NCBI GenBank assembly: GCA_028695495.1
Contig: JAQVIX010000004.1
Coordinates: 1-64,000 of the forward strand
Origin: Candidatus Cloacimonadota bacterium
Lineage (GTDB): Bacteria; Cloacimonadota; Cloacimonadia; Cloacimonadales; Cloacimonadaceae
Length of the DNA: 64,000 nt
Reading direction: 5' to 3'
The notes below the pieces were generated by a model, which saw only the letters and a program-made list of their open reading frames with translations, was not told where the DNA came from and ran no database searches. Numbering within the stretch: position 1 is the first letter of the stretch; each line of letters begins with the position of its first letter. Both the position numbers and the translations under genes were made by a program. Positions 1 to 64,000 of the stretch are shown here, piece after piece.

Positions 1-1388
1 GCCAAAGCCTGATGGATACCTTCGATGAGATTTATATCCTGGATTTGCATGGCAATGTAAAGAAGAAAGAGAAAAGCCCCGATGGTGGCAAAGACGAGAA
101 TGTATTTGATATTCAGCAGGGAACGGCGATCATCCTGATGGTAAAAGGCACCGAAGTAAAAGAAAAGAAGGTGTATCATCAGGAGCTATATGGGCTTAGG
201 GAAGAGAAATTTGACTGGCTCAATAGCAAACGTTTTTCCAGCCGGAATTACAAAGTAATCAAGCCTAAGGCGCCTTTTTACCTTTTCCATCCGGAAACCA
301 AGGGTAGCGAGTATTATCTCAAATGGCAGAGTCTGCCGGAAATCTTCCCAATCAATAGCGTGGGGATAGTCACCGCCAGAGATTCTCTTACCATCAAAGA
401 AAGCGAGCAGGAATTGCGCAATACCATCCACCAATTTGCCGCCCTGGAGCCTGAGATGGCAAGAATTGCCTATCGCTTGGGCAAAGATGTGCGGGATTGG
501 AAGATCGAATGGGCACAGCGCGACCTAAAAGAAAGCGGTTTGGCGGATACAAACATCGTTCCCATCCTATACCGCCCTTTTGATACACGATATACCTATT
601 ATACGGGGAATAGCAGCGGCTTTCACTGCCGCCCGCGAAATGAGGTGATGCGGCATATGCGGGGTGAAAATCTGGCTTTGATCACCCACAAAAGAGAAGA
701 ACTAAGTCTGCCCTGGGGACACGTTTTAGTTACTGCCAATATTTCCGAGCATGGTGTATTATCTTCAAAAACTACGAGTTACCATTTCCCCCTCTACCTT
801 TATCCAAACTCAGCCAAAGAAGACCGGTGGGATGGCACACAGCGGGATTACAATATCGCTGCTAAGCTATTGGAACGCTTGCAAAAACAGTGGCAGGATT
901 TTAAGGCAGAGCAGCTTTTTTATTACGTTTATGCCATCTTGCACAGCAAGCTCTATCGGGAGCGTTTTGCCCAATATCTGCGCCTGGATTTTCCGCGAAT
1001 ACCTTTTGCGGAGGATTATGAGCTATTTAGCAAGTTGGCAGATTATGGCAAAGAGCTTGCCGATTTGCATTTGCTAAAAAGCCCGCGTTTAAACAAGCTG
1101 GCAGTTCGCTATCTGGGCAAAGGCACGAATGACCAGGTGGATGAGATCAAATATGATGCCAAAAAAGGCACGCTAAGGATCAATCCGGATAAGCATTTTG
1201 AGGGGATTACGCCGGATATTTGGAATTACCATATCGGCGGCTATCAGGTGCTAAATAAATACCTCAAAGACCGCAAAGGTAGGACGCTTATTGACCCCAT
1301 CCACTATTGCCGGGTGGCAAGCACTTTGGCTTTAACGATAGAACTACAAGCCAAAATAGACAAAGATTTTGCTGCTATATTAGAATAG
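1..1388 (+). CDS. Type ISP restriction-modification enzyme, C-terminal part (5' end outside window)
   Basis: The reading frame is open from the first bases (codons before the ATG at 12 read Q-S-L) and ends at 1388, so this is the C-terminal part of a larger gene. The residues after the ATG, TFDEIYILDLHGN and then KDENVFDIQQGTAI, match the stretch that follows the methyltransferase core in type ISP (LlaBIII/LlaGI-like) enzymes, where helicase, N6-adenine methyltransferase and target recognition lie in one polypeptide. The rest (about 460 residues) corresponds to the target-recognition and C-terminal region. The nuclease, helicase and methylase motifs would lie upstream and cannot be judged here. 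No stop codon or frameshift is visible in the part shown. A solitary type IIG-like methylase-nuclease is a less likely alternative. Confidence 0.8.
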   Translation, partial: QSLMDTFDEIYILDLHGNVKKKEKSPDGGKDENVFDIQQGTAIILMVKGTEVKEKKVYHQELYGLREEKFDWLNSKRFSSRNYKVIKPKAPFYLFHPETKGSEYYLKWQSLPEIFPINSVGIVTARDSLTIKESEQELRNTIHQFAALEPEMARIAYRLGKDVRDWKIEWAQRDLKESGLADTNIVPILYRPFDTRYTYYTGNSSGFHCRPRNEVMRHMRGENLALITHKREELSLPWGHVLVTANISEHGVLSSKTTSYHFPLYLYPNSAKEDRWDGTQRDYNIAAKLLERLQKQWQDFKAEQLFYYVYAILHSKLYRERFAQYLRLDFPRIPFAEDYELFSKLADYGKELADLHLLKSPRLNKLAVRYLGKGTNDQVDEIKYDAKKGTLRINPDKHFEGITPDIWNYHIGGYQVLNKYLKDRKGRTLIDPIHYCRVASTLALTIELQAKIDKDFAAILE

Positions 1389-1553
1389 AATTGCTTCAAT
1401 GATATTGCAAACACAGAGAACAAATAGGATATTGTGGCGATTAAGCCAATCTTGAGGCTGTCTTGAATGCCAAAACATGCCTGCCGAAAGGAACCCCGTT
1501 AGGGGTGGCATTTTAGATAGCAATCGCGTTATGTAGCAATATGATAAATAAAA

Positions 1554-1627
1554 CCCCAGCCCTATTCACTATTTATGGCAGAAAACTTAGGGGAGTTTTC
1601 TGCCATAAATAGTGAATAGGGCTGGGG
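1554..1627. repeat. Perfect 34-bp palindrome with 6-nt loop
   Basis: Arms 1554-1587 and 1594-1627 are exact reverse complements, separated by TAGGGG. The flanks are ATAAAACCCC on the left and GGGGGATAAAAAGATAAT on the right. The same flanks surround another perfect palindrome at 62127-62196 whose arm sequence is largely different, so the two are members of one family. In the cell it could extrude as a cruciform or form a very stable RNA hairpin. The last codon of the R-M gene is about 165 bases upstream and no U-tract follows, so a plain terminator is not a good explanation. Confidence 0.9.
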
Positions 1628-1660
1628 GATAAAAAGATAATCATCAAAACGCAACCATTA

Positions 1661-1717
1661 CCCAGGGTGATATTGCCCAAAACAAGCAAGCTCATTTTGG
1701 GCAAGAACACCCTGGGC
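1661..1717. repeat. Secondary hairpin of the palindrome-associated repeat module
   Basis: CCCAGGGTG and its reverse complement CACCCTGGG form outer arms, and an inner pair is TTGCCCAAAA/TTTTGGGCAA around GCAAGCTC. The same layout occurs at 26665-26753 and 62212-62290, always followed or preceded by a GGTTTAG...AACC(A/G)CTG stretch and a short hairpin of the type GTCCC(N)GGGAC. At 1661 the module lies 33 bases after the perfect palindrome, as it does in the 62-kb copy. Confidence 0.75.
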
Positions 1718-2049
1718 TACTTAAACCGCTGCCCCTGATGGGGCAAGATTGGCTGCATGTCCACATATCTTAGGAAATAACTACATCCAAATCCATTGAG
1801 AATTAGCTACCATGCTTGAACTTGAGTCCTTTTCGCTGCCAACACCGGCAAGAGTGATATTGACTTCAAATGGCAGATACAGCATACTTCAATAAGCTTT
1901 ACAGTATATTTTCTTTCTCGGTGGTAAAAAAAACCAGTGCTTTCGGGGTTCTCGGTGGTTCAAAAAAACTTTAGTCATCCGTATTATCCGCTAAATCCTT
2001 GTAATTGCTCAATATACGTGAAGATAATCCCACCCTCACCAAAATAAAT

Positions 2050-2180
2050 TCCGTTTTGTCTATACCTTGTCCACTATAGGGATATTGTGAGGCTTATGCG
2101 AAGCAATTCCAAGATAAGCAATCACCTGGTCGCAGATTCTGTAAAAGGTGTGCCTAAGTCACGGGGCGAAGCTGTAAGCG
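2050..2180 (+). repeat. Degenerate copy of the CTTGTCCACTATAGGG repeat
   Basis: It contains TTTTGTCTATACCTTGTCC and CACTATAGGGATATTG at the start and GTGCCTAAGTCACGGGGCGA at the end, both shared with copies at 22.73-22.86, 30.03-30.15 and (reverse) 54.68-54.79 kb. The middle part differs. It ends about 95 bases before the ferredoxin start. Confidence 0.65.
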
Positions 2181-2218
2181 TCAAAGCTGTTTTGAAAGAA
2201 AAAAGCTCAAGATTTTCC

Positions 2219-2245
2219 TTGACTGATAAACGCACATAATATAGC
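2219..2245 (+). promoter_or_regulatory. Possible promoter for the ferredoxin gene
   Basis: TTGACT at 2219-2224 is followed after 15 bases by TATAGC at 2240-2245. The spacer is shorter than ideal and the -10 box is imperfect, so this is only a candidate. It lies about 25 bases upstream of the ribosome-binding site (AAGGAG) of the ferredoxin gene. Confidence 0.3.
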
Positions 2246-2275
2246 TTGACTTCAAAAATATTAAGGAGCTGAATC

Positions 2276-2446
2276 ATGGCAGTAAAGATCGATAAAGAGA
2301 CCTGCATCGGTTGCGGAGCTTGCGTTGACGTATGCCCCGTAAGTGCCCTCAGTATGGAAGGCGATAAAGCTGTGGTAGATGAAGGAACTTGCATTGATTG
2401 CGGAGCCTGCATCGCCACTTGTCCTACCGGGGCAATCAGCGAGTAA
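2276..2446 (+). CDS. 2[4Fe-4S] ferredoxin
   Basis: A 56-residue low-potential electron carrier, acting in the cytoplasm between oxidoreductases such as pyruvate:ferredoxin oxidoreductase and hydrogenases in anaerobes. Two cluster-binding motifs are complete: CIGCGACVDVCP (Cys at 10, 13, 16, 20) and CIDCGACIATCP (Cys at 39, 42, 45, 49). The length is the classical clostridial-type size. The start is preceded by AAGGAG seven bases upstream. It stands alone between repeats and a terminator at 2474-2514, so it is probably transcribed on its own. The reverse-strand reading frames through it are shadows. Confidence 0.95.
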   Translation: MAVKIDKETCIGCGACVDVCPVSALSMEGDKAVVDEGTCIDCGACIATCPTGAISE

Positions 2447-2473
2447 CAATCCAAATTAACCCGCTTTAGATTC

Positions 2474-2514
2474 GAGGTGGAGCACGCTTAACCGGCTTAC
2501 TCCACCTCTTTTTT
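2474..2514 (+). terminator. Rho-independent terminator after ferredoxin
   Basis: GAGGTGGAG (2474-2482) pairs with CTCCACCTC (2500-2508) and is followed by six T. It separates the ferredoxin gene from the beta-helix gene that starts at 2534. Confidence 0.85.
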
Positions 2515-2533
2515 GGCGATAGGGAGATGACAA

Positions 2534-5083
2534 ATGAAACATCTAATTCTTTTCACTACATGCCTTTTGAGCGTTTTAGCCTTGGCTGCCATAGAGGTAT
2601 CTGGCACGGTATCTGGCACCTGGACTGCTGCCGATAACCCGTACCAAATCGTGGGAGATATTTTAATCCCCGCCGGCAGCGTGCTCACCATTCAGCCCGG
2701 CGTGATAGTAGAAGCCACGGGAAACTATCGCATCAATGCCGAGGGCAGCATTCAAGCCATTGGCACTCCTGCGGATAGCATTTACTTTCAAAATGGGCAA
2801 GTTCCCGTCACCAATCTCTGGAAAGGCATCCACCTGGATAATCCGGGTGCAGAGAGCAATTTCCAGCATATCGTGATGGAATACGCCGAATATGGCATAA
2901 ACGCCGTAAATACGCCAATTGAGGTATCTTACAGCCGTTTTAGCTACAATCAGCGCGGGATGCATCTCTATGGCATTGGCAATGCGAATCCGCCAGTAAT
3001 GAATGTGCATCACAATTTGGTGGAACACAGCGCCCAAAACGGTATCCTGATTCCCCAAAACAGCAACGCCTGGGTGCATCATAACGAAGTGCGCTACAAC
3101 GGCACGGTAACTCAGTACTACGGCGCCATTCAGCTTTCCAATCAATCTCAGGGCGGGCAAAATAACCCCATCATCGAGCATAACTACATCCACCACAACT
3201 ATAAACAGGGGATTACCGCTTGGGACGTGATGGCTACAAATGCCATCAATCCCACTATTCGCCATAACCACATCGAGGCAAATCTCACGGGGATTTATCT
3301 TCTATACTCCAGCGGGATAGTGCACCACAATACTATTATTAATAACTTCATAGCCGGAGATGCCAATAGCGGGGCAGGGATCATGATAGGCGGTGCCACT
3401 TCGCATCCTTATATTGCCGAAAACATTATCACCGGTAACTTTACGGGGCTATATATCACCAGCAATGCCATGCCGGTATTGGGAAATATGGCAGACATCC
3501 ACCCCTGGGCTTATGGCAGAAACGTAATCCAAAATAATATCGATGAAAGCAACCTCTTGCACTCCGTTTATTGTGATAGCTACCCGCAAGCAAACAACAT
3601 CATCAAGGCGGAAAATAACGACTGGGGCGTGTATACCGCAGCGGAGATAGCCATTGGCATCAATGACCATAACTATAATCCCGCGCTACCTACCGTGGAT
3701 TTTGAACCCTGGTTCGAGCAAGAAGAAGAAGGCTATATATTAAGGGGCACTATCGGGATACCCATTTCCAAACAGAATCTGGAGCTACTGCTAAAAATCA
3801 TTGATTTTGAAAGCGGGGAGATACTCGCTCAGTACGACGTGGAAGAGGATCAATTTGGCGTACATTGCACAGTGGAGCGTCCTTTTTATGCCTATGTAGA
3901 GCCTTCCTATGCTTCAAATTATTGGGGCTTCGCCGGCAATGCAGAGAATCCGCAGCTTTTCACGCCGGATGGTGAAGATATCGATCTCGGCTTCATTGTT
4001 GTTAATCAATTTATCCCCTATTACAGTTTTGAAAAGGGCGAAGCGCAAACCATCGAAGGCAGAGAGATCTTCCCCATTGCCAAACGCTACCTGCTTTTTG
4101 CTCCTGAAGTAATAGACTACTTTTACGATGAAGGAGACTATCGCTATATCTACAAGCACAAATACCTTAGCGATGGCAATTGGCAGGAGATAAACTTCGG
4201 CATCGGGCAGATTTATAATAAACTCTATAATCAGGCGCATAATGAAAGCTGGGTCATGAATTATGTGGCAGATGGATTGCCCATCCAGTATAGCGTTACC
4301 GCTTTTATGGATAACGACGCCGGGCTCAGTTTTATGCTCCGAAATCCGGATGATAGCATCTATCGCCAGCGCTTTTTTGGCTATTCATTTAGCTACGATA
4401 AAAGCTATCTTTACGATGCCAATACTTATGCAAATTACTACTTAAGCACCCAGCATATAGACGCATCTCACTGGCGGGAATACCTGCACCCTGTAGAGAC
4501 GCTTGAGATTCCGGAGTTTCGCATCAGAGGCTTCAATACCTGCGGTACCACGGGATTTACCTTCGATATGTGGTGGCAGGCGCCGGGGCACTGGCAGCAC
4601 AATTATGTCTACTATGATATCTTTATGCAAGGAAGTGATGCCACGCCGAAGCTACTGGCAACTCTGGATTTTGCGCAAAACTACTATCAAAGCCCCTGCC
4701 TGCAAGCCAGTGGCTGGCAAGACTTTTGGGTGGAAGCGGTTTCTGAGACTGGTCCCCGCGTCATAAGCGAGCGCAAAGCCTTTGAATTCCCTTCATCCAA
4801 TGCCGAACTGGTGCAGATTCCAGAGATCAATATCTACCCCAATCCTTTGAGTTTTAGCCGGGCAGAAGGGCTTAGCATTTCTCAAAAAGGGCTAAAACAA
4901 GCGGAACTAAAGATTTACAACCTACGCGGACAGCTCGTTCACAAAGCGCCACTGGGCAAAGACGAGCATCTGTGGCAGGGGAAAGATATGAAAAACCAAG
5001 CGGTGGGTAGCGGCATCTACTTTCTGATGATCGAAAGTGAAGGGCGCCGCGCAATTCACCGAAAAATAAGCTTAATAAAGTAA
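2534..5083 (+). CDS. Secreted right-handed beta-helix protein with T9SS-type sorting domain
   Basis: 849 residues. The N-terminus (MKHLILFTTCLLSVLALAA) is a clear Sec signal peptide. Residues about 20-380 are rich in repeated N-x-I/V-x-x-N and HHN turns (IEHNYIHHN, IRHNHIEAN, VHHNTIINN), the pattern of parallel beta-helix proteins such as NosD-like and pectate-lyase-like folds. The middle (390-760) has no family I recognise. The last 80 residues carry IYPNPLSF, LKIYNLRGQLV and GSGIYFLMI, the FlgD-like T9SS type A sorting domain. The protein is therefore expected to be exported through the outer membrane and held at the surface or released. No catalytic site can be named; a carbohydrate-binding or polysaccharide-lyase role is only a guess. 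The start has a GGGAG ribosome-binding site seven bases upstream. Confidence 0.85.
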   Translation: MKHLILFTTCLLSVLALAAIEVSGTVSGTWTAADNPYQIVGDILIPAGSVLTIQPGVIVEATGNYRINAEGSIQAIGTPADSIYFQNGQVPVTNLWKGIHLDNPGAESNFQHIVMEYAEYGINAVNTPIEVSYSRFSYNQRGMHLYGIGNANPPVMNVHHNLVEHSAQNGILIPQNSNAWVHHNEVRYNGTVTQYYGAIQLSNQSQGGQNNPIIEHNYIHHNYKQGITAWDVMATNAINPTIRHNHIEANLTGIYLLYSSGIVHHNTIINNFIAGDANSGAGIMIGGATSHPYIAENIITGNFTGLYITSNAMPVLGNMADIHPWAYGRNVIQNNIDESNLLHSVYCDSYPQANNIIKAENNDWGVYTAAEIAIGINDHNYNPALPTVDFEPWFEQEEEGYILRGTIGIPISKQNLELLLKIIDFESGEILAQYDVEEDQFGVHCTVERPFYAYVEPSYASNYWGFAGNAENPQLFTPDGEDIDLGFIVVNQFIPYYSFEKGEAQTIEGREIFPIAKRYLLFAPEVIDYFYDEGDYRYIYKHKYLSDGNWQEINFGIGQIYNKLYNQAHNESWVMNYVADGLPIQYSVTAFMDNDAGLSFMLRNPDDSIYRQRFFGYSFSYDKSYLYDANTYANYYLSTQHIDASHWREYLHPVETLEIPEFRIRGFNTCGTTGFTFDMWWQAPGHWQHNYVYYDIFMQGSDATPKLLATLDFAQNYYQSPCLQASGWQDFWVEAVSETGPRVISERKAFEFPSSNAELVQIPEINIYPNPLSFSRAEGLSISQKGLKQAELKIYNLRGQLVHKAPLGKDEHLWQGKDMKNQAVGSGIYFLMIESEGRRAIHRKISLIK

Positions 5084-5210
5084 GAGAGCTAAGTGATAAG
5101 TTGCGTGGAAATGGCTGCAAAGCTCCAGGCGAAGATGCTGGAGGAATTGGAGTAAACATCCGGGGATGCTTTTATACGGCGCATCCCAGACCTAAAATAG
5201 ATAAAAATAA

Positions 5211-6509
<1,299 letters not shown>

Positions 6510-6522
6510 TCCGCTAATAGAT

Positions 6523-6564
6523 AAAGCCCGTATATAGTAGCTTAACTGTATGCGGGCTTTTTTT
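6523..6564 (+). terminator. Rho-independent terminator after eno
   Basis: AAAGCCCGTAT pairs with ATGCGGGCTTT (one G-T pair) and is followed by a run of T to 6564. It lies 14 bases after the eno stop codon. Confidence 0.9.
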
Positions 6565-6621
6565 GTCTCTTTATTTCCACAATCTAATCCGCAAAAGCAG
6601 TATTCAGAAATGTATATTATC

Positions 6622-6650
6622 TTTGCATTATCCAATAGACGCACTATACT
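6622..6650 (+). promoter_or_regulatory. Probable sigma-70-type promoter for ferritin
   Basis: TTTGCA (6622-6627), a 17-base spacer and TATACT (6645-6650) make a reasonable promoter about 80 bases upstream of the ferritin start. No Fur-box-like repeat is obvious around it. Confidence 0.45.
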
Positions 6651-6732
6651 ATTCTTATAGCGTCCAAATAGCGTGCAGTATTACTAAACAGTAATGAATA
6701 ATAAGAATTAGCTAAACCCCAATGGAGGAAAC

Positions 6733-7245
6733 ATGATTAATGAAAAACTGGCGAAAGCCATTAACGAACAAATAAATAAGGAGCTCTACTCTGAGTATCT
6801 TTATCTTTCAATGCAAGCGTGGTTTGCAAATGAAAGCCTGGATGGCATGGCAAGCTGGATGAATGCGCAGGCGCAGGAAGAGCACTTCCATGCTATGAAG
6901 TTCTTTAACTATCTGGTGGAGCGCGGCGCCCGCGTGATACTAAAAACCATCGAACAACCCACAGTGGATTTTGAAAGCCCCTTGCAGATCTTCAAGATGT
7001 CCTTGGAACATGAACAATTTGTAACCAAGAGCATCAACGAGCTGATGGATTTGGCGATCAAGGTCAACGACCACGCTACCCGCAGCTTCCTGCAATGGTA
7101 TGTGGATGAACAGGTTGAGGAAGAAGCTTCCGTAGATAAGATAGTAAATATGCTTCAGCGGATAGGAGACCATGGACACGGCATCATGATGATAGACCGT
7201 GATTTGGGTTCCCGCACTTTTACCCCTCCGGCTGAAGAGGAATAA
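6733..7245 (+). CDS. ftnA: Non-heme ferritin
   Basis: Stores iron as a ferric mineral in a 24-subunit cytoplasmic shell after oxidising Fe(II) at a di-iron centre. The 170 residues are one ferritin four-helix bundle. Ligand positions visible are Glu17 in KELYSEYLYLSM, Glu-Glu-His in AQEEHFHAMKF (around 49-53), Glu94 in LEHEQFV, and Gln/Glu in YVDEQVEEEASV. There is no axial methionine signature of bacterioferritin. The start is preceded by GGAGGAAAC. A promoter candidate sits at 6622-6650 and a hairpin at 7257-7298 follows. In an anaerobe it probably protects against iron-driven oxidative stress as well as storing iron. Confidence 0.95.
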   Translation: MINEKLAKAINEQINKELYSEYLYLSMQAWFANESLDGMASWMNAQAQEEHFHAMKFFNYLVERGARVILKTIEQPTVDFESPLQIFKMSLEHEQFVTKSINELMDLAIKVNDHATRSFLQWYVDEQVEEEASVDKIVNMLQRIGDHGHGIMMIDRDLGSRTFTPPAEEE

Positions 7246-7256
7246 TACCAATCATT

Positions 7257-7298
7257 AGAAGCCAGGGATCCGGTGTGTATCGGATCTCTCGGCTTCTT
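7257..7298 (+). terminator. Hairpin between ferritin and diguanylate cyclase, possible weak terminator
   Basis: AGAAGCC pairs with GGCTTCT, and inside it GATCCG pairs with CGGATC. There is no clear T-run after it, and the ribosome-binding site of the next gene follows within about 10 bases. It may be a weak terminator, or a structure that lowers read-through into the cyclase gene. Confidence 0.5.
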
Positions 7299-7318
7299 AT
7301 CCAAGATAAGGAGAACCA

Positions 7319-8275
7319 ATGGACTGTTTGCCGCAAGAGGGGCTTTACGCTCAGATACTTAATTCATCTGTTGTTGCCATCGGACTTACAGACCTTCAGG
7401 GGCGATATTGCGTAGTAAACCCCGCCTGGTCTGAATTATTGGGTTATAGCGAAGCGGAAGCCAGCGAACTATGTATTTCGGATGTAACGCCGGAGGAAAA
7501 CAGGTCTGAAAGCGAAAACAATTACAATCGGCTAATTACCGGACAAGTAACCCAGATTCGGATTCGCCGCGAGTATCTTTGCAAGGACGGTTCGCGGATT
7601 TGGGCAGACCTGCATGTATCTCCCTTAAGAAATACCGAGAACGAGATTATAGGCATATTGGGAATATTTATCAGTATCGATACCCTGGTATCTGCCGAAA
7701 ATGAGCTGCAAAGAATCAATCAGGAGCTAAGCCAATCCAATCAGGAATTGATAGAGCTAAACCACAAGCTGAATAGGATGGCGCGGCGAGACCAGCTTAC
7801 CGGACTCTACAACCGCCGGGTATTGGATGAGAACCTGGAATATGAGATGGAGCGTAGCCGGCGTAATAAACGTGGCTTTACCCTGGCAATGGCGGATTTG
7901 GACGATTTTAAGAAGGTGAATGATACTTACGGGCATCCTTGCGGGGATGAGGTACTAAAAGCAGTGGCGAAAACCATGAAAGAAGCGCTGCGCACGGTGG
8001 ATACCGTGGGGCGTTGGGGTGGCGAGGAGTTCCTGGTAATCCTGCCAGAAACCTCTGCCGAAGACGCCGCCAAAGTGTTAAACCGTATTCGCGAGAAGAT
8101 CAAGGATTTGGTGGTGAATTGCGAAGAAAATCAGATAAGCATCAGCATCTCCATTGGCATGAGCTCTTGCGATAGGGATTGCCCTAAAGACGAAATAATA
8201 AAAGAAGCCGATCTCGCCTTATACGAAGCGAAGAAACGGGGGAAAAACCGCGTTATCTGCTATCAGAATATCTAA
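7319..8275 (+). CDS. PAS-GGDEF diguanylate cyclase
   Basis: Makes the second messenger c-di-GMP from two GTP. Of its 318 residues, about 8-125 form a PAS domain with PAC tail (AIGLTDLQGRYCVVNPAWSE, then KDGSRIWADLHVSPL), about 125-160 a coiled-coil linker rich in Glu, Asn and Leu, and about 160-318 a GGDEF domain. The catalytic motif reads GGEEF (WGGEEFLVILPE), an active variant. The RxxD inhibitory site upstream cannot be confirmed by eye. No transmembrane segment is present, so the sensor is cytoplasmic and may bind a small ligand or cofactor. The ATG is preceded by AAGGAG. It converges on pyrF with a single base between the two stop codons. Confidence 0.93.
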   Translation: MDCLPQEGLYAQILNSSVVAIGLTDLQGRYCVVNPAWSELLGYSEAEASELCISDVTPEENRSESENNYNRLITGQVTQIRIRREYLCKDGSRIWADLHVSPLRNTENEIIGILGIFISIDTLVSAENELQRINQELSQSNQELIELNHKLNRMARRDQLTGLYNRRVLDENLEYEMERSRRNKRGFTLAMADLDDFKKVNDTYGHPCGDEVLKAVAKTMKEALRTVDTVGRWGGEEFLVILPETSAEDAAKVLNRIREKIKDLVVNCEENQISISISIGMSSCDRDCPKDEIIKEADLALYEAKKRGKNRVICYQNI

Positions 8276-8276
8276 G

Positions 8277-9044
8277 CTAAACGAGTTCTTTGGCAGCCGC
8301 GGCGGCGGCTTGAGCAAAATCCTCGCCCTTGCTGGCAAAGATGATGCCGCGCGAGCTATTTACCAAGATGCGCGGATCTTCCGGGCTATGAATGGCATAG
8401 CTAAGTACTGCCTGCAAATCCCCACCCTGCGCACCCACGCCGGGAATCAGAAGCAATCTGCCTTCCAAAAGCTTGCGCATTAGCGCCAAATCCGCCGTTT
8501 GCGTAGCGCCCACCACTGCCCCCAGCCGCTCGATGGGATATTGGTTTATCCACTTTGCTACCCGTTCTTTAAGATTTTCCTTTTGAAAGAAATCCTCTGC
8601 CGAGGGGTTTGAAGTAAGCGCCAAAGCAAAGGCAAAGCTATGTTCTATCTCCAGTATCGGCTCCATTACATCCCTGCCCATAAGGGGGTTGATGGTAATG
8701 GCATCCACTTTTAGCTCCCGAAAGAATGCCTTGGCATAGCCCGCCATGGTAGAGCCGATATCCCCCACCTTTGAGTCCAGGATAACCGGTATTTCTGCCG
8801 GAATATGCGCCACCGTGTAGTACAAAGCTTCCAGCCCGCGGCTGCCATCTGCCAGATAAAAGGCGAGATTGGGCTTATATGCCGCCGCATACTGATAGGT
8901 AGCATCGATGATCGCTTTATTGAATTCCCAGATGGGGTTTGCCGCACCCAAAACCACTTTCGGCAGCTTTTCCAGTTGGGAATCCAGCCCAATAGAGAGC
9001 CGGCTTCCCAACTGTTCAAAGCGGGCATGATATTTATACCACAT
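8277..9044 (-). CDS. pyrF: Orotidine 5'-phosphate decarboxylase (type 2)
   Basis: Last step of de novo UMP synthesis: decarboxylates OMP. The 255 residues carry [20 protein letters not shown], corresponding to the Lys-x-x-Asp catalytic array with the GDIGST spacing of the type 2 subfamily, followed by [11 protein letters not shown]. The C-terminal [11 protein letters not shown] and [10 protein letters not shown] give the phosphate-binding loop. The start codon overlaps the end of pyrR by 11 bases, so translation is probably coupled. Together with pyrR, and in line with the carboxylase genes upstream, it appears to be the end of one long transcript. Confidence 0.95.
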
Positions 9045-9570
9045 ATATCTTTACACTATCCTCACCATCGAGATCGGCAAGCATTACTTTGATGATTTCC
9101 TCTTTGGAAGTAGGCACATTTTTGCCCACGTAATCTGCCTTGATGGGAAGCTCGCGATGTCCGCGATCGATCAAAACCGCCAGCTGTATCTGCCTTGGAC
9201 GCCCAAAATCCATCAAAGCATCGATGGCGGCGCGCACGGTTCTGCCGGTATAGAGCACATCATCCACCAATACCACGATGCTATCCTCGATATCAAAATC
9301 CACTTGCGAACCCTTGATTACCGGCTGATGCGAGATGGTGGAAAGATCGTCCCTATACAGGGTGATATCCAAAAGACCCACCGGTATTTCCTGGTTTGAA
9401 ATCAGCTTCAGATAGTTTGAAAGCCGTTCTGCCAAAGGTACGCCGCGGGAACGGATACCCACTAAACGGATGCGTTCCAGCCCGCGATTTTGTTCGATGA
9501 TTTCATGCGCCATGCGTTGTATGCTGCGCTCAATTTGGGCGCTATCCATGATTTGGCTTTTGAGTTGCAC
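9034..9570 (-). CDS. pyrR: PyrR: pyrimidine regulator / uracil phosphoribosyltransferase
   Basis: PyrR proteins bind the pyr mRNA in a UMP-dependent way and also convert uracil and PRPP to UMP. The 178 residues contain the PRPP-binding signature [19 protein letters not shown] and the family motifs [18 protein letters not shown] and [13 protein letters not shown]. The start is a GTG at 9570, chosen because AAGGAG stands six bases upstream and no ATG with a comparable site is near; the next ATG (MDSAQ...) would drop seven residues. It starts 10 bases after the stop of the biotin-carrier carboxyltransferase. Whether it regulates by attenuation here is not known: I saw no clear PyrR-binding loop upstream. 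Confidence 0.93.
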
Positions 9571-9580
9571 TTTGTTCTCC

Positions 9581-11572
9581 TTAATCTGCTTTTACGATTG
9601 CCAATACATCGCCTTTATTTACGTTTGCGCCGGCAGCCAAAGGCGTGGCTACCAAGGTGCCATCCACCGGAGAGGGGATGTTGTTATACATTTTCATGGC
9701 TTCCAATACCAGGATGGTTTCGCCACGGCTCACCTTATCGCCCAGCTGCTTTTCATATTTGACTAACATGCCGGGCATGGGTGCGCTTACGTTTTCGCCA
9801 CCAGCTATAGGGGCAGAAACGGCGGCAGGTGCGGCTACAGGTGCCGGACTGGCTACCGGAGCCGGTGCAGGGGCAGGACGCGGTGTGGCGGGAGCTACCG
9901 GAGCCACGGGGGCGGGACGGCTGCTAATTACCCGCGGTGCGCCACCTTTTTCAGATACTTCTACCAAGTAGTAGCTACCATCTACAAATACATCAAATTG
10001 CCGGGCATCTTCGGGCTTTGCGGGTGCTTCCGGCTTCTCAATCAGCTTACCAGCTTTGGCTTTGGCGATAAGCTCGTTCTCTGCCTTTACCGCTTCCATA
10101 GTGGTGGGCTTCATTTCTTCCGGCATGGGTTCCACGCCGTATTTGATCTTGAGAAACTTTTTGCCGGTAAGGTTATAGATTGCCACAATCAGCTCGTCAT
10201 CGATATTCTTTGCCAAGCCTTTAGTTTCCTCTTTCACGCCATCCAGAGCGGGGGGAATTACGTCTCCCGGACGCACGGTGATAGGCGTTTCGCCTTTGGG
10301 ATAGCCCTTTAGTGCCTTGGCCTGCACCTCTTTATCGATGGGCAGGGTGGTTTTGCCATACAGCCCGTAGCAGAGGTCTTTTACCTGCTCGGTAATGCGG
10401 GCATATTCGCCATCTTTGGTATCAAATAGCGCGTTATTTACGCTCTGGATACCCACGATCTGCGAGGTGGGCGTTACCAAAGGAATCTGCCCCAATTCCT
10501 TACGCACCTTGGGGATTTCGGCAAATACATCGTCCAACTTGTCCAAAGCATCCATCTGGCGCAATTGATTTACCAGGTTTGAGAGCATCCCACCAGGAGT
10601 TTGATGAATGATTACATCGGTATCGATGATGCTATGCTTTGTATTATCCGCAAATTGCAGATATTTCGGGATGTCTTTTTCCATTTCTTTGCCAATCTTA
10701 TTCAGCAGATTGATATCAAATCCGGTATCGCGATTGGTACCCAAAAGCGAGATTATCAAAGGCTCGATGGCGGGGTGCGAGGTGCGGTAAGCATAAGGTG
10801 CCACGCAGGTATCGATGATATCCACGCCCGCTTCGATGGCTTTAAAGAGCGCCAGATCGCCCATACCGGAGGTAAAGTGCGTATGCAGATGCACCGGCAC
10901 TTTTACTGCGGATTTTAGCGCTTTGATAAGCTCAAAAGCATCGTATGGCGCTACCAAGCCTGCCATATCCTTGATGCACACGGTATCTGCACCCATCTCT
11001 TCCAGCTGTTTGGCTTTATTTACGTAATATTCAATGTTGTAAATCTCGCCGCCCATCCGCTGCTCGGTAAGCGAATAGCAGATGGCGCCCTGGAAGTGTT
11101 TATTATTCTTCTTTACTATCTTTACGGCGGTTTGGAAGTTTCTAAAGTCGTTTAAGGCATCGAAAATGCGGAAGATATCGATGCCATTATCGCAGGCACG
11201 CTGCACAAAGGCTTCCACCACATCGTCCGCATAATTCTGATACCCCACCAGGTTTTGCCCACGCAGCAGCATGGAGAAAGGGGTCTTGGTGATATATTTC
11301 TTTAGTGTGCGAATGCGCTCCCAGGGGTCTTCGCCCAAAAAGCGGTGCATGGTATCGAAGGTGGCTCCGCCCCATACTTCCATGCTGTAAAAGCCCACTT
11401 CGTCCATCAGCTCTGCTACGTGCAGCATATCTTCGGTTCTGCCACGGGTAGCAAAGAGGCTCTGATGCCCGTCGCGAAAGCTAAGGTCTTGTATTTTGAT
11501 AGGATTGGCGGCTTTGGGACGATCCGCTTCATAGCGCATCGCCGTGCGTTCGAGGATGCCGTGTTTATCCAT
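9581..11572 (-). CDS. oadA: Biotin-dependent pyruvate/oxaloacetate carboxyltransferase with biotin carrier domain (5S + 1.3S-like)
   Basis: 663 residues. About 20-480 form the pyruvate carboxyltransferase TIM barrel and PYC_OADA domain: metal-binding Asp in [14 protein letters not shown], the carbamylated Lys in [18 protein letters not shown] for the metal. About 525-590 is an Ala/Pro-rich flexible linker. The last 75 residues are a biotinyl domain with the attachment site EAMKMYN. The enzyme moves a carboxyl group between biotin and pyruvate/oxaloacetate. The partner genes upstream (12S-like carboxyltransferase and a small subunit) and the absence of a sodium-pump beta subunit or biotin carboxylase make a transcarboxylase more likely than an Na+-pumping oxaloacetate decarboxylase. 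The ATG has AAGGAG five bases upstream. Confidence 0.9.
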
Positions 11573-11583
11573 TTTTGCTCCTT

Positions 11584-11772
11584 TTATCTGTTTCTTTTTA
11601 TTATTCTACGTTGGATGATATCGCGGTATTGCATGGTAAGCGCGCGTCCGGCTGCTGCCCAGGGATGGCTGGGATTTGCCGGCTGCATGCTCTGATAGCT
11701 TTCATATACAGTTTCACTATTGATCAGTGCCATTACGGCGCTGATGGCGGCGAGTTCTCGTTTATCTTTCAT
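11584..11772 (-). CDS. Small subunit of biotin-dependent carboxylase complex (epsilon/OadG-like)
   Basis: 62 residues lying between the two carboxyltransferase genes on the same strand, 12 bases after one and 11 before the other. The sequence has an acidic/aliphatic start (KRELAAISAVMALI) and a PSHPWAAAGRALTM segment with a basic tail (QRRIIKRNR). This resembles the small subunits found beside mmdA/pccB genes, where a P-x-x-PW-x-x-xGR pattern is common. The start is an ATG with AAGGAAC about eight bases upstream. It has no membrane segment. It is probably a structural subunit joining the carboxyltransferase parts; the family assignment is by pattern and context only. Confidence 0.65.
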   Translation of the reverse strand: MKDKRELAAISAVMALINSETVYESYQSMQPANPSHPWAAAGRALTMQYRDIIQRRIIKRNR

Positions 11773-11784
11773 GTTTATAGTTCC

Positions 11785-13338
11785 TTAGGAGGGGATATTG
11801 CCGTGCTTTTTGGGCGGCAGGCTTTCGCTCTTGCTGCTCATTATTTCTAAGGCATCTATCAAGCGCTTGCGCGTATCCGAAGGCACGATAATCGCATCTA
11901 CATAGCCGCGGGATGCCGCCACATAAGGATTATTAAATTGCTCTTCATAAATCTGGATCATCTCGTTGCGCTTGGCAGCTTGGTCTTCGGCACCGGCTAT
12001 CTCTTTGCGGAAGATGATATTAGCCGCACCCTGCGCACCCATTACGGCAATCTCCGCACTCGGCCAGGCAAATACCATATCGGCACCCAAATGGCGCGAG
12101 CTCATGGCGATATAGCTGCCGCCATAGTCCTTGCGCGTTACCACCGTTAGCTTGGGCACAGTCGCCTCGGAATAGCACCATAAAAGCTTGGCACCATGGC
12201 GGATAATCCCGCTATGCTCCTGCTGCGTTCCCGGCAAATAACCCGGCACATCCACAAAGGTGACCAGCGGAATATTGAAGGCATCGCAGAAGCGGATAAA
12301 ACGCGTAGCCTTATCCGAAGCGTCAATATCCAAACAGCCTGCCAATACCGTTGGCTGATTTGCCACAATCCCCACGCTGCGTCCATTTAGCCGCGCAAAG
12401 CCCACGATGATATTTTGGGCATAATAGTAATGCGGCTCAAAGAAAAAGCCATCATCCACCACGCTGCGAATTACATCCCGCATATCGTAGCTTTCGCGGG
12501 GGTTATCCGGAATGATTGTGTCCAGCTCCGGGCAATCTCTCCAGGGATCGTCCAAAGTATCCAGCCGCGGCGCATCTTCCATATTGTTCGAGGGGATAAA
12601 GCTAAGCAGAGCTTTGATTTCCTCGATGGCATGTGCATCGCTTTCGCAGGCAAAATGCGCATTGCCGCTCTTGCTATTATGCGTCATGGCGCCGCCCAGC
12701 TCTTCCTGTGTAGTTTGCTCGCCGGTAACGGCTTTGATTACATCCGGCCCCGTGATAAACATAAAGCTGGTATTTTTTACCATAAATACAAAGTCCGTCA
12801 TGGCAGGGGAATACACCGCACCGCCGGCACAAGGCCCCATGATGGCGGTAATCTGGGGGATAACGCCGCTGGCACGGGAGTTTCTAAAAAAGATATCGCC
12901 GTAGCCTTTCAGCGCATCTACTCCTTCCTGAATGCGCGCACCGCCGGAATCGTTGATCCCAACGCAGGGCACTCCGGATTTTAGCGCCATATCCATCACC
13001 TTGCAAATCTTGGCAGCGTGCATCTCACCCAAAGAGCCGCCCCGCGCCGTAAAATCCTGCGAGAAGGCAAAGACGGGTCTGCCATTTACCAGCCCATGAC
13101 CGGTAATCACGCCATCGGAGGGGATTTCGTTCTTTTCCATACCAAAATTCGTGCAACGATGGCTTACAAACATATCGAGTTCGCGAAATGTGCCCGCATC
13201 AAAAAGCAGGTCAAGCCGCTCGCGGGCAGTTAGTTTGCCGCCGGCTTTTTGCTTTTCCACGGCTTTGGCACCGCCTAATTCGAGGGTTTTTCGTTCTTTT
13301 TCCAGCAGTTTCTGGATCTGCTCTTGAGTAGTGTGCAT
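11785..13338 (-). CDS. mmdA: Acyl-CoA carboxyltransferase (methylmalonyl-CoA/propionyl-CoA, 12S-like)
   Basis: 517 residues, full length for the carboxyltransferase subunit of propionyl-CoA carboxylase, methylmalonyl-CoA decarboxylase or the 12S subunit of transcarboxylase. Seen are the N-terminal [15 protein letters not shown], the oxyanion-hole glycines in [19 protein letters not shown] and [16 protein letters not shown], and in the second half [26 protein letters not shown] and [10 protein letters not shown]. It transfers carboxyl between biotin and propionyl-CoA. It is first in a run of five genes (small subunit, 5S-like protein with biotin domain, pyrR, pyrF). With a pyruvate carboxyltransferase next door, methylmalonyl-CoA:pyruvate transcarboxylase is the best reading. 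Confidence 0.9.
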
Positions 13339-13628
13339 TTATACCTCTTTTTCATCTTACTTTTTTCTAAATAATACCTGCTGCTTGCGCTTGCTACTGC
13401 ATCTTAAAGGCAGAAGATACCGCAATCATAACAGAATAGCCAATATTCAAAATGACTTCATTTTGTCAAATGCTTTTTTGGCTGCGCTTCGCTTCGCCAG
13501 GTGTTAGGTTTTAGGTCTTAGGTGTTAGGCGCTGCGCTCGGGACGGAGTTATTTGTTTTGGGATTAGCATTTAGGAAAGGGTGAAAATAAAGCTTTTACC
13601 GCGAATGACGCGAATTAGAACGCTAATT
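13339..13628. other. Intergenic region upstream of the carboxyltransferase operon
   Basis: It must contain the promoter of the leftward carboxyltransferase operon, but I could not single out convincing boxes. From about 13476 it runs into repeat family A (see the next entry). Confidence 0.4.
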
Positions 13629-13806
13629 TACGCTAATACACATAGCGAACTATGAAACCTTTCCTTATATCACATACACCATGCGTCAGCATCTAATAAA
13701 CCATTGCGAGCCTACGAGCAATACCTTCATTATTCATCATTCATCATTCATTATTCATTTGCGGAGCGAAGCGCAGCAAGCCTCATTATTCATTGCAACT
13801 GAGCGC
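13476..13806 (+). repeat. Repeat family A, full copy
   Basis: The recognisable order is: a GGTGTTAGG-rich simple stretch, GGAGTTATTTGTTTTGGGAT, AGCATTTAGGAAAGGGTGAA, GCGAATTAGAACGCTAATTT, CACATAGCGAACTATGAAAC, CCATGCGTCAGC, ATAAACCATTGCGAG, then a run of ATTCATC/ATTCATT units. Other copies lie at 22.86-23.16 (reverse), 26.34-27.11 (reverse, interrupted), 30.53-30.69 (reverse, degraded), 54.38-54.66, 54.90-55.07 (reverse) and 61.89-62.02 kb. Its right end supplies the stop codon and last codons of the lipoprotein gene at 13790. Confidence 0.85.
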
Positions 13807-14629
13807 GTTGCTTGCGCGCCCTTTTGGTTTCAAAGCCCGCATAAAACACGGGGCAATACCCGCTATGATCCTTGCCCTTGCCATATTCTATGCCATATTG
13901 CACGGTGACCGCCAAGCTGCGGGTCATATTCATATCTATATGTGCCATAGCGGCATAGCGGTCTATCGCGTTTTTCGGCTGATTGTAATACCAGCTCGTC
14001 TCAAAAACTGCCGGTCCGCAATGGTTCATATCCCCTTCAAAATAATCCCGCGCTCCGCGTAAGGTACCGCTAAAGACAAAACTTGGATAATTGTCTTTAT
14101 TTTGAAATGGGTTTTGGCACAAGTAGCTAAGGGTGAGAGGTATTTCCACCCCTTTATGTGAGTGCTTCAGATAATAGCGTTCACCCGGAATTACTACCCC
14201 GCCAGATACGCTAAGAGCAGGTGATGCTGCCAAATAGAGATCCTTGCCCAAGCTAAATGATTTTATCAGATGAGCTTTAAGCTGCAGGGTTGAGCCAAAA
14301 CTCCGGGCTTCATATCCGCAACGCTCCATGCCGGAAGTAATCCCCATGCCATATTGAACTACCGTAGAAAACCCTTTGCCCAGTCCTCTTCTATAACAGA
14401 AGGGGGCGAAGCTGCCAAAGAATTCATTTTCTTCGGAATGCAGATGAACGTCTACGCTATCCGGAGTAAAGGTACCCAGATAAAAGATGTTGTTCAAAGA
14501 GCTAATTCCAGTAGACATGGTAGTTTCCCCCATTTCCAGTGGAACGGCGTTAAAAGGATGGTGGTTGCTAATGGTATAGCAAGCGCTGAGTAGGAGTAAA
14601 GGCAAAAATAACAAGTATCTTACTTTCAT
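13790..14629 (-). CDS. Predicted lipoprotein, function unknown
   Basis: 279 residues from the ATG at 14629. That start is chosen because AAGGAG stands six bases upstream and MKVRYLLFLPLLLLSAC is then a perfect lipoprotein signal with lipobox LSAC. The mature part is rich in aromatic and Gly residues with alternating hydrophobic stretches (GFSTVVQYGMGIT, LYLAASPALSVSGGVVI, RSLAVTVQYGIEYG). This would fit a small beta-barrel-like or membrane-associated outer-membrane protein. I recognise no family. The last residues (KRARKQRAQLQ) and the stop fall inside repeat sequence: the same bases, GCAACGCGCTCAGTTGCAAT in reverse, recur near 15828-15850. The natural C-terminus may thus have been altered by the repeat. 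It is flanked on both sides by repeats and has no operon partner. Confidence 0.7.
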   Translation of the reverse strand: MKVRYLLFLPLLLLSACYTISNHHPFNAVPLEMGETTMSTGISSLNNIFYLGTFTPDSVDVHLHSEENEFFGSFAPFCYRRGLGKGFSTVVQYGMGITSGMERCGYEARSFGSTLQLKAHLIKSFSLGKDLYLAASPALSVSGGVVIPGERYYLKHSHKGVEIPLTLSYLCQNPFQNKDNYPSFVFSGTLRGARDYFEGDMNHCGPAVFETSWYYNQPKNAIDRYAAMAHIDMNMTRSLAVTVQYGIEYGKGKDHSGYCPVFYAGFETKRARKQRAQLQ

Positions 14630-14741
14630 GGTTGCTCCTTTTAAGCAGGCAATAATTGAAAATATCTCTTGCAATTATTGTTCCATTTGCGTCGCTGCGC
14701 TACGCAGGTGGCAGGTCTTAGGCCTTAGGCGCTGCGCACGC

Positions 14742-15781
14742 ACTGGAATTGTAGGGGCAGACCAATGTGTCTGCCCAATGGCTACACGGATTGAGCGGAT
14801 TTTGACGGATACCACGGATTATTTTATCGTGGGAAGGCATCTTGCCGTTTGATTGTAAAAAGCGACATCTTGTCGCTATTGTTAAGGCAGGCATGGAGTT
14901 AATGGCGCTTATCCGCCTTTTAGTGTACCAATTTCAAGTGCCAAAGTGTACCAATTTTAAATACCATCTACATCATTTTACCATTATCGGATAAGTTCGG
15001 AATTTGGTATCCTCAAGAAATGCTAAAACATACAACCGAGCAGAACTCCTAACGGGGTTCCGCTCGGCAGGCATGTTGAAAATATCGGATAGGTATGGCA
15101 TTTCGGGGCATTCTGCCAAAATGAACACCGCAACAAATAATGTCCCGATATTCTTTGTTATGTTGTTCATTTTTGTATCAGGACACCCCAACCGCCGCTC
15201 ACCCGTCTCTTTCCCTCGCAATGCCCTCACCTCTACCCAGAATTTGCCGGTAGAGGCGAGGGCATTGCGAGGGTATCAATAGAGGAAGAGCCTATGCACC
15301 GAGTCTCGTACTGAAATTGGTTGACCAATAATTGAGCCAAATGAGGTGATTTATACTCGGCAAACGATTAAAAAATATGTCGTGTATAAATAATCTTAAA
15401 AGCTCAAAGCTTTTCCAGGTTCAAAAGCTCATAAAAGATGGAAGTTTAAACAGGAAATATCATGCTTGGCTGCCGAGCGGAACCCCGTTAGGAGTTCCGC
15501 TCGGTTGTATGTTTTAGCATTTCTTGAGGATACCAAATTCCGAACTTATCTGATAAAGGTAAAATGAATAGCACAGCAAGGAATGTTCACACCTGAAATG
15601 TTCCGCCACTTGAAGTCAATGGCGCTTGTGCACCGTGGAGTTTATAGCGACAAGATGTCGCATTTACAATCAAACGGCAAGATGCCGTTCCCACGATAAA
15701 ATAATCCGTGGTATCCGTCAAAATCTGTTTAATCCGTGTAACCATTGGGCATACACATTGGTCTGCCCCTACAATTCCAGT
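14742..15781. repeat. Nested inverted-repeat structure with central hairpin
   Basis: Outer arms 14742-14879 and 15644-15781 are near-reverse complements (each begins or ends with ACTGGAATTGTAGGGGCAG and contains GGCAAGATGCC and GCGACAAGATGTCGC motifs). Inner arms 14974-15075 and 15461-15566 are also reverse complements (TTCGGAATTTGGTATCCTCA; a GGAACCCCGTTAGG hairpin inside). At the centre, 15213-15237 and 15249-15273 form a 25-bp stem with one mismatch and an 11-base loop. No open frame longer than about 90 codons inside shows protein character. The structure looks like stacked non-autonomous insertions or a fold-back element. Confidence 0.8.
15213..15273. repeat. Hairpin CCCTCGCAATGCCCTC family, copy 1
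   Basis: A 25-bp stem around an 11-base loop; the arms read CCCTCGCAATGCCCTC...CTCTACC and the reverse complement with one mismatch. A diverged second copy is at 44825-44885. It sits at the exact centre of the nested inverted repeat. Confidence 0.85.
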
Positions 15782-16458
15782 ACGAGCGCAGCAGCTGCCA
15801 CCTGTTACCTGATCCCTGCGACCGGGCAACGCGCTCAGTTGCAATGAATAATGGCGGTATTGCTCGCGAGCTTCGCAATGGCTAATCATAGCTTACGCAT
15901 GGTGTGTGTAATTGGGGAAAGCCATTTGAGCTCCCAGAAGCACAAATGGCATGCTTTTTAGCTTCATCATTTATAAACCCTAAGAAAAAAGAGCTTGACA
16001 GCATTTTGAATATATATTTTGTGGGATTTATATGTTTGATAATAGTCAGCTTGCATTTTGGCGAACCCATGGCAAGCACATATTTACTTAATTAGCAATG
16101 ATATTTTAGAAAAGGTTTTTTATGCTATTTAGGAAAGACGCCCAGCACTATGAGGGTTTTTGGGTATCAGTGGAGAGAAGCGTCCACTTCCTGCACCTTA
16201 GCATGCAAAAATCAAATACCAATAGTATCCTTATGGGAAAATCTTATCCAGGCATAGCATTTGCCAGAATAATCGTCGCACATTATCACAAAACCGCTAT
16301 GAATGGAAATTACCCTTGGAAACTACTATCTCAAACCCCATCAAAATCAAACGGTAACCCAACCCAGGCTTATTGTGCCTGCGTTTTAGGAGGTATTGCC
16401 GCTTAATTTCTTCACAAAACTCATCTAAAACCCCCTTTAATAATAAGGAGTAATCAAT

Positions 16459-19400
16459 ATGAAAAGATACTTAATCTTATTAAGCCTCTTAACCTTGATG
16501 CTACCCCTCGTTGCCGGAGTATATACCATTGGCGAGGGCACCCTTACGCAGCAGTATATACCTGTTTACGGCTGGTATGATTATAGCTGGAGCAAGATAA
16601 TCTACACCGCGGCTGAAATGAGCAACGCCGGACTAACTGCCATGCAAATGGACGGTGTAGGTTTCAACGTGTCCAATACACCGGTGAATTACACCAAAAA
16701 CCCGATCAAAGTATTTATACGCCATACTACCGCTAATACCATTGATAACACATACCCCAATAACGCCGAATTCCAAGAGGTATTTAACGGATCTTATACC
16801 TGGAATGGCAGCGGCTGGCACTACTTCGTGTTTGATAACCCCTTCTTCTGGGATGGTACAAGCAATATCGAGCTGCTGTTTGAAAACTGGGATGGCAGCT
16901 ACACAGGCAGCTATCCACAGCAATACTCACATAGTACAAGCACAAACCTGGCTGTTTATAATTACCAGGATAGCAGTTTCCCCACTTCTTCGGGAACGAC
17001 AACCACCACCAGGCCCAATATCCAGATTGTTACCCCTATGGTGGCTCCTCCGGGATCCACTACTTTGGTACAGCCACCCAGTGGCGCCACGATGCTCCCC
17101 ACCAGTGTAAACCTAATGTGGAATGCAACATTGGGAGCAGATGGCTATAAGCTCTATTTTGGCAGCTCCCCCACTCCGCCTTTGGTAGCGGATTTGGGCG
17201 CTACCACCAGCTATAACGCCACAAACTTGCAAAACGAGACCACTTACTACTGGCAAATAGTGCCATACAATACTTATGGCGATGCCAACAATTGCCCGGT
17301 ATGGAACTTTACCACCATCGCCGCCGGATTGATCCAGATCGGAACTGGCACTGCCAGTACTTACCGGCCTTTCAGCACCTTGTATGGCTATGAGCGCAGT
17401 GCAGCGCTTTATACCCAAGACCAGATCGGCACTTACGGTATGGTTACCAGCCTGGCATGGAGCGTGGGTAGCGCCGGCACTGCCAATACGCCTTACAAGA
17501 TTTGGATGAAGAGCATACCGGAAAACGCTTTAACATACGAAACCTGGGATAATATGATAGATGGCGCCACCCTGGTAAAAGAAGGAAACCATAGCTTTAA
17601 TAGCACCGGTTGGCACACTTTCATCCTGGATGTACCCTTCATCTATGCCACGGGCAACCTCCTGATCGGCGTGCAATCGGATTCCGGCGGCAGCGGCAGC
17701 GGCGGCTATCCTTATATTCATTATACCAGTGGCAATACTAATAAACACCAAACCTGGTATCAGGATAACAGCCCTTCCACCTCTACAGGAAATCTACTTG
17801 CAACCCTGCCTAATATCATGATGCAATTAACCGAACCTACCGGCGACCCCGGTTTTGCTATTAATCCCAGCATCTACAACTTTGGTGATGTAAGAGTGGG
17901 CAGCACGAAGTCCCAGAACTTTACCATTACGAACATAGGTGGCGGGGATCTGATAGTAAATAGCATTACGGTTTCCGGAAACCCCGATTTTACGCTTAGC
18001 AATCTACCCAACTTGCCTGCAACCATGGCAACGATTGAAAATACCAGCTTCACGGTGAATTTTGCACCCTCTGCCATAGGTCTTGCCAGCGCCACTATTA
18101 CTATTACAGATAATATTGGTGGGCGCAGTACGCATACGGTACAGGTATTGGGCAATGGCACAGAATTCCTCATCATTGGAGATGGTTCCTCAAACCAATA
18201 CATGCCCGTAAACGCTTACTACGGCTATACATATAGCCAAAGCATCTACCTGCAAAGTGAGATTAGTACACCAGAGCAGCGTATTGAAAAGATCGCTTAC
18301 TATTGGAACGGCGCCGGAGTGGGAAATTATAGCAATGAATGGGTAATATATATGGGGCATACGGATGACAGCGTCTTTGCCTCTACCACCGGTTGGATTC
18401 CGCTGAGCCAGCTTACACCAGTGTATGCTGGAACTCTGAATATCCCCGCTGTTGCAGGCTGGATTGAGATTGAATTGCATACCCCATTTGTGTATAATAA
18501 CAGTCAAAATCTGGTAATAGCCGTGGATGAGAATAGATCCAGCTACGACGGCTCTTCCCAGTTCTTCTACTGCACTCCTACAGGTAATCAAAATCGCAGC
18601 CTCCGCTATTACAACGACAGCACCAATCCGGATCCTGCTTCTCCGCCCGTAGGCACCTTGGTATCTGCCTATCCAAATATCAAGATGTTTTTTGGTGAAT
18701 TGCCTACAAATCCCATCTTTTCGTATAACCCTGAAAGCCTTGACTTTGAGTATGTAATACACGCCGTTGCCAGCGAAGCGAAAAGCGTAACAGTGCAAAA
18801 CAACGGGGGTGGTGTTCTTAGCCTTAGTGCGGGAAATATCGCTCTATCTGGACCCAATGCTGATGAATTCAGTTTTGATACTGGCAACCTACCCGCAGAC
18901 TTAGGTCCCGGTCAATCTGTAGAAATACCGGTTACCGTCACCCCAATTAGTGAAGGAGCCATCTCTGCTACGCTGCGCATGATGTATGATGGAGTAAATT
19001 ACGATGTGGCACTGAGTGCCGTCGGTTTACCGGAAGGCGTGGCGATAATAGGTAATGGCAACACAACGGGAACCCACCTCCCTATAAACACATTATATGG
19101 CTATAGCTACAGTCAAAGCATCTACCTGCAAAACGAAATCAATACGCAAGATCAACGTATTGAAAAGATCGCTTACTACTGGGATGCAGCCGGTATTGGC
19201 TTAAACAACGACCAATGGACTATTTATATGGGACATACGGATAACACCGGCTTTACCAGTACCACCAGCTGGATTCCTGAGAGCGGTCTTACCCAGGTAT
19301 TTAGTGGCACGGTAAGCTTTCCGGAAACTGCCGGATGGATGGAAATCCTGCTCACCCAGCCTTTTGTGTATAACAATGCGCAAAATCTGGTAATCGCTAC

Positions 19401-22347
19401 TTTGGAAACCAGCCCCAGCTATACCTATGGCGGATGGTTCTTTAATACCGTGGCAGCAAACCGCAGTATTCGCTATCAGAGCGATAGCATTTTGCCAAAT
19501 CCTGCCAGCCCGCCCACGGGAACACTTCAAGGTCATCACCCCAATATCATGATGTTCTTTGGTGATTTACCTACAGAACCCGTCTTCACTTACGCTCCGA
19601 GCAGCATCAACTTTGGTTCGGTAATGAATGCTACAACCAGCATTCCTCAAAATGTAACGGTGACAAATACCGGAGCTGGTGTATTGAACCTGAGTCTTAC
19701 AGACCTAAGCCTCGTAGGTATAAACGCCAATGAATTCAGCTTTGGCACAGAAAACCTGCCTATGGCGCTTAGTCCAGGCCAATCCGCCACTATCCCCATT
19801 ACCGTTACTGCTGCTACCGAAGGAGCCATTTCCGCTACCCTGCGCATGGTATATGATGGTGTAAACTATGATGTAGCTCTTAGTGCCACGGGCTTGCCGG
19901 CTGGCTTGATCATTATAGGCGATGGCACTGTAACTACCCGCTACCCTCTGGGAAGCTTTTACGGCTATGAGCGCAGTGCGTCACTATATACCGCGGCAGA
20001 GATGGGTGGTGGAAATAATCGTATAAGCGCTTTGGGCTGGTATGCCAACCAAGCAGCCAGCGATATTGTGCCCACCAAAATCTATCTGAAAAATTATCCT
20101 GCTCTCGCAGTTGCTGCCGATACCTGGGCAAACTTTATCCAAGACGCCACCCTGGTATTTGACGCCACAGTAAATGGAGTACAGGCAAACGATTGGAATA
20201 TCTACACGCTAAATAATACCTTCGACCTGGATAGCGGAGAAAATCTGCTGGTATTGGTAGAACGTAATCATGGTGGAAACGGCGGCAGTGCCGGCAGCGT
20301 GGCTCCGGCAATTCGTGGCACCACGCTTGCCAATATGCACCATATGACTCAGGCAGATAACAGCCCACCCACCGGAACTACTTCTGCTCAAACGAGCCGT
20401 CCAAACATCATGATCCTTGCCTCAAGCTATGATGTAACAAGCCCTCCCAACCCTGCCGTTTTGGTCTCCCCTGAAGACGGGGCCAATATGGTTTTGCAGA
20501 CACCCACATTAGTCTGGACTTCTGGCGGGGGTGCACCCTCCGGTTACAAGCTATATCTGGGCACAAGCAACCCTCCCGAATTTGTTGAAGATTTGGGAGA
20601 TGTAAATACCTATATTCCAGATACGGCACTGGCGGGTGAAACCACTTATTACTGGCAAATAGTACCTTACAATACTATTGGCGATGCTACCGGATGCCCG
20701 ATATGGAGCTTTACTACCTTACCCGATGGCTTGATAATCATCGGCGATGGCACAGCTACTCAGCGCTATCCCTTTGGCACCGTATGGGGCTATGAACGTT
20801 CGGCAGCTCTGTATCTGGCAAATGAGGTTGGCGAAGACGGATTCATTACCGATCTAAATTGGTATTGCCAAAGCACTACTAATACGAACGTGCCTTACAG
20901 GATCTACATGGGTACCACGGATGCCGCTGCCTTTACGGCTGTTACCTGGGCAGATTTTAGCGAAGATCTCAGCCTGGTAAAAGAAGGAACCCATGTATTT
21001 AATACCAGCGAATGGCACAGCTTTGTATTGGATAATCCCTATCTGTATGAAGGTGGTAATCTAATCATTGCCGTAGAAACCTTCTATGGCGGCAGTGGCG
21101 GTGGCAGCGGACATTCTTTCCGCTATACCACAAGTGCAAGCAATAGCCACCAATACTGGTATGGAGATAATACCCCGCCCACAACTTATGGTACACTAAA
21201 TACATATCGCCCCAATATCATGATGCTTAAGGGTCCAGTGCCGCAAGGTCCACCGGCTCCGCCCATCATGACGGCTCCCCTAAGTAATGCCACAGGCTTG
21301 CCTGTAGCCGGATTTAACCTTGTTTGGCGCCCCGATCTTAATAATGGTGGCATGCCGGATTATTACGCCATTTACATCTCGCACGAAGAAGATACCATTT
21401 TCGACGAATACTATTTCGAAACTGAAAATGCTTTCTTCAATCCTGTAGTAGAAGGCGATATGGAATTTGGCTTCTTAGAAACCTGGTATTGGATAGTGCA
21501 TGCCTTCAATGATGATGGTGATGAATTGGCAGAACGTGCCTTTAGTTTTACCACGGAAGCAGACCCACGCGTAAATCTACCTTACTCTCAGGATTTTGGC
21601 AGCGATGGCAGCTTCCCCGCAAACTGGACTCAAACTGTATCTGGAGTGCCCGCGGATCGCTGGACAGCCTCCAATAGCGATGAAGCCGGCGGTGATCCTT
21701 ACGAAATGATGTGCTCTTGGGTAAGCGGCATCGGAACCAGCCGCCTCATTTCCACTCCGCTAAATACCGAAGGCATTAGCAATATCATGGTCAATTTCAA
21801 ACACCGTCTGAGTAGCTTTAACACTGGTTGCACCGGCAAAGTGCAATACAGCCACAATCTAACAGATTGGTTTGATACTGGATTTGAATTTGAAACCGAT
21901 ATCGATATCCCCGCTACCGAAGTAAATATAGGAATCAGCCATCTGAATGCGGCTACTACCTATATTGCCTGGGTAATGGATGGAAATCATTACAACTTCA
22001 ACTTCTGGTATGTGGATGATGTAGAAATCCTCGAATGGGAAATGCTGGATACTCCAGAATTAACCATGTCCATTGAAGATGATTTAATGACTCTGAGCTG
22101 GGAACCCGTTGCCGGTGCCGAATGGTATCTCCTGTATATAGCCTTTGATCCTTATGGAGAATACTTCCCCTTCGAAGTAATCCCTGGAAATATGAATAAT
22201 ATACAAATCTATTTGGATTATGATTCACCGGATATGGCATTCGCAAAATTAACTGCCGGAAACGGTGATGAACCCGATGTAATAGAGTTCACAAGCCCCT
22301 TGCGCGTTAATAAGAAACAACAAGAGAGAGCGCTGAAGAAAAAGTAA
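16459..22347 (+). CDS. Giant exported repeat protein (choice-of-anchor, Ig-like and FnIII domains)
   Basis: 1962 residues with signal peptide MKRYLILLSLLTLMLPLVAG. A module starting with I-G-x-G-x and followed by a (L/F)YGY-(E/S)xS tract begins near residues 22, 289, 569, 860, 1149 and 1424. Between these modules lie ASH/Ig-like domains (PSxxxFGxVxxxTxxxQNxTxTNxGxGxL near 473, 753 and 1041) and fibronectin-III-like domains (YKLYxGxSxxP...ETTYYWQIVPYN near 200 and 1335). About 1705-1860 resembles a MAM/choice-of-anchor J domain (LPYSQDFGSDG...W). The C-terminus ends in a Lys-rich tail (NKKQQERALKKK) and lacks the T9SS sorting domain of the other large proteins here. It is probably a surface adhesin or carbohydrate-binding protein. 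Copies 3 and 4 are very alike, which points to recent internal duplication. Confidence 0.85.
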   Translation: MKRYLILLSLLTLMLPLVAGVYTIGEGTLTQQYIPVYGWYDYSWSKIIYTAAEMSNAGLTAMQMDGVGFNVSNTPVNYTKNPIKVFIRHTTANTIDNTYPNNAEFQEVFNGSYTWNGSGWHYFVFDNPFFWDGTSNIELLFENWDGSYTGSYPQQYSHSTSTNLAVYNYQDSSFPTSSGTTTTTRPNIQIVTPMVAPPGSTTLVQPPSGATMLPTSVNLMWNATLGADGYKLYFGSSPTPPLVADLGATTSYNATNLQNETTYYWQIVPYNTYGDANNCPVWNFTTIAAGLIQIGTGTASTYRPFSTLYGYERSAALYTQDQIGTYGMVTSLAWSVGSAGTANTPYKIWMKSIPENALTYETWDNMIDGATLVKEGNHSFNSTGWHTFILDVPFIYATGNLLIGVQSDSGGSGSGGYPYIHYTSGNTNKHQTWYQDNSPSTSTGNLLATLPNIMMQLTEPTGDPGFAINPSIYNFGDVRVGSTKSQNFTITNIGGGDLIVNSITVSGNPDFTLSNLPNLPATMATIENTSFTVNFAPSAIGLASATITITDNIGGRSTHTVQVLGNGTEFLIIGDGSSNQYMPVNAYYGYTYSQSIYLQSEISTPEQRIEKIAYYWNGAGVGNYSNEWVIYMGHTDDSVFASTTGWIPLSQLTPVYAGTLNIPAVAGWIEIELHTPFVYNNSQNLVIAVDENRSSYDGSSQFFYCTPTGNQNRSLRYYNDSTNPDPASPPVGTLVSAYPNIKMFFGELPTNPIFSYNPESLDFEYVIHAVASEAKSVTVQNNGGGVLSLSAGNIALSGPNADEFSFDTGNLPADLGPGQSVEIPVTVTPISEGAISATLRMMYDGVNYDVALSAVGLPEGVAIIGNGNTTGTHLPINTLYGYSYSQSIYLQNEINTQDQRIEKIAYYWDAAGIGLNNDQWTIYMGHTDNTGFTSTTSWIPESGLTQVFSGTVSFPETAGWMEILLTQPFVYNNAQNLVIATLETSPSYTYGGWFFNTVAANRSIRYQSDSILPNPASPPTGTLQGHHPNIMMFFGDLPTEPVFTYAPSSINFGSVMNATTSIPQNVTVTNTGAGVLNLSLTDLSLVGINANEFSFGTENLPMALSPGQSATIPITVTAATEGAISATLRMVYDGVNYDVALSATGLPAGLIIIGDGTVTTRYPLGSFYGYERSASLYTAAEMGGGNNRISALGWYANQAASDIVPTKIYLKNYPALAVAADTWANFIQDATLVFDATVNGVQANDWNIYTLNNTFDLDSGENLLVLVERNHGGNGGSAGSVAPAIRGTTLANMHHMTQADNSPPTGTTSAQTSRPNIMILASSYDVTSPPNPAVLVSPEDGANMVLQTPTLVWTSGGGAPSGYKLYLGTSNPPEFVEDLGDVNTYIPDTALAGETTYYWQIVPYNTIGDATGCPIWSFTTLPDGLIIIGDGTATQRYPFGTVWGYERSAALYLANEVGEDGFITDLNWYCQSTTNTNVPYRIYMGTTDAAAFTAVTWADFSEDLSLVKEGTHVFNTSEWHSFVLDNPYLYEGGNLIIAVETFYGGSGGGSGHSFRYTTSASNSHQYWYGDNTPPTTYGTLNTYRPNIMMLKGPVPQGPPAPPIMTAPLSNATGLPVAGFNLVWRPDLNNGGMPDYYAIYISHEEDTIFDEYYFETENAFFNPVVEGDMEFGFLETWYWIVHAFNDDGDELAERAFSFTTEADPRVNLPYSQDFGSDGSFPANWTQTVSGVPADRWTASNSDEAGGDPYEMMCSWVSGIGTSRLISTPLNTEGISNIMVNFKHRLSSFNTGCTGKVQYSHNLTDWFDTGFEFETDIDIPATEVNIGISHLNAATTYIAWVMDGNHYNFNFWYVDDVEILEWEMLDTPELTMSIEDDLMTLSWEPVAGAEWYLLYIAFDPYGEYFPFEVIPGNMNNIQIYLDYDSPDMAFAKLTAGNGDEPDVIEFTSPLRVNKKQQERALKKK

Positions 22348-22370
22348 GCACCAACACATAAAATGAATCA

Positions 22371-22422
22371 CCCCTTGTGGCAGCTGCCGGAGAAAATCTG
22401 GCAGGAGCTGCAAGGGGTTTTT
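22371..22422 (+). terminator. Rho-independent terminator after the giant repeat protein gene
   Basis: CCCCTTG pairs with CAAGGGG, and the inner part (GGCAGCTGCC... CTGGCAGGAGCTG) also folds. The stem is followed by five T. It lies 23 bases after the stop codon. Confidence 0.85.
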
Positions 22423-22436
22423 AGTTCTTGGTGATA

Positions 22437-22571
22437 GTGGGTGTGGCATCTTGCCGCATGAAAGTGGGTGTGGCATCTTGCCGCATGAAAGTGGGTGTGG
22501 CATCTTGCCGCATGAAAGTGGGTGTGGCATCTTGCCGCATGAAAGTGGGTGTGGCATCCTGCCGCATGATT
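22437..22571 (+). repeat. Five tandem 27-bp units
   Basis: The unit GTGGGTGTGGCATCTTGCCG + CATGAAA is repeated head to tail at 22437, 22464, 22491, 22518 and 22545; the fifth differs at a few positions (CATCCTGCC and ATGATT). Units are direct and contiguous with no spacers, so this is a tandem repeat and not a CRISPR array. The embedded GGCATCTTGCC motif recurs, as GGCAAGATGCC, directly after the array and in the arms of the nested palindrome at 14.8 and 15.7 kb. Confidence 0.95.
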
Positions 22572-22574
22572 TTT

Positions 22575-22633
22575 ACTTTTTATATACGGCAAGATGCCGT
22601 ATCAACCATTAAGCGACAAGATGTCGCTTCCAC

Positions 22634-22640
<7 letters not shown>
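22575..22640 (+). repeat. Paired palindromic motifs CGGCAAGATGCCG and GCGACAAGATGTCGC
   Basis: Two short palindromes share the CAAGATG core and stand about 20 bases apart. The same pair, in the same order relation, occurs at 14845-14879 and 15645-15690. They may be the ends or the folded part of one small repeat; no protein is implied. Confidence 0.7.
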
Positions 22641-23166
<526 letters not shown>

Positions 23167-23212
23167 AAAACATTTGACAAAAAAGCCTGCCCAAAAACAA
23201 TGCGCTTTGCGT

Positions 23213-23288
23213 GGGTGATTAGCTCAGCTGGTAGAGCGCTACGTTCACATCGTAGAAGTCACTGGTTCGAGTCCAGTATCACCCACCA
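23213..23288 (+). tRNA. tRNA-Val (anticodon CAC)
   Basis: A full cloverleaf can be drawn: acceptor GGGTGAT / ATCACCC, D-arm GCTC...GAGC with GCTGGTAGA, anticodon stem CTACG / CGTAG around the loop TTCACAT (anticodon CAC, codon GUG), variable loop AAGTC, T-arm ACTGG / CCAGT around TTCGAGT, discriminator A and an encoded CCA at 23286-23288. The encoded CCA touches the stop codon of the convergent subtilase gene, with no bases between. It follows the composite repeat by 46 bases and no promoter is obvious in between. Confidence 0.97.
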
Positions 23289-26270
23289 TTATTTTTGCAA
23301 TACTATTTTCCGCCGCATTTGGTAATTATCCATCCGCATTTCTAGGATATAGGTGCCGGATTGCAATTTACTTTTGCCGCTGAAAAACTCCTCAAAATAC
23401 ATTAGATAATTACCAGCATCGGGATGAAGGCGATTTACTTCCTTGATCTTACGCCCTTTGAGATCGTAAAGCCTTAATTCCACCGTGCCGCCTTTGGCGA
23501 TTTGGTAGGGGATGATCATGTCGCTATTGAAGGGATTGGGATAGGGAGTAAAAAGGCTGTTATTATATGAGCTTGGGGGGTCTATTTCCGCAGATTCAGT
23601 ATTTTGCGGCGCCAGATAGCGGGGACCGAAATATTCTGGAATGCCACCCAAGCCCACCGCTTCCAGCCAGTAGTAATAAGGCAGATGCGGCTTTGCCTCA
23701 ATATCCTGCCATTTATATCTGGAGCCTTGGGAGGTGCTGCCGCTGGCGGGGATTTGCAAGGTATTCAGGCGCAGGGCATTTGCCAAGGCATTATCCTCGC
23801 CGCGATAGATATTCCAGCCAGCAAGCTCGGTTTCGGAAGCGGTATGCCAGACAAGAGTAGCGGCGTCTTGCCAGAAGGCATTGAAGGAGCTAAGCATTAC
23901 GGACAAAGTAGGCTCATCTGCTTCATAAAAATCTATAATGCGCTCCAGCAAATCCAGGCGGGTATTGCCTTTGGCGTTTTCGGGCAATTCTGCCAAAGCA
24001 TAGCTAAAGATAAAGGTACGCTGATCGGAGCCTCCCGCGGCGGCGATGCCCACGGTGCCGTAACCGCTTTCAATAAAGGCAGAAACGGCATTTACACCGC
24101 TGCACTGGAAGCGATCGATATAGTCATAATTGGTCTGATTGCTACTGGTATAAAGTAAATTGTGGGTAGGCCCCGGCTGTCCCATGAGCTGCGCCAAAGT
24201 GTGGGTTTCCCCATCTTCACCACTGGCTATGCCCAAAAGCGGCCAAAGGATTTCGTGTCCATCCGCAATACCATCGATCAAGGGGAAATAGGTGGCGAGG
24301 TCAAAGCCCAGCGCATCTGCCCCTTCGAGGTATAGATTGCCGCCAGATTCCAGATAGTTTTTGATGGCATAAAACATGGCGGGGTCGTTGAAACGGGCGA
24401 TATTCGCATCCACTGCCCCAAAGCTGAGATACACCGCTTCAAAGGTGAGAAAAGAGCCGGGGAAAAGCGTGCCGTAAACTACTTCTTTGCCTTTTGCCTG
24501 CAAGGCGTTCTTGATATAGGCGCCGCTCTGATTGCGGGCAGAGGCTTTGGCTTCCCATACAAAGCTACCGCCATTGTGCACCAGGATTTGCAGGCTGAAG
24601 CTGCTGCTATTGATGGGCAGGGCGGAACTGATATTTAAGGTAAAATTGATAAAGCCGGAGGGGGTATCTGGTAAAACCTGCACGCTAAAGGCGTTATTTA
24701 GTTCCAGAAAATCATCTGCGGGTAGAGTGCAAAGCCGGCTATTTTGGTTGATGATAACGCGGGAGCTGCTGCTGGAAAGGCTGAGGGTAGCATCTGCGGA
24801 GAAATCGCTGTAATTCCGCAACACAAAATTGAAGCTAAAGCTCTCGCCGGGTTCCACCGCGCCATTCATATTCGCATCGCTGGGCGCTTTTTGCTGGAAG
24901 AGGCTTAGCTTTAGTTCGGGGGTTTGCGTGGGGTTTATCTCGCTCAAAGCGCGGTAAGCATTGAGCTTTCCCCCGCCCAAAAGCCCTTCCTTGCCGGGAT
25001 TTTGCGCATCGATATTATCGCAAGTGCTCTTAAATTGATTGATTACCTGCGCGTTACTCCAACTGGGGTTTTGCGAGCGGATCAGCGCCAAAAGGGCGGC
25101 GCCAATGGGAGAGGCGTATGAAGTGGCGCCGGTGGAGATATTGTAAGAAGAGGTGCCGGTGGTGCTATAAACGCTTTCATTGGGAGCGCCGGCATCTACG
25201 TAAATGCCATAATTTGAGCCGCTCCAGCGCGTGCCGTTATTCATCAGCGAGGCGATTGCCACCACGCCGGGATAGGCAGCCGGATAGATGGGGATGCTGT
25301 TATTGCTATTGCCCGCTGCGGCTACTACTATGCTGCCCAGCGAAAGGGCGTATTGGATGGCGTCTTGATTTGCGCGGGAGTGGTTTGTGCCGCCCCAAGA
25401 GCAATTGATAACGTGAGCGCCATTTTCGGCTGCGTAAACTAAGGCTTCATAACCGCGATAAACGGAAGAAGTGGCACCCGGAGGCGAGCAGGAAATGGGC
25501 ATTAGGATGGGGTTCCAGCTTAGGGAAGCCACGCCAATGCCGTTATTCGTATGCGCACCGGCGAGACCAGCTACACGGGTGCCGTGGCTGCCGGGATCCG
25601 CCGGGTTGTTATCCTCGCCACCTTGCAGGCTTTGCATAAAGTTCCAGCCAATGAGATCGTCTATCTTGCCATTGCCATCGTTATCCATGCCGTCCAGATC
25701 GCCAGAGTCCATCACCCAGGCGCTGCCATTGTGATACATGGTGTAGCCGTTGCCATTGGCGTCTTCGCCAAGATTATTCCAGATATTGGCGCCCAAATCC
25801 GGATGTTTCCAGGATACTCCGGTATCCACAATGGCGATGATTACGGGATTTTGTTTGCATTTATGGATCTCCCAGGCGGCTTCTGCCTGCAGGGCGGCAA
25901 AGTTCAGGCTGGCAGAATAGTGAGTATCATCCGGCGCTTCCAGGATTTCGTCGATATAAAGCGGCTCGGCATATTCGATAGCGGGGTGGTTCTTTAGGGC
26001 ATTGGCTAGGCCCAAAGGATCGTATTCGGGGGAGATTTCCAGGCGGAAAATGCGGGAAAGCTCGCTCTTGCGGCTGGTATTAAAGCGGGGCTGGATGCTA
26101 ATGAATCCAAGGGCTTTGAGGCGAGTATCCAGATCACCATCGCCAGTGGAGCTTTTACTGGCTTGCGAGGCGTCTTTTAGCTTAATTACCAAGCTGCCGC
26201 GCTCGTAATGGGGCGCTTTTGCCCAGAGTATAGATACCAAGAGAATGGCAAAAATAAAGAGCTTTTTCAT
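23289..26270 (-). CDS. Secreted subtilisin-like serine protease with T9SS-type sorting domain
   Basis: 993 residues. Signal peptide 1-18 (MKKLFIFAILLVSILWAKA), a propeptide-like inhibitor I9 region about 22-110, then the S8 catalytic domain with Asp149 (IIAIVDTGVSWKHPDL), His229 (GSHGTRVAGLAGA), oxyanion Asn320 (AAAGNSN) and Ser383 (GATSYASP). An inserted acidic, Gly/Asn-rich loop (about 185-215) may bind calcium. Residues 455-900 hold beta-rich accessory domains. The C-terminus has FTPYPNPFNSD, LRLYDLKGRKI and SGTYILEM, a T9SS type A domain. It should act outside the cell in protein breakdown. AAGGAG lies seven bases before the ATG. All catalytic residues are in place. The gene is alone between repeats and the tRNA. 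Confidence 0.93.
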   Translation of the reverse strand: MKKLFIFAILLVSILWAKAPHYERGSLVIKLKDASQASKSSTGDGDLDTRLKALGFISIQPRFNTSRKSELSRIFRLEISPEYDPLGLANALKNHPAIEYAEPLYIDEILEAPDDTHYSASLNFAALQAEAAWEIHKCKQNPVIIAIVDTGVSWKHPDLGANIWNNLGEDANGNGYTMYHNGSAWVMDSGDLDGMDNDGNGKIDDLIGWNFMQSLQGGEDNNPADPGSHGTRVAGLAGAHTNNGIGVASLSWNPILMPISCSPPGATSSVYRGYEALVYAAENGAHVINCSWGGTNHSRANQDAIQYALSLGSIVVAAAGNSNNSIPIYPAAYPGVVAIASLMNNGTRWSGSNYGIYVDAGAPNESVYSTTGTSSYNISTGATSYASPIGAALLALIRSQNPSWSNAQVINQFKSTCDNIDAQNPGKEGLLGGGKLNAYRALSEINPTQTPELKLSLFQQKAPSDANMNGAVEPGESFSFNFVLRNYSDFSADATLSLSSSSSRVIINQNSRLCTLPADDFLELNNAFSVQVLPDTPSGFINFTLNISSALPINSSSFSLQILVHNGGSFVWEAKASARNQSGAYIKNALQAKGKEVVYGTLFPGSFLTFEAVYLSFGAVDANIARFNDPAMFYAIKNYLESGGNLYLEGADALGFDLATYFPLIDGIADGHEILWPLLGIASGEDGETHTLAQLMGQPGPTHNLLYTSSNQTNYDYIDRFQCSGVNAVSAFIESGYGTVGIAAAGGSDQRTFIFSYALAELPENAKGNTRLDLLERIIDFYEADEPTLSVMLSSFNAFWQDAATLVWHTASETELAGWNIYRGEDNALANALRLNTLQIPASGSTSQGSRYKWQDIEAKPHLPYYYWLEAVGLGGIPEYFGPRYLAPQNTESAEIDPPSSYNNSLFTPYPNPFNSDMIIPYQIAKGGTVELRLYDLKGRKIKEVNRLHPDAGNYLMYFEEFFSGKSKLQSGTYILEMRMDNYQMRRKIVLQK

Positions 26271-26423
26271 TATGAAACTCCTTGCAGGATTCTATGCTTT
26301 ATATAAATAAGATAATGCGATTGGGCGGGTTTGCAAAGAGCTTCGCGGCGCGAAGCAATGAATAATGAATGATGAATAATGAATGATGGCGGTATTGCTC
26401 GCAGGCTCGCAATGGTTTATTAG

Positions 26424-26665
26424 GAGGCTGTCCAGTAATACGCAAACAACACAACATCAAAAATGTCCACACCTGAAATGTAGGGGTTCAAGGCATTGAA
26501 CCCGCCGAAATTTATACCCAACAGCTAATCATTACGGATTGTGTTTCAATTTATTACGGTGTGCGCTGCGCGCACGCTTTGTTAAAAGCGGGCGCAAAGC
26601 ATTGCGCCCCTACATTCTCGTTTCGTTGGATATCGTGCTTGGTTTTGGCATATCGGGACAGCCTC
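26424..26665 (+). mobile_element. MITE-like element, copy 1 (242 bp)
   Basis: Ends are GAGGCTGTCC and GGACAGCCTC; about 23 bases of each end match as imperfect inverted repeats (GAGGCTGTCC-x-G-xx-AT-x-C-xx-AAAC). Inside are CCTGAAATGTAGGGGTTCAA, GGCATTGAACCCGCCGAAAT, TTTGTTAAAAGCGGGCGCAA and GCGCCCCTACATT. No open frame of note, so it would need a transposase from elsewhere. It interrupts a copy of repeat family A. Copies 2 and 3 are at 30250-30492 and, reversed, 62298-62541. Confidence 0.85.
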
Positions 26666-26771
26666 AGTGGTTTAGCTAGCCCAGGATGATCGTGCCCAAA
26701 TAGCAAGCAAGCTCATATTGGGGCACTAACACCCTGGGCTACCTGAACCACTGTCCCTAACGGGACAAGAC
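26665..26771 (+). repeat. CCCAGG hairpin module, copy next to MITE
   Basis: CAGTGGTTTAGCTAGCCCAG (26665-26684) pairs with CTGGGCTACCTGAACCACTG (26734-26753) with some mismatches; inner arms contain GTGCCCAAAT/ATTGGGGCAC around GCAAGCAAGCTC. It is followed by the small hairpin GTCCCTAACGGGAC. Unlike the copies at 1.5 and 62.1 kb it lacks the long perfect palindrome. Read on the opposite strand, the 62-kb copy has the same order: MITE, then this module. Confidence 0.75.
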
Positions 26772-26867
26772 CTTTGTTCTGCTTGAATTCGATGCCATCG
26801 TAGGCTTCATTTTCTCCGTATTAGCTCATTGTTTTTTTCTTTACCCATTATATTTGAAAGAGAGCCT

Positions 26868-27106
26868 TATTAAATACTGACGCATGGTGGCGGAATTGTT
26901 TTGTAGCTTTGTTCACTTTATGTATTCGTGTAAATTAGCGTATCAATTCGCGTTCATTCGTGGTAAAAGCTTTGATTTCACCCTTTCCTAAATGCTGAAT
27001 CCAAAACAAGTAACTCCGTCCCGAGCGCAGCTTCTTAATAAACCAGCGCTTGCGCAGCCTTCATTATTCATCATTCATCATTCATTAGTTCGCGCAGCGA
27101 AGCTAA
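26868..27106 (-). repeat. Repeat family A, right part of the interrupted copy
   Basis: Continues family A (reverse orientation) from TACTGACGCATGGTGG through GTGTAAATTAGCG, ATTCGCGTTCATTCG, CACCCTTTCCTAAATGCT and CGTCCCGAGCGCAGC to an ATTCATCATTC run that ends beside the stop codon of nth. The left part of the copy lies at 26344-26423, and TTATTA is found at both junctions, which fits a target-site duplication. Confidence 0.75.
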
Positions 27107-27744
27107 ATAATCCTTTTACAATACTGATAAATAGGGCAGATCTCACATTTCGGCTTGCGCGGGGTGCAGAGATTTTGCCCAAAGGCTACCACATAGGAAT
27201 TGATCTTCAGCCAGTGCTTTTCCGGCAGGATTTTGCGCAGCGCCATCTCGCTTTCCAAAGGAGTGGAGGTATGGATATAACCCCAGCGGTTGCAAATGCG
27301 GTGAACGTGTACATCCACACAAATGGCGGGCAGGGAAAAGGCAACGGCGCGCACGAGATTTGCCGTCTTTCTGCCCACGCCGGGGAGCTTCAAAAGATCA
27401 TCAATTTCGGAGGGCACTTCGCCGCCAAATTCACGCTCCAATACCGCGGGTAATTCCTTCAGATGCTTAGCTTTGGTATTGTGAAAACCCACTGGGAAGA
27501 TGAGGTTATTGATCTCATCGTAAGAGAGTTTTGCCAGCTGCTGGGGCGTTTCGATGCGATTAAACAGGCGGGTAACTGCCGCCGCAGTAGTTTCGTCCTT
27601 GGTACGGGCGCTTAAAATGGTGCTTACCAATACGCGAAAGGGATCATTGGTAGTGGCTTGAATGAGATCTACAATGGGCGTTTGCACTTGCAAAAAGTGC
27701 TCTCCCAGGCGCTGCATTACAATATCGATATCCTTATTTGTCAT
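27103..27744 (-). CDS. nth: Endonuclease III
   Basis: DNA glycosylase/AP lyase that removes oxidised pyrimidines in base-excision repair. 213 residues, the usual size. Visible: helix-hairpin-helix LLKLPGVGRKTANLV with the catalytic Lys (in VGRKTA), catalytic Asp in CVDVHVHRICNRWG, and the C-terminal iron-sulfur loop CTPRKPKCEICPIYQYC with the exact C-x6-C-x2-C-x5-C spacing. The start at 27744 has GGAAG about nine bases upstream. It is divergent from the SRAP gene with 78 bases between them, so two DNA-damage genes may share a regulatory region. The 3' end runs directly into repeat family A. Confidence 0.97.
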   Translation of the reverse strand: MTNKDIDIVMQRLGEHFLQVQTPIVDLIQATTNDPFRVLVSTILSARTKDETTAAAVTRLFNRIETPQQLAKLSYDEINNLIFPVGFHNTKAKHLKELPAVLEREFGGEVPSEIDDLLKLPGVGRKTANLVRAVAFSLPAICVDVHVHRICNRWGYIHTSTPLESEMALRKILPEKHWLKINSYVVAFGQNLCTPRKPKCEICPIYQYCKRII

Positions 27745-27822
27745 ATTCGTTTACTTCCATCAAAATAATGCTTGCCAAGATATTGGCTATCAGAAAACTG
27801 TCAATCTCAAAGGTAAGGATGT

Positions 27823-28509
27823 ATGTGTGGAAGATTTGCACAGGTTATCAAACACGAGCAATTAGTAAAATTTGCACGTGAACTAAGGCTGCAGGAAAGC
27901 TCTTTGCAAGAGGAGATTTCCTTCAATGTAGCGCCTTCGCACACGGTGATGAGCATCGTGGCAAAGGGCGATATTTGCTATTTTGGGCACTTCCGCTGGG
28001 GTTTGGTACCATCCTGGATGAAGGAGATCCCCCGCAGCCCCATGATCAACGTGCGGGCAGAAAGCATCTTTGAAAAGCCTTCCTTCAAGGCGTCCATCCT
28101 GCGCCGGCGGGGGGTGATTCCGGTAAATGGCTTTTACGAATGGCGGCAGGGGGATAAACAGCCTTTTTACATCTGTAGTAAAAAAGAGGAATATCTGTAT
28201 TTAGGGATGATCTACGACCTCTGGCAAGGCGCCGATGGCAGCTATCTGCCTACTATGGCTATCATTACCACTCAGGCAAATTACCTGATCAGCAGCCTGC
28301 ACCACCGTATGCCGCTAATTTTGGCACGCGAGGATATAGCGGGCTTTTTGGCACCCCAAATGGTAGATAAAAAGGAAATAGGCGTTTACCTTAAACCCAT
28401 GCTGGAGGATACCTTAAGGATGTATCCCGTAAGCCGGGCGGTGAATAAAGTGATAAATAACTATCCGGCTTTGCTGGAAGAAATAGAGATAGAACAGGAA
28501 ATAGTGTAG
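27823..28509 (+). CDS. SRAP/HMCES-type abasic-site protein (YedK family)
   Basis: Forms a stable thiazolidine cross-link to abasic sites in single-stranded DNA through Cys2, protecting the site during replication. The 228 residues begin MCGRFAQ, giving Cys2 after Met removal, and contain the family hallmarks SFNVAPSHTV (Asn), RWGLVPSWMKE, INVRAES, VNGFYEW (catalytic Glu) and HHRMPLIL (catalytic His). AAGGAT precedes the start. It is divergent from nth and only three bases before the REC-HD-GYP gene, so the latter is probably on the same transcript. Confidence 0.95.
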   Translation: MCGRFAQVIKHEQLVKFARELRLQESSLQEEISFNVAPSHTVMSIVAKGDICYFGHFRWGLVPSWMKEIPRSPMINVRAESIFEKPSFKASILRRRGVIPVNGFYEWRQGDKQPFYICSKKEEYLYLGMIYDLWQGADGSYLPTMAIITTQANYLISSLHHRMPLILAREDIAGFLAPQMVDKKEIGVYLKPMLEDTLRMYPVSRAVNKVINNYPALLEEIEIEQEIV

Positions 28510-28512
28510 TTT

Positions 28513-29589
28513 ATGCTGGAAAGTATCAATATCTTGCTCTTGGATGACGATTTGCACATTCTGGATAGCGTCCGGATGAATCTGAGCAGCCTGGGCGAAT
28601 ACCGCGTATTTGCCTATAGCGATGCACGGGATGCCATTGCAAATATAGAAGGAAAGGATTATGCCGCAGTAATTACAGACGTGGATATGCCGGGCATGAA
28701 CGGACTGCAATTGTTGCAATGGATGAAAGATTATGACGCCACGGTGCCGGTAATCCTAATCACCGGTTCGCAGGAAACAGATATCCTGATGGAAGCCATT
28801 CGCTACGGTGCTTATGATTTTTTGAAAAAGCCGTTTTCACTATCCGATTTGGCGATAATCCTAAAGCGGGCAGTGGAGAAACACGGGCTGCTAAGGCAAA
28901 ACGTATTGCACCACAATCATTTGGAAAGCATGGTAGAAGCGCGCACCCGCGAGCTGAATCAAACCACCAAAAAGCTGGAAATGAGCTATTTGAATACCAT
29001 CCGCGCCATGATAAACGCCATGGAGATAAACGATGAATACACACATGGGCATTCCGAGCGAGTGGCGGCAATCTCGCTATTAATAGGCTCGGCGCTGGAG
29101 CTTTCCAAAGAGGAGATGGACCTTTTGCGCATCGGGGCACTTCTGCACGATTTGGGCAAAATAGGGATTACCACGCAGATCTTGCACAAAGACCAAAGCC
29201 TTACGGATACCGAATATGACGATATCAAGCTGCATCCCATCAAAGGGCTAAAGATAGTGGAACCCATCGGGCTTTCCCCGCGGGTAAAAAACATCATCCT
29301 GCAACACCATGAAAGATACGATGGCAGCGGCTATCCCTTCGGTATCGATAATTCGCAGATCGACTTCTTGGCAGCGATTGTAAGCGTTGCAGATTCCTTT
29401 GATGCCATGATCTCAAACCGCCCTTACCGGCTGGGAGTAAATACCGGCAAGGCAAAATGCGAAATCTGCCAGCAAAGGGCAAAGCAATTTCATCCGGAGG
29501 TGGTGGATGCCTTTGAAAAGATACAGAAACAGATATTTAAGACGCTGGAGAGTCCGGCAATCGTGAAGGAGCTGCTTACGGAAGTGTAG
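28513..29589 (+). CDS. Response regulator with HD-GYP domain (c-di-GMP phosphodiesterase, RpfG type)
   Basis: 358 residues. About 1-125 form a receiver domain (LLLDDDLHILDSV, phospho-acceptor Asp in AVITDVDMPGMNG, Lys in FLKKPFS). A coiled-coil linker spans about 125-165 and an HD-GYP domain about 165-358 (HSERVAAIS, GALLHDLGKIGI, HHERYDGSGYP). It should break down c-di-GMP in response to a sensor kinase, opposing the GGDEF protein at 7319. All metal-binding motifs are present. No cognate kinase is adjacent. It starts three bases after the SRAP stop codon. Confidence 0.94.
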   Translation: MLESINILLLDDDLHILDSVRMNLSSLGEYRVFAYSDARDAIANIEGKDYAAVITDVDMPGMNGLQLLQWMKDYDATVPVILITGSQETDILMEAIRYGAYDFLKKPFSLSDLAIILKRAVEKHGLLRQNVLHHNHLESMVEARTRELNQTTKKLEMSYLNTIRAMINAMEINDEYTHGHSERVAAISLLIGSALELSKEEMDLLRIGALLHDLGKIGITTQILHKDQSLTDTEYDDIKLHPIKGLKIVEPIGLSPRVKNIILQHHERYDGSGYPFGIDNSQIDFLAAIVSVADSFDAMISNRPYRLGVNTGKAKCEICQQRAKQFHPEVVDAFEKIQKQIFKTLESPAIVKELLTEV

Positions 29590-30027
29590 GGGGAGCTCGC
29601 TTCGCTCACAAATGAATGATGAATGATGGCGGTGTTGCTCGCAGGCTCGCATCAAAGTGGCAGGTGGCAGGTGGCAGCAGGTGGCGAACATTGTGTGCTG
29701 TTTATGAGATTGGGGAAAAATGGTGCAGCAATTATGGTTACACGGATTTAACGGATACCACGGATATTTGTAACCACCGAAAAAGACGAGTCTAACCGTT
29801 AATTAACACGAATAAAAAACGAATTAACACAAATTGTATGACTCTTGGAGTTCATTATAGCACGGTAACTTCGGCACTAATGTAGCCCTGCCACCTTGCG
29901 AAGCGTGAAAATTGGAATGCCTTTTGACAAGGGGGTTCCGCTCGGTAGGCATGGTTGGGCATTTCGGTACAGCATATATTATGAAGGGTTTAGCCATCAC
30001 GAATGAACAAACACCAAAAATAAATCT

Positions 30028-30215
30028 CATTTTGTCCACGCCTTGTCCACTATAGGATTATTGGTGGTTGCCCTTCCGTAAAATGCCGGCAAAAATGCTG
30101 GCAGATAAAACGGGAGTGCCTAAGCCACGGGGCGAAGCTGTATCTACGCTTCGCTGCGCGAAGCAATGAATGATGAAGGTATTTCTCGCAAGCTCGCAAT
30201 GGTTTATTAGATGCT
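30028..30215 (+). repeat. CTTGTCCACTATAGG block followed by family A fragment
   Basis: It contains ATTTTGTCCACGCCTTGTCC, CTATAGGATTATTGGTGG, AATGCCGGCAAAAATGCTGG and GGGAGTGCCTAAGCCACGGG, then GAATGATG units and GCAATGGTTTATTAGATGCT. It aligns with 22734-22960 and with the reverse of 54590-54790. Confidence 0.8.
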
Positions 30216-30249
30216 GGCGCATGATCGTGGAATATGGAGACAGGGGTAA

Positions 30250-30492
30250 GAGGCTGTCCCGAAATACGCAAACAACACAACAACAAGAAATGTCTGCCCC
30301 TGAAATGTAGGGGTTCAATGCCTTGAACCCGCCGAAATTTACACGCAACAGGTAATCATTACAGATTGTGTATCAATTTATTATGGTGTGCGCTCTCAAG
30401 CACGCTTTGTTAAAAGCGGGCGCAAAGCCGTGCGCCCCTACATTTCCAATGTGACAGATATTGTGCTTGGTTTTGGCATTTCGGGACAGCCT
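30250..30492 (+). mobile_element. MITE-like element, copy 2 (about 243 bp)
   Basis: GAGGCTGTCCCGAAATACGC at the left and GGCATTTCGGGACAGCC at the right; interior CTGAAATGTAGGGGTTCAAT, CCTTGAACCCGCCGAAATTT and AAAGCGGGCGCAAAGCCGTG as in the other copies. Same orientation as copy 1. No coding sequence. Confidence 0.85.
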
Positions 30493-30761
30493 TTTAAGCC
30501 AAATCGGAGTTTGGCAGCCCGTGTAGAGGCAAGGCGGATAAGCGCGATGAAGTCCAAAAGTCTGGGTGCTGCGCTTTGTTCGTAATTCTTTGTTCTTGTT
30601 TATTGGTGTTTATTCGTGTTAATTTGTGGACATTCGTTTTTTATTCGTGTAAATTAGTGGTAAAAGCTCCAATTGCTACTTCTACAAAATGCCAATTCCC
30701 AAGCAGCTATCTTTGAAACGAGCGCAGCCCTGCCACCTGCAACCTGCAGCCTGCGTGGCAT

Positions 30762-30794
30762 AAAAAAAAGGGGCAGGCACAATACCCACCCCTT
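30762..30794 (-). terminator. Rho-independent terminator of the CoA-transferase operon
   Basis: On the minus strand AAGGGG(T)GGG pairs with CC(TG)CCCCTT and is followed by eight T. It lies 20 bases after the stop codon of the B subunit. Confidence 0.85.
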
Positions 30795-30814
30795 ACGCAT
30801 ATTACAGCATGGCT

Positions 30815-31468
30815 TTACGACGGCATGGTTTTTAGCTCGTCTGCCACTATTACTTCTGCTTCGGTGGCTTTCAGCACATCTTCCAGGTTTACACCTTCGG
30901 CAAGCTCTTTTAGCAGCAAGCCCTTATCCGTTACTTCCAATACCGCCATATCGGTAATAATAAGGCTTACTTTGCCTTTGGCGGTAAGCGGCAGGGTGCA
31001 TTGTTTCAGGATTTTGGGATTACCGTATTTATCGCAATGTTCCATCGCCACTATCACCTTGCGGGCGCCGGTAACGAGGTCCATGGCGCCGCCCATGCCG
31101 GGCACCATCTTGCCGGGAATCATCCAATTTGCCAGGTTTCCTTCCTGATCCACCTGCAAGGCGCCCAAGACGGTGGCGTCTATATGCCCGCCGCGGATGA
31201 TGGCAAAGCTAAGTGCGCTATCAAAGAAGCTATGCCCCTTCAATGCGGTAATAAAGCCGCCGCCGGCGTTGATCATATCCTTATCCTCGGTGCCTTCGGC
31301 GGGTTTGGGTCCCACGCCCAGCATGCCGTTTTCACTTTGGAAAAATACATGCACACCGGCGGGGATGTGGTTTACCGCTTCCGTGGGCAAGCCGATGCCG
31401 AGATTTACGTAGTCTCCATCCTTGAATTCCATGGCGATTCTGCGCCCAATCATTGCACGTTTATCCAT
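30815..31468 (-). CDS. atoA: 3-oxoacid/acetate CoA-transferase, subunit B
   Basis: The beta subunit of a class I CoA-transferase, which moves CoA between an acyl-CoA and a free acid (for example acetoacetyl-CoA/acetate or propionyl-CoA/acetate). 217 residues with VNLGIGLPT, QSENGMLGVGP (the Glu is the catalytic residue that forms the glutamyl-CoA thioester), INAGGGF and a C-terminal DMAVLEVTDKGL. The start overlaps the end of subunit A by eight bases. A strong terminator follows. Substrate cannot be told from sequence. Confidence 0.94.
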   Translation of the reverse strand: MDKRAMIGRRIAMEFKDGDYVNLGIGLPTEAVNHIPAGVHVFFQSENGMLGVGPKPAEGTEDKDMINAGGGFITALKGHSFFDSALSFAIIRGGHIDATVLGALQVDQEGNLANWMIPGKMVPGMGGAMDLVTGARKVIVAMEHCDKYGNPKILKQCTLPLTAKGKVSLIITDMAVLEVTDKGLLLKELAEGVNLEDVLKATEAEVIVADELKTMPS

Positions 31469-32126
31469 TTTGAACCTCCGGTGATGGCACGATGTATTTT
31501 ACAAAAACTCCCGGACAGGCGATGGCTTCGGGGTCCAGCTCGCCTACTTCCACTATCTCTTCTGCTTCGGCGATGGTAATGCGCCCCGCCATTGCCATGA
31601 TGGGGTTGCTATTGCGGGCAGTTTTGCGAAAAACGAGATTGCCCATCTTATCTGCTTTCCAGGCTTTTACCAGGGCAAAATCGCTGGGGATGGCGGGTTC
31701 CAGGAGGTAAGGCACGCCATCTACAGTGATAATCTGTTTACCTTCTTCCACCACGGTGCCCAAACCGGTGGGGGTAAGGATGCCACCCAGACCGGCGCCA
31801 TAGGCACGAACTCGCTCCATCAGGGTTCCCTGCGGCACCAGCTCGATATCCACATGCCCTTCGTTCATCTGGGCTTGAATGGCTTTATTGGTGCCCAAAT
31901 GGGATACCTGGGCGCTCTTAATCAGGCGGTTTACCACCAGTTTGCCTACGCCGCGATTTTCCCAATCCGAGGCAATAACGATGATATGCAGGTCTTTCAC
32001 CCCGCGCTCCACGATAGCGTCGATAATGCCTTCTGGAGCACCTACCGCCAAAAAGCCACTGATGGCGAGGCGGCTGCCATCCGGTATCATTGCAGCCGCT
32101 TCGGCTGCGCTAATGATTTTTGCCAT
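31461..32126 (-). CDS. atoD: 3-oxoacid/acetate CoA-transferase, subunit A
   Basis: The alpha subunit paired with the B subunit downstream. 221 residues; IPDGSRLAISGFLAVGAPEGIIDA gives the CoA-binding glycine-rich loop, followed by HLGTNKAIQAQMNEG, ELVPQGTLMERVRAYGAGLGG and ALVKAWKADKMGNLVFRKTARN, all typical of the family. AGGAGAAGAA precedes the ATG. It is the first gene of a two-gene operon; HflX ends 62 bases upstream on the same strand. Confidence 0.94.
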   Translation of the reverse strand: MAKIISAAEAAAMIPDGSRLAISGFLAVGAPEGIIDAIVERGVKDLHIIVIASDWENRGVGKLVVNRLIKSAQVSHLGTNKAIQAQMNEGHVDIELVPQGTLMERVRAYGAGLGGILTPTGLGTVVEEGKQIITVDGVPYLLEPAIPSDFALVKAWKADKMGNLVFRKTARNSNPIMAMAGRITIAEAEEIVEVGELDPEAIACPGVFVKYIVPSPEVQNG

Positions 32127-32188
32127 TTCTTCTCCTCTGATCTGATATTTTTATTATTCTAACTTCGATATTTAAAAGGGGATATATG

Positions 32189-33523
32189 TCAATCAATTTC
32201 GCTTTCCAAAATGTATTCTTCCACCCAGTGCCGCTCTTTGGCAGGGAGCTTTACCTTCAGGTAAATGCCATCTTCGCGGTAGTCTTCAGTCTCGATTTTG
32301 CCGATTTCGTGCAGGCGGGAAACCAGGGCAGTTTGCGCATAAGGCAATTTGAGGGAAAGTATTTGGTTATCTAAGAGCTGCTTTTCCACCGCTTCTAAAA
32401 GCTGGGGGATATTGCTGCCTTCGACGGCGGAGATGGCTACAGCGCCTTGGTGGTGCAGGCTAAGTAGCTTTACCAGATTATCATCGATGAGGTCGCTTTT
32501 ATTTAGCACCAATATCTGCGGAATCTGGCTGGCGCCAATGCTTTGCAATACGCTTTCTACCTGTTCGATGTAGTAATCATGCCGCAGATCGGAGATATCT
32601 ACTACGTGCAGTAGCAAATCCGCATCTACTACTTCCATCAAAGTGGCGCGGAAAGAGGCTACCAAATGGTGCGGCAGCTTCGAGATAAAGCCCACGGTAT
32701 CCGAGATAACTACCGGTGCGCCGGTGGAAAGCTTTAGCTGGCGGCTGGTGGAATCCAAAGTGGCAAAGAGCATATCTTCCACCAATACTCCGGCATCGGT
32801 AAGGCGGTTGAAGAGCGTGGATTTGCCGGCATTGGTATAGCCCACCAGGCAGAGCTTTAGGCTTTGTTCGCGCTGTTTGCGCTGGGTTTCTTTGTGTTTG
32901 CTAATGCGATCGATGGCATCGTTTATCTTGCGGATTTGGGTGCGAATAAGGCGGCGATCGATCTCAATCTGCTTTTCTCCCATGCCACGGGTAGCCATGC
33001 CCCCGCTGGCGCGTCCGCTACCGCGCTCTTTATCAAAATGACCCCAAAGGCGCTTGAGGCGGGGTAATTGGTATTCGAGTTCTGCCAGCTTTACCTGCAA
33101 TTTTGCCTCTTTGGTTTTGGCGTGGCGGTGGAAGATAGAGAGGATCAGCTCGGTGCGGTCGATTACCTGAATGGCAAAGTTCTTTTCGATATTGCGGGCT
33201 TGAACGGGGCTAAGCTCGTCGTTGATGATCAGATAATCCGCTTTGGCGCCAAAGAGTTTGTGGGCAAGCTCTTCCAAAAAGCCTTTGCCAAAGTAGGTGC
33301 TGGTATCCGGCTGTGCGCGCTTTTGGGTATAGCGCCCCAGGATGGCGATGCCGGCGGTATCTGCCAAACGCTCCAGCTCGTCCAGGGATTCCCGGCTTTC
33401 CTCGTCGCTCTCCTTTTGGCGGATTACCGCGGCGATAAAAGCGCTCTGCTCTTCGCTTTCGGGAAGCTCCCAGTCTTCGTCTTCCAGCTCGTATTCTTTA
33501 AAGAGGTCGTAATCTTGCGTCAT
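32189..33523 (-). CDS. hflX: HflX GTPase (ribosome-splitting factor)
   Basis: 444 residues. An N-terminal HflX domain (GKGFLEELAHKL, DYLIINDELSPVQARNIE), a glycine-rich linker (RGSGRASGGMATRGMGEKQIEIDRR, split here only as RGSGRASGG ... GMGEKQIE), then a G domain: G1 GYTNAGKST, G3 DTVGFISKLPH, G4 NKSD. HflX binds 50S subunits and rescues stalled ribosomes under stress. The start at 33523 is eight bases after the subtilase stop, without a strong ribosome-binding site, so translational coupling is likely. A housekeeping gene at the end of an exported-protein operon is unusual. Confidence 0.95.
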   Translation of the reverse strand: MTQDYDLFKEYELEDEDWELPESEEQSAFIAAVIRQKESDEESRESLDELERLADTAGIAILGRYTQKRAQPDTSTYFGKGFLEELAHKLFGAKADYLIINDELSPVQARNIEKNFAIQVIDRTELILSIFHRHAKTKEAKLQVKLAELEYQLPRLKRLWGHFDKERGSGRASGGMATRGMGEKQIEIDRRLIRTQIRKINDAIDRISKHKETQRKQREQSLKLCLVGYTNAGKSTLFNRLTDAGVLVEDMLFATLDSTSRQLKLSTGAPVVISDTVGFISKLPHHLVASFRATLMEVVDADLLLHVVDISDLRHDYYIEQVESVLQSIGASQIPQILVLNKSDLIDDNLVKLLSLHHQGAVAISAVEGSNIPQLLEAVEKQLLDNQILSLKLPYAQTALVSRLHEIGKIETEDYREDGIYLKVKLPAKERHWVEEYILESEID

Positions 33524-33531
33524 ATCGGTAT

Positions 33532-36500
33532 CTAATTAATGATGGCAAGCTTGCCGCGAGTGCGCTCGCCCGCCATCTCGATGATATAGAAATACACTCC
33601 ACTGGAAAGGGTATGACCCTTATTGTTCTTCAGGTTCCAGCGGTAGCTAATACGGTTATTATCCGGATTGAAGGGACCTATACTACTGGTATATACCAGA
33701 TTGCCGGAGGCAGAATAGATGGCAATCTTGCCCTTCTTGTGGGGCGGGAAGTTCATGAATACAATCTCGCCATCCTGCTTTGGATTTATCGGATTGGGAT
33801 ATACTATCAATTGCTTGAGGTCTTTGATCTCGCGCAGGGCAAAGCGCGCCAAATTATGCTGTTTGGAGATAAGGTTGCCGCTTAAATCAGTAAGGTTTTC
33901 CACGCGGATATAATATGCCTGGTCGCTGTATTTGAGGGGGTGCGCCAGGCTAATCTTGATCTTATCACCATTAGCTTCGGCGCGGATAATGCTATTGGTA
34001 GGGTCGTTTGCCGGCGTAGTAAGAATATAATTTGCCAGATATTCCGTTCCGGTAGCAGCCAGATCTTCACTAAAGAGAATCTCCAGCTCGCTGTTGCCCT
34101 TTAGAATCTGGGTGCTTAATATCTGCGGTGGCTCGATATCTGCCACATAGTAAAAGCTGTATTCAGTTTGCTGCATGGCTACGCCGCTATTGCCATAAAT
34201 ACCGTAGATGGCGAGGGTAAGCGCTTCTTCGGTGGCGGGGATGGCTTCGCGAAAGAGCAATTGCACGCCGGTGGATTGGGCGATGTTGTTTACGGATTGC
34301 GGTCTGCCCACGCCGTGGCTTAGTTCATAATGCCCCGGGCTTTGGTAGATGGCGGGAATGGCTTGGTTGTAGTAAACGCGCAGGATATTGCTGCCCACCA
34401 TGGTGATGCTTTCCACCTGGGGTGCTGGTAGCGGGATGGCGCTTTGCCAGGCGCTGGGCACGCTCTCGCTGGGGCTGTAGCTGGTATTTACCGCCGCTAT
34501 GGCGTATTCATAACGGGTATCTGCTGTAAGTCCCATATCTATATATTCGGCAGTAAGTAAGCTATCGATCAAAGAGATTTCTCCGCCGGCTGCTTTGCGG
34601 AAGAGGCGGTAATATTCGGCATCTGTGGCAATCCAGTTTAATTGCACGCGGTGCTCATCCAGAGGGCGGGCGCTAAAGTTTGCCGGAGTGGCAGGTCCCG
34701 TAAAGGGTTCATCCATCCCCCATTCCACGGCAATCAGGGAATCTGCACCCACGCTGTAATTGCTGATAATCCAGAGTTTACCCGCTTCATCCTCGCGCGC
34801 TGCCAGACGGTAATTTGCAAAGCTATCGCCCATAAAGATGGGTTTGAACTCACCATCTATGTATTTCAGGATGTACAGGCTGGGGCTAATGCCCAAGATC
34901 ACCTCGTCTTTACCATCGCCATCAATATCTTTTACCAAGATGGTATTCTGCGAAATCACCTGGTTAAACATGATATTGCCCATGCTTTTGTAGGAGTTAT
35001 TGCCATCGGTGGTGAAGGCTTCAAAATACCAGAAAGTGAGATCGGGATCCAAAAGATGGGTATTGTAGCCGCCCACGATGAAATCCTTTTGCCCATCGCC
35101 GTCAAAATCGCCCACGGCAAGCTGATAGGTATTGCCCACCGGCATACGGCGTTCCCATACCAATTCCGGCTCATTACCCATCTGCGCCTCGTAAATCATT
35201 ACATCCCCATCCGTATCGGCGGTAAGCACGTCGTTCTGATTATCCGCATCCAGCTTGTCCACGATTACGGTGGGCACGAAGTTATTACGCGTTTCGGTGG
35301 GGCTGTTATTTACCAAAGTGTGATTTAGGAGATAGTTGCCCATGTTGTTGCGGGAATAGATTTCCACCACGCGCTGCGCCGGCAGGTTCGTAACCACCAC
35401 GATGTCCTTTCTGCCGTTATTGTCGTAATCCACCAAACAACCGCCGGTAACGCCCGTTTTTTGCCAAAGCAGCGAATCTGGGCTGGGATAATGCTGCCCC
35501 GGCTTGGTTTCCCAGAGGTAGCCGGTATCCGAGCGAATCATGAGCAGCTCCTGCCCAAAGCTATTGGTATTGCCTATATCCAGCGGCCAGCCGGTTTGCC
35601 CGAAGTCATTTGTTTGCAAATGCACGCCACCTTGCGGTTCATAAGCGTAGATGGCACCATAGCCCACCTCGGGCACGTCCATTGCTACATATTCCAGCTT
35701 GCCATTATCGTTAAAATCCACCATCTTATCCAGCGGCACCCGCGCTTTGCCTATTTCCCGATAGCTAAAGCCGTGGGTAGGAACGCTTTCGTAATGGATA
35801 TCCATAAAGTTTTGATACAAAGGGCTTTCGTAGCTTAAGCCAGCGCTGTTTTCCGCAGTGATCTGGATCGATATCTTGCCTTCCGGCAAATCGCCGGGCA
35901 ATGCCCATACTTGCAGGCTATCGCTAAAGCTGGTATATAGCTCCCGGCTATAGCCATCGCCATTGTTAAGCTTCAAAGTGGCAAGCACCTTTTCATCGAA
36001 AGCGCAGGAAATATAGTGCTTTAGCTCGGTTCTATCGTAGCGGCTAAAGCCAAGCAGCGTTTCCGTGCGCAATACGGGCGCCGTGCGATCAACCGTAATG
36101 GTGCGGTAATAATTGTATTTCATCAGGTTATTTTGCGTTTTCTGATATTGCAGGCGCAGGAGATACTTGCCTTCGGCAAAGCTATGCGGGATGTAAAACT
36201 CGCCCAGGCGTCCATTTACCACCGGCTGGGTAAAATATGTGGGCTGCGGCACATGCTCGCGCGCATCCAGCCAGCCGCTCATCGCGGGATTGCTCAGGCT
36301 GCGATACATCAGGGTATAGCGCGCAAAATCCTCGCCATACACGCTGCCTATAATCTCCACCGTGGAAGCTACGCCAATCTCATCTGCCGGACTGATGATT
36401 TCCACAAACGGCGGATCAAGCCCCTCTAAAAGCTTTTGGGTGTTCAACATACCGTGTCCGGTTTTCATATCATAGCCGGGGTCGCCCAGGTCGTCTGTAG

Positions 36501-37710
36501 AGCTTAAGAGCCTTGCCCTTACCTCGGCGGGGCTTAGCTGCGGCATTAGTGAAAGCAGTAGCGCAATGCTCCCGCTTACAAAGGGTGCGCTCATGGAGGT
36601 GCCGCTCATCTCCATATATTGGTCTGCCCCTTCTTCTTTGTAGGTGGAAAGCACCATCTCGCCGGGGGCTACCAAATCTAAATCGTGCCCATAGCTGGAG
36701 AAGGTGGAAAGAATCTTGCCGCTATTTACGCTGCCCACGCTTATTACACTGGATAGCCGGGCAGGATAGCTCATATTATCCCCCTGAGTATTGCCAGATG
36801 AGGCTACCAATACCACGCCTTTATTATAGGCATAGTCGCAGGCATCGGCAATAATGGCGGAGTAAGCGGGGTCTCCCCAGCTCATATTGATTACCCGGCA
36901 GCCGTTATCTGCCGCATAGATGATGGCAGCCGCAGCGTCGTCATCCTGCAAAAAACCTTCGGTAGTGGTGCGAAAGCCTGCGCGCAAAGGCATGATGGAG
37001 ATATTCCAGCATACACCGCTGATGCCAATGCCGTTATTGCCTTTGGCACCGATAATGCCGGAAACGTGGGTGCCGTGATAGTTCTCGTCTGTTACATCGT
37101 TATCTGGCTCCAAATAGTCGCCCAGCGCCACATCCGCCATCTCCGGCGCATCTACAAAGTCCCAGCCGCACCAATCGTCTATATAGCCATTGCCATCGTC
37201 ATCAATGCCGTTATCCGGTATCTCGTTGGGATTGATATATACGTTGTCCATGATGTCTGGATGATTGATAAGGAGTCCGCTATCCACTACTCCCACAATG
37301 ATCTGCTTATTTCCCGTGCTATAATTCCAGGCGCGGGGGATATTGCAAAGATGGTGAAACTGCCGGCTATAAAGAGGGTCATTTGGCGTGGCGTGCATGC
37401 GCCTGAGATAGTTTGGCTCGATATATTCGATGCCGGGGATATTGAGCGACTTTAGCTCTGCCAAAGGCGGCATATCCTTAAGATACACAGTAAAATAGCG
37501 GGTAGAGGGCATGCCCTTTATAGGCTCCATCCGCTTTACCTGAAAGTTTGCCAGATAGCTATCAAGCTGCACAATGCCGCTTTGTAAACCCTTGATCTCC
37601 AAAGGCTGACTGCTTTTAATTAGAAGCTGCCCCGGCACATAGAGGGATTCCGCCACGAGACTGATGCCCAGCGCCAGGAATAATACAAGGATAAGGCTCT
37701 TTTTCATCAT
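33532..37710 (-). CDS. Large secreted subtilase with FG-GAP/VCBS-like repeats, FnIII and T9SS-type sorting domain
   Basis: 1392 residues from the ATG at 37710; a TTG two codons upstream gives the longer frame but has no better ribosome-binding site. Signal peptide, then an S8 domain with Asp143 (VGVVDSGLLINHPDI), His212 (HGTHVSGIIGA) and Ser372 (GTSMSAPFVSG); an Asp/Gly/Asn-rich loop near 165-180 suggests calcium binding. About 640-1000 contains VCBS/FG-GAP-like blades (VDYDNNGRKDIVVVTN, GDFDGDGQKDFIVGG, KDIDGDGKDEVILG). A FnIII domain follows and the end has VYPNPINP, IAIYSASGNLVY and SSGVYFYIIEM, the T9SS sorting signature. It sits 21 bases after the PorV/PorQ-like gene and directly before hflX. 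Confidence 0.92.
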   Translation of the reverse strand: MMKKSLILVLFLALGISLVAESLYVPGQLLIKSSQPLEIKGLQSGIVQLDSYLANFQVKRMEPIKGMPSTRYFTVYLKDMPPLAELKSLNIPGIEYIEPNYLRRMHATPNDPLYSRQFHHLCNIPRAWNYSTGNKQIIVGVVDSGLLINHPDIMDNVYINPNEIPDNGIDDDGNGYIDDWCGWDFVDAPEMADVALGDYLEPDNDVTDENYHGTHVSGIIGAKGNNGIGISGVCWNISIMPLRAGFRTTTEGFLQDDDAAAAIIYAADNGCRVINMSWGDPAYSAIIADACDYAYNKGVVLVASSGNTQGDNMSYPARLSSVISVGSVNSGKILSTFSSYGHDLDLVAPGEMVLSTYKEEGADQYMEMSGTSMSAPFVSGSIALLLSLMPQLSPAEVRARLLSSTDDLGDPGYDMKTGHGMLNTQKLLEGLDPPFVEIISPADEIGVASTVEIIGSVYGEDFARYTLMYRSLSNPAMSGWLDAREHVPQPTYFTQPVVNGRLGEFYIPHSFAEGKYLLRLQYQKTQNNLMKYNYYRTITVDRTAPVLRTETLLGFSRYDRTELKHYISCAFDEKVLATLKLNNGDGYSRELYTSFSDSLQVWALPGDLPEGKISIQITAENSAGLSYESPLYQNFMDIHYESVPTHGFSYREIGKARVPLDKMVDFNDNGKLEYVAMDVPEVGYGAIYAYEPQGGVHLQTNDFGQTGWPLDIGNTNSFGQELLMIRSDTGYLWETKPGQHYPSPDSLLWQKTGVTGGCLVDYDNNGRKDIVVVTNLPAQRVVEIYSRNNMGNYLLNHTLVNNSPTETRNNFVPTVIVDKLDADNQNDVLTADTDGDVMIYEAQMGNEPELVWERRMPVGNTYQLAVGDFDGDGQKDFIVGGYNTHLLDPDLTFWYFEAFTTDGNNSYKSMGNIMFNQVISQNTILVKDIDGDGKDEVILGISPSLYILKYIDGEFKPIFMGDSFANYRLAAREDEAGKLWIISNYSVGADSLIAVEWGMDEPFTGPATPANFSARPLDEHRVQLNWIATDAEYYRLFRKAAGGEISLIDSLLTAEYIDMGLTADTRYEYAIAAVNTSYSPSESVPSAWQSAIPLPAPQVESITMVGSNILRVYYNQAIPAIYQSPGHYELSHGVGRPQSVNNIAQSTGVQLLFREAIPATEEALTLAIYGIYGNSGVAMQQTEYSFYYVADIEPPQILSTQILKGNSELEILFSEDLAATGTEYLANYILTTPANDPTNSIIRAEANGDKIKISLAHPLKYSDQAYYIRVENLTDLSGNLISKQHNLARFALREIKDLKQLIVYPNPINPKQDGEIVFMNFPPHKKGKIAIYSASGNLVYTSSIGPFNPDNNRISYRWNLKNNKGHTLSSGVYFYIIEMAGERTRGKLAIIN

Positions 37711-37731
37711 TTCCAATATCTTAGCATCCTA

Positions 37732-38634
37732 TTAGAAGCGGTAGCAAATACCAAAGCTATGCACATCGCTTAAACCCTTGCTAAAAGGCACAAAGGCATA
37801 ATCCAGATCAAAACCCATTACCTGCACCCCAAAGCCGCTACTAAAGCCCTGCGCTTCGTCTTTGAACTTGTAGCCCGCGCGCAGGTGCAAAAGCTGCCAC
37901 AGCTCCATATCCGCCGCCAGGCTGTAGCGCCAGCTATCATCCACCGGCTTCAGGATGGAGGCTTCCACGCCCAAAGTGTGTCCGGCGATACCAAAACCCT
38001 GATAGATATCCAGATCGAAACTGCGGGGCAGCTTTATCCGCTCTTCATCCATCTTGGCAGAAACGCCTAAATTGCGATAGGATAGCGCAATGCGACTATT
38101 CTCCAGCGGCGGAAATAAGAGCAAACCGAGATCACCGGAAAGCCCCAAAGCCGAGGCGCTATCCAGCTTTTCGTAGATAACGCTTAGGTTTGCACCAGCA
38201 TAGAGATAGGGGGTAATGCGCTCGGCATGGTTTGCCGTTATGGCTATATCCACCGGCTGATAGTAGCCATAGAGAAAGCCGGTTTCATCCCGCTCCTCAA
38301 TCTTACCATAATCCAGATTGCGTAGCGCCAATCCGGTATGCCGGCGGCGGCTGGAAACCCCATAATAGGCAGTAGAAAAGGCAGTATCGCCTATCCAAAA
38401 GCTGTGGCTCAGCCCAGCATATCTTTCCGGTTCAAAGGAAGTGGCAGCAGGCTGAAAGAGCCAGCCGGAATTGCTATTGCCGCTCAATACTCCACGACCG
38501 GCTAATGCCATACTTACGGGATTGGGTGCAATACCCAAAAACTGATAGCCATACTCTCCGGCGCTGCCGTGAATCTCCGCCATTAGGCTGCCCAGCGCCA
38601 GCAGGCAGATGAGGATAATTATGTATTTCTTCAT
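37732..38634 (-). CDS. PorV/PorQ-family outer-membrane protein
   Basis: 300 residues from the ATG at 38634, chosen because AAGGAG stands nine bases upstream and the product then starts with a signal peptide (MKKYIIILICLLALGSLMA); the longer frame begins with TTG inside the M6-like gene. After cleavage comes EYGYQFLGIAPNPVSMALAGRGV and WLFQPAAT, the start typical of PorV/PorQ proteins (a beta-barrel beginning with a conserved Pro-x-Ala-GGRG-like turn). Amphipathic strands follow and the last residues are GICYRF, an outer-membrane insertion signal ending in Phe. In P. gingivalis PorV shuttles and PorQ anchors T9SS cargo at the surface. Its position between two T9SS-like cargo genes supports such a role. 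Confidence 0.8.
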   Translation of the reverse strand: MKKYIIILICLLALGSLMAEIHGSAGEYGYQFLGIAPNPVSMALAGRGVLSGNSNSGWLFQPAATSFEPERYAGLSHSFWIGDTAFSTAYYGVSSRRRHTGLALRNLDYGKIEERDETGFLYGYYQPVDIAITANHAERITPYLYAGANLSVIYEKLDSASALGLSGDLGLLLFPPLENSRIALSYRNLGVSAKMDEERIKLPRSFDLDIYQGFGIAGHTLGVEASILKPVDDSWRYSLAADMELWQLLHLRAGYKFKDEAQGFSSGFGVQVMGFDLDYAFVPFSKGLSDVHSFGICYRF

Positions 38635-38647
38635 GAAGCTATGCTCC

Positions 38648-41600
38648 TTATTTTTCAATGCCAAACTTGATATTCAAGCTCTCGCTTCCCGCCTGAATTA
38701 CAGCGATATAGATACCGCTGGAAAGCTTGCTGGCAGGAATCTGGAAAAGCTCGCGATTCGGTAAATATTTATAGGCAAAGCCGCTTTCCTTGTAAACGAG
38801 CTTGCCGGAACTATCGTAAATACTACAGATTACCATGGTATCGATGCGCGGCATAATATTGAGATGCAAACCACCATCATGATACCTCTTTAGCGGATTG
38901 GGATAGATAAAACACTCCTGCGGAATCAGGATTTTGTTTCCGCTGTAGGGGTTTTCCTGCTGGCGATAGTAGCTTTGATATGCCCCGCGCCCAAGGCTTT
39001 GATACTCGTTAGCCCAGCGCCCTTCCTGCTGCCGCGCTCTGTAATCCGGCAGAAACGCGCGATAGATATAGCCATTATCCGCCGCCTGCCACAGATAATA
39101 CTTTCCATCTTGCCCCTGCGCTACAAAAGGCATATTGCGGCTGCGGTTTTTGAAGGAAACGGGAAAGCCGCTCTTGCGTTTGAGATTTGCACCCCAATAG
39201 CCCAGGCGGTTCAGGCTAAAAGACCCCGCCAAATCCGGCAAGCCATCGCCATCCAGATCTTGCACCAAAGCCGAGGCGGAAATGCCGTCATCTTCTCCAT
39301 CCAGAAAGAGGGTATAAGGGCTATTATCCGTGCCGCTATAATCTATTATACGGATGCCATTTGCCCCGCTCCAGATTATTTGCAGGCTGCCCAAACGCAG
39401 GATATCCGCCACCGAGATTGCGGCATGGCTGCTATCTGCCCGCGCTACGGGAAAGCCTTTGCGGATGGATAGTTCCCCCGCTACGAGCTCGTAAACCCAT
39501 AAACTGGAAGGACATTGCACGATCAGGCTTTGCCCGCCATCTTCGCTAAACTCCACTCCATAAAGCCCAAACGCCAGTGAATCCGCCGGAATATGGGTTT
39601 CCTGGCTATTGATACCGCCACTGCCTTTATCATATTCGATAATGCTATAAAAGGGATCAGCGGCAGCTCTTGCCAATACCCATAGTTTATCTTCACTATT
39701 TACCAGATTCGAGGCTATCGTTTTGGGCAGGCTTATCCCTTCTGTATCCAGTGTTTCACTTACTTTGTCGTAGATCAGGATGCTGCTTTGCCCGCTCTCG
39801 GAAGCCAGCGGCAGATAGAGTTTATCCCCCGCATCTACCGGATGACTCTTCCAGTAAAGCCCTTGCCCGGTATAAATATAGCGTCCCTCATTTGCATTCA
39901 GGCGATACAGCCGCGCCAAATTCTCAAATTGCGCAGGCAGATACAGGGCATCGCCATCCCAGGTATAAAGCCCCGCCAAAGGTGAGATCTGCTTGGGAAA
40001 GCCCGGCGCCATGGCATCATCTTTAAAGAGCGCCAGCTTACCATCCGGCATGGGATAAAATATCTCCTCTTCGCCATCGCCATCAAAATCTATTACCGCC
40101 GCCGGATAGGGATTTTCTCCTTCATAGCCGGCACTCAGTTTCCAGCTAAACCGCACGCTAAAATACATGGTATTACCGCTTTCGCTGATATCATACACCT
40201 CCAGCGGCACTCCGCCATAATAGCTTTCCGAGCTGGGCAGCCAGATGCGCCCTTCATGCAGGCTATTGCCAAAATAGTTATTATTCCCCTGCCGGTAGCT
40301 ATCGTTTGGGCTGCCATATTTGTATTCATTTGCCACCGATGTATCCAGATGTTGATAGCCATCCGCCTCTTCCAAATCCACTCCCTTATGCCGCGGATTG
40401 GAATTAACTCTATTCAGATCAAAATTAGCCGTAAACTTCTCGGCTATCACCTTTTCATCGATATGCCAGATGAGGATGCCGCTGCCATCCAAGGGGGGGT
40501 CTGTAGTGCCAAAACCCGGCAAAAAGAAATCCCATTCGCTGCCGCTATAGCGGTTTTTCATTATATCAAAATAGGGTAAAAGCGGATAATCCTCATAATA
40601 TTCCTGCTCGCCTTCCGGCAAGAGCTTGAAGGTATAGCTGGGGAGATTGTTGTAAGGATCGCGGCTACCATCCGGATTTTGCTGGCGGTTTTCGATTAAG
40701 AAATACTCATGCTCCGAAATCACCAGTTTATATAGACGCCTGGCATCCGGATCGTAATTTAGAAAGTGATCCAAAGGCAGATTGTAGGCATCATCCACGA
40801 TCTCCTGCGCCGCTTCCCAGCCCAAAAAGTAGCGGCACCAGGCGCTTAACTGCGCAGGAACGTAGCCGCCGGCATTCCAGATACCCGTGCCCATCAGCCC
40901 CCAATTTCCAATGCCCTGGCTATTGCCAGAACCGTCAAAAAGCGAGGGTAGCCCCAATACATGCCCATATTGATGCGCCAAAACGCCATAGAAACTGAAT
41001 ACATAGTGCGGGTAAATATCTTCTGCAGTGGGGAAATAGTCCTGCCATTCGTCTTCGGGAACGATGATGATATTGGTAAAAACCGCCCCATCATTGGTAG
41101 TAAAACCAGGGTAATCGTCATTATCCGGATCATACGCCGCTTGCAAGCGTTTGCGGGTAAGCGAGGTGCTCCAAATCTCATCCAGGCGTTTTCTATCGAT
41201 ATCCGTTTCCTGTCCAGGACCTGCGTGAAAGATGATTAGCCCGCCATATTGGCTAAAATCTATCGCATCATCGCAAAGCGGCATAAGGTCTTGCAATATA
41301 AAAGGCAGATTCACATCCACCCGTTCCAAGCCATCCCGCCCGTAATAAGCGATGGACTTATCTACCGTAAGCACTTGCGGATACACCGTATAGCTTAGTT
41401 CATATTGCCCATGCGAGGCATCCAAAAAGAAATCGCCAAGGTGAAGCATCCAGCGTTCAAAATAAGCCGCATCGTGATCTAAATAATCCGGAAAATCCGC
41501 CGCAGTTTTGAACCTCTGATCTGGAAAATCCACCATCAAGACCAGGATATTATTCGGCAATTCCGTCTTTTGCCCACTTAGTGGAAAACTTGCCACAGCC

Positions 41601-41758
41601 TCTGGATTGGGCTCCCAAAATGATTCATATTCCGCCCGCGAAGCTTGCCAGGCATTTGGCAAAGCCTTGTAATTTGGGTGCGGAGGTACCAGTGCCTCCA
41701 GGCAGAATACACTCAGCAGCAGAAGCGCTAAGTGCAGGATTTTAGGGCATTTTAGCAT
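38648..41758 (-). CDS. M6-like secreted metalloprotease homologue with altered zinc motif, T9SS-type sorting domain
   Basis: 1036 residues from the ATG at 41758, which has AGGAG upstream and is followed by a signal peptide (MLKCPKILHLALLLLSVFCLEA); the longer frame starts with TTG. The M6 (immune inhibitor A-like) domain spans about 60-420 and includes the region LAHQYGHVLGLPSLFD and IGNWGLMGTGIWN. The zinc motif reads H262-Q-Y-G-H266: the catalytic Glu of HExxH is Gln, so peptidase activity is doubtful. About 560-950 resembles beta-propeller/FG-GAP sequence (VIDFDGDGEEEIFYP, DLDGDGLPDLAG). The end has IYPNPLKRY, ICSIYDSSGKLVY and SSGIYIAVI, a T9SS signal. First gene of the operon with the PorV/PorQ-like protein, a subtilase and hflX. 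Confidence 0.85.
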   Translation of the reverse strand: MLKCPKILHLALLLLSVFCLEALVPPHPNYKALPNAWQASRAEYESFWEPNPEAVASFPLSGQKTELPNNILVLMVDFPDQRFKTAADFPDYLDHDAAYFERWMLHLGDFFLDASHGQYELSYTVYPQVLTVDKSIAYYGRDGLERVDVNLPFILQDLMPLCDDAIDFSQYGGLIIFHAGPGQETDIDRKRLDEIWSTSLTRKRLQAAYDPDNDDYPGFTTNDGAVFTNIIIVPEDEWQDYFPTAEDIYPHYVFSFYGVLAHQYGHVLGLPSLFDGSGNSQGIGNWGLMGTGIWNAGGYVPAQLSAWCRYFLGWEAAQEIVDDAYNLPLDHFLNYDPDARRLYKLVISEHEYFLIENRQQNPDGSRDPYNNLPSYTFKLLPEGEQEYYEDYPLLPYFDIMKNRYSGSEWDFFLPGFGTTDPPLDGSGILIWHIDEKVIAEKFTANFDLNRVNSNPRHKGVDLEEADGYQHLDTSVANEYKYGSPNDSYRQGNNNYFGNSLHEGRIWLPSSESYYGGVPLEVYDISESGNTMYFSVRFSWKLSAGYEGENPYPAAVIDFDGDGEEEIFYPMPDGKLALFKDDAMAPGFPKQISPLAGLYTWDGDALYLPAQFENLARLYRLNANEGRYIYTGQGLYWKSHPVDAGDKLYLPLASESGQSSILIYDKVSETLDTEGISLPKTIASNLVNSEDKLWVLARAAADPFYSIIEYDKGSGGINSQETHIPADSLAFGLYGVEFSEDGGQSLIVQCPSSLWVYELVAGELSIRKGFPVARADSSHAAISVADILRLGSLQIIWSGANGIRIIDYSGTDNSPYTLFLDGEDDGISASALVQDLDGDGLPDLAGSFSLNRLGYWGANLKRKSGFPVSFKNRSRNMPFVAQGQDGKYYLWQAADNGYIYRAFLPDYRARQQEGRWANEYQSLGRGAYQSYYRQQENPYSGNKILIPQECFIYPNPLKRYHDGGLHLNIMPRIDTMVICSIYDSSGKLVYKESGFAYKYLPNRELFQIPASKLSSGIYIAVIQAGSESLNIKFGIEK

Positions 41759-41861
41759 TGAGATTATTCTCCTAATGTAACTATAACTGAACAAATAAAA
41801 CTACGACCATCACCAAGATGCACGCTATTTTTAGCTCGCTGCTTAGTCAAGCGCTTTTTTG

Positions 41862-42656
41862 CTATAGCGCAGAAATCATGATCTTGCGCACCCGCTTCGT
41901 AATCGCCACCAAGAAGAGCGTAAAGGCTATCATCAGCGTTGAAAGCGAATTGATGGTGGTAATGGTGCCGCGCCGGATGGTGCCTTCCACATAGATGGGC
42001 AGCGTATCGAAGCCCCTGCCCGAAGTAAAGAAGGTAATGATAAAGTCATCGATGGAAAGCGTAAATGCCAGTAGCGCCGCGGCGATAATCCCCGGCATCA
42101 TCAGCGGAAACTTCACTTTCCAAAAGATGTACGAGGGCTTTGCCCCCAAATCCTGCGCCGCTTCCACCAGCGAATAATCAAAGCCTTCCAGCCGCGATTG
42201 GATTACGATAATCGTATAGGACAGGCAAAAGGTAATATGCGCTATCAATACCGTAAACATCCCCGTATTTGCCTTGGTAAAATTAAAGAGCAGCGCCAGC
42301 GATACCCCCATCAGGATATCTGGAATCACCAAAGGCACATAGATAAGCCCCTGCATTACCTTGCGCCCGCTAAAGCTTTTATTCTCCAGCCCCAGCGCCG
42401 CCAGGATACCCAAAGTAGTGGAGATAAACGTGGATAAAAGCGCGATTAGCATGGTATTCCAAAAGGCTGCCTTGAGAGCTTCGCTTTTTCGTAGCTCAAT
42501 ATAATATTTGAAGGTAAAGCCTTTCCAGCCGGTGATGATCTTGGCATCGTTGAAGCTATAGATCATCAAAATCAAGATGGGCACATACAAAAAGACCATC
42601 ACCAAAGTGAATATGGTGAGATTCATGCCCTTATACATCTTTGTCCGCTTATTCAT
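41862..42656 (-). CDS. potC: ABC transporter permease, spermidine/putrescine type (PotC)
   Basis: 264 residues with six predicted membrane helices. The binding-protein-dependent permease motif is at EAAQDLGAKPSYIFWKVKFPLMMPGI (the EAA loop that contacts the ATPase; only its start is quoted as EAAQDLGA). It overlaps potB by eight bases. Family members import polyamines, and related ones import iron or thiamine; substrate depends on the binding protein, which is not encoded here. Last gene of the transporter operon, 103 bases before the M6-like gene. Confidence 0.9.
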   Translation of the reverse strand: MNKRTKMYKGMNLTIFTLVMVFLYVPILILMIYSFNDAKIITGWKGFTFKYYIELRKSEALKAAFWNTMLIALLSTFISTTLGILAALGLENKSFSGRKVMQGLIYVPLVIPDILMGVSLALLFNFTKANTGMFTVLIAHITFCLSYTIIVIQSRLEGFDYSLVEAAQDLGAKPSYIFWKVKFPLMMPGIIAAALLAFTLSIDDFIITFFTSGRGFDTLPIYVEGTIRRGTITTINSLSTLMIAFTLFLVAITKRVRKIMISAL

Positions 42657-43551
42657 AACGCCTCCTCTTACTTCTCTGATGCCGTTTAAAGAGATAATAC
42701 ATAATGAGTAAGAGCACCGCCACCAAGAGCAAAAGGATGAGCGAAAGGGCGGATGCCATCGGCCAATTGCGAGGGATGTTTTTGATCTTGTAAGTAATTA
42801 CCTGCCCTATGTATAGGGACTTTTGATTGCCCACAAGCTGGGGAATGAGATAGCTGCCCAAAGAGGGGATAAACACCAAAAGCGTACCGGCAAAGATGCC
42901 TTCCAAACTAAGCGGCAAAGTAATGCTAAAAAAGGCTTTTACCTCATTTGCCCCCAAATCCATCGCCGCCTGGAGCAGCGTAAAATCCAGCTTTTCCAGC
43001 GTACTATATAGCGGCAAAATCATATAAGGTAAATACACATATACGGTTACCAGGATTACCGCCCAATCCGTGCGAATGATCTCCAAAGGCTGCGAGATTA
43101 GCCCCATATTCGTTAAAAGATTGTTCATCACCCCGTTATACGCCAAAAAGATGCGCCAGCTAAAGATGCGGATAATCAGGTTTGTCCAAAAGGGGATAAT
43201 GATGAAAATGAGCAGGGTATTGCGCACTTTTTCCCGCGCCCGCGCAATGAAATATGCCACCGGATAGCCCAAAAGAACACAGATAATGGTGGTATAGATC
43301 GCCAGCAGAAAGGAATTAAGAAAAGGCTTATAGTAAACGCCATCAAAGATTTGGCGATATGAATCCAGCGATACTTCAAACTTCACATCCAGGGTGCCCG
43401 GCGTAAGAAAGCTATATAGCACCACGATGAAATAGGGAATCAAAAAGAAGATTGAGAGCCAAATCAAACTGGGCAGGGTTAATAGCCAGCTACTGATATT
43501 TTTGTGGTGCGCTGCCTTTTCGGCAATATGCTGCTGTCGCTCTTTGTGCAT
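42649..43551 (-). CDS. potB: ABC transporter permease, spermidine/putrescine type (PotB)
   Basis: 300 residues, with a long hydrophilic N-terminus (about 20 residues, His/Lys-rich) before six membrane helices. The EAA-like loop reads QAAMDLGANEVKAFFSITLP. The start codon shares one base with the stop of potA (TGATG-type overlap), indicating translational coupling. Forms the channel with PotC in the inner membrane. Confidence 0.9.
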   Translation of the reverse strand: MHKERQQHIAEKAAHHKNISSWLLTLPSLIWLSIFFLIPYFIVVLYSFLTPGTLDVKFEVSLDSYRQIFDGVYYKPFLNSFLLAIYTTIICVLLGYPVAYFIARAREKVRNTLLIFIIIPFWTNLIIRIFSWRIFLAYNGVMNNLLTNMGLISQPLEIIRTDWAVILVTVYVYLPYMILPLYSTLEKLDFTLLQAAMDLGANEVKAFFSITLPLSLEGIFAGTLLVFIPSLGSYLIPQLVGNQKSLYIGQVITYKIKNIPRNWPMASALSLILLLLVAVLLLIMYYLFKRHQRSKRRRYE

Positions 43552-44723
43552 CAGGCTTTTCCCCGTTTTACATAGCGTTTTAGCGCCGGATTGCCCTTTT
43601 CTTCCAAAAGGCTTTCAGAAGGAATCTCCTCAATCAGCCAGGTATCGCTATCGTGCCAAAAGAGCCAAACAGGCTCCTCCCAGTCCAGCGCTTTGTCGTC
43701 AAAATACACTCGTTTATGCTGCGAGAATACGCGAAACTTCAGTTTGCCCACCAGCACGATGTATTGCGTATGCGTTCCCAAATACAGAATGTCCTCTATC
43801 ACCCCTTTGAGGATATTGATATCATCCAAAGCGCGGGGTTTGGTGCGCGAGATGGCAATCTTTTCCGGGCGCAGGGAGAGGGTAATCTGGCTGCCCAGTG
43901 CGGGAAGCTCGTTGAAACTACTATCAATATCAAAATAGCCATCGGCGCCATCCGGACAGCTAAGCTCTACATAATCCTCATGTACCGCCTTTACTTCGCC
44001 AGATATCAGATTCGTTTCGCCGATAAAATAGGCGCTAAAAATGCTGGCAGGGCGTTCGTAAATATCATCCGGCGGTCCACTTTGGATTATGTTGCCACCA
44101 TTCATTACCGCCATGGTATCCGAGATACTCATCGCCTCGCTTTGGTCGTGGGTTACATAGATGAAGGTAATGCCTACCACATCGTGGATATTCATCAGCT
44201 CTATCAGCATGTGCTGGCGCAATTTAAGGTCAAGGGCAGCCAAAGGTTCGTCCAATAAGAGAACCCGCGGTTTATTGATCAAAGCGCGCGCAATCGCCAC
44301 CCGCTGCTTTTGCCCGCCACTCATCTGATCCGGATATTTCAACGCCTGATCCTGCATTTTTACCAGTACCAGCATCTCCTGAACGCGGTCGCGAATCTCC
44401 GCTTTGGGCACCTTTTTTACCCTCAGCCCAAAGGCAACGTTATCAAATACCGTCATATGCGGAAATAGCGAGTAATTCTGAAATATGGTATTTACCTCGC
44501 GCTTGTAAGGCGGCAATTCCGTAATCTCGGTATTGCCGATGAAGATCTTGCCGGATGTGGGTATCTCAAACCCGGCGATCATGCGCAAAAGGGTGGTTTT
44601 GCCGCAACCGCTGGGACCCAAAAAGGAGTATAACTCTCCGCTTTTGATCTCCAAATTTACATTGGATACGGCGTTGAAACCGCCAAAATCCTTGCTTAGA
44701 TTTTGTAACCTAATATTTTCCAA
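43551..44723 (-). CDS. potA: ABC transporter ATPase, spermidine/putrescine type (PotA)
   Basis: 390 residues. Walker A GPSGCGKTT, signature MSGGQKQRVAIARAL, Walker B VLLLDEPLAALDLK, switch His in YVTHDQSEA, and a C-terminal TOBE domain of about 150 residues, as in PotA/FbpC-type importers. The start is a TTG at 44723: AAGGAA lies eight bases upstream and no ATG or GTG is near. It energises uptake through PotBC. No potD-like substrate-binding gene follows or precedes within the window. Confidence 0.93.
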   Translation of the reverse strand: MENIRLQNLSKDFGGFNAVSNVNLEIKSGELYSFLGPSGCGKTTLLRMIAGFEIPTSGKIFIGNTEITELPPYKREVNTIFQNYSLFPHMTVFDNVAFGLRVKKVPKAEIRDRVQEMLVLVKMQDQALKYPDQMSGGQKQRVAIARALINKPRVLLLDEPLAALDLKLRQHMLIELMNIHDVVGITFIYVTHDQSEAMSISDTMAVMNGGNIIQSGPPDDIYERPASIFSAYFIGETNLISGEVKAVHEDYVELSCPDGADGYFDIDSSFNELPALGSQITLSLRPEKIAISRTKPRALDDINILKGVIEDILYLGTHTQYIVLVGKLKFRVFSQHKRVYFDDKALDWEEPVWLFWHDSDTWLIEEIPSESLLEEKGNPALKRYVKRGKA

Positions 44724-44824
44724 TCTTTATTTCCTTCAATGCGTTATATTCTGAAGCCAAATGTAAGGATCAGGCAAGAAGGTCAAGCTTTTTGTGCAAG
44801 ATAGCAGGCGCTCCCCGTCTGTTG

Positions 44825-44885
44825 CTCTCGCAATGCCCTCGCCTCTCCTCAGAAAAAGCGGGTAGAGGCAAGGGCAATGCGAGGG
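44825..44885. repeat. Hairpin CTCGCAATGCCCTCGCCTCT family, copy 2
   Basis: CTCGCAATGCCCTCGCCTCT pairs with AGAGGCAAGGGCAATGCGAG with two mismatches around a loop of about 17 bases. It is homologous to the central hairpin at 15213-15273. It lies between potA and the terminator of the PPAD-like gene. Confidence 0.75.
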
Positions 44886-44971
44886 AGAGAAAGGAGCAAG
44901 CGCCCATTCTTTGCCGGGGAAAATGCAACAAAAAAGCGCTAAATCCCTCAATTTATCAAAAAAATTGGATA

Positions 44972-45011
44972 CAAAAAAAACAGTGGGGAATGCCGGGCGG
45001 CATCCCCACTG
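44972..45011 (-). terminator. Rho-independent terminator of the PPAD-like gene
   Basis: On the minus strand, CAGTGGGGATGCC pairs with GGCATTCCCCACTG (one unpaired base) and is followed by eight T. It is 120 bases after the stop codon of the deiminase gene, the nearest gene on that strand. Confidence 0.9.
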
Positions 45012-45131
45012 CTCGGAGGGCATTCTATGTAGGGTCTGTAGGCTATAGACAATCTAATTCAGACCCTTTTCATGTCAAGCACAATATGAGGATTTATTTC
45101 TATTCTGTTGTTGAAAAATATCCACAGATGG

Positions 45132-47111
45132 TCAATGTGTTATAATTAACTTGCGTTTAAAGCTTTCTTTACCTAGCTCTAAACGCAGGAAATACACGCC
45201 GGAACTGAGCCGTTGACCATACTTATCCACAGCGTTCCAGCTTAATTCGTCTTTGGCTGCGCCCCAGCTTTCACGGCTGTAAACCACCTGACCGCGCAGG
45301 TTATATACTTCCAGTTTTAGGCGGTCTGCCTTGGGCACTTCGTAGGCAATATGGATTCTTTCGCCTTTGCTAAAGGGGTTGGGATAGATATTGATCCGGC
45401 TATTGGGAGAAGGCACCGTAAGATCTGCGATGGCTGTTGGTTCGATAGGCAGGCTGTACCATTGGTTTTCTGCGGGCAAATAGGCGATATTGCCGTTGAT
45501 ATCAGTGGCGCTAAAGCGATAATTAAACAGCATATCTGTCGGCTTAAAATCCGGATCAAAGAGGTAAAGATACAAGCCTCCGCCAGCATCCACCATCTCC
45601 ACCGTAATGATTTCGCCATTATCTACCTGATAGATCATCCGCGCCTGCCCAATGCCGGAATCATCTTCTGCCCAAAGGATGAAGGTAACGTTCTGGGAAC
45701 CGATGGTATCCAAAGGCGTATGTGCTAATTGCGGGGGCGTTCCATCTCCTTCAATTACAAATACATGCGGGTCAAGCGCCGCAAAGATGGGGTGGGCAAT
45801 ATTTCTGCCGCTGCTATCTGCCGCGTGGATGTAATAGCTAAGGGTATCGCCAGCGCCATAAGCTCCCAAGCTGGCTTCGTAATGGATGGAGCCGACGTTA
45901 TTTAAGCCCGCAAATTGCCAGCTTCCGCTATTGATGCGATAGCGCACATAGAGCGAATCTGGCAGCAAATCCGCACCACTATGGGCGGTAATATCCGCCG
46001 CGATACTGATATTGCGGCTAAGCACCTGAGTGCCGTGATAAGGATAATGCGCAATGTGCAACATTCCGGCATCCGGCACCTCATGCGTGCGGCAATGCAG
46101 CGCATCGGTAGATTCCCAAGGCGTGGAATAGGCTCCCAATACGCCGATTACTTCATAACCCGGCATCGCCTCGCGATATACCTGCAAGGCTGCTGCATCG
46201 TGAGTGCTATTCATCTGCGGTACAAATACTTTGTTGTTCAAGATCAGGCTATTGGAATAAGGCTGATCATTCGGAGTATATATCCGGTAAACTTTGTAAG
46301 GATAGCCCCAGGCGCAAAGCTGTGAGGCAAAGTAATTTGCGGTAGCTTCGAGGGCACTGTAGCGGGCATGGCTGGGGGGAACGCTGCGGATTAAAATCTT
46401 ATCCGGCGCCAAAAACTTGCCCCAGCAATCCACATGATCGATATAGGTATTATTTGGGTCTTGCACCACGTGGTAGGAAGTGATGCCCAGATAGTCCCGC
46501 ATTTTGTTATTTACATTCGTTTGATTGTTGCTATTTTCGGTATAGGCAATGTGGGATTGGGCGGCGGTATTGATGCCATCCGTCATATAATTGCCGCCGG
46601 TTTGATAAATATTCATGGCATAATAGGGGATACTGTATTGCTGCGCAAAACGTAGCGGAATCTGATTGTCGTTCGGGCGCGGGCGGTTGTAATTAAAATC
46701 CACCACGCTGTAATCCCCATTGCCATCGTAAATGAACCAGGGGGAATAATCCCGCGTCCAATAGCTATCTGTAGAAGCCACCATAAAGCTTACCTTATCC
46801 ATATTTACATTGGCGTTTTGGAAGCTATTGGTAGCGCTATTGATTTGGGAATTGCTGGCTACCAGGCAAATTACCTGAGCGGTATTGGCAAGCTGAGCCA
46901 CCAGCGAAGTGGGAATCCCCAAAGGATAGCGAATGATTACATGCGAAGAGGGTTCAAACTCCGCAATGGGACGCACTGGGGCGGGGGGTGGCGCAGTTTC
47001 GCTAAGCGGCACATCCCAGGCAAAACTAAGACCATCACAATTGATCCTGTCTGCAGCAAGTGTCCCCCAAAGAAGGACAATAATCATTACAAAGAGTGTT
47101 TTTGATTTCAT
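45132..47111 (-). CDS. Secreted peptidylarginine deiminase (PPAD-like) with T9SS-type sorting domain
   Basis: 659 residues from the ATG at 47111; a TTG one codon upstream is possible. Signal peptide MKSKTLFVMIIVLLWGTLAA. Residues about 45-370 form an amidinotransferase-fold deiminase. Using the numbering from this ATG: Asp121 (WTRDYSPWF), Arg143 and Arg145 (YNRPRPND), TGGNYMTDG, His226 and Asp228 (DHVDCW), Cys340 (ALHCRTHEVPD). In P. gingivalis PPAD the catalytic residues are Asp130, His236, Asp238 and Cys351, and Arg152 and Arg154 hold the substrate C-terminus; offsets of 9, 9, 9, 10, 10 and 11 are consistent throughout. It should convert C-terminal arginine of peptides to citrulline outside the cell. 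The C-terminus has NIYPNPFSKG, LEVYNLRGQVVY and SSGVYFLRLE (T9SS signal). Agmatine deiminase is less likely because it is cytoplasmic and lacks NRPRPND. Confidence 0.88.
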   Translation of the reverse strand: MKSKTLFVMIIVLLWGTLAADRINCDGLSFAWDVPLSETAPPPAPVRPIAEFEPSSHVIIRYPLGIPTSLVAQLANTAQVICLVASNSQINSATNSFQNANVNMDKVSFMVASTDSYWTRDYSPWFIYDGNGDYSVVDFNYNRPRPNDNQIPLRFAQQYSIPYYAMNIYQTGGNYMTDGINTAAQSHIAYTENSNNQTNVNNKMRDYLGITSYHVVQDPNNTYIDHVDCWGKFLAPDKILIRSVPPSHARYSALEATANYFASQLCAWGYPYKVYRIYTPNDQPYSNSLILNNKVFVPQMNSTHDAAALQVYREAMPGYEVIGVLGAYSTPWESTDALHCRTHEVPDAGMLHIAHYPYHGTQVLSRNISIAADITAHSGADLLPDSLYVRYRINSGSWQFAGLNNVGSIHYEASLGAYGAGDTLSYYIHAADSSGRNIAHPIFAALDPHVFVIEGDGTPPQLAHTPLDTIGSQNVTFILWAEDDSGIGQARMIYQVDNGEIITVEMVDAGGGLYLYLFDPDFKPTDMLFNYRFSATDINGNIAYLPAENQWYSLPIEPTAIADLTVPSPNSRINIYPNPFSKGERIHIAYEVPKADRLKLEVYNLRGQVVYSRESWGAAKDELSWNAVDKYGQRLSSGVYFLRLELGKESFKRKLIITH

Positions 47112-47520
47112 CAAGTAACTTACTCCAAATTAGCTAATTATGTAATAGATAAACAATATTCGTGCCAAAACGAGATATATTGTGGCTAAACCAAAGCTAT
47201 CATATTGATAATGAGCATGATAGCGAATATAAATAAAAGCAGTTTCCAAGATATTTCAGGATGGATAGTGAACCAAAGGGGACAGGGGAACGAAGTTAGG
47301 CACGTTTAGCATGTCCTCTTATTTACACATACTCTGCTAACTACAAGCAAATCAATGAACAATGATGATGAATGATGAAGGCATTGTTTGCTCACAGGTT
47401 CGCAAACCTAATTAGGTAATCGATGGCAGCTTACAGGGCTTGCATAATTGATTGAAGCGAAGCGTATAAACATGTGTAAGCTATTATCAAACATGCGCTT
47501 GCGCATACCGCCATTATTCA
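47112..47520. other. Intergenic region between PPAD-like and cyclase genes
   Basis: About 400 bases. The first 180 bases presumably carry the leftward promoter of the PPAD-like gene; no boxes stand out. From about 47350 there is a degraded family A fragment (GAATGATGAAGGCATTGTTTGC; GCATACCGCCATTATTCATC) which runs into the stop codon of the cyclase gene at 47521. Confidence 0.55.
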
Positions 47521-50500
47521 TCATTCATCATTTTCAGGCTCATCCAGCCCCGCAATCTGCTCCTTCGTAATATCGATAAATATCTGCGCATCACACTGTT
47601 CAAAGAGTTTCAACGCTTCGTTTAGCAATTCTCTGGTTTTCTTTTTATCCCCCAGATTTTGGTAAAGGATGCCGCGATTGAAGCAGGCTCTGCCTAGTCC
47701 ATTCAAATCTCCCACTTCCTTTAGAAGCTCGCTTTGCTTCAGATACAAGGTATTTGCCAATTCATATTGCTCGCGGGTATTGGCGATATTGGCGAGATTG
47801 CCGATGGTATGGGCAATGCCTTCTTTATCCTGCAATTCTTCTTGTAATATAAGGTTTTTATTATAGATTGCTTCGGCTTCGTCCAGCTTATCCCAGCGGA
47901 AATTGATATCGCCCATAGCGTCGTAGCAAAAGGTTTTGCCCACCAGATCGCCCAGGCTTTCCGCCAAGGCGAGCGAACGCTCAAAATAAGGCATCGCTTT
48001 GTCGTATTCATCCTGATAGTAATAGGCTTCGCCAATATTATAGGTGGCAATACTTTGCTGCGAGATATTGCCGATGGAGATGGCGGTATCCAGGCTTTTA
48101 TGATACATTTTGATCGCCTCTTCGGTATCGCCGGCATTGCGGATAAGCGTGCCCAAATCCAGAATTGCCTTGCTGTAGCCGTTGCGGTCGCCCAGCTTTT
48201 CGCTAATCGCCAGCGCTTTTTCCAGATATTCACGCGCCTCCTGGCTATTTCCGGTGCGGGATGCCATAATCCCCTGCCCGCTATAGGCAATGCGCAGGTG
48301 AATCTGGTCTCCCGAATCCTGCGCCTGAGTTTCCAATTCCAGATAATACTCGCGGGCTTTGGCGTATTCGCTGCGGTTGGAATGCAATAGCGCCATCGAG
48401 GCGAGGTAATCCCCTTTTAGTTTGAGGTCTTTGCTGCTTTGTAAGGCGGTGCGGGTCTTTGCCGCCTGAATCTGGAACTCTTCATAACGGTTCTGCTGGT
48501 TTAGCGCATCCATATAACGCAAGCGGATGCTGCTGCCGATGTCGTTATCCGGAAGCTCTTCCGGCATGGCTTCCAGATACTCGGTTATTTCCAGATAATT
48601 ACCGCTAAAGTTCATAATGCGAAGCTGTTGCAGATGGTAATCCCATTCGATGAGATGGCTGAAATCCCGTTTGATAAGCTCTGAATATTCTCTGGCGTTG
48701 GTGGCATCGCCCTGCATAATGCTATTTTTGATCATCGCCAGGCGCAGGCGGTAGCGCTCCAAATCCGTATCCACATATTCCAACGCCTTTTCGTAGTAGT
48801 AATTACTCTCTGGATAGGCTGCCAGCCGTGCCGTCTTTTCACCTGCCTTTAGCGCATATTCCAGCGCTTTATCTTTCACTCCGGCAATGATATAGTGGTT
48901 TGCAATCAGCTCCAGGAAGTTCGCTGGGTTTTGGGCATGTTTTTGTTCGTAAAACTCCGCTATCTTCTCATGCAGCATCCGTTTTTCGCGCAGGAGAATG
49001 GTGCGATAAATGGCGTCTCGCATGAGGTGGTGATTGAATACATATTCGATGCTGGGGTTAAAGGTCTTTTTACCAATGATATGGGTATCGCTCAGGTCTT
49101 GGATAATCTGCGCATATTCGCTATCCACAAAGCTGCGGGAAACTATATTAAGCTCTTCCAGCTCAAAGGCTTGCCCGATGATGGAGGCTACTTTCAGCAT
49201 TTGCTGCGCGCTTAAATCCAGATTCTCATATTCATTGATCAAAAGGTTATCGATGGTATTGGAGATAATCCCCTCTTTTTCCATGCGTTTAAGGTCGGAT
49301 TCTGCCAAGATAGCATGCCGGTCATCCAGATGCTGCTGAATTACTTTGCTCATTTCCACCATAAAGAGCGGATTGCCCTGCGTCATATTGTAAATGGCTT
49401 TGAGCGCACCTTCGGAGATAACGGGGATTTCCAGGTTCAGGATTTTGCGGGATGCCTCGTAATCCAAAGCTTCAAGCTGAACCAGATGGTAATTTGCCTC
49501 AAAACCCACCGGACAGTAGGGTTCCAATTCTGGTCTTTGCCCCACTATCAGGCTGGTGCCGCGGCTTAGCAGGCGGGGAAGGGCGCGGTTATAGATTTGG
49601 CGGGAACTAAAGTCCATCCATTGCAGGTCGTCTAAATAGATGAGATCGTGGTCTTTAAGCAGCTGGCTGGAGATTTCTGCAAGCTGCTGGTAAACAAGCT
49701 CGATCTCCTCGCTGCCCAAATCCGCCCCGCCTTCCAGCATGGCAGCAAAAAAGCGGCGGGTAAGCTCGCTTTCAAAGCCCAGGTTTTGGGTTTTACAGTA
49801 GTTTTCCAAAAGCCCAAAATCCTCTTTGAGGTCGAAAATCAAAAGCTGACGGGAGAGTATCTTTTGCAGCCAGTCGCACTGTTTATTTTGGTTGTACTCT
49901 TCCATTACATAGATGTCCAGATGTTTATCCGGACTATTTAGCTCTTGCATAAGGCTATATGCCACAAAGCTTTTGCCGCTGCCAGCAGCCCCGCGGATTT
50001 GCACCATTAGGGTTTCGCCCTCTTTCAGGCGTCCGGCAATGGTTTGCAATTCCTGAGTGTAGCTTACCAGGCGTTTGCCCGCATATTTCTGCTGCATGGC
50101 GTGCCAAGAATCCGGCAATTCGCCGCTAATGGTATAGATGCCCAAGGGTTCGCGGATGCCTTTTACCTGCGTGCGTTCGATAAAACGGCTTTCAAAGCGG
50201 CTGGAAACCTTGTCCAATAGGTCTTCGGAGAAGGAGATTTCGCCCAAGCTGCTATTACTCATCAGGCGGGCGGCGATATTTACGGCATTGCCGATGATGC
50301 CATATTCATAGCGGCTTTTGGCGCCCAATATGCCGGCAAAGATGTTGCTATAGGTTACCCCAATCTTTACGCTAAGGGTTTCGCAGGGCGTCTTTTGGAT
50401 GCGGTAAGCGCAGGTAAAGGCGCGCTCGATATCGTCTGTATGATTATGCGGCGTGCCAAAGGTGATAAGCACCAGATAGCCCTTATCCGAATAATCGATC

Positions 50501-51318
50501 TTATTGATAGTGCCATCTAATTCATATACAACACGTTGAATCTTATGATAGTATTCATGATAAGCCTCCACCGGAATCTGTCCGATCTCTTCCAAAGGGC
50601 AAATCTGGATGAACACCACGGCAGTATTGCGCAATTCCGCACTAAAACTCTGCTCTTTTACCTTGCGCCGCACCATTTCCGGAATAAAAAGCTCGCCCAC
50701 GCTGTAATCTCCCAAGCTATCCGGAGTGGGCGGGATAAAGGGTAGATTTACATAGCTTTCTATGCCCGGCGCCAGGATGATCTCCCCATCCGGCGCAATA
50801 CCGCCCAGTTCAAAGAGTTCCTTCACCGCATTGCCATCTAAATAGTAATCCAAGTGGTAGCGTTCATCACCCACCACGTTCAGAAATACCTCGCCGTATT
50901 TGATGGCGCCATCGATTACGATCTGGATATTATAGTCGGATTCATAGCGTAGATTCAGGGTCTTCAGGCTCTCAAACATGCGCTCGCGGCAGTGAATGGT
51001 GCGCGGAATGGCGATTTCGGCGCTGCCCGGGAAGATGGCAAAGATGGAATCCCCGCCATATTTTAGCAGACAACCGCCACAACGATGGATGCAATCCACC
51101 ATCGCCTCAAAATAGCTATTTAGTATATCTGTAATAACTTCCACACCATAATGCCCCTTGGCGCTTACCTGCTCTGTAATCTTGGTAAAAGAACAAATAT
51201 CGGTATTCAATAAACCTGCGGATTCGGTATGGCGAAAGGGCAGGCGGATGTTTTGAGTATCGGGTGCGTGGCGAAAAAGCTGTTTGCTAAGGTAAAAAGG
51301 AATAAGCGGATCGTTCAT
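47521..51318 (-). CDS. Soluble-adenylyl-cyclase-like protein: two cyclase domains, AAA/NACHT-like ATPase, TPR repeats
   Basis: 1265 residues from the ATG at 51318 (AAAGAG four bases upstream); longer frames overlap the kinase gene in another frame. Domain 1 (about 25-210) has both metal-binding Asp sites of class III cyclases (NTDICSFTKITEQV and KYGGDSIFAIF). Domain 2 (about 240-410) lacks them (FIQICPL, KIDYSDKG) but keeps GNAVNIAARL with the Asn/Arg of the other half-site, so the two form one pseudo-heterodimeric catalytic unit. Residues about 430-780 hold a P-loop ATPase (RGAAGSGKSFVAY; DLIYLDDLQWMD). About 830-1240 is TPR-rich (Ala/Tyr/Gly/Leu 34-residue periodicity). It should make cAMP (or cGMP) in the cytoplasm. 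It follows the hybrid kinase by 37 bases, implying joint signalling. Its stop codon lies in an ATTCATC run. Confidence 0.88.
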   Translation of the reverse strand: MNDPLIPFYLSKQLFRHAPDTQNIRLPFRHTESAGLLNTDICSFTKITEQVSAKGHYGVEVITDILNSYFEAMVDCIHRCGGCLLKYGGDSIFAIFPGSAEIAIPRTIHCRERMFESLKTLNLRYESDYNIQIVIDGAIKYGEVFLNVVGDERYHLDYYLDGNAVKELFELGGIAPDGEIILAPGIESYVNLPFIPPTPDSLGDYSVGELFIPEMVRRKVKEQSFSAELRNTAVVFIQICPLEEIGQIPVEAYHEYYHKIQRVVYELDGTINKIDYSDKGYLVLITFGTPHNHTDDIERAFTCAYRIQKTPCETLSVKIGVTYSNIFAGILGAKSRYEYGIIGNAVNIAARLMSNSSLGEISFSEDLLDKVSSRFESRFIERTQVKGIREPLGIYTISGELPDSWHAMQQKYAGKRLVSYTQELQTIAGRLKEGETLMVQIRGAAGSGKSFVAYSLMQELNSPDKHLDIYVMEEYNQNKQCDWLQKILSRQLLIFDLKEDFGLLENYCKTQNLGFESELTRRFFAAMLEGGADLGSEEIELVYQQLAEISSQLLKDHDLIYLDDLQWMDFSSRQIYNRALPRLLSRGTSLIVGQRPELEPYCPVGFEANYHLVQLEALDYEASRKILNLEIPVISEGALKAIYNMTQGNPLFMVEMSKVIQQHLDDRHAILAESDLKRMEKEGIISNTIDNLLINEYENLDLSAQQMLKVASIIGQAFELEELNIVSRSFVDSEYAQIIQDLSDTHIIGKKTFNPSIEYVFNHHLMRDAIYRTILLREKRMLHEKIAEFYEQKHAQNPANFLELIANHYIIAGVKDKALEYALKAGEKTARLAAYPESNYYYEKALEYVDTDLERYRLRLAMIKNSIMQGDATNAREYSELIKRDFSHLIEWDYHLQQLRIMNFSGNYLEITEYLEAMPEELPDNDIGSSIRLRYMDALNQQNRYEEFQIQAAKTRTALQSSKDLKLKGDYLASMALLHSNRSEYAKAREYYLELETQAQDSGDQIHLRIAYSGQGIMASRTGNSQEAREYLEKALAISEKLGDRNGYSKAILDLGTLIRNAGDTEEAIKMYHKSLDTAISIGNISQQSIATYNIGEAYYYQDEYDKAMPYFERSLALAESLGDLVGKTFCYDAMGDINFRWDKLDEAEAIYNKNLILQEELQDKEGIAHTIGNLANIANTREQYELANTLYLKQSELLKEVGDLNGLGRACFNRGILYQNLGDKKKTRELLNEALKLFEQCDAQIFIDITKEQIAGLDEPENDE

Positions 51319-51355
51319 AGAACTCTTTTTAATACACTCCATTATTATTTGCGGT

Positions 51356-53413
51356 TTAGGAATCCAGTGCCGTGCGGATGCTGATAAGCAATTCTTTGCG
51401 GGTAAAGGGTTTTTGCAGGAAGGGGAAGTCTGGATTGCGGGTGCCGATTTTGTCCAAAACGCTTTCCGCATAGCCAGACATGAGTAGAATCTTGATCTCC
51501 GGACGCTTTTTATGCAATACCGAGGCAAATTCCAAGCCGTTCATGCCGGGCATTACCACGTCTGCTATTACCAAATCCGGTTTCAAGCCGTCTTCAAAGA
51601 TTAGTTGTAAGGCTTTATCCGCCCTATTTGCCGTGCTTACCCGATAGCCGGATTTGGCAGCCATCCTGGCGGTGAGGTCGCAGATGGTGGGGTCGTCTTC
51701 CAAAATCAGGATTAGCTCGTCTTTCAGCGCCCGGCTGGCGGGAGCCGCAGTCTTTTCCCCGCTCTTAGTTTTGCCCTCGGCAAGGGGCAAGAGGATGATG
51801 AAATTTGTGCCCACCCCTATTTCGCTATTTATTGTAAGATAGCCATTTGCCTGACGGATAATGCCATAAACCGTGGGCAGCCCCAAGCCGGTGCCGTGTC
51901 CGCGCTCTTTGGTGGTAAAGAAAGGCTCAAATACCTGGCTCAGATGTTCGCGGGGGATGCCCTGCCCCGTATCGCTTATCTTGAGCGCCACATAGCTGCC
52001 GGCTTTGATGCTGGGATGTTGCGCCAAAAATGCTGGAGTTGCATCAATGCGAAAGCTCTCTATTTTTAGCTTGCCGCCTTCGGGCATGGCATCTCGTGCG
52101 TTTATTGCCAGATTCACAATCACCTGCTCCATCTGCACCACATCTGCATAGATCAAGCCGGGAGTTTCTTCCAAATCCAGGATAATCTCGATACTTTCGC
52201 TGAGGATGCGAAGCAGCATTTTAGAGAGGTTTTGCACTATTTCATTGATGCTTATATATTGGGGGTTAATGCTTTGCTTGCGGCTAAAGGTAAGCAGCTG
52301 GCGCGCCAAGGTGGAAGCGCGGGCGCCGGCATTGAGAATCTCCTGAATATCATGATAAATAGGGTCTTGCGGCAGGAGTTTATTCATTATCTCTTCGGCA
52401 TAACCCAGGATTACGGTAAGCACATTATTAAAATCGTGCGCCACGCCACCGGCTAATTGACCGATGCTTTCCAACTTTTGTGCCTGACGCAATTGCGCTT
52501 CCAATTCCTCCTGCTCTTCCTGGGCGTATTTCTGTTCGCTAAGGTCTTGTAAAATGCCTTGAACACGCGTAACTACACCAGCCTCCTGCTTTGCCTGGGC
52601 ATTGAAGCGGATGTATTTATTATTGCCTTTGGGGGTGATGAACCAGCTTTCAAATTGGAAGGGAGTGCCCACACTTAAAAGTTCATCTTTCAAGGCTTTC
52701 AGCTTCTCGCGCTGAGCTTCTTCCACGTATTCTAAAGTGACATTATACAGGGTCTCCATCGTGCAGGTGCCTGGTTCCAGATCGTGAATGCGGTACATCT
52801 CGTCTGTCCAATACATGTTCTTGCTGCGCATATCCAAGGTCCAGCCGCCCAGTTTGCCTATCTCTTGGGTGTTTTTCAGCAAGCTTTCACTCAGTTGCAA
52901 GGCTTCGAGGGTGTTTTTATGCTCTTTTACCTCTGCTTCCAATTCCAGCATCTTCTGTTCCAGCTTGCGCACCAGCCTTTGATTGTATAGCTCCAGTACT
53001 TCTTGGTTGTCGCTGGGTTTTTCAAGCTCTTTGCCGCCAGCGCCGGGGCTTTCCATTACGAGGCGGCTAATGGTTTCCAATAGCTTTTGCGGTTCACAAG
53101 GCTTGAGGATATAGGCATTGGCACCAGAGCGCATTGCCAAATCCTGGTCTTGCTCGCCCGTATAAGTAGCGGTGTAGATGATAAAAGGGATGTGCTTTAA
53201 GCTCTCATCCCGCTTTAGCGTACGACAAAGCGCATAGCCATCCATGCCTGGCATCAGGATATCGCTGATGATTAGGTCTATTGTTTCGCTTTTTACTATA
53301 TCCAGTGCTTCCAGACCGTTTGCCGCAGAAACTATTTCGTACTCCCCCGTTTGCAGTATATTCGCCAAATCCTGCAAGCAATCTGCGCGGTCATCTACTA
53401 TCAGTATCTTCAT
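51356..53413 (-). CDS. Hybrid histidine kinase REC-PAS-HisKA-HATPase-REC
   Basis: 685 residues. REC 1-120 (KILIVDDRADCL; Asp in LIISDILMPGMDG), coiled coil about 150-185, PAS/PAC about 185-295, HisKA with H-box LAGGVAHDFNNVLTVI near 325, HATPase_c with N-box NLAINARDAMPEGG, G-boxes DTGQGIP and GTGLGLPTVYGI, and a C-terminal REC about 565-685 (LVIADVVMPGMNG, QKPFT). There is no membrane segment, so the input is cytoplasmic, most likely the N-terminal receiver. It is upstream of, and probably co-transcribed with, the double-cyclase protein. The C-terminal REC could be the site that relays phosphate to that protein or another partner. Confidence 0.93.
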   Translation of the reverse strand: MKILIVDDRADCLQDLANILQTGEYEIVSAANGLEALDIVKSETIDLIISDILMPGMDGYALCRTLKRDESLKHIPFIIYTATYTGEQDQDLAMRSGANAYILKPCEPQKLLETISRLVMESPGAGGKELEKPSDNQEVLELYNQRLVRKLEQKMLELEAEVKEHKNTLEALQLSESLLKNTQEIGKLGGWTLDMRSKNMYWTDEMYRIHDLEPGTCTMETLYNVTLEYVEEAQREKLKALKDELLSVGTPFQFESWFITPKGNNKYIRFNAQAKQEAGVVTRVQGILQDLSEQKYAQEEQEELEAQLRQAQKLESIGQLAGGVAHDFNNVLTVILGYAEEIMNKLLPQDPIYHDIQEILNAGARASTLARQLLTFSRKQSINPQYISINEIVQNLSKMLLRILSESIEIILDLEETPGLIYADVVQMEQVIVNLAINARDAMPEGGKLKIESFRIDATPAFLAQHPSIKAGSYVALKISDTGQGIPREHLSQVFEPFFTTKERGHGTGLGLPTVYGIIRQANGYLTINSEIGVGTNFIILLPLAEGKTKSGEKTAAPASRALKDELILILEDDPTICDLTARMAAKSGYRVSTANRADKALQLIFEDGLKPDLVIADVVMPGMNGLEFASVLHKKRPEIKILLMSGYAESVLDKIGTRNPDFPFLQKPFTRKELLISIRTALDS

Positions 53414-53735
53414 ATTAGCCTCATTTTGCTTCTTAAGATAATTCCAAAACTATCTGTACCTGATATTTCCGCCCTGCCGCTAAAAGGCGCAAGCTGCCGG
53501 CACTCCAGCGCCTGGAGCGTAATAACCGTCTTTCGCCTTGCGTGCTTACTCATCATCTTGTCTTTTCGATACTCATTTTTGATTTACTTTCCAATCGTGC
53601 CAAGATATTTGAAGCTAAAAATTGAGTCAAGCATAAGTTTTATATTTGCGAAATGAAAAAAGCGCAGGCACAAAGTTCTTGACAAATATGCCGCTTTCAA
53701 TTTTATTGAACGATACTAAGAAAAATGAAGGAGAT
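53414..53735. other. Divergent intergenic region (kinase operon / ribosomal operon)
   Basis: About 320 bases without a gene. The rightward promoter for rplU is at 53679-53707. The leftward promoter for the kinase gene is not obvious; the first 150 bases have ordinary composition and no repeat. Confidence 0.5.
53679..53707 (+). promoter_or_regulatory. Promoter of rplU-rpmA
   Basis: TTGACA at 53679-53684 (perfect -35), a 17-base spacer and TTTATT at 53702-53707 as a weaker -10. It lies about 30 bases upstream of the rplU start. Confidence 0.65.
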
Positions 53736-53738
53736 ATG

Positions 53739-54053
53739 ATGTACGCCATCGTAGATATTAAAGGATTTCAGTTCAGGGCTGAAAAAAACGCAGTGCTTCG
53801 CGTTCCCTTGCTGAATACGGCTGAGCCTGGTCAGGCGCTTGAGTTTGACCGCGTACTACTCTTGCGTAAAGATGACGAAGTAGTAGTGGGCACTCCCGTA
53901 GTAGAAGGCGCCTCCATCCTCGCAGAAGTAATCGACAGTGGAAAAGGCAAGAAGAAGGTAATCTATCACCACAAACGCCGCAAAGGCTACCGCGTGAAAA
54001 AGGGTTACCGTGAACAATATACCGATATTCGGGTAACCGATATCAAGGCATAA
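53739..54053 (+). CDS. rplU: 50S ribosomal protein L21 (bL21)
   Basis: 104 residues from the second of two adjacent ATGs (53739), which is five bases after AAGGAG; the first (53736) would be too close. Typical features: [17 protein letters not shown] at the start, [18 protein letters not shown], and a basic C-terminal segment [19 protein letters not shown] with the conserved RRK and KGYR patterns. The longer frame that begins at 53646 runs through the promoter and is not real. Followed 11 bases later by rpmA. Confidence 0.97.
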
Positions 54054-54064
54054 GGAGATACGAA

Positions 54065-54325
54065 ATGGCACATAAAAAAGGTGTTGGAAGTAGCAGAAAC
54101 GGCAGGGATAGCAATCCCAAATACCGCGGTGTGAAAAAATATGGCAGCCAGTTAGTAAACGCCGGCAATATCATCGTGCGTCAAAAAGGCACCAAGTTTC
54201 ATGCCGGTGCAAACGTTGGTATGGGCAGAGATTTCACTCTTTTTAGCCTGATCGATGGACATGTAAAGTTCACCACCAAAAGCGAAGGCAAGAAGTTTGT
54301 GAGTGTGGAGCCTCTCGCGGAATAA
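54065..54325 (+). CDS. rpmA: 50S ribosomal protein L27 (bL27)
   Basis: 86 residues. Starts [29 protein letters not shown], here seen as [15 protein letters not shown] at the N-terminus that reaches the peptidyl-transferase centre, then [13 protein letters not shown] and GRDFTLF. There is no N-terminal cleavable extension of the Firmicutes type. AAGGAG precedes the ATG. It is the second gene of the rplU-rpmA operon and a terminator follows at 54347. Confidence 0.98.
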
Positions 54326-54346
54326 AGCAGTTTAACCGATAATGAT

Positions 54347-54379
54347 AAAGCGGAGCCGGATGGTTCCGCTTTTTTTTTA
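54347..54379 (+). terminator. Rho-independent terminator after rpmA
   Basis: AAAGCGGAGCC pairs with GGTTCCGCTTT (one mismatch) around GGAT, followed by nine T. Confidence 0.92.
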
Positions 54380-54900
54380 GGTGTTAGGGCGCTGCGCTTC
54401 GCTTTGCAGGTTGCAGGTGGCAGGTCGCAGGTGGCAGGGCTGCGCTTATTGCGGAGTTATTTGTTTTGGGATTAGCATTTAGGAAAGGGTGAAATCAAAG
54501 CTTCTACCGCGAATGAACGCGAATTAGAACGCTAATTTACGCGAATACACATAGCGAACTATGAAACCTTTCCTTATATCCCACACACCATGCGTCAGCT
54601 TATAATAAACCATTGCGAGCTCGCGAGCAATACCGCCATCATTCATTATTCATTTGCGTAGCGAAGCGAAGCATAGATACAGCTTCGCCCCGTGACTTAG
54701 GCACTCCCGTTTTTTCTGCCAGCTTTTTGCCGGCATTTTACGAGAGGGCAGCCACCAATATCCCTATAGTGGACAAGGTATAGACAAAATCAATTTCAGC
54801 TGCTACAAACAAGCTCGTAACTGGATGATTAACAATGAATAATGAATAATAAAATAATTTATAATGGCGGTTGAACTGCACCCAGTTTGATCATAGCTTA
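54380..54900 (-). repeat. Composite repeat, reverse-strand twin of 22634-23166
   Basis: Family A core (GCGAATTAGAACGCTAATTT, CACATAGCGAACTATGAAAC, CATGCGTCAGC) is followed by GAGCTCGCGAGCAATACC, ATTCATTATTC, then the block in reverse (CCCCGTGACTTAGGCACTCC, CCAATATCCCTATAGTGGAC, AAGCTCGTAACTGGATGATT, TGCACCCAGTTTGATC). Order and spacing equal those at 22634-23166 on the other strand. It begins right after the rpmA terminator. Confidence 0.85.
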
Positions 54901-55068
54901 CGCATGATGTACATGATATAGGGAAAGCTTTATTCGTTGCTTAGTTCGTTTATCTGGCATTCGCGTAAATTAGCGTTCTAATTCGCGTTCATTAGCGGTA
55001 GAAGTACCTATTACACTCCTACTAAATGCTAATCCCCAAACAAATAACTCCACCCCGAGCGCAGCGCC
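54896..55068 (-). repeat. Repeat family A, reverse copy
   Basis: Runs CATAGCTTACGCATGATGTA, TTCGCGTAAATTAGCG, TTCTAATTCGCGTTCATTAG, TACTAAATGCTAATCCCC and CACCCCGAGCGCAGCG up to the end of the asparagine-synthetase-like gene. With the forward copy at 54440-54660 it makes a large inverted repeat around the CTATAGTGGAC block. Confidence 0.8.
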
Positions 55069-55070
55069 TA

Positions 55071-56645
55071 TCACCTTGTTTCGTACAGCGAAGCGAGCGC
55101 CTGCAGGGCGTTCATATCGCAGCGGATAAGCGGCTTCTGGGGCTGGATAAAGCTGGGATATTTGAGGTCATGGCGCAGGTAGTTCTGCACTTTCTCACCC
55201 GCATATTGGTGGAAATTGTAATAAGGGGCAAAGCGCCCATAACGCACATTGCGGATTTCGCCATAGAGGATGCGCAAGACTTTATCCATTATGCGCTGCC
55301 CCAAATAGGGCACTTTATACACCGGCAGAGGAATGGGCAGATATTCAGAGGCATAAAGCTGCCACAGTTTGCGCCCCAGCCTTAGCTTTAGCGGCACCTT
55401 TGCCCAAAAATCCATCAAACGCTGGTCCCAGTGAAAAAGCTGCCAAGTATAGCCATAGTATTCATACACGCGCAGGGAATTGAGGATAAACTTCGCCTGC
55501 CGCTCCTGCGAGTTCCAATATTCATACAGCGAGGCTGCCCGCGCCGCGTCCATTCCCTCCGGCGCCTGTATCACCCGCTGGATTCGCTCGCTAAAGCTCT
55601 GATACTCCGCCGGTGAAGGAAAAGCCCAGAGCCGGTAATGCTGGGCAATGATCTGGTCTATCAGCTCTTGCCGGCTAAAGCTTTCCTTAAAGCCAAACGC
55701 CGCCCCCAAATGTCCGCTTTGCAGGAAATCCCCCGTATGCCCCGGCATAAATACGCTATCTTCGGGCAGTACGCCTTGCGCTTTGAGTTCCTTCACCGCC
55801 AGCCAATCCTGAATATGCGCGCTGGAAGAGGCATTTACCGCATAGTGATAAAAATCCCTACGCTCTGCACTTTGATACGCATTGTACCAGCTTTTGTGCG
55901 TATGCTCCACAAAGTGCCAGGGGAGTTTGAGATACTTTGCCGTTGCCTCGGATAGCCTGCTCTCCCGGCTGGTGGGCAAATCGTACGAAAAGCAAATCAC
56001 TTTCGGATATGCCAATACGCTTAAGAGATAGGCGATTAAACGCGAATCGTAGCCACCGGAGAGGGGAATTAGCACCGTGCGCCCCTCCAGATAGTGCACC
56101 ATCTCCTCGGCGATATTCAGCTGCAAAGCGTGCAATTCCCGCGCCAAATCCTGCGGCTTAGCACCCTGAAGCTCCCGATGTTCCCGCCGGTAATAGCACT
56201 CCAAAGCCGGCGCCTTACCCGCTTCCAATATCAGATAATGTCCGGCAGGGATTTGTTTGATACCCGGATTTAGGGTATCTGATGCACTTACATAGCCGCA
56301 GATGAGATATTCACTGATAATCTCCGGCGCCGCCGCCTGCAAAGACCCAATATCCAGCCTTGCCAATTTCTCGCTTTTATCCGCCAGCTGCCCTTTGGCA
56401 TCCCAAAATAGCGGATAGCTCCGCGTTTTATCCACCGCCGCAAAAGTCTTTTCTCCAAAGCTACGGATCAGCGCAAAACAGCCATTTGCCTCCCGCAACG
56501 CCTTTACCAAAGCCGCTTCATCCGCAAACTGCGCAAAATAGCGGCATAAATCTTCAGCGCTTAAAACCCTGCCTTCCGCAGTATGCAGATAGCCGCAGCA
56601 GGAAGTATCCGCCGCTTTAGCCCAGTAATTTTCCAGCGAGATCAC
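55071..56645 (-). CDS. Asparagine-synthetase-like amidotransferase without the glutaminase cysteine
   Basis: 524 residues from the GTG at 56645. This start is preferred because AAGGA stands nine bases upstream and the G-TGA overlaps the flippase stop codon (GTGA); a TTG at 56672 gives nine more residues. The C-terminal half has the ATP-pyrophosphatase P-loop IPLSGGYDSRLIAYLL and the matching FVEHTHKSW region, as in AsnB. The N-terminal half keeps the class II glutaminase scaffold (ANGCFALIRSFGE, KTRSYPLFW) but does not begin Met-Cys, so it cannot cleave glutamine and must use free ammonia or do another adenylating reaction. As the last gene of a glycan operon it may amidate a sugar acid, as proposed for similar O-antigen genes; function not proven. 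Confidence 0.75.
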   Translation of the reverse strand: MISLENYWAKAADTSCCGYLHTAEGRVLSAEDLCRYFAQFADEAALVKALREANGCFALIRSFGEKTFAAVDKTRSYPLFWDAKGQLADKSEKLARLDIGSLQAAAPEIISEYLICGYVSASDTLNPGIKQIPAGHYLILEAGKAPALECYYRREHRELQGAKPQDLARELHALQLNIAEEMVHYLEGRTVLIPLSGGYDSRLIAYLLSVLAYPKVICFSYDLPTSRESRLSEATAKYLKLPWHFVEHTHKSWYNAYQSAERRDFYHYAVNASSSAHIQDWLAVKELKAQGVLPEDSVFMPGHTGDFLQSGHLGAAFGFKESFSRQELIDQIIAQHYRLWAFPSPAEYQSFSERIQRVIQAPEGMDAARAASLYEYWNSQERQAKFILNSLRVYEYYGYTWQLFHWDQRLMDFWAKVPLKLRLGRKLWQLYASEYLPIPLPVYKVPYLGQRIMDKVLRILYGEIRNVRYGRFAPYYNFHQYAGEKVQNYLRHDLKYPSFIQPQKPLIRCDMNALQALASLYETR

Positions 56646-57913
56646 TTTCGCAAATCCTTTAATATCTGCCAATCGCTGGCGTGTAGCCCAAGCAGCTCTG
56701 AAAAGCGGAAAGCTTCGCTGCGCTTCATCATAAACAAATAATAAAGCCCGTAAACTATATAAGAAAGCGTAGATGCCAGCGCCGCTCCGGCACTGCCCAT
56801 AATGGGGATAAATAGCGCATTCAGCGCGATATTTAGAGCCAAACAGATGAAGGTGATGCGCAAGTGCAGCTGCGGCCTGCCGCTGCTAAAAAACCAAGGC
56901 GAAAGGATTTTGGGCGCACAGGCAAAAAACACCCCTGGCAGCAGCAGAAGCATGAGCGAAGTACCAGCCGCATAAGCTTTGCCATATACAAAAGGAATCA
57001 GGAAACTGCCGCCAAAACCCACGCCACAGAGCAGCAGGCATACCGCGAGCGCCACCCGCAGAGTGCGGCTTATCAAGGCTCTGCCATCATCCCCACTGGC
57101 TAAATTGTACAGCCTGCCATACAGCGCATTGCTAATGGAAGTGGGAAACAAAAAGAGCAATTCAGCAATCGTTACCGCCACCGTATAAACCCCTAATTCG
57201 CTGGAACCTAAGTAGCTTTTGATCATGATCTGATCCGCGCGGTAATGCAGATAGGCAAATAGCGATGATGCCCAGGCGAGGCTGCCATACGCCATTTCCG
57301 CTTTGAATACCGGCAGCGAGATGCTCCAGATGAGCCTTTCCCCCACCACGCTTTGCAACAAAATGAACCACAAAACGATATCCGCCACCGAGACGATGAA
57401 AAAGCTCGCTTTACTTAAAACACCCGTTAGCCATAGGATTACAATTGCCAGCGTTTTCAGAAAGAAGACAATCAGCGAGATGCGGTTATTTTCGATGATG
57501 CGCTCATCCCCCGTAAGCCACGCCTGATGATGCCCCGTGTAAAGCAGCCCCACCATCAGCAGCAGCCCACCGGCGATGTAATAGCCATTATAGCTTGCCA
57601 AGAGCCAGCCCGCTTGATACCCTCCCAGCACCCCCGCCCCGATCAGCAGCGACAATAGCGCTAATACCCAGAAATTGGTACTAAATATCTGCCGCCGCTC
57701 AAAACTGCTCTTCTTCTGAAAATAGGAAGTTGCACTGATGATGCCCAGATGCCCAAAGGTACCCAAAAGCGTGAAAATAAGGATGTTATAGGCGATATCG
57801 CCCTGCCGCGCCGGACCCAAAGCCCGCGCCACCAGGATGCCCGTAAGCATGCCAAAGATGATCTTTAGCACCTGAGTAATCAGGTTATGCGAGATATTTT
57901 TGCTAAAGCTCAT
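56642..57913 (-). CDS. Polysaccharide/O-unit flippase (Wzx/MATE-like)
   Basis: 423 residues with 12 or more hydrophobic segments and the MVF/polysaccharide-export pattern: NISHNLITQVLKIIFGMLTGILVARALGPARQGDIAY (here only LVARALGPARQGD is quoted), then GHLGIISATSYF, LLFLFPTSISNALYGRL and FIPFVYGKAY. It should flip lipid-linked glycan units across the inner membrane. It lies 20 bases after ruvB and overlaps the next gene by four bases. The C-terminus extends about 30 residues beyond the last helix. Confidence 0.88.
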   Translation of the reverse strand: MSFSKNISHNLITQVLKIIFGMLTGILVARALGPARQGDIAYNILIFTLLGTFGHLGIISATSYFQKKSSFERRQIFSTNFWVLALLSLLIGAGVLGGYQAGWLLASYNGYYIAGGLLLMVGLLYTGHHQAWLTGDERIIENNRISLIVFFLKTLAIVILWLTGVLSKASFFIVSVADIVLWFILLQSVVGERLIWSISLPVFKAEMAYGSLAWASSLFAYLHYRADQIMIKSYLGSSELGVYTVAVTIAELLFLFPTSISNALYGRLYNLASGDDGRALISRTLRVALAVCLLLCGVGFGGSFLIPFVYGKAYAAGTSLMLLLLPGVFFACAPKILSPWFFSSGRPQLHLRITFICLALNIALNALFIPIMGSAGAALASTLSYIVYGLYYLFMMKRSEAFRFSELLGLHASDWQILKDLRK

Positions 57914-57933
57914 GCCATAACTGCCGCCGCGCC

Positions 57934-58950
57934 TTAGAAGAATTCCGTTTGCGCTTCCATCGGGCTGAGCCCCAGATGTTTATAAGCCTTAAATGTTACC
58001 TTACGCCCCTGCGTGGTGCGCTCCAAAAAGCCTTGTTGCACCAGATAGGGTTCAAAGATTTCCTCGATGGTGCCGGCATCTTCGCCAATGGCAGTGGCAA
58101 TGGTTTTGATGCCCACCGGTCCGCCGCGATAGTGGTCTATTATCGTGCTTAAGATGCGTTTATCCATATCGTCCAGCCCGGCATGGTCCACCTGCAACAT
58201 ACTCAGCGCCTTCAGCGCCACCTCCAGCGTAATAATCCCTTTGCCCTTGATCTGCGCATAGTCTCTTACCCGCCTGAGCAGGCGATTTGCAATGCGCGGA
58301 GTGCCCCGACTGCGGCGCGCTAGTTCCGCTATCCCCTCTTCTTCAAAGGGGATATCCAAAAGCTTTGCCGAGCGTTTGATAATGCGCTCTATCGAGGATA
58401 GATCGTAATAATCCAGCCTTAATACGATGCCAAAGCGGTCGCGCAGTGGCGGCGTAAGCAGTCCCGCCCGCGTGGTAGCGCCTATCATGGTAAAAGGCTC
58501 GATGGGTATCTTCAGCGTTCGTGAAGAAGGTCCGCTATCCAGGATGATCTCCATCTCAAAATCTTCCATGGCGGGATAGATATATTCCTCGATTACATGG
58601 CTTAAACGGTGGATTTCATCGATAAAGAGCGCTTCATGCCTCCCCAAATTGGTAAGCACCCCCGCCAAATCCGAAGGTTTTTCGATTACCGGTCCGCTGG
58701 AAACGGTGATATTTACCCCCATCTCGCGGGCAATAATGGAAGCGAGCGTGGTTTTACCCAAACCGGGAGGTCCATAAAAGAGAACGTGGTCCAGCGGTTC
58801 ACTCCGCAGCTTCGCCGCCTGAATGCTGATCTCCAGCAGCTCCTTAATATGGTCTTGCCCAATGAAATCCTTCAGGCTTTTTGGCCGTAGCGCCCGGTCA
58901 AATTCGCTGTCTTCGCCTTGCAGCGCAGGGTTATTAATTCTTTGCAGCAT
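57934..58950 (-). CDS. ruvB: Holliday junction branch-migration ATPase RuvB
   Basis: 338 residues, standard length. FIGQDHIKELLEI, Walker A YGPPGLGKTTLASIIA, Walker B FIDEIHRLSH, sensor 1 GATTRAGLLTPPLRDRFG, arginine finger in RDRFG, and the winged-helix end VDHAGLDDMDKRILSTIID and TQGRKVTF. It drives branch migration in recombination with RuvA, which is not in the window. Its start is one base after the stop of the small exported protein, and the flippase gene follows 20 bases later: a DNA-repair gene embedded in a glycan operon. Confidence 0.98.
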   Translation of the reverse strand: MLQRINNPALQGEDSEFDRALRPKSLKDFIGQDHIKELLEISIQAAKLRSEPLDHVLFYGPPGLGKTTLASIIAREMGVNITVSSGPVIEKPSDLAGVLTNLGRHEALFIDEIHRLSHVIEEYIYPAMEDFEMEIILDSGPSSRTLKIPIEPFTMIGATTRAGLLTPPLRDRFGIVLRLDYYDLSSIERIIKRSAKLLDIPFEEEGIAELARRSRGTPRIANRLLRRVRDYAQIKGKGIITLEVALKALSMLQVDHAGLDDMDKRILSTIIDHYRGGPVGIKTIATAIGEDAGTIEEIFEPYLVQQGFLERTTQGRKVTFKAYKHLGLSPMEAQTEFF

Positions 58951-58951
58951 C

Positions 58952-59407
58952 TTATTTCTTCTTGGTATATGGCGGTATCACGATGGGCTCATCCAGCTTT
59001 TTGATCAGGTGCGTGCCTTCCGGCACTTCGAGCGTCCAGCCCTTGCTTTCGCCGGTGGCTTTGTGGGTAATTACGATGTGCATGATGTCCCCCGCCTGCC
59101 AGAGTCGCTTGAAATTGCCCAATTGGATATTCACGATGGCGGTAGGCTCCATCACGCCCTCTTTGCCCACAATCTTCACGGCGATGGTATTGATGGGATG
59201 CGTTTCGGTGGAAATCACCTCTTCCGGCGCCGCTTCCATCCAGGCGCGCAAACTGTATTCATTTGCACTTTTTTTATCTTCCTGCGTAATCTGCGGCAAG
59301 CTGCCATCATCCAACACCAGCTTTTGCACATAGACCCGCGGAATGGGGAAAGCGATAAGCGGCAAGATTGCCACGAGTAGCAAGAGGCAATATATCAGCT
59401 TTTTCAT
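58952..59407 (-). CDS. Small exported protein, function unknown
   Basis: 151 residues. Signal peptide MKKLIYCLLLLVAILPLIAF, then a soluble domain of about 125 residues ending in a Lys tail (PPYTKKK). Short beta-strand-like stretches (TAIVNIQLGNF, IMHIVITHKATGES, WTLEVPEGT) suggest a compact beta fold. I do not recognise a family. AAGGAG precedes the ATG by six bases. It is 17 bases after the glycosyltransferase and one base before ruvB, so it is clearly part of the operon and probably periplasmic. Confidence 0.75.
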   Translation of the reverse strand: MKKLIYCLLLLVAILPLIAFPIPRVYVQKLVLDDGSLPQITQEDKKSANEYSLRAWMEAAPEEVISTETHPINTIAVKIVGKEGVMEPTAIVNIQLGNFKRLWQAGDIMHIVITHKATGESKGWTLEVPEGTHLIKKLDEPIVIPPYTKKK

Positions 59408-59424
59408 TCTTTACTCCTTCTTTT

Positions 59425-60141
59425 TTAATCCAAAGCGCCCAAAAGCTTGCGGAAATGTAGCAGCCACACCATCCATGCGGCTTCCCACACGATATTGCGG
59501 CTCATCTTGGATACGCCATTTAAGCGCTCGGTAAACACGATGGGGATTTCCTGAATGCGAAAGCCTTTTACCCAGGCTTTGAAGTTCATCTCGATCTGAA
59601 AAGCGTAGCCATCGGACATGATCCGCTCCAGATTGATACCCTCAAGTACCTTACGCCGGAAGCATTTGAAGCCACCGGTGGGGTCTTTGATGGGCATTCC
59701 GGTAATGATGCGCACGTATTTGGAAGCAAAATAGCTGATGAGTAAGCGCTTAAAAGGCCAATTCACGATATTTACGCCCGTTACATAACGCGAGCCAATT
59801 ACCAAATCCTTCTTCCCCGCCGCTTCGATCAAGCGCGGCACGTCCTCCGGATTGTGCGAAAAATCCGCATCCATCTCCATTATATATTCGTAGTCCTTTT
59901 CAAGCGCATATTTAAAGCCCGTTACATACGCCGAGCCCAGCCCCATCTTGCCGGGGCGCTCCAAAAGGTGAATCCGCGCGTCGTTTGGCATCATGGCTTT
60001 TACCAAATCAGCCGTGCCGTCCGGACTATTATCATCCACCACCAGCACCTCGATCTTCTGATCTTTTGCCAAAAGAATGCCCAGCAGCCTTTCGATATTT
60101 TCACATTCGTTGTAAGTGGGTATTATGATGAGGGTTTTCAT
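59425..60141 (-). CDS. GT2-family polyprenol-phosphate mannosyltransferase-like enzyme
   Basis: 238 residues of the DPM1/Ppm1 type. IIPTYNECENIERLL and VVDDNSPDGTADLVK bind the nucleotide sugar, EMDADFSHNPEDVPRL holds the DxD-like metal site, and DPTGGFKCFRRKVLE and QIEMNFKAW are typical downstream motifs. No C-terminal membrane domain, so it is a soluble or peripheral enzyme that loads a sugar on undecaprenyl phosphate at the inner membrane. The start ATG overlaps the stop of the acyltransferase (ATGA). Confidence 0.92.
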   Translation of the reverse strand: MKTLIIIPTYNECENIERLLGILLAKDQKIEVLVVDDNSPDGTADLVKAMMPNDARIHLLERPGKMGLGSAYVTGFKYALEKDYEYIMEMDADFSHNPEDVPRLIEAAGKKDLVIGSRYVTGVNIVNWPFKRLLISYFASKYVRIITGMPIKDPTGGFKCFRRKVLEGINLERIMSDGYAFQIEMNFKAWVKGFRIQEIPIVFTERLNGVSKMSRNIVWEAAWMVWLLHFRKLLGALD

Positions 60142-60896
60142 GTTTCTTTGTCCATATTGTTTTTTAGTAGTTGAGCTTCCGGCACCGCCCGGAAGGCTTT
60201 GGCGGGGCTGCCCAAAACGATGGTAGCCTCCTGAACATCACGAGATACAACGCTGGCGGCTGCCACGGTGCCATCGCGCTTGATCGTCTTCCCCGGCAGG
60301 ATGGTGGCATGCACGCCAATGCGCGCGCCATCTTCCATGGTAATGCCTTTGAAATAATCAAAGCGTGTCTTATCCCGCGCCATATAGTTATCATTACTCG
60401 TTGCCACACATGGCGCTACGAAGCAGTAGTCCCCCACAATCGAATAAGCGGTAATATAGCAATTGGTCTCAAACTTATTACGCGAGCCAATCCGGCAGTA
60501 GTTTTCGATTGTCACATTGCGCCCGATGATATTCAGGTTGCCGATCACCACATTCTCGCGGATGGTCGCCAAATCTGCCACCAAATTGCGCTCGCCCAAA
60601 GTGCACTGTGCATAAATCGCCACAAAGGCCCCAATCTGGCAAAAACTGCCGATGCGAGCAGGCTCTAAGTTATCCGGCACCTTGAAGATGCTACGCGGCG
60701 AAGAGAGCGGCTTTTTGCCGATGATGGTATTATCATCGATGCGCACACTTTCGCCGATCTCGCTACCCGCATGCACCACCACATTGTGCCCAATTAAGCA
60801 ATTATCGCCGATAATTACGTTCTTTAGGATCACCACATTGTGTCCTATCTCCACGTTTTTACCGAGCTTTACGCTGCTGTGTATATACTGATTCAT
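60138..60896 (-). CDS. Left-handed beta-helix (hexapeptide repeat) acyltransferase
   Basis: 252 residues from the ATG at 60896, which has GGAGG five bases upstream; the longer frame to 60947 runs across the promoter side and is not needed. Long hexapeptide series ([IV]GxNxx: VKLGKNVEIGHNVVI, VIIGDNCLIGHN, EIGESVRIDDNTIIGKKP) form a left-handed beta-helix, as in LpxA and sugar-nucleotide N- or O-acyltransferases. A loop with ATSNDNYMARDKTRF and the C-terminal VVSRDVQEATIVLGSPAKAFR resembles WlbB/FdtC-like N-acetyltransferases. It is first in the glycan operon and divergent from the Xer gene. Confidence 0.9.
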   Translation of the reverse strand: MNQYIHSSVKLGKNVEIGHNVVILKNVIIGDNCLIGHNVVVHAGSEIGESVRIDDNTIIGKKPLSSPRSIFKVPDNLEPARIGSFCQIGAFVAIYAQCTLGERNLVADLATIRENVVIGNLNIIGRNVTIENYCRIGSRNKFETNCYITAYSIVGDYCFVAPCVATSNDNYMARDKTRFDYFKGITMEDGARIGVHATILPGKTIKRDGTVAAASVVSRDVQEATIVLGSPAKAFRAVPEAQLLKNNMDKET

Positions 60897-60987
60897 TCGT
60901 ACCTCCAGCTTGTAAAGCCATTTTTTTCTCGACAAAGAAATAGGCAAGGAAAAAATGACCTACATGCGAAATAAGGAGAAAAAGCCC

Positions 60988-61872
60988 ATGCAAAATACTA
61001 TCGATAGCTTCTGCGAAACCTTAAGCCTCAAAGGCAAAAGCCCCGCCACCATCGAGGGCTACCGCATTGATCTGGAGCAGTTTCTGGGCTTTCTCTCGGA
61101 AAGATTCCCCGCGCCCGATCCCGCCACCTTAGGCAAAATCCAGATTCGCAGCTTTATGAAATATTTGGCGGATAAGGGACTTACCAATAGCAGCCTGGCA
61201 CGCAAACACAGCTCCCTTAGCGAGTGGTTCAAATACCTGAAAATCAGCAAAATCCGCAGCGATAACCCCATGCAGCAAATCCGCCGTCCCAAAGTAGCCA
61301 AAGCGCTGCCGAAGTTCTTTAGCGAAGAAGAGATGGCAAACCTCTTGCGCATTCCAGATACCGATACCTGGGTGGGGCTGCGCAATAAAGCCATCTTTGA
61401 GCTCCTTTATAGCTGCGGATTGCGCATCTCCGAGCTGGCAAATCTGGCGCTCAAAGACCTCGACCCCCATAAACGCCTGATCAAAGTATGGGGCAAAGGC
61501 AATAAACAGCGGCTCATCCCCGTGGGAAAGCCCGCCCTCGATGCGCTAAACGCCTATCTGAAGCGCCGGCATGAAGTGCTGAATCCGGATAGTTCGCAGC
61601 GTATTTTCCTCAGCTATCGCGGTAAAGACCTCGATCGCCAACAGCTAAATATCATCCTCAAACGCTATCTAATGCTCATTGCCAATGAAAGCGGATATTC
61701 ACTGCATACCATCCGGCATACTTTTGCTACCCATTTGCTAAATCGGGGTGCGGATTTGAACGCCATCAAAGAGCTTTTGGGGCATGCAAATCTTTCTACC
61801 ACGGAGATTTATACGCATGTGAGCTTGGAGGATATCAAAGAGGCGTATGAGAAGGGACATCCGCGGGCCTAG
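60988..61872 (+). CDS. XerC/XerD-type tyrosine recombinase
   Basis: 294 residues from the ATG at 60988, chosen because AAGGAG stands nine bases upstream; an in-frame ATG at 60955 lies before that site. N-terminal SAM-like core-binding domain (about 1-95), then the catalytic domain with Arg in CGLRISELANLAL, Lys in WGKGNKQRLIPV, HTIRHTFATHLL (His-x-x-Arg), GHANLSTTEIYTHVS (His and the nucleophilic Tyr). All are present. The length equals chromosomal Xer proteins, which resolve chromosome dimers at dif. I found no convincing dif site in the window. It is divergent from the glycan operon and is followed directly by repeat DNA. Confidence 0.93.
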   Translation: MQNTIDSFCETLSLKGKSPATIEGYRIDLEQFLGFLSERFPAPDPATLGKIQIRSFMKYLADKGLTNSSLARKHSSLSEWFKYLKISKIRSDNPMQQIRRPKVAKALPKFFSEEEMANLLRIPDTDTWVGLRNKAIFELLYSCGLRISELANLALKDLDPHKRLIKVWGKGNKQRLIPVGKPALDALNAYLKRRHEVLNPDSSQRIFLSYRGKDLDRQQLNIILKRYLMLIANESGYSLHTIRHTFATHLLNRGADLNAIKELLGHANLSTTEIYTHVSLEDIKEAYEKGHPRA

Positions 61873-61904
61873 CCCGAATGTAGAGTGTAGAATGTAAAGT
61901 GTAG

Positions 61905-62015
61905 AATGCGCTGCGCTCGTTTCGGGGTTATTTGTTTTGGGGTTTAGCAATTTATAGAGATAAAAAGTTTCTACCGCTAATGAACGCGAATTGAAACGCT
62001 AATTTACGCGAATAG
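61905..62015 (+). repeat. Repeat family A, copy after the Xer gene
   Basis: GGTTATTTGTTTTGGGGTTT, TACCGCTAATGAACGCGAAT and GAAACGCTAATTTACGCGAA are recognisable; the AGCGAACTATG part is missing. Confidence 0.7.
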
Positions 62016-62126
62016 TATTTCGGTCTTGAAATGCCAAAACATTTTTCCAAACACAGGGTTAAATTAGTCCCAGCGGGACGAAAGTTCAGGTAGCATGGCG
62101 TGTCCCACATGAAAATATGAATAAAA

Positions 62127-62196
62127 CCCCCGCCCCTCCGCTATTTTTATACAAAACCCACGCGGGTTTTGTATAAAAATAGCGGAGGGGCGGGGG
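62127..62196. repeat. Perfect 33-bp palindrome with 4-nt loop (ACGC)
   Basis: Arms 62127-62159 and 62164-62196 are exact reverse complements. Flanks ATATGAATAAAACCCC (left) and GGGGGATAAAAAGATAAT (right) match those of the palindrome at 1554-1627, and the same hairpin module follows. The arm sequence between the conserved ends differs strongly from the first copy, while pairing remains perfect in both. Confidence 0.92.
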
Positions 62197-62211
62197 ATAA
62201 AAAGATAATAA

Positions 62212-62297
62212 TCAAACGCATACACCACCCAGGGTGATCTTGCCTAAAACTCGCAAGCTCGTTTTTGGCAAGCACACCCTGGGCTAGCTAAACCACT
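62212..62297. repeat. CCCAGG hairpin module, third copy
   Basis: CCCAGGGTG ... CACCCTGGG outer arms with TTGCC(T)AAAA/TTTTTGGCAA inside and AAACTCGCAAGCTCG at the tip, then GCTAGCTAAACCACTG, which abuts MITE copy 3. The same order (palindrome, then module) occurs at 1554-1717. Confidence 0.75.
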
Positions 62298-62541
62298 GAG
62301 GCTGTCCAGAAATGCCAAAATCAAGCACGATATCTGCCACATTGGGAGTGTAGGGGCGCAAGGCTTTGCGCCCGCTTTTAACAAAGCGTGCTTGAAAGCG
62401 CACACCGTAATAAATTGATATTGAGTCCGTAATGATTACCGGTTGCGTGCTAATTTCGGCGGGTTCAATGCCTTGAACCCCTACATTTCAGGGGTGGACA
62501 TTTCTTGATGTTGTGTTGTTTGCGTATTTCTGGACAGCCTC
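62298..62541 (-). mobile_element. MITE-like element, copy 3 (244 bp, reversed)
   Basis: GAGGCTGTCCAGAAATGCC at the left and TATTTCTGGACAGCCTC at the right. Inside, in reverse orientation relative to copies 1 and 2, are TAGGGGCGCAAGGCTTTGCG, GCTTTTAACAAAGCGTGCTT and GGGTTCAATGCCTTGAACCC. High identity with the other two suggests recent spread. Confidence 0.88.
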
Positions 62542-62595
62542 AAGACAGCTAGAACGATATTTGAAACTGGTGAATTTGAGGCGTTTTTTGAACAA

Positions 62596-62623
62596 ATAAA
62601 AAAGGGGATAACGAGTATCCCCT
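62596..62623 (-). terminator. Rho-independent terminator of pilin-like gene 1
   Basis: On the minus strand AGGGGATA pairs with TATCCCCT-type sequence (62603-62610 with 62616-62623) followed by six T. It lies 23 bases after the stop codon at 62646. Confidence 0.88.
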
Positions 62624-62645
62624 ATATTTAAAGTACAATGCTATG

Positions 62646-63128
62646 TTAAGGAGTAGTAAATAGGGCAGGTACACCTGCAATTGCAGTAGTGCTGGCCACA
62701 TCTTTCGGTGTAGCTGTTATGGTGCCATCAGGGAAAGAAATTACTGTTTCAATAGCTGGTCTGTTAGTTGCTCTGATTTCTTTACCAAGCCCATAAATAG
62801 CTACAGTAAATGAGCCGTCTGCTGCTGCTGCGCTGGCATCAGTAATGATGTAATCACCACTGTCGTTGTTAGTGTTTTCGGCACTCCATCCAATAAAGGG
62901 AAATACGTTCGCAGCCGTCATACTTGCTACTTTTCCACCAGCTCCGCCCTGGCTTTCAGGGGTTTTATAGTATTGAACTACTTGAGTTGCAAAGCTTTGC
63001 GCATCCGCGGCAATGGCAGATTTATTGGCGCTATATGCCTGGCTGTTGAACATCTGGATACCAACGGCAATGGCGGCACCCACGATAATTACGCTTAGTA
63101 CGATGAGTAGAATTTGTTGAGTTCCCAT
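62646..63128 (-). CDS. Pilin-like protein with N-terminal membrane helix, paralogue 1
   Basis: 160 residues. Starts MGTQQILLIVLSVIIVGAAI, one long hydrophobic helix after a two-residue MG, then a soluble domain with small residues and a FIGWSAENTNNDSGDYII stretch that matches the neighbour (YIGWSSNPITNANGTFLI, here by DYIGWSSN). This layout, a Gly just before a pilin-like helix and a beta-rich head, recalls type IV pilins or pseudopilins with a minimal leader, but no prepilin peptidase site (G-F-[TS]-x-x-E) is present. It may be a surface filament subunit or a membrane-anchored protein. A sigma-54-type promoter at 63200-63216 and a terminator at 62596 frame it. AAGGAG precedes the ATG. Confidence 0.7.
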   Translation of the reverse strand: MGTQQILLIVLSVIIVGAAIAVGIQMFNSQAYSANKSAIAADAQSFATQVVQYYKTPESQGGAGGKVASMTAANVFPFIGWSAENTNNDSGDYIITDASAAAADGSFTVAIYGLGKEIRATNRPAIETVISFPDGTITATPKDVASTTAIAGVPALFTTP

Positions 63129-63489
63129 GAGTATTCTCCTTATTTAGTTTTTTGTTTTGGGTATCACTCTATGATTTTATGTTTCTTGCCAAAGCATAGT
63201 GCAAGATATGTGCCAATATTGGCAAAGCCGGATATAAAAAATGTATTATCCTTTGTATCATATAGTTAAGGATTCTGCTTCAAGCTGGGCTGTATCTGGA
63301 TATGCGGCAACATGTGTCTTATTGGGGACACATCATAGGCGATTAACAAAACAAACAGGACACTGCATTTGCTCTGCTTTCCAATAAAAGGGGCATTGTT
63401 TAATAAGCGCCAGAAAAAATCCGAAGGCTCAAGTTCAAACATGGTGGGTGAAAAAGAAAACAATGGGCTAATTAAGAGAACCGATTAAT
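63129..63489. other. Intergenic region between the two pilin-like genes
   Basis: About 360 bases. It contains the sigma-54-type promoter (63200-63216) and an untranslated leader of about 60 bases for the gene at 63128. The stretch 63260-63480 has no repeat or hairpin I could identify; space for an activator site (enhancer) of a sigma-54 promoter is available there. Confidence 0.6.
63200..63216 (-). promoter_or_regulatory. rpoN-dependent: Sigma-54-type promoter of pilin-like gene 1
   Basis: The minus strand reads TTGGCACATATCTTGCA: -24 element TGGCAC, a five-base spacer and -12 element TTGCA, an exact fit to the RpoN consensus (TGGCAC-N5-TTGCW). Transcription would start near 63189, about 60 bases before the ATG at 63128. 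Confidence 0.8.
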
Positions 63490-63948
63490 CTAATCCAACA
63501 AATCCACATCCGCTACAGAAGCATCCTGGGAAATGTTGCCCACTTTTACACTGATCTTTGCCTCAGGAAATTCGATCTTTCCATGTATAGCAGCGATTTT
63601 GCCGTTAGAAGGGTCTTTTCCAGTTGCTTTTACATAGATTATGGGAATCCCTGGCTCCAATTCGATTAAGAATGTACCGTTGGCATTTGTGATGGGATTG
63701 CTACTCCAGCCGATATAATCGATCATCATTTCGGCGCTAACACCTTGCAAATCCCGACTTACACCATTGAAGGTGGTCACCAGGCGGTAGGTCTGGCTAA
63801 GCTGCACCAAATAATCCTGCACCTCTGCCATTAGCAAACCACGATTGTTGCTATAGCTTTGGTGCCTCACAATGGCAAAGCCTGCCGTAATGGCAACGCC
63901 TATGATGATCACACTCATGATGATCAGTAGTATTTGTTGAGTTCCCAT
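63490..63948 (-). CDS. Pilin-like protein with N-terminal membrane helix, paralogue 2
   Basis: 152 residues. Starts MGTQQILLIIMSVIIIGVAI, nearly the same as the first 20 residues of the neighbour, followed by a diverged soluble domain (QDYLVQLSQTYRLV, DYIGWSSNP, KIEFPEAKISVKVGN). Both genes keep MGTQQILLI, a Tyr-rich segment after the helix and an (I/Y)GWS motif. The stop codon is at 63490 and the start is read from the ATG at 63948; the promoter at 63983-63999 follows the sigma-54 pattern. A tandem duplication with separate promoters suggests two subunits of one structure made under the same control. Confidence 0.7.
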   Translation of the reverse strand: MGTQQILLIIMSVIIIGVAITAGFAIVRHQSYSNNRGLLMAEVQDYLVQLSQTYRLVTTFNGVSRDLQGVSAEMMIDYIGWSSNPITNANGTFLIELEPGIPIIYVKATGKDPSNGKIAAIHGKIEFPEAKISVKVGNISQDASVADVDLLD

Positions 63949-63982
63949 CTATTTCTCTTTTTTCCTTTGTTAAGCTTTTAAG

Positions 63983-63999
63983 TGCAATATATGCGCCAA
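63983..63999 (-). promoter_or_regulatory. rpoN-dependent: Sigma-54-type promoter of pilin-like gene 2
   Basis: The minus strand reads TTGGCGCATATATTGCA: TGGCGC, five bases, TTGCA. It keeps the GG and GC pairs and exact spacing and differs from the other promoter at three positions. It lies about 35 bases upstream of the ATG, at the very edge of the window. Confidence 0.72.
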
Positions 64000-64000
64000 A

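Follow-up and report, generated by a model that had tools for sequence, protein, structure and literature searches.

REPINs are short extragenic repeats present in many copies, with inverted conserved ends and a variable interior that still forms a hairpin through compensatory changes (PMC3116915). REPs tagged with GTAG or CGTC occur as dimers with structured spacers in many species (PMC3733652). Homogenised arms and an inverted spacer are the published mark of template switching at inverted repeats (PMC8604942), and template switching both creates and maintains hairpins (PMC8794818). For REPs, REPINs and RNA genes it has long been asked whether selection or mutational copying keeps long stems matched. 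With about 65 parallel palindromes between common flanks, the repeat described here allows selection and copying to be told apart by base-pair statistics, loop inversions and chimeras.

The window, the whole stretch of 64,000 nt that was analysed, belongs to contig C125 in a draft genome (2.72 Mb, 155 contigs, 95.3% complete). The first-pass annotation had reported two perfect palindromes with matching flanks and a common downstream hairpin module, and the sequence agrees at both sites. The palindromes lie at 1554-1627 (arms 34 bp, loop 6 nt) and 62127-62196 (arms 33 bp, loop 4 nt), and are the sole perfect hairpins with arms of ≥14 bp and loops of ≤20 nt in a scan of the whole window. Both are flanked by ATAAAA/CCCC on the left and GGGG(G)ATAAAAAG on the right, and a CCCAGGG...CCCTGGG hairpin lies 3' of each. 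The outer CCCC and the inner AAAAC/GTTTT of the arms are common to the two copies, and most of the middle differs. Most likely, each palindrome forms the centre of a REPIN-like repeat, non-autonomous and intergenic, which spreads by means of its ends.

The left half of a copy starts with a cap hairpin (e.g., GTCCCAGCGGGAC) and the tag TTYAGRTAGC; in some copies an inner CCCAGGG hairpin comes next, and an AT-rich spacer ending in AATAAAA completes it. From the centre to the right follow the C-rich palindrome, an AT-rich spacer starting with GATAAAAAG, the inner CCCAGGG hairpin, the inverted tag GCTANCTRAA and a cap. In the first element of the window, the left cap hairpin ACCCCGTTAGGGGT (1493-1506) and the left tag TTTTAGATAGC (1511-1521, plus strand) were recognized from the sequence. 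They are followed by the left spacer (1522-1553), which has an AT-rich AATAAAA end and is kept across the group of copies with left flank L0 despite their differing arms; this flank is near-identical in 19 copies. The central palindrome (1554-1627) belongs to arm family A2 and scores 86.7 bits with the structure model. Sequence and flank comparison place the AT-rich right spacer, beginning with GATAAAAAG, at 1628-1660, and a similarity search of the genome supports the inner hairpin at 1661-1716. Used as a query, this right flank with its inner hairpin gave 57 matches in the genome at E≤10, opposite-strand matches included. The right tag GCTACTTAAACC (1716-1727, minus strand) is inverted relative to the left tag and is followed by the right cap hairpin GCCCCTGATGGGGC (1731-1744).

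The second element begins with the left cap hairpin GTCCCAGCGGGAC (62067-62079), whose 3' half plus tag was also located by pattern search at 62075, and the left tag GTTCAGGTAGC (62084-62094, plus strand), found by both sequence and pattern search. Its central palindrome (62127-62196) falls in arm family A12 and scores 81.3 bits with the structure model. The inner CCCAGGG...CCCTGGG hairpin (62228-62283; sequence and genome search) leads into the right tag GCTAGCTAAACC (62283-62294, minus strand), after which no cap is present and another repeat (GAGGCTGTCC...) starts. Directly after this tag, 62298-62541 is taken up by a MITE-like repeat whose ends are GAGGCTGTCCAGAAATG and ATTTCTGGACAGCCTC; pieces related to it are found at many further loci.

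A unit at 26665-26766 has inverted tags around one CCCAGGATG...CCCTGGG hairpin, with the right cap GTCCCTAACGGGAC and no central palindrome, and a similar unit is located at C149:3656-3740. The central palindrome is thus absent from some copies. Inverted tags flank the window copies on either side and are also seen at C149:7886 and in the analogous elements of two other genomes (G023 and G092, see below). The tag follows TTYAGRTAG(C), reading GGTAG in some copies and GATAG or GCTAG in others. The stems have CCCC/GGGG feet in nearly all copies. Integron attC sites likewise combine conserved ends with a variable yet paired stem. Identity with attC sites was rejected: by inspection, the GTTRRRY/RYYYAAC boxes are absent from the foot, which is CCCC/GGGG here, and there are no systematic extrahelical bases.

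A covariance model (R1) built from seven copies identified 65 distinct elements in the genome, with arms of 25-38 bp and similar flanks, and a later search of selected loci added one further element on C94. The family is therefore not confined to the two window copies, one of the outcomes that would have spoken against the first-pass annotation. Another such outcome was that the palindromes are assembly artefacts of fold-back reads in a draft genome. Two identical copies do lie at contig ends (C33:40785 and C73:30936), but more than 60 copies occur in distinct contexts with asymmetric loops and with flanks that differ on the two sides, and analogous elements are present in other assemblies. 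Since loops and flanks vary among copies, fold-back reads are not the cause, and an artefact is hardly conceivable.

Model R1 had no match in 11 congeneric genomes. Several of these palindrome-free genomes do contain the cap-and-tag repeat GGGACGNNATTTTAGATAG, with up to 42 matches in one of them (G011). Eight matches, one of them weak, were found in G023, a genome of another genus in the same family, and one match was found in G092, from the same order; screening 124 genomes of the phylum retrieved no genome beyond those already found. Though unrelated in sequence, the elements in G023 and G092 arrange their parts in the same order (inverted tags, inner hairpin, AT-rich spacer and C-rich palindrome), for which the element was named REPIN-like. 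This common layout suggests a general kind of REPIN-like element. The exact flank pattern had seven matches in 85k GTDB genomes, none of them palindromic, and these were attributed to chance. No palindromes with the exact flanks were found in IMG/VR viral contigs. A further palindromic repeat (CCTTATCAATACGGTGTTAATACGGACTC...) was observed in G023 at L198 (G023:C18, 1910-1989) and at L181, L183 and L187; some of its copies are near REPIN-like elements, and its symmetry varies among copies.

The elements are nearly all intergenic, with three of 65 overlapped by a predicted ORF according to crude ORF calls. No recurrent neighbor gene was noticed on unsystematic inspection of the neighbors. A Y1_Tnp search of the 95.3%-complete genome gave two matches, on C68 and C80, and found no RAYT flanked by the palindrome repeat; no enzyme that would mobilize the repeat was identified. 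The C68 gene is truncated and IS200-like (53.1 bits, cut-off 55; 24.1 with the RAYT model, cut-off 80) and lies 202 bp from a palindrome element. At this locus (L129, C68:3015-6224), GGCTGTCCCGAAATACGAAATG-type repeat DNA is joined to the open frame of the truncated gene. The C80 gene is RAYT-like (NF047646, 54.5 bits, under the cut-off of 80) and lies amid TGTGGCATCTTGCCACAG repeats, apparently its own REP family (L130, C80:12976-16221). Absence of SbcCD was considered as a possible reason for the survival of long palindromes; a motif search for it, run without a positive control, gave no match in 1.54 Mb (approximately 57%) of the genome. No empty site was found among congeners in the region that follows the XerC/D-like gene at 60955-61872 of the window, because the best XerC/D-like genes of the congeners share 55-59% protein identity and synteny is lost.

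Like REPINs, the elements are short, extragenic and of high copy number, with inverted REP-like ends and a variable spacer that forms a hairpin with compensatory changes (PMC3116915). They differ in that the interior holds an additional C-rich palindrome, each arm 25-38 bp long, that no RAYT of their own was found in the genome, and that the tag, TTYAGRTAG, seems not to be a strict GTAG foot. As no transposase could be tied to them, we call them REPIN-like and do not assign them to REPINs in the strict sense. With the GTAG/CGTC-tagged REP dimers they share stem-loop spacers and strain-specific expansion (PMC3733652). The spacers described in the available part of that paper have small stem-loops or complementary ends, and it makes no mention of long palindromes whose arms are specific to each copy.

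Approximately 98% of the aligned stem bases are paired. All stems together contain 2081 Watson-Crick pairs, 13 G·T pairs, 31 other mismatches and 45 gap columns. Differing arms with perfect pairing, as noted for the window copies, hold for these two but not for the whole family: after removal of three columns from each stem end (outer and inner), 33 of 64 stems are strictly perfect, and the remainder have a mismatch or a small bulge. The same arms with many unpaired differences, which would also have counted against the original observation, were not encountered; the arms vary and stay paired. The proposed check for covariation of the arms gave a clear result, with changes on both sides in all 34 of the 34 model pairs. 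The covariation score is 0.712 compared with 0.169 for shuffled alignments, a value that overstates independence because many copies entered the alignment in both orientations and the structure had guided its fitting. Together with the 65 elements, this puts the pattern well outside what chance would produce.

Strong covariation is also what supports the reading of the hairpin as RNA (a terminator, stabilizer or small RNA) under selection on the RNA fold, and the minus strand indeed offers a GC-rich stem followed by TTTTATTT. An RNA constraint should favor G·U over A·C. The trimmed stems contain seven G·T and nine A·C pairs, indicating no wobble tolerance on either strand, which disfavors the RNA reading. 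The flanking genes, based on crude ORF calls, are oriented +/- at 13 elements, -/+ at 13, +/+ at 10 and -/- at 10, with no convergent or downstream bias, and the palindromes have no Rfam match (a search of the window returned only one tRNA). Selection on an RNA fold is consequently very improbable. An intrinsic terminator was considered separately and rejected, given the lack of gene-orientation bias and a T-run on one strand only. Covariation alone should be taken as weak evidence of RNA function in repeats of this kind.

Substitutions between nearest-neighbor arm pairs, which are approximate counts because arms of distant families align poorly, comprise 52 transitions and 53 transversions matched on both arms, and 41 transitions and 38 transversions on one side; 78 indels are matched on both arms in the same approximate comparison. 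A strict equal-length recount, confined to seven pairs, gave six transitions and six transversions on both arms, and one transition and two transversions on one arm. In some copies that share their arms, the loop is exactly inverted. The loop of C116:2257 is inverted relative to those of C127:64240 and C121:38649, and that of C14:1822 relative to C121:505, the reverse-complement loop pairs being AAAAAAGCGTTTTT versus AAAAACGCTTTTTT and AATCCACGGGGATT versus AATCCCCGTGGATT. A third inversion, C11:7159 versus C72:12739, was found by inspection. Copying is favored by the loop flips and by G·T and A·C being about equally frequent.

Arms also appear to be exchanged between copies. The element at C149:4250 is chimeric, with a left arm of the C149:7886 type and a right arm like that of C65:24862, and it is mispaired where its two source arms differ. 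The elements at C108:5903 and C123:18750 have identical flanks over 44 nt to the left and 68 nt to the right of the palindrome, with differences at 14 of 38 aligned arm columns. The 19 copies with left flank L0 carry at least six arm families, and left flanks, arms and right flanks occur in mosaic combinations across copies.

Taken together, the family is probably a REPIN-like repeat whose arms are matched by copying during replication, are swapped between copies, and which spreads via its ends. The steps proposed for this are deduced from comparison of copies inside one genome. The hairpin would form during replication and the nascent strand would copy the opposite arm by intra- or intermolecular quasipalindrome template switching. 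Through such switching, a point change or indel that arises on one arm would gain its matching partner on the other, and the loop could be flipped. We infer that whole arms move between copies through ectopic recombination or template switching at a palindrome presumed fragile and prone to breakage. The ends would be kept because they make the element spread. Both homogenised arms and exact spacer inversion between related copies, as known from quasipalindrome template switching, are found here, together with hairpin maintenance (PMC8604942, PMC8794818, PMC7202029). That process is known for individual repeats or RNA genes, whereas about 65 paralogous palindromes with apparent arm exchange between copies are present here in one genome.

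The first-pass annotation had left the choice between selection for a folded form and rewriting of one arm from the other. Rewriting is better supported, by the missing G·U tolerance, the matched transversions and indels and the exact loop inversions; selection on RNA did not hold up. As an alternative, selection would act on a single-stranded DNA hairpin or cruciform, for instance a transposase substrate, and ordinary compensatory mutation would keep the arms paired; the REPIN paper reads compensated hairpin interiors in this way (PMC3116915). The conserved inverted ends, the conserved outer CCCC and inner AAAA, and the small number of degraded copies (C94:9844) are consistent with it. It is nevertheless unlikely as the main cause, as it leaves exact loop inversions, indels matched on both arms and the stem length of 25-38 bp unexplained, and units without a palindrome exist. 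The conservation of CCCC and AAAA within the arms suggests some constraint beyond pure copying, and selection on a DNA hairpin of the kind put forward for REPINs (PMC3116915) may contribute. Any selection for the folded DNA form would then act on top of arm copying.

Whole-arm differences between identical flanks and loop flips could also be produced by a dedicated hairpin-processing enzyme that excises and re-ligates or rewrites the palindrome cassette in either orientation. This is highly doubtful, as no associated gene was identified and template switching with recombination suffices. Somewhat less improbable, though still a slim prospect, is an exchangeable hairpin cassette, in which an enzyme or hairpin-break repair would swap another copy's hairpin between fixed flanks, in either orientation and independently of element movement.

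The first-pass annotation knew of no described family with this behaviour. REPINs with conserved ends and compensated interiors have been published (PMC3116915); new in the present repeat are its long palindromic core, the many copies that can be compared in parallel, the flipped loops and the apparent exchange of arms from copy to copy.

Other palindromic DNA was observed in the same genome. A second family of palindromic repeats, CCCTCRCAATGCCCTCRCCTC...GAGGYGAGGGCATTGYGAGGG, varies in its loop and is present in the window at 15213-15273 and also at C14:2120, C29:27267, C41:7616, C57:28500, C64:8251, C74:6361, C75:5224, C108:6080, C130:15502 and C143:9974. A perfect palindrome with arms of 29 bp (TTGGGGGCACGACGACCCTGCTGTGCATC...), unrelated to the REPIN-like family, is found near two contig ends, at C73:40-105 (L331) and C99:5753-5818 (L378).

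Follow-up and report, generated by a model that had tools for sequence, protein, structure and literature searches.

The closest described relative of the protein analysed here is PPAD, the peptidylarginine deiminase of Porphyromonas gingivalis (PDB 4yt9, 4ytb, 5ak7, 6i0x), an enzyme linked to gum disease. In a 2024 view it was the sole bacterial enzyme of this kind described at species level (PMC11121387), and pPAD genes have also been reported to be more widespread than thought (PMC8826395). The C-terminal arginines that PPAD citrullinates in P. gingivalis are first exposed by gingipain R (PMC9559808). PPAD cannot do without R152, which contacts the carboxylate of the substrate with the help of R154; Y233 folds over this carboxylate and would collide with a substrate extended at its C-terminus (Goulas et al., PMC4487231). 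The human enzyme PAD4, an endodeiminase, also has both arginines (R372/R374), but Ser468 at the position of Y233 (PMC4487231). The two arginines alone are therefore no proof of specificity for C-terminal arginine, and Y233 is needed beside them as a discriminator. Agmatine deiminases (PDB 1xkn, 2jer, 3hvm) share the pentein fold and the catalytic Cys, His and Asp with PPAD-type proteins, but they are normally cytosolic and have neither the Arg clamp nor Tyr233 nor an Ig domain.

A predicted PPAD-family protein in Cloacimonadota

The window, the whole stretch of DNA that was analysed, comprises 64,000 nucleotides (positions 1 to 64,000 of contig JAQVIX010000004.1, assembly GCA_028695495.1) from a Candidatus Cloacimonadota bacterium, whose assembled genome of 2.7 Mb is 95% complete. 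An open reading frame on the minus strand extends from an ATG at 47111 to a stop at 45132 and specifies 659 aa. The codon immediately before the ATG is an in-frame TTG, from which a product of 660 aa would result, and the plus-strand reading of 45132-47111 contains 11 stops. In a phmmer search against the PDB, residues 38-454 aligned to residues 3-419 of the PPAD chain (6i0x, E=3.4e-140), and with such a value over 417 residues the match cannot be attributed to chance. The best agmatine-deiminase-like chain was detected with E=8e-12 only. Identity to P. gingivalis PPAD is 52-53% over the mature region, and the Pfam PAD_porph domain scored 109.7 bits (cut-off 25). The PPAD likeness noticed in a sequence-only reading of this DNA is thus stronger than had been claimed.

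The layout of the protein resembles that of PPAD, and all its parts are given here as positions on the minus strand. A Sec signal peptide is predicted from sequence reading for residues 1-20 (MKSKTLFVMIIVLLWGTLAA; 47052..47111), in agreement with a helix at residues 2-18 of the structural model; residues 21-33, which follow, were modelled with low confidence. The PPAD-homologous region (45753..47003), delimited by phmmer and Foldseek, consists of the catalytic pentein domain followed by an Ig-like domain, the order known from PPAD. At the C-terminus, a T9SS type-A sorting domain (45141..45389) was recognised above two curated cut-offs, Por_Secre_tail (38.7 bits, cut-off 27) and TIGR04183 (41.7 bits, cut-off 23), which bears out an earlier suggestion of a T9SS-like end. 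The T9SS parts SprA and PorU (E=1.7e-190) are encoded in the same genome, and the protein therefore shows the PPAD trait of a signal peptide combined with a T9SS C-terminal domain in a genome with a T9SS. What distinguishes it from PPAD is a second beta-sandwich domain between the Ig domain and the tail, predicted from model strands at residues of about 461-556 (45435..45752, limits approximate) and located outside the stretch aligned to the PPAD crystal chains. With about 660 aa, the protein is accordingly longer than its counterparts in P. loveana and P. gulae (about 575). It also differs from PPAD in belonging to another phylum, in being known from environmental samples, and in sharing its genome with a second PPAD that is joined to a protease of the Arg-gingipain type.

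An AlphaFold2 model of the protein (pLDDT 88) was compared to solved structures by Foldseek. It superposed on PPAD with a target-normalised TM of 0.96 and an rmsd of 1.6 Å at 52% identity over 420 residues. For agmatine deiminases, TM was at most 0.78 and rmsd about 3, with 15-21% identity.

Six residues had been proposed to correspond to functional positions of PPAD. With the ATG taken as residue 1, Asp121, Arg143, Arg145, His226, Asp228 and Cys340 are indeed present, and phmmer aligned them to Asp130, Arg152, Arg154, His236, Asp238 and Cys351. Arg143 and Arg145, the predicted clamp for the substrate carboxylate, are part of the motif NRPRPND (46668..46688). The Michaelis loop NNTYIDHVDC (46425..46454) contains His226, Asp228 and, in addition, Tyr223, which aligns to the exo-gate residue Tyr233. 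The catalytic set D130, H236, D238, N297 and C351 is complete and accompanied by the full clamp and the gate. That both arginines are kept had been read as a mark of C-terminal arginine substrates; the observation stood, but as proof of specificity it fails on PAD4, and Tyr223 supplies the discriminator. The catalytic Cys340 (46092..46094) was invariant in 31 aligned homologs, and W127, D130, G182, H236, N297 and C351 were kept in all 151 rows of the PPAD clade, among which R152 was missing in one and R154 in two. Tyr233 was found in 51 of 52 standalone Cloacimonadota copies. A divergent Bacteroidota clade (median identity about 31%) has both arginines, but Y233 is absent.

In a tree of 154 rows, every PPAD-type protein, including the one from the window, was separated from agmatine deiminases, which branch outside on a long branch. 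The clade of the window gene is formed by 35 standalone Cloacimonadota copies and lies near Bacteroidales groups; Porphyromonas is nested within Bacteroidales. The phylogenetic and structural checks that had been proposed thus both placed the protein with PPAD. On sequence and model evidence, the standalone gene adds a new member to the PPAD family, from a phylum in which none was expected.

The loop NNTYIDH is the commonest in the family (35 Cloacimonadota standalone copies, 17 from Bacteroidales). The T2 allele that occurs naturally in P. gingivalis (G231N/E232T/N235D), an active form of PPAD (PMC11926895), has the identical loop. The predominance of this loop in both groups suggests that T2 may represent the older state.

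Distribution and gene neighbourhood

The occurrence of the protein outside Porphyromonas had been understated: nearly all Cloacimonadota genomes searched have a member of the family, and in Bacteroidales it is common. In a search with the full-length window protein, 112 of 125 Cloacimonadota genomes gave a match at E of at most about 1e-49, and the remaining 13 gave matches of 1e-9 to 1e-19 only, the level of T9SS-tail-like similarity. PPAD-domain matches at 1e-30 or better were obtained in 138 of 393 Bacteroidales genomes, and 24 of 396 Bacteroidota genomes had a match at 1e-40. The PPAD family is therefore not confined to Porphyromonas.

Some relatives depart from the common pattern. P. gulae has a second PPAD paralog (L168:1757-3454, minus strand) with 37-39% identity to the window protein and Pro at the R154 position. 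A Bacteroidales MAG encodes two agmatine-deiminase-like proteins (L166:959-2344 and L167:758-2152) with signal peptide and T9SS-like tails and without an Arg clamp. These are predicted to be secreted penteins.

All neighbouring genes described here are on the minus strand. About 400 bp downstream of the PPAD gene, potA-potB-potC for a polyamine-type ABC transporter are located (41862..44723). At least potA recurs beside PPAD in eight other loci (L004, L012, L014, L016, L018, L020, L021, L025), of which L004 and L014 apparently belong to one genome. The recurrent synteny is recorded as an observation only, since some 400 bp separate the genes and no mechanism for a functional link suggests itself. 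Next are an M6-type secreted peptidase with a T9SS tail (38648..41794), an outer-membrane protein of the PorV/PorQ family (37732..38664; NF033709, 104.9 bits, cut-off 90), and an S8 subtilase (33532..37716) with a T9SS-like tail, the match being under the Pfam cut-off. The earlier mention of secreted subtilases nearby is thus correct in part: there is one S8 subtilase beside one M6-type peptidase, both with T9SS-tail matches. Upstream, between 47521 and 53413, genes resembling a cyclase/ATPase/TPR regulator and a response-regulator/histidine-kinase hybrid are predicted from sequence reading. No C25 gene was found near the PPAD gene in the window, the neighbours being the S8 and M6 peptidases and potABC; the genome as a whole contains 15 C25 matches.

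Association of PPAD with C25 proteases

Outside the window, the same genome encodes a second PPAD in a single open reading frame of 1741 aa (L003; G000:C13:483-5708, plus strand). Every Pfam domain detected in it exceeded the cut-off: Propeptide_C25, Peptidase_C25 (211 bits), Peptidase_C25_C, BACON-like domains and PAD_porph (100 bits). Among solved structures, PPAD is closest to its deiminase half (1.5e-84; agmatine deiminases, 4e-10), and the protease half matched gingipain R (RgpB; PDB 1cvr, 4ief) with 1e-94 to 8e-94 and Lys-gingipain with 4e-30. By its domains and by the residues corresponding to His211, Cys244 and the S1 Asp163, this protein, as distinct from the window gene product, belongs to gingipain R-type C25 peptidases, with which it shares propeptide, C25 domain and Ig-like C-terminal domain. 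In RgpB, Asp163 is the residue of the S1 pocket that sets Arg specificity.

C25 and PPAD were found in one uninterrupted frame in at least 23 Cloacimonadota genomes, including the one studied here, from 10 genera in three families; the domain architecture was checked by Pfam for five of these fusions. In two further genomes (L065, L077), the C25 and PPAD halves are in adjacent frames. One fusion (L057), a frame of 1134 aa in which the two enzymes directly adjoin in the chain, comes from a single-contig genome of 2.2 Mb that also harbors a standalone PPAD copy (L025). An assembly artefact is therefore ruled out by the 23 genomes, one of them a single contig. A model of this compact fusion (pLDDT 68, pTM 0.42) was too poor to place the two active sites. 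Most fusions form one clade from which L047 and L048 stand apart, a position hinting at several independent origins; this idea was dropped, since a single origin was not rejected (p-AU 0.147).

Equivalents of RgpB His211, Cys244, Asp163 and Trp284 were kept in 23 of 23 fusions. The PPAD part was less uniform: in nine of the 23 (L003, L059, L067-L072, L074), Tyr233 is replaced by Thr, Ser or Asn, while both arginines and the catalytic Cys, His and Asp are kept. The fused domain may consequently not be a strict exo-deiminase, and loss of Tyr233 may relax exo-specificity, possibly with a shift from exo- to endo-deimination. A T9SS type-A tail was sought in the 23 fusion frames and found in none. 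In place of a recognised T9SS tail, the 22 fusions whose C-terminus was seen have an Fn3-like end domain, mostly with an end of the type F-[YF]-x-V-x-A. Such ends occur in L003, L047, L049, L052-L062, L064 and L066-L072, as well as in several other secreted proteins of the genome studied here (L201-L205), and could possibly serve as an alternative sorting domain.

No fusion was found in Bacteroidales, where a C25 domain was absent from the longest PPAD frames retrieved (886-1141 aa). In five of the 31 Bacteroidales loci examined with their flanks (L120, L123, L171, L172, L174), a C25 gene lies directly next to PPAD in the same orientation. Since these genomes contain 2-13 C25 genes each, adjacency by chance is expected at about 0.5% per locus. 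Five of 31 would correspond to P of about 4e-7 if the loci were independent, but the five represent only about two lineages. The adjoining C25 proteins branch beside those of the fusions with 100/97 support, and the one tested, from L172, is of the RgpB type.

In the literature searched, no report of a C25-PPAD fusion was found; gingipain-like C25 peptidases are mentioned in work on Cloacimonadota (PMC8542988, PMC8359207), whereas a deiminase is not. As far as this literature shows, the fusion of gingipain R and PPAD is a new architecture, and it is a stronger result than the standalone gene in the window. Gingipain R and PPAD are separate proteins in P. gingivalis (PMC9559808), but form one polypeptide in Cloacimonadota. 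Together, the fusion and the neighbouring genes tie PPAD to a protease producing C-terminal arginine and provide independent genomic support for the gingipain R/PPAD pairing. For the standalone gene, the predicted link to a C25 partner is indirect. The subtilase had been considered as the source of protein ends for the enzyme; with at least 23 genomes containing the fusion, proteases of the Arg-gingipain type are most likely the natural partner instead.

Proposed function and alternative readings

From homology, residues and the predicted structure, the window protein very probably acts as a secreted exo-peptidylarginine deiminase following Arg-specific C25 proteases in protein-degrading anaerobes. 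It would be exported by Sec and then by the type IX system, and outside the cell bind peptides or proteins ending in arginine. Arg143, Arg145 and Tyr223 would hold the free carboxylate of the substrate and Asp121 and Asp228 the guanidinium, which would be hydrolysed with Cys340 as nucleophile, together with His226, to give a C-terminal citrulline and ammonia. Substrates would most likely be supplied by C25 proteases of the gingipain R type. A benefit could arise from ammonia or local pH, or from capping of peptide ends against trimming by Arg carboxypeptidase.

The PPAD likeness could, in principle, reflect nothing but the shared pentein fold of a secreted agmatine deiminase or a similar enzyme. 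Both belong to the same Pfam family, a polyamine-type transporter is encoded downstream in recurrent synteny, and in the NCBIfam search, which yielded no PPAD-specific model, the protein weakly matched the agmatine deiminase models TIGR03380 and NF010070. These matches were far below cut-off, however (55.9 versus 381.8 and 56.9 versus 483 bits). In agmatine deiminases, moreover, Gly is found at R152, R154 is missing, and an NGWG-type sequence replaces NRPRPND; those of P. loveana and Bacteroidales are without both arginines and without Tyr233. As the long branch outside PPAD and the clearly better fold match to PPAD point in the same direction, agmatine deiminase identity was rejected on scores, residues, tree and fold, and we regard it as very improbable.

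A PPAD fold with changed specificity, acting as an endo-deiminase or as a free-arginine deiminase in nutrient use, would be compatible with the two arginines, which the endodeiminase PAD4 also has (PMC4487231), and with the Thr, Ser or Asn at Tyr233 in some fused relatives, including that of the same genome. The window protein, though, has Tyr223 in place and an NNTYIDH loop that matches the one of active PPAD-T2 in full (PMC11926895). Furthermore, ornithine carbamoyltransferase was not found: the sole OTC-family gene adjoins PyrC and was read as PyrB. Citrulline is thus not obviously catabolised, the ADI route was discarded, and a change of this kind appears unlikely. That the secreted domain has degenerated or is non-enzymatic is very unlikely, since all catalytic residues tested are invariant across dozens of divergent homologs.

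Returning to the secreted exo-deiminase, its association with C25 proteases suggests that cleavage and citrullination have long gone together, and far outside Porphyromonas. On balance, though with less assurance than for the function of the window protein, we favor the view that Cloacimonadota possess a bifunctional enzyme, a single secreted chain that combines a protease of the Arg-gingipain type with a PPAD, so that the same molecule deiminates the C-terminal arginine it has newly produced, and that the standalone enzyme is part of an old system for citrullination outside the cell in protein-degrading anaerobes. If this is true, the gingipain/PPAD pair of Porphyromonas would be one derived case of that system. 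The native purpose of PPAD has been described as unclear (PMC6367333). Its near-universal presence in a phylum of environmental anaerobes and the repeated linkage to Arg-gingipain-type proteases point to a role of the enzyme pair that is unrelated to animal hosts. Both findings would thus offer a direct handle on this purpose, and many genes in public databases are now flagged as likely peptidylarginine deiminases.
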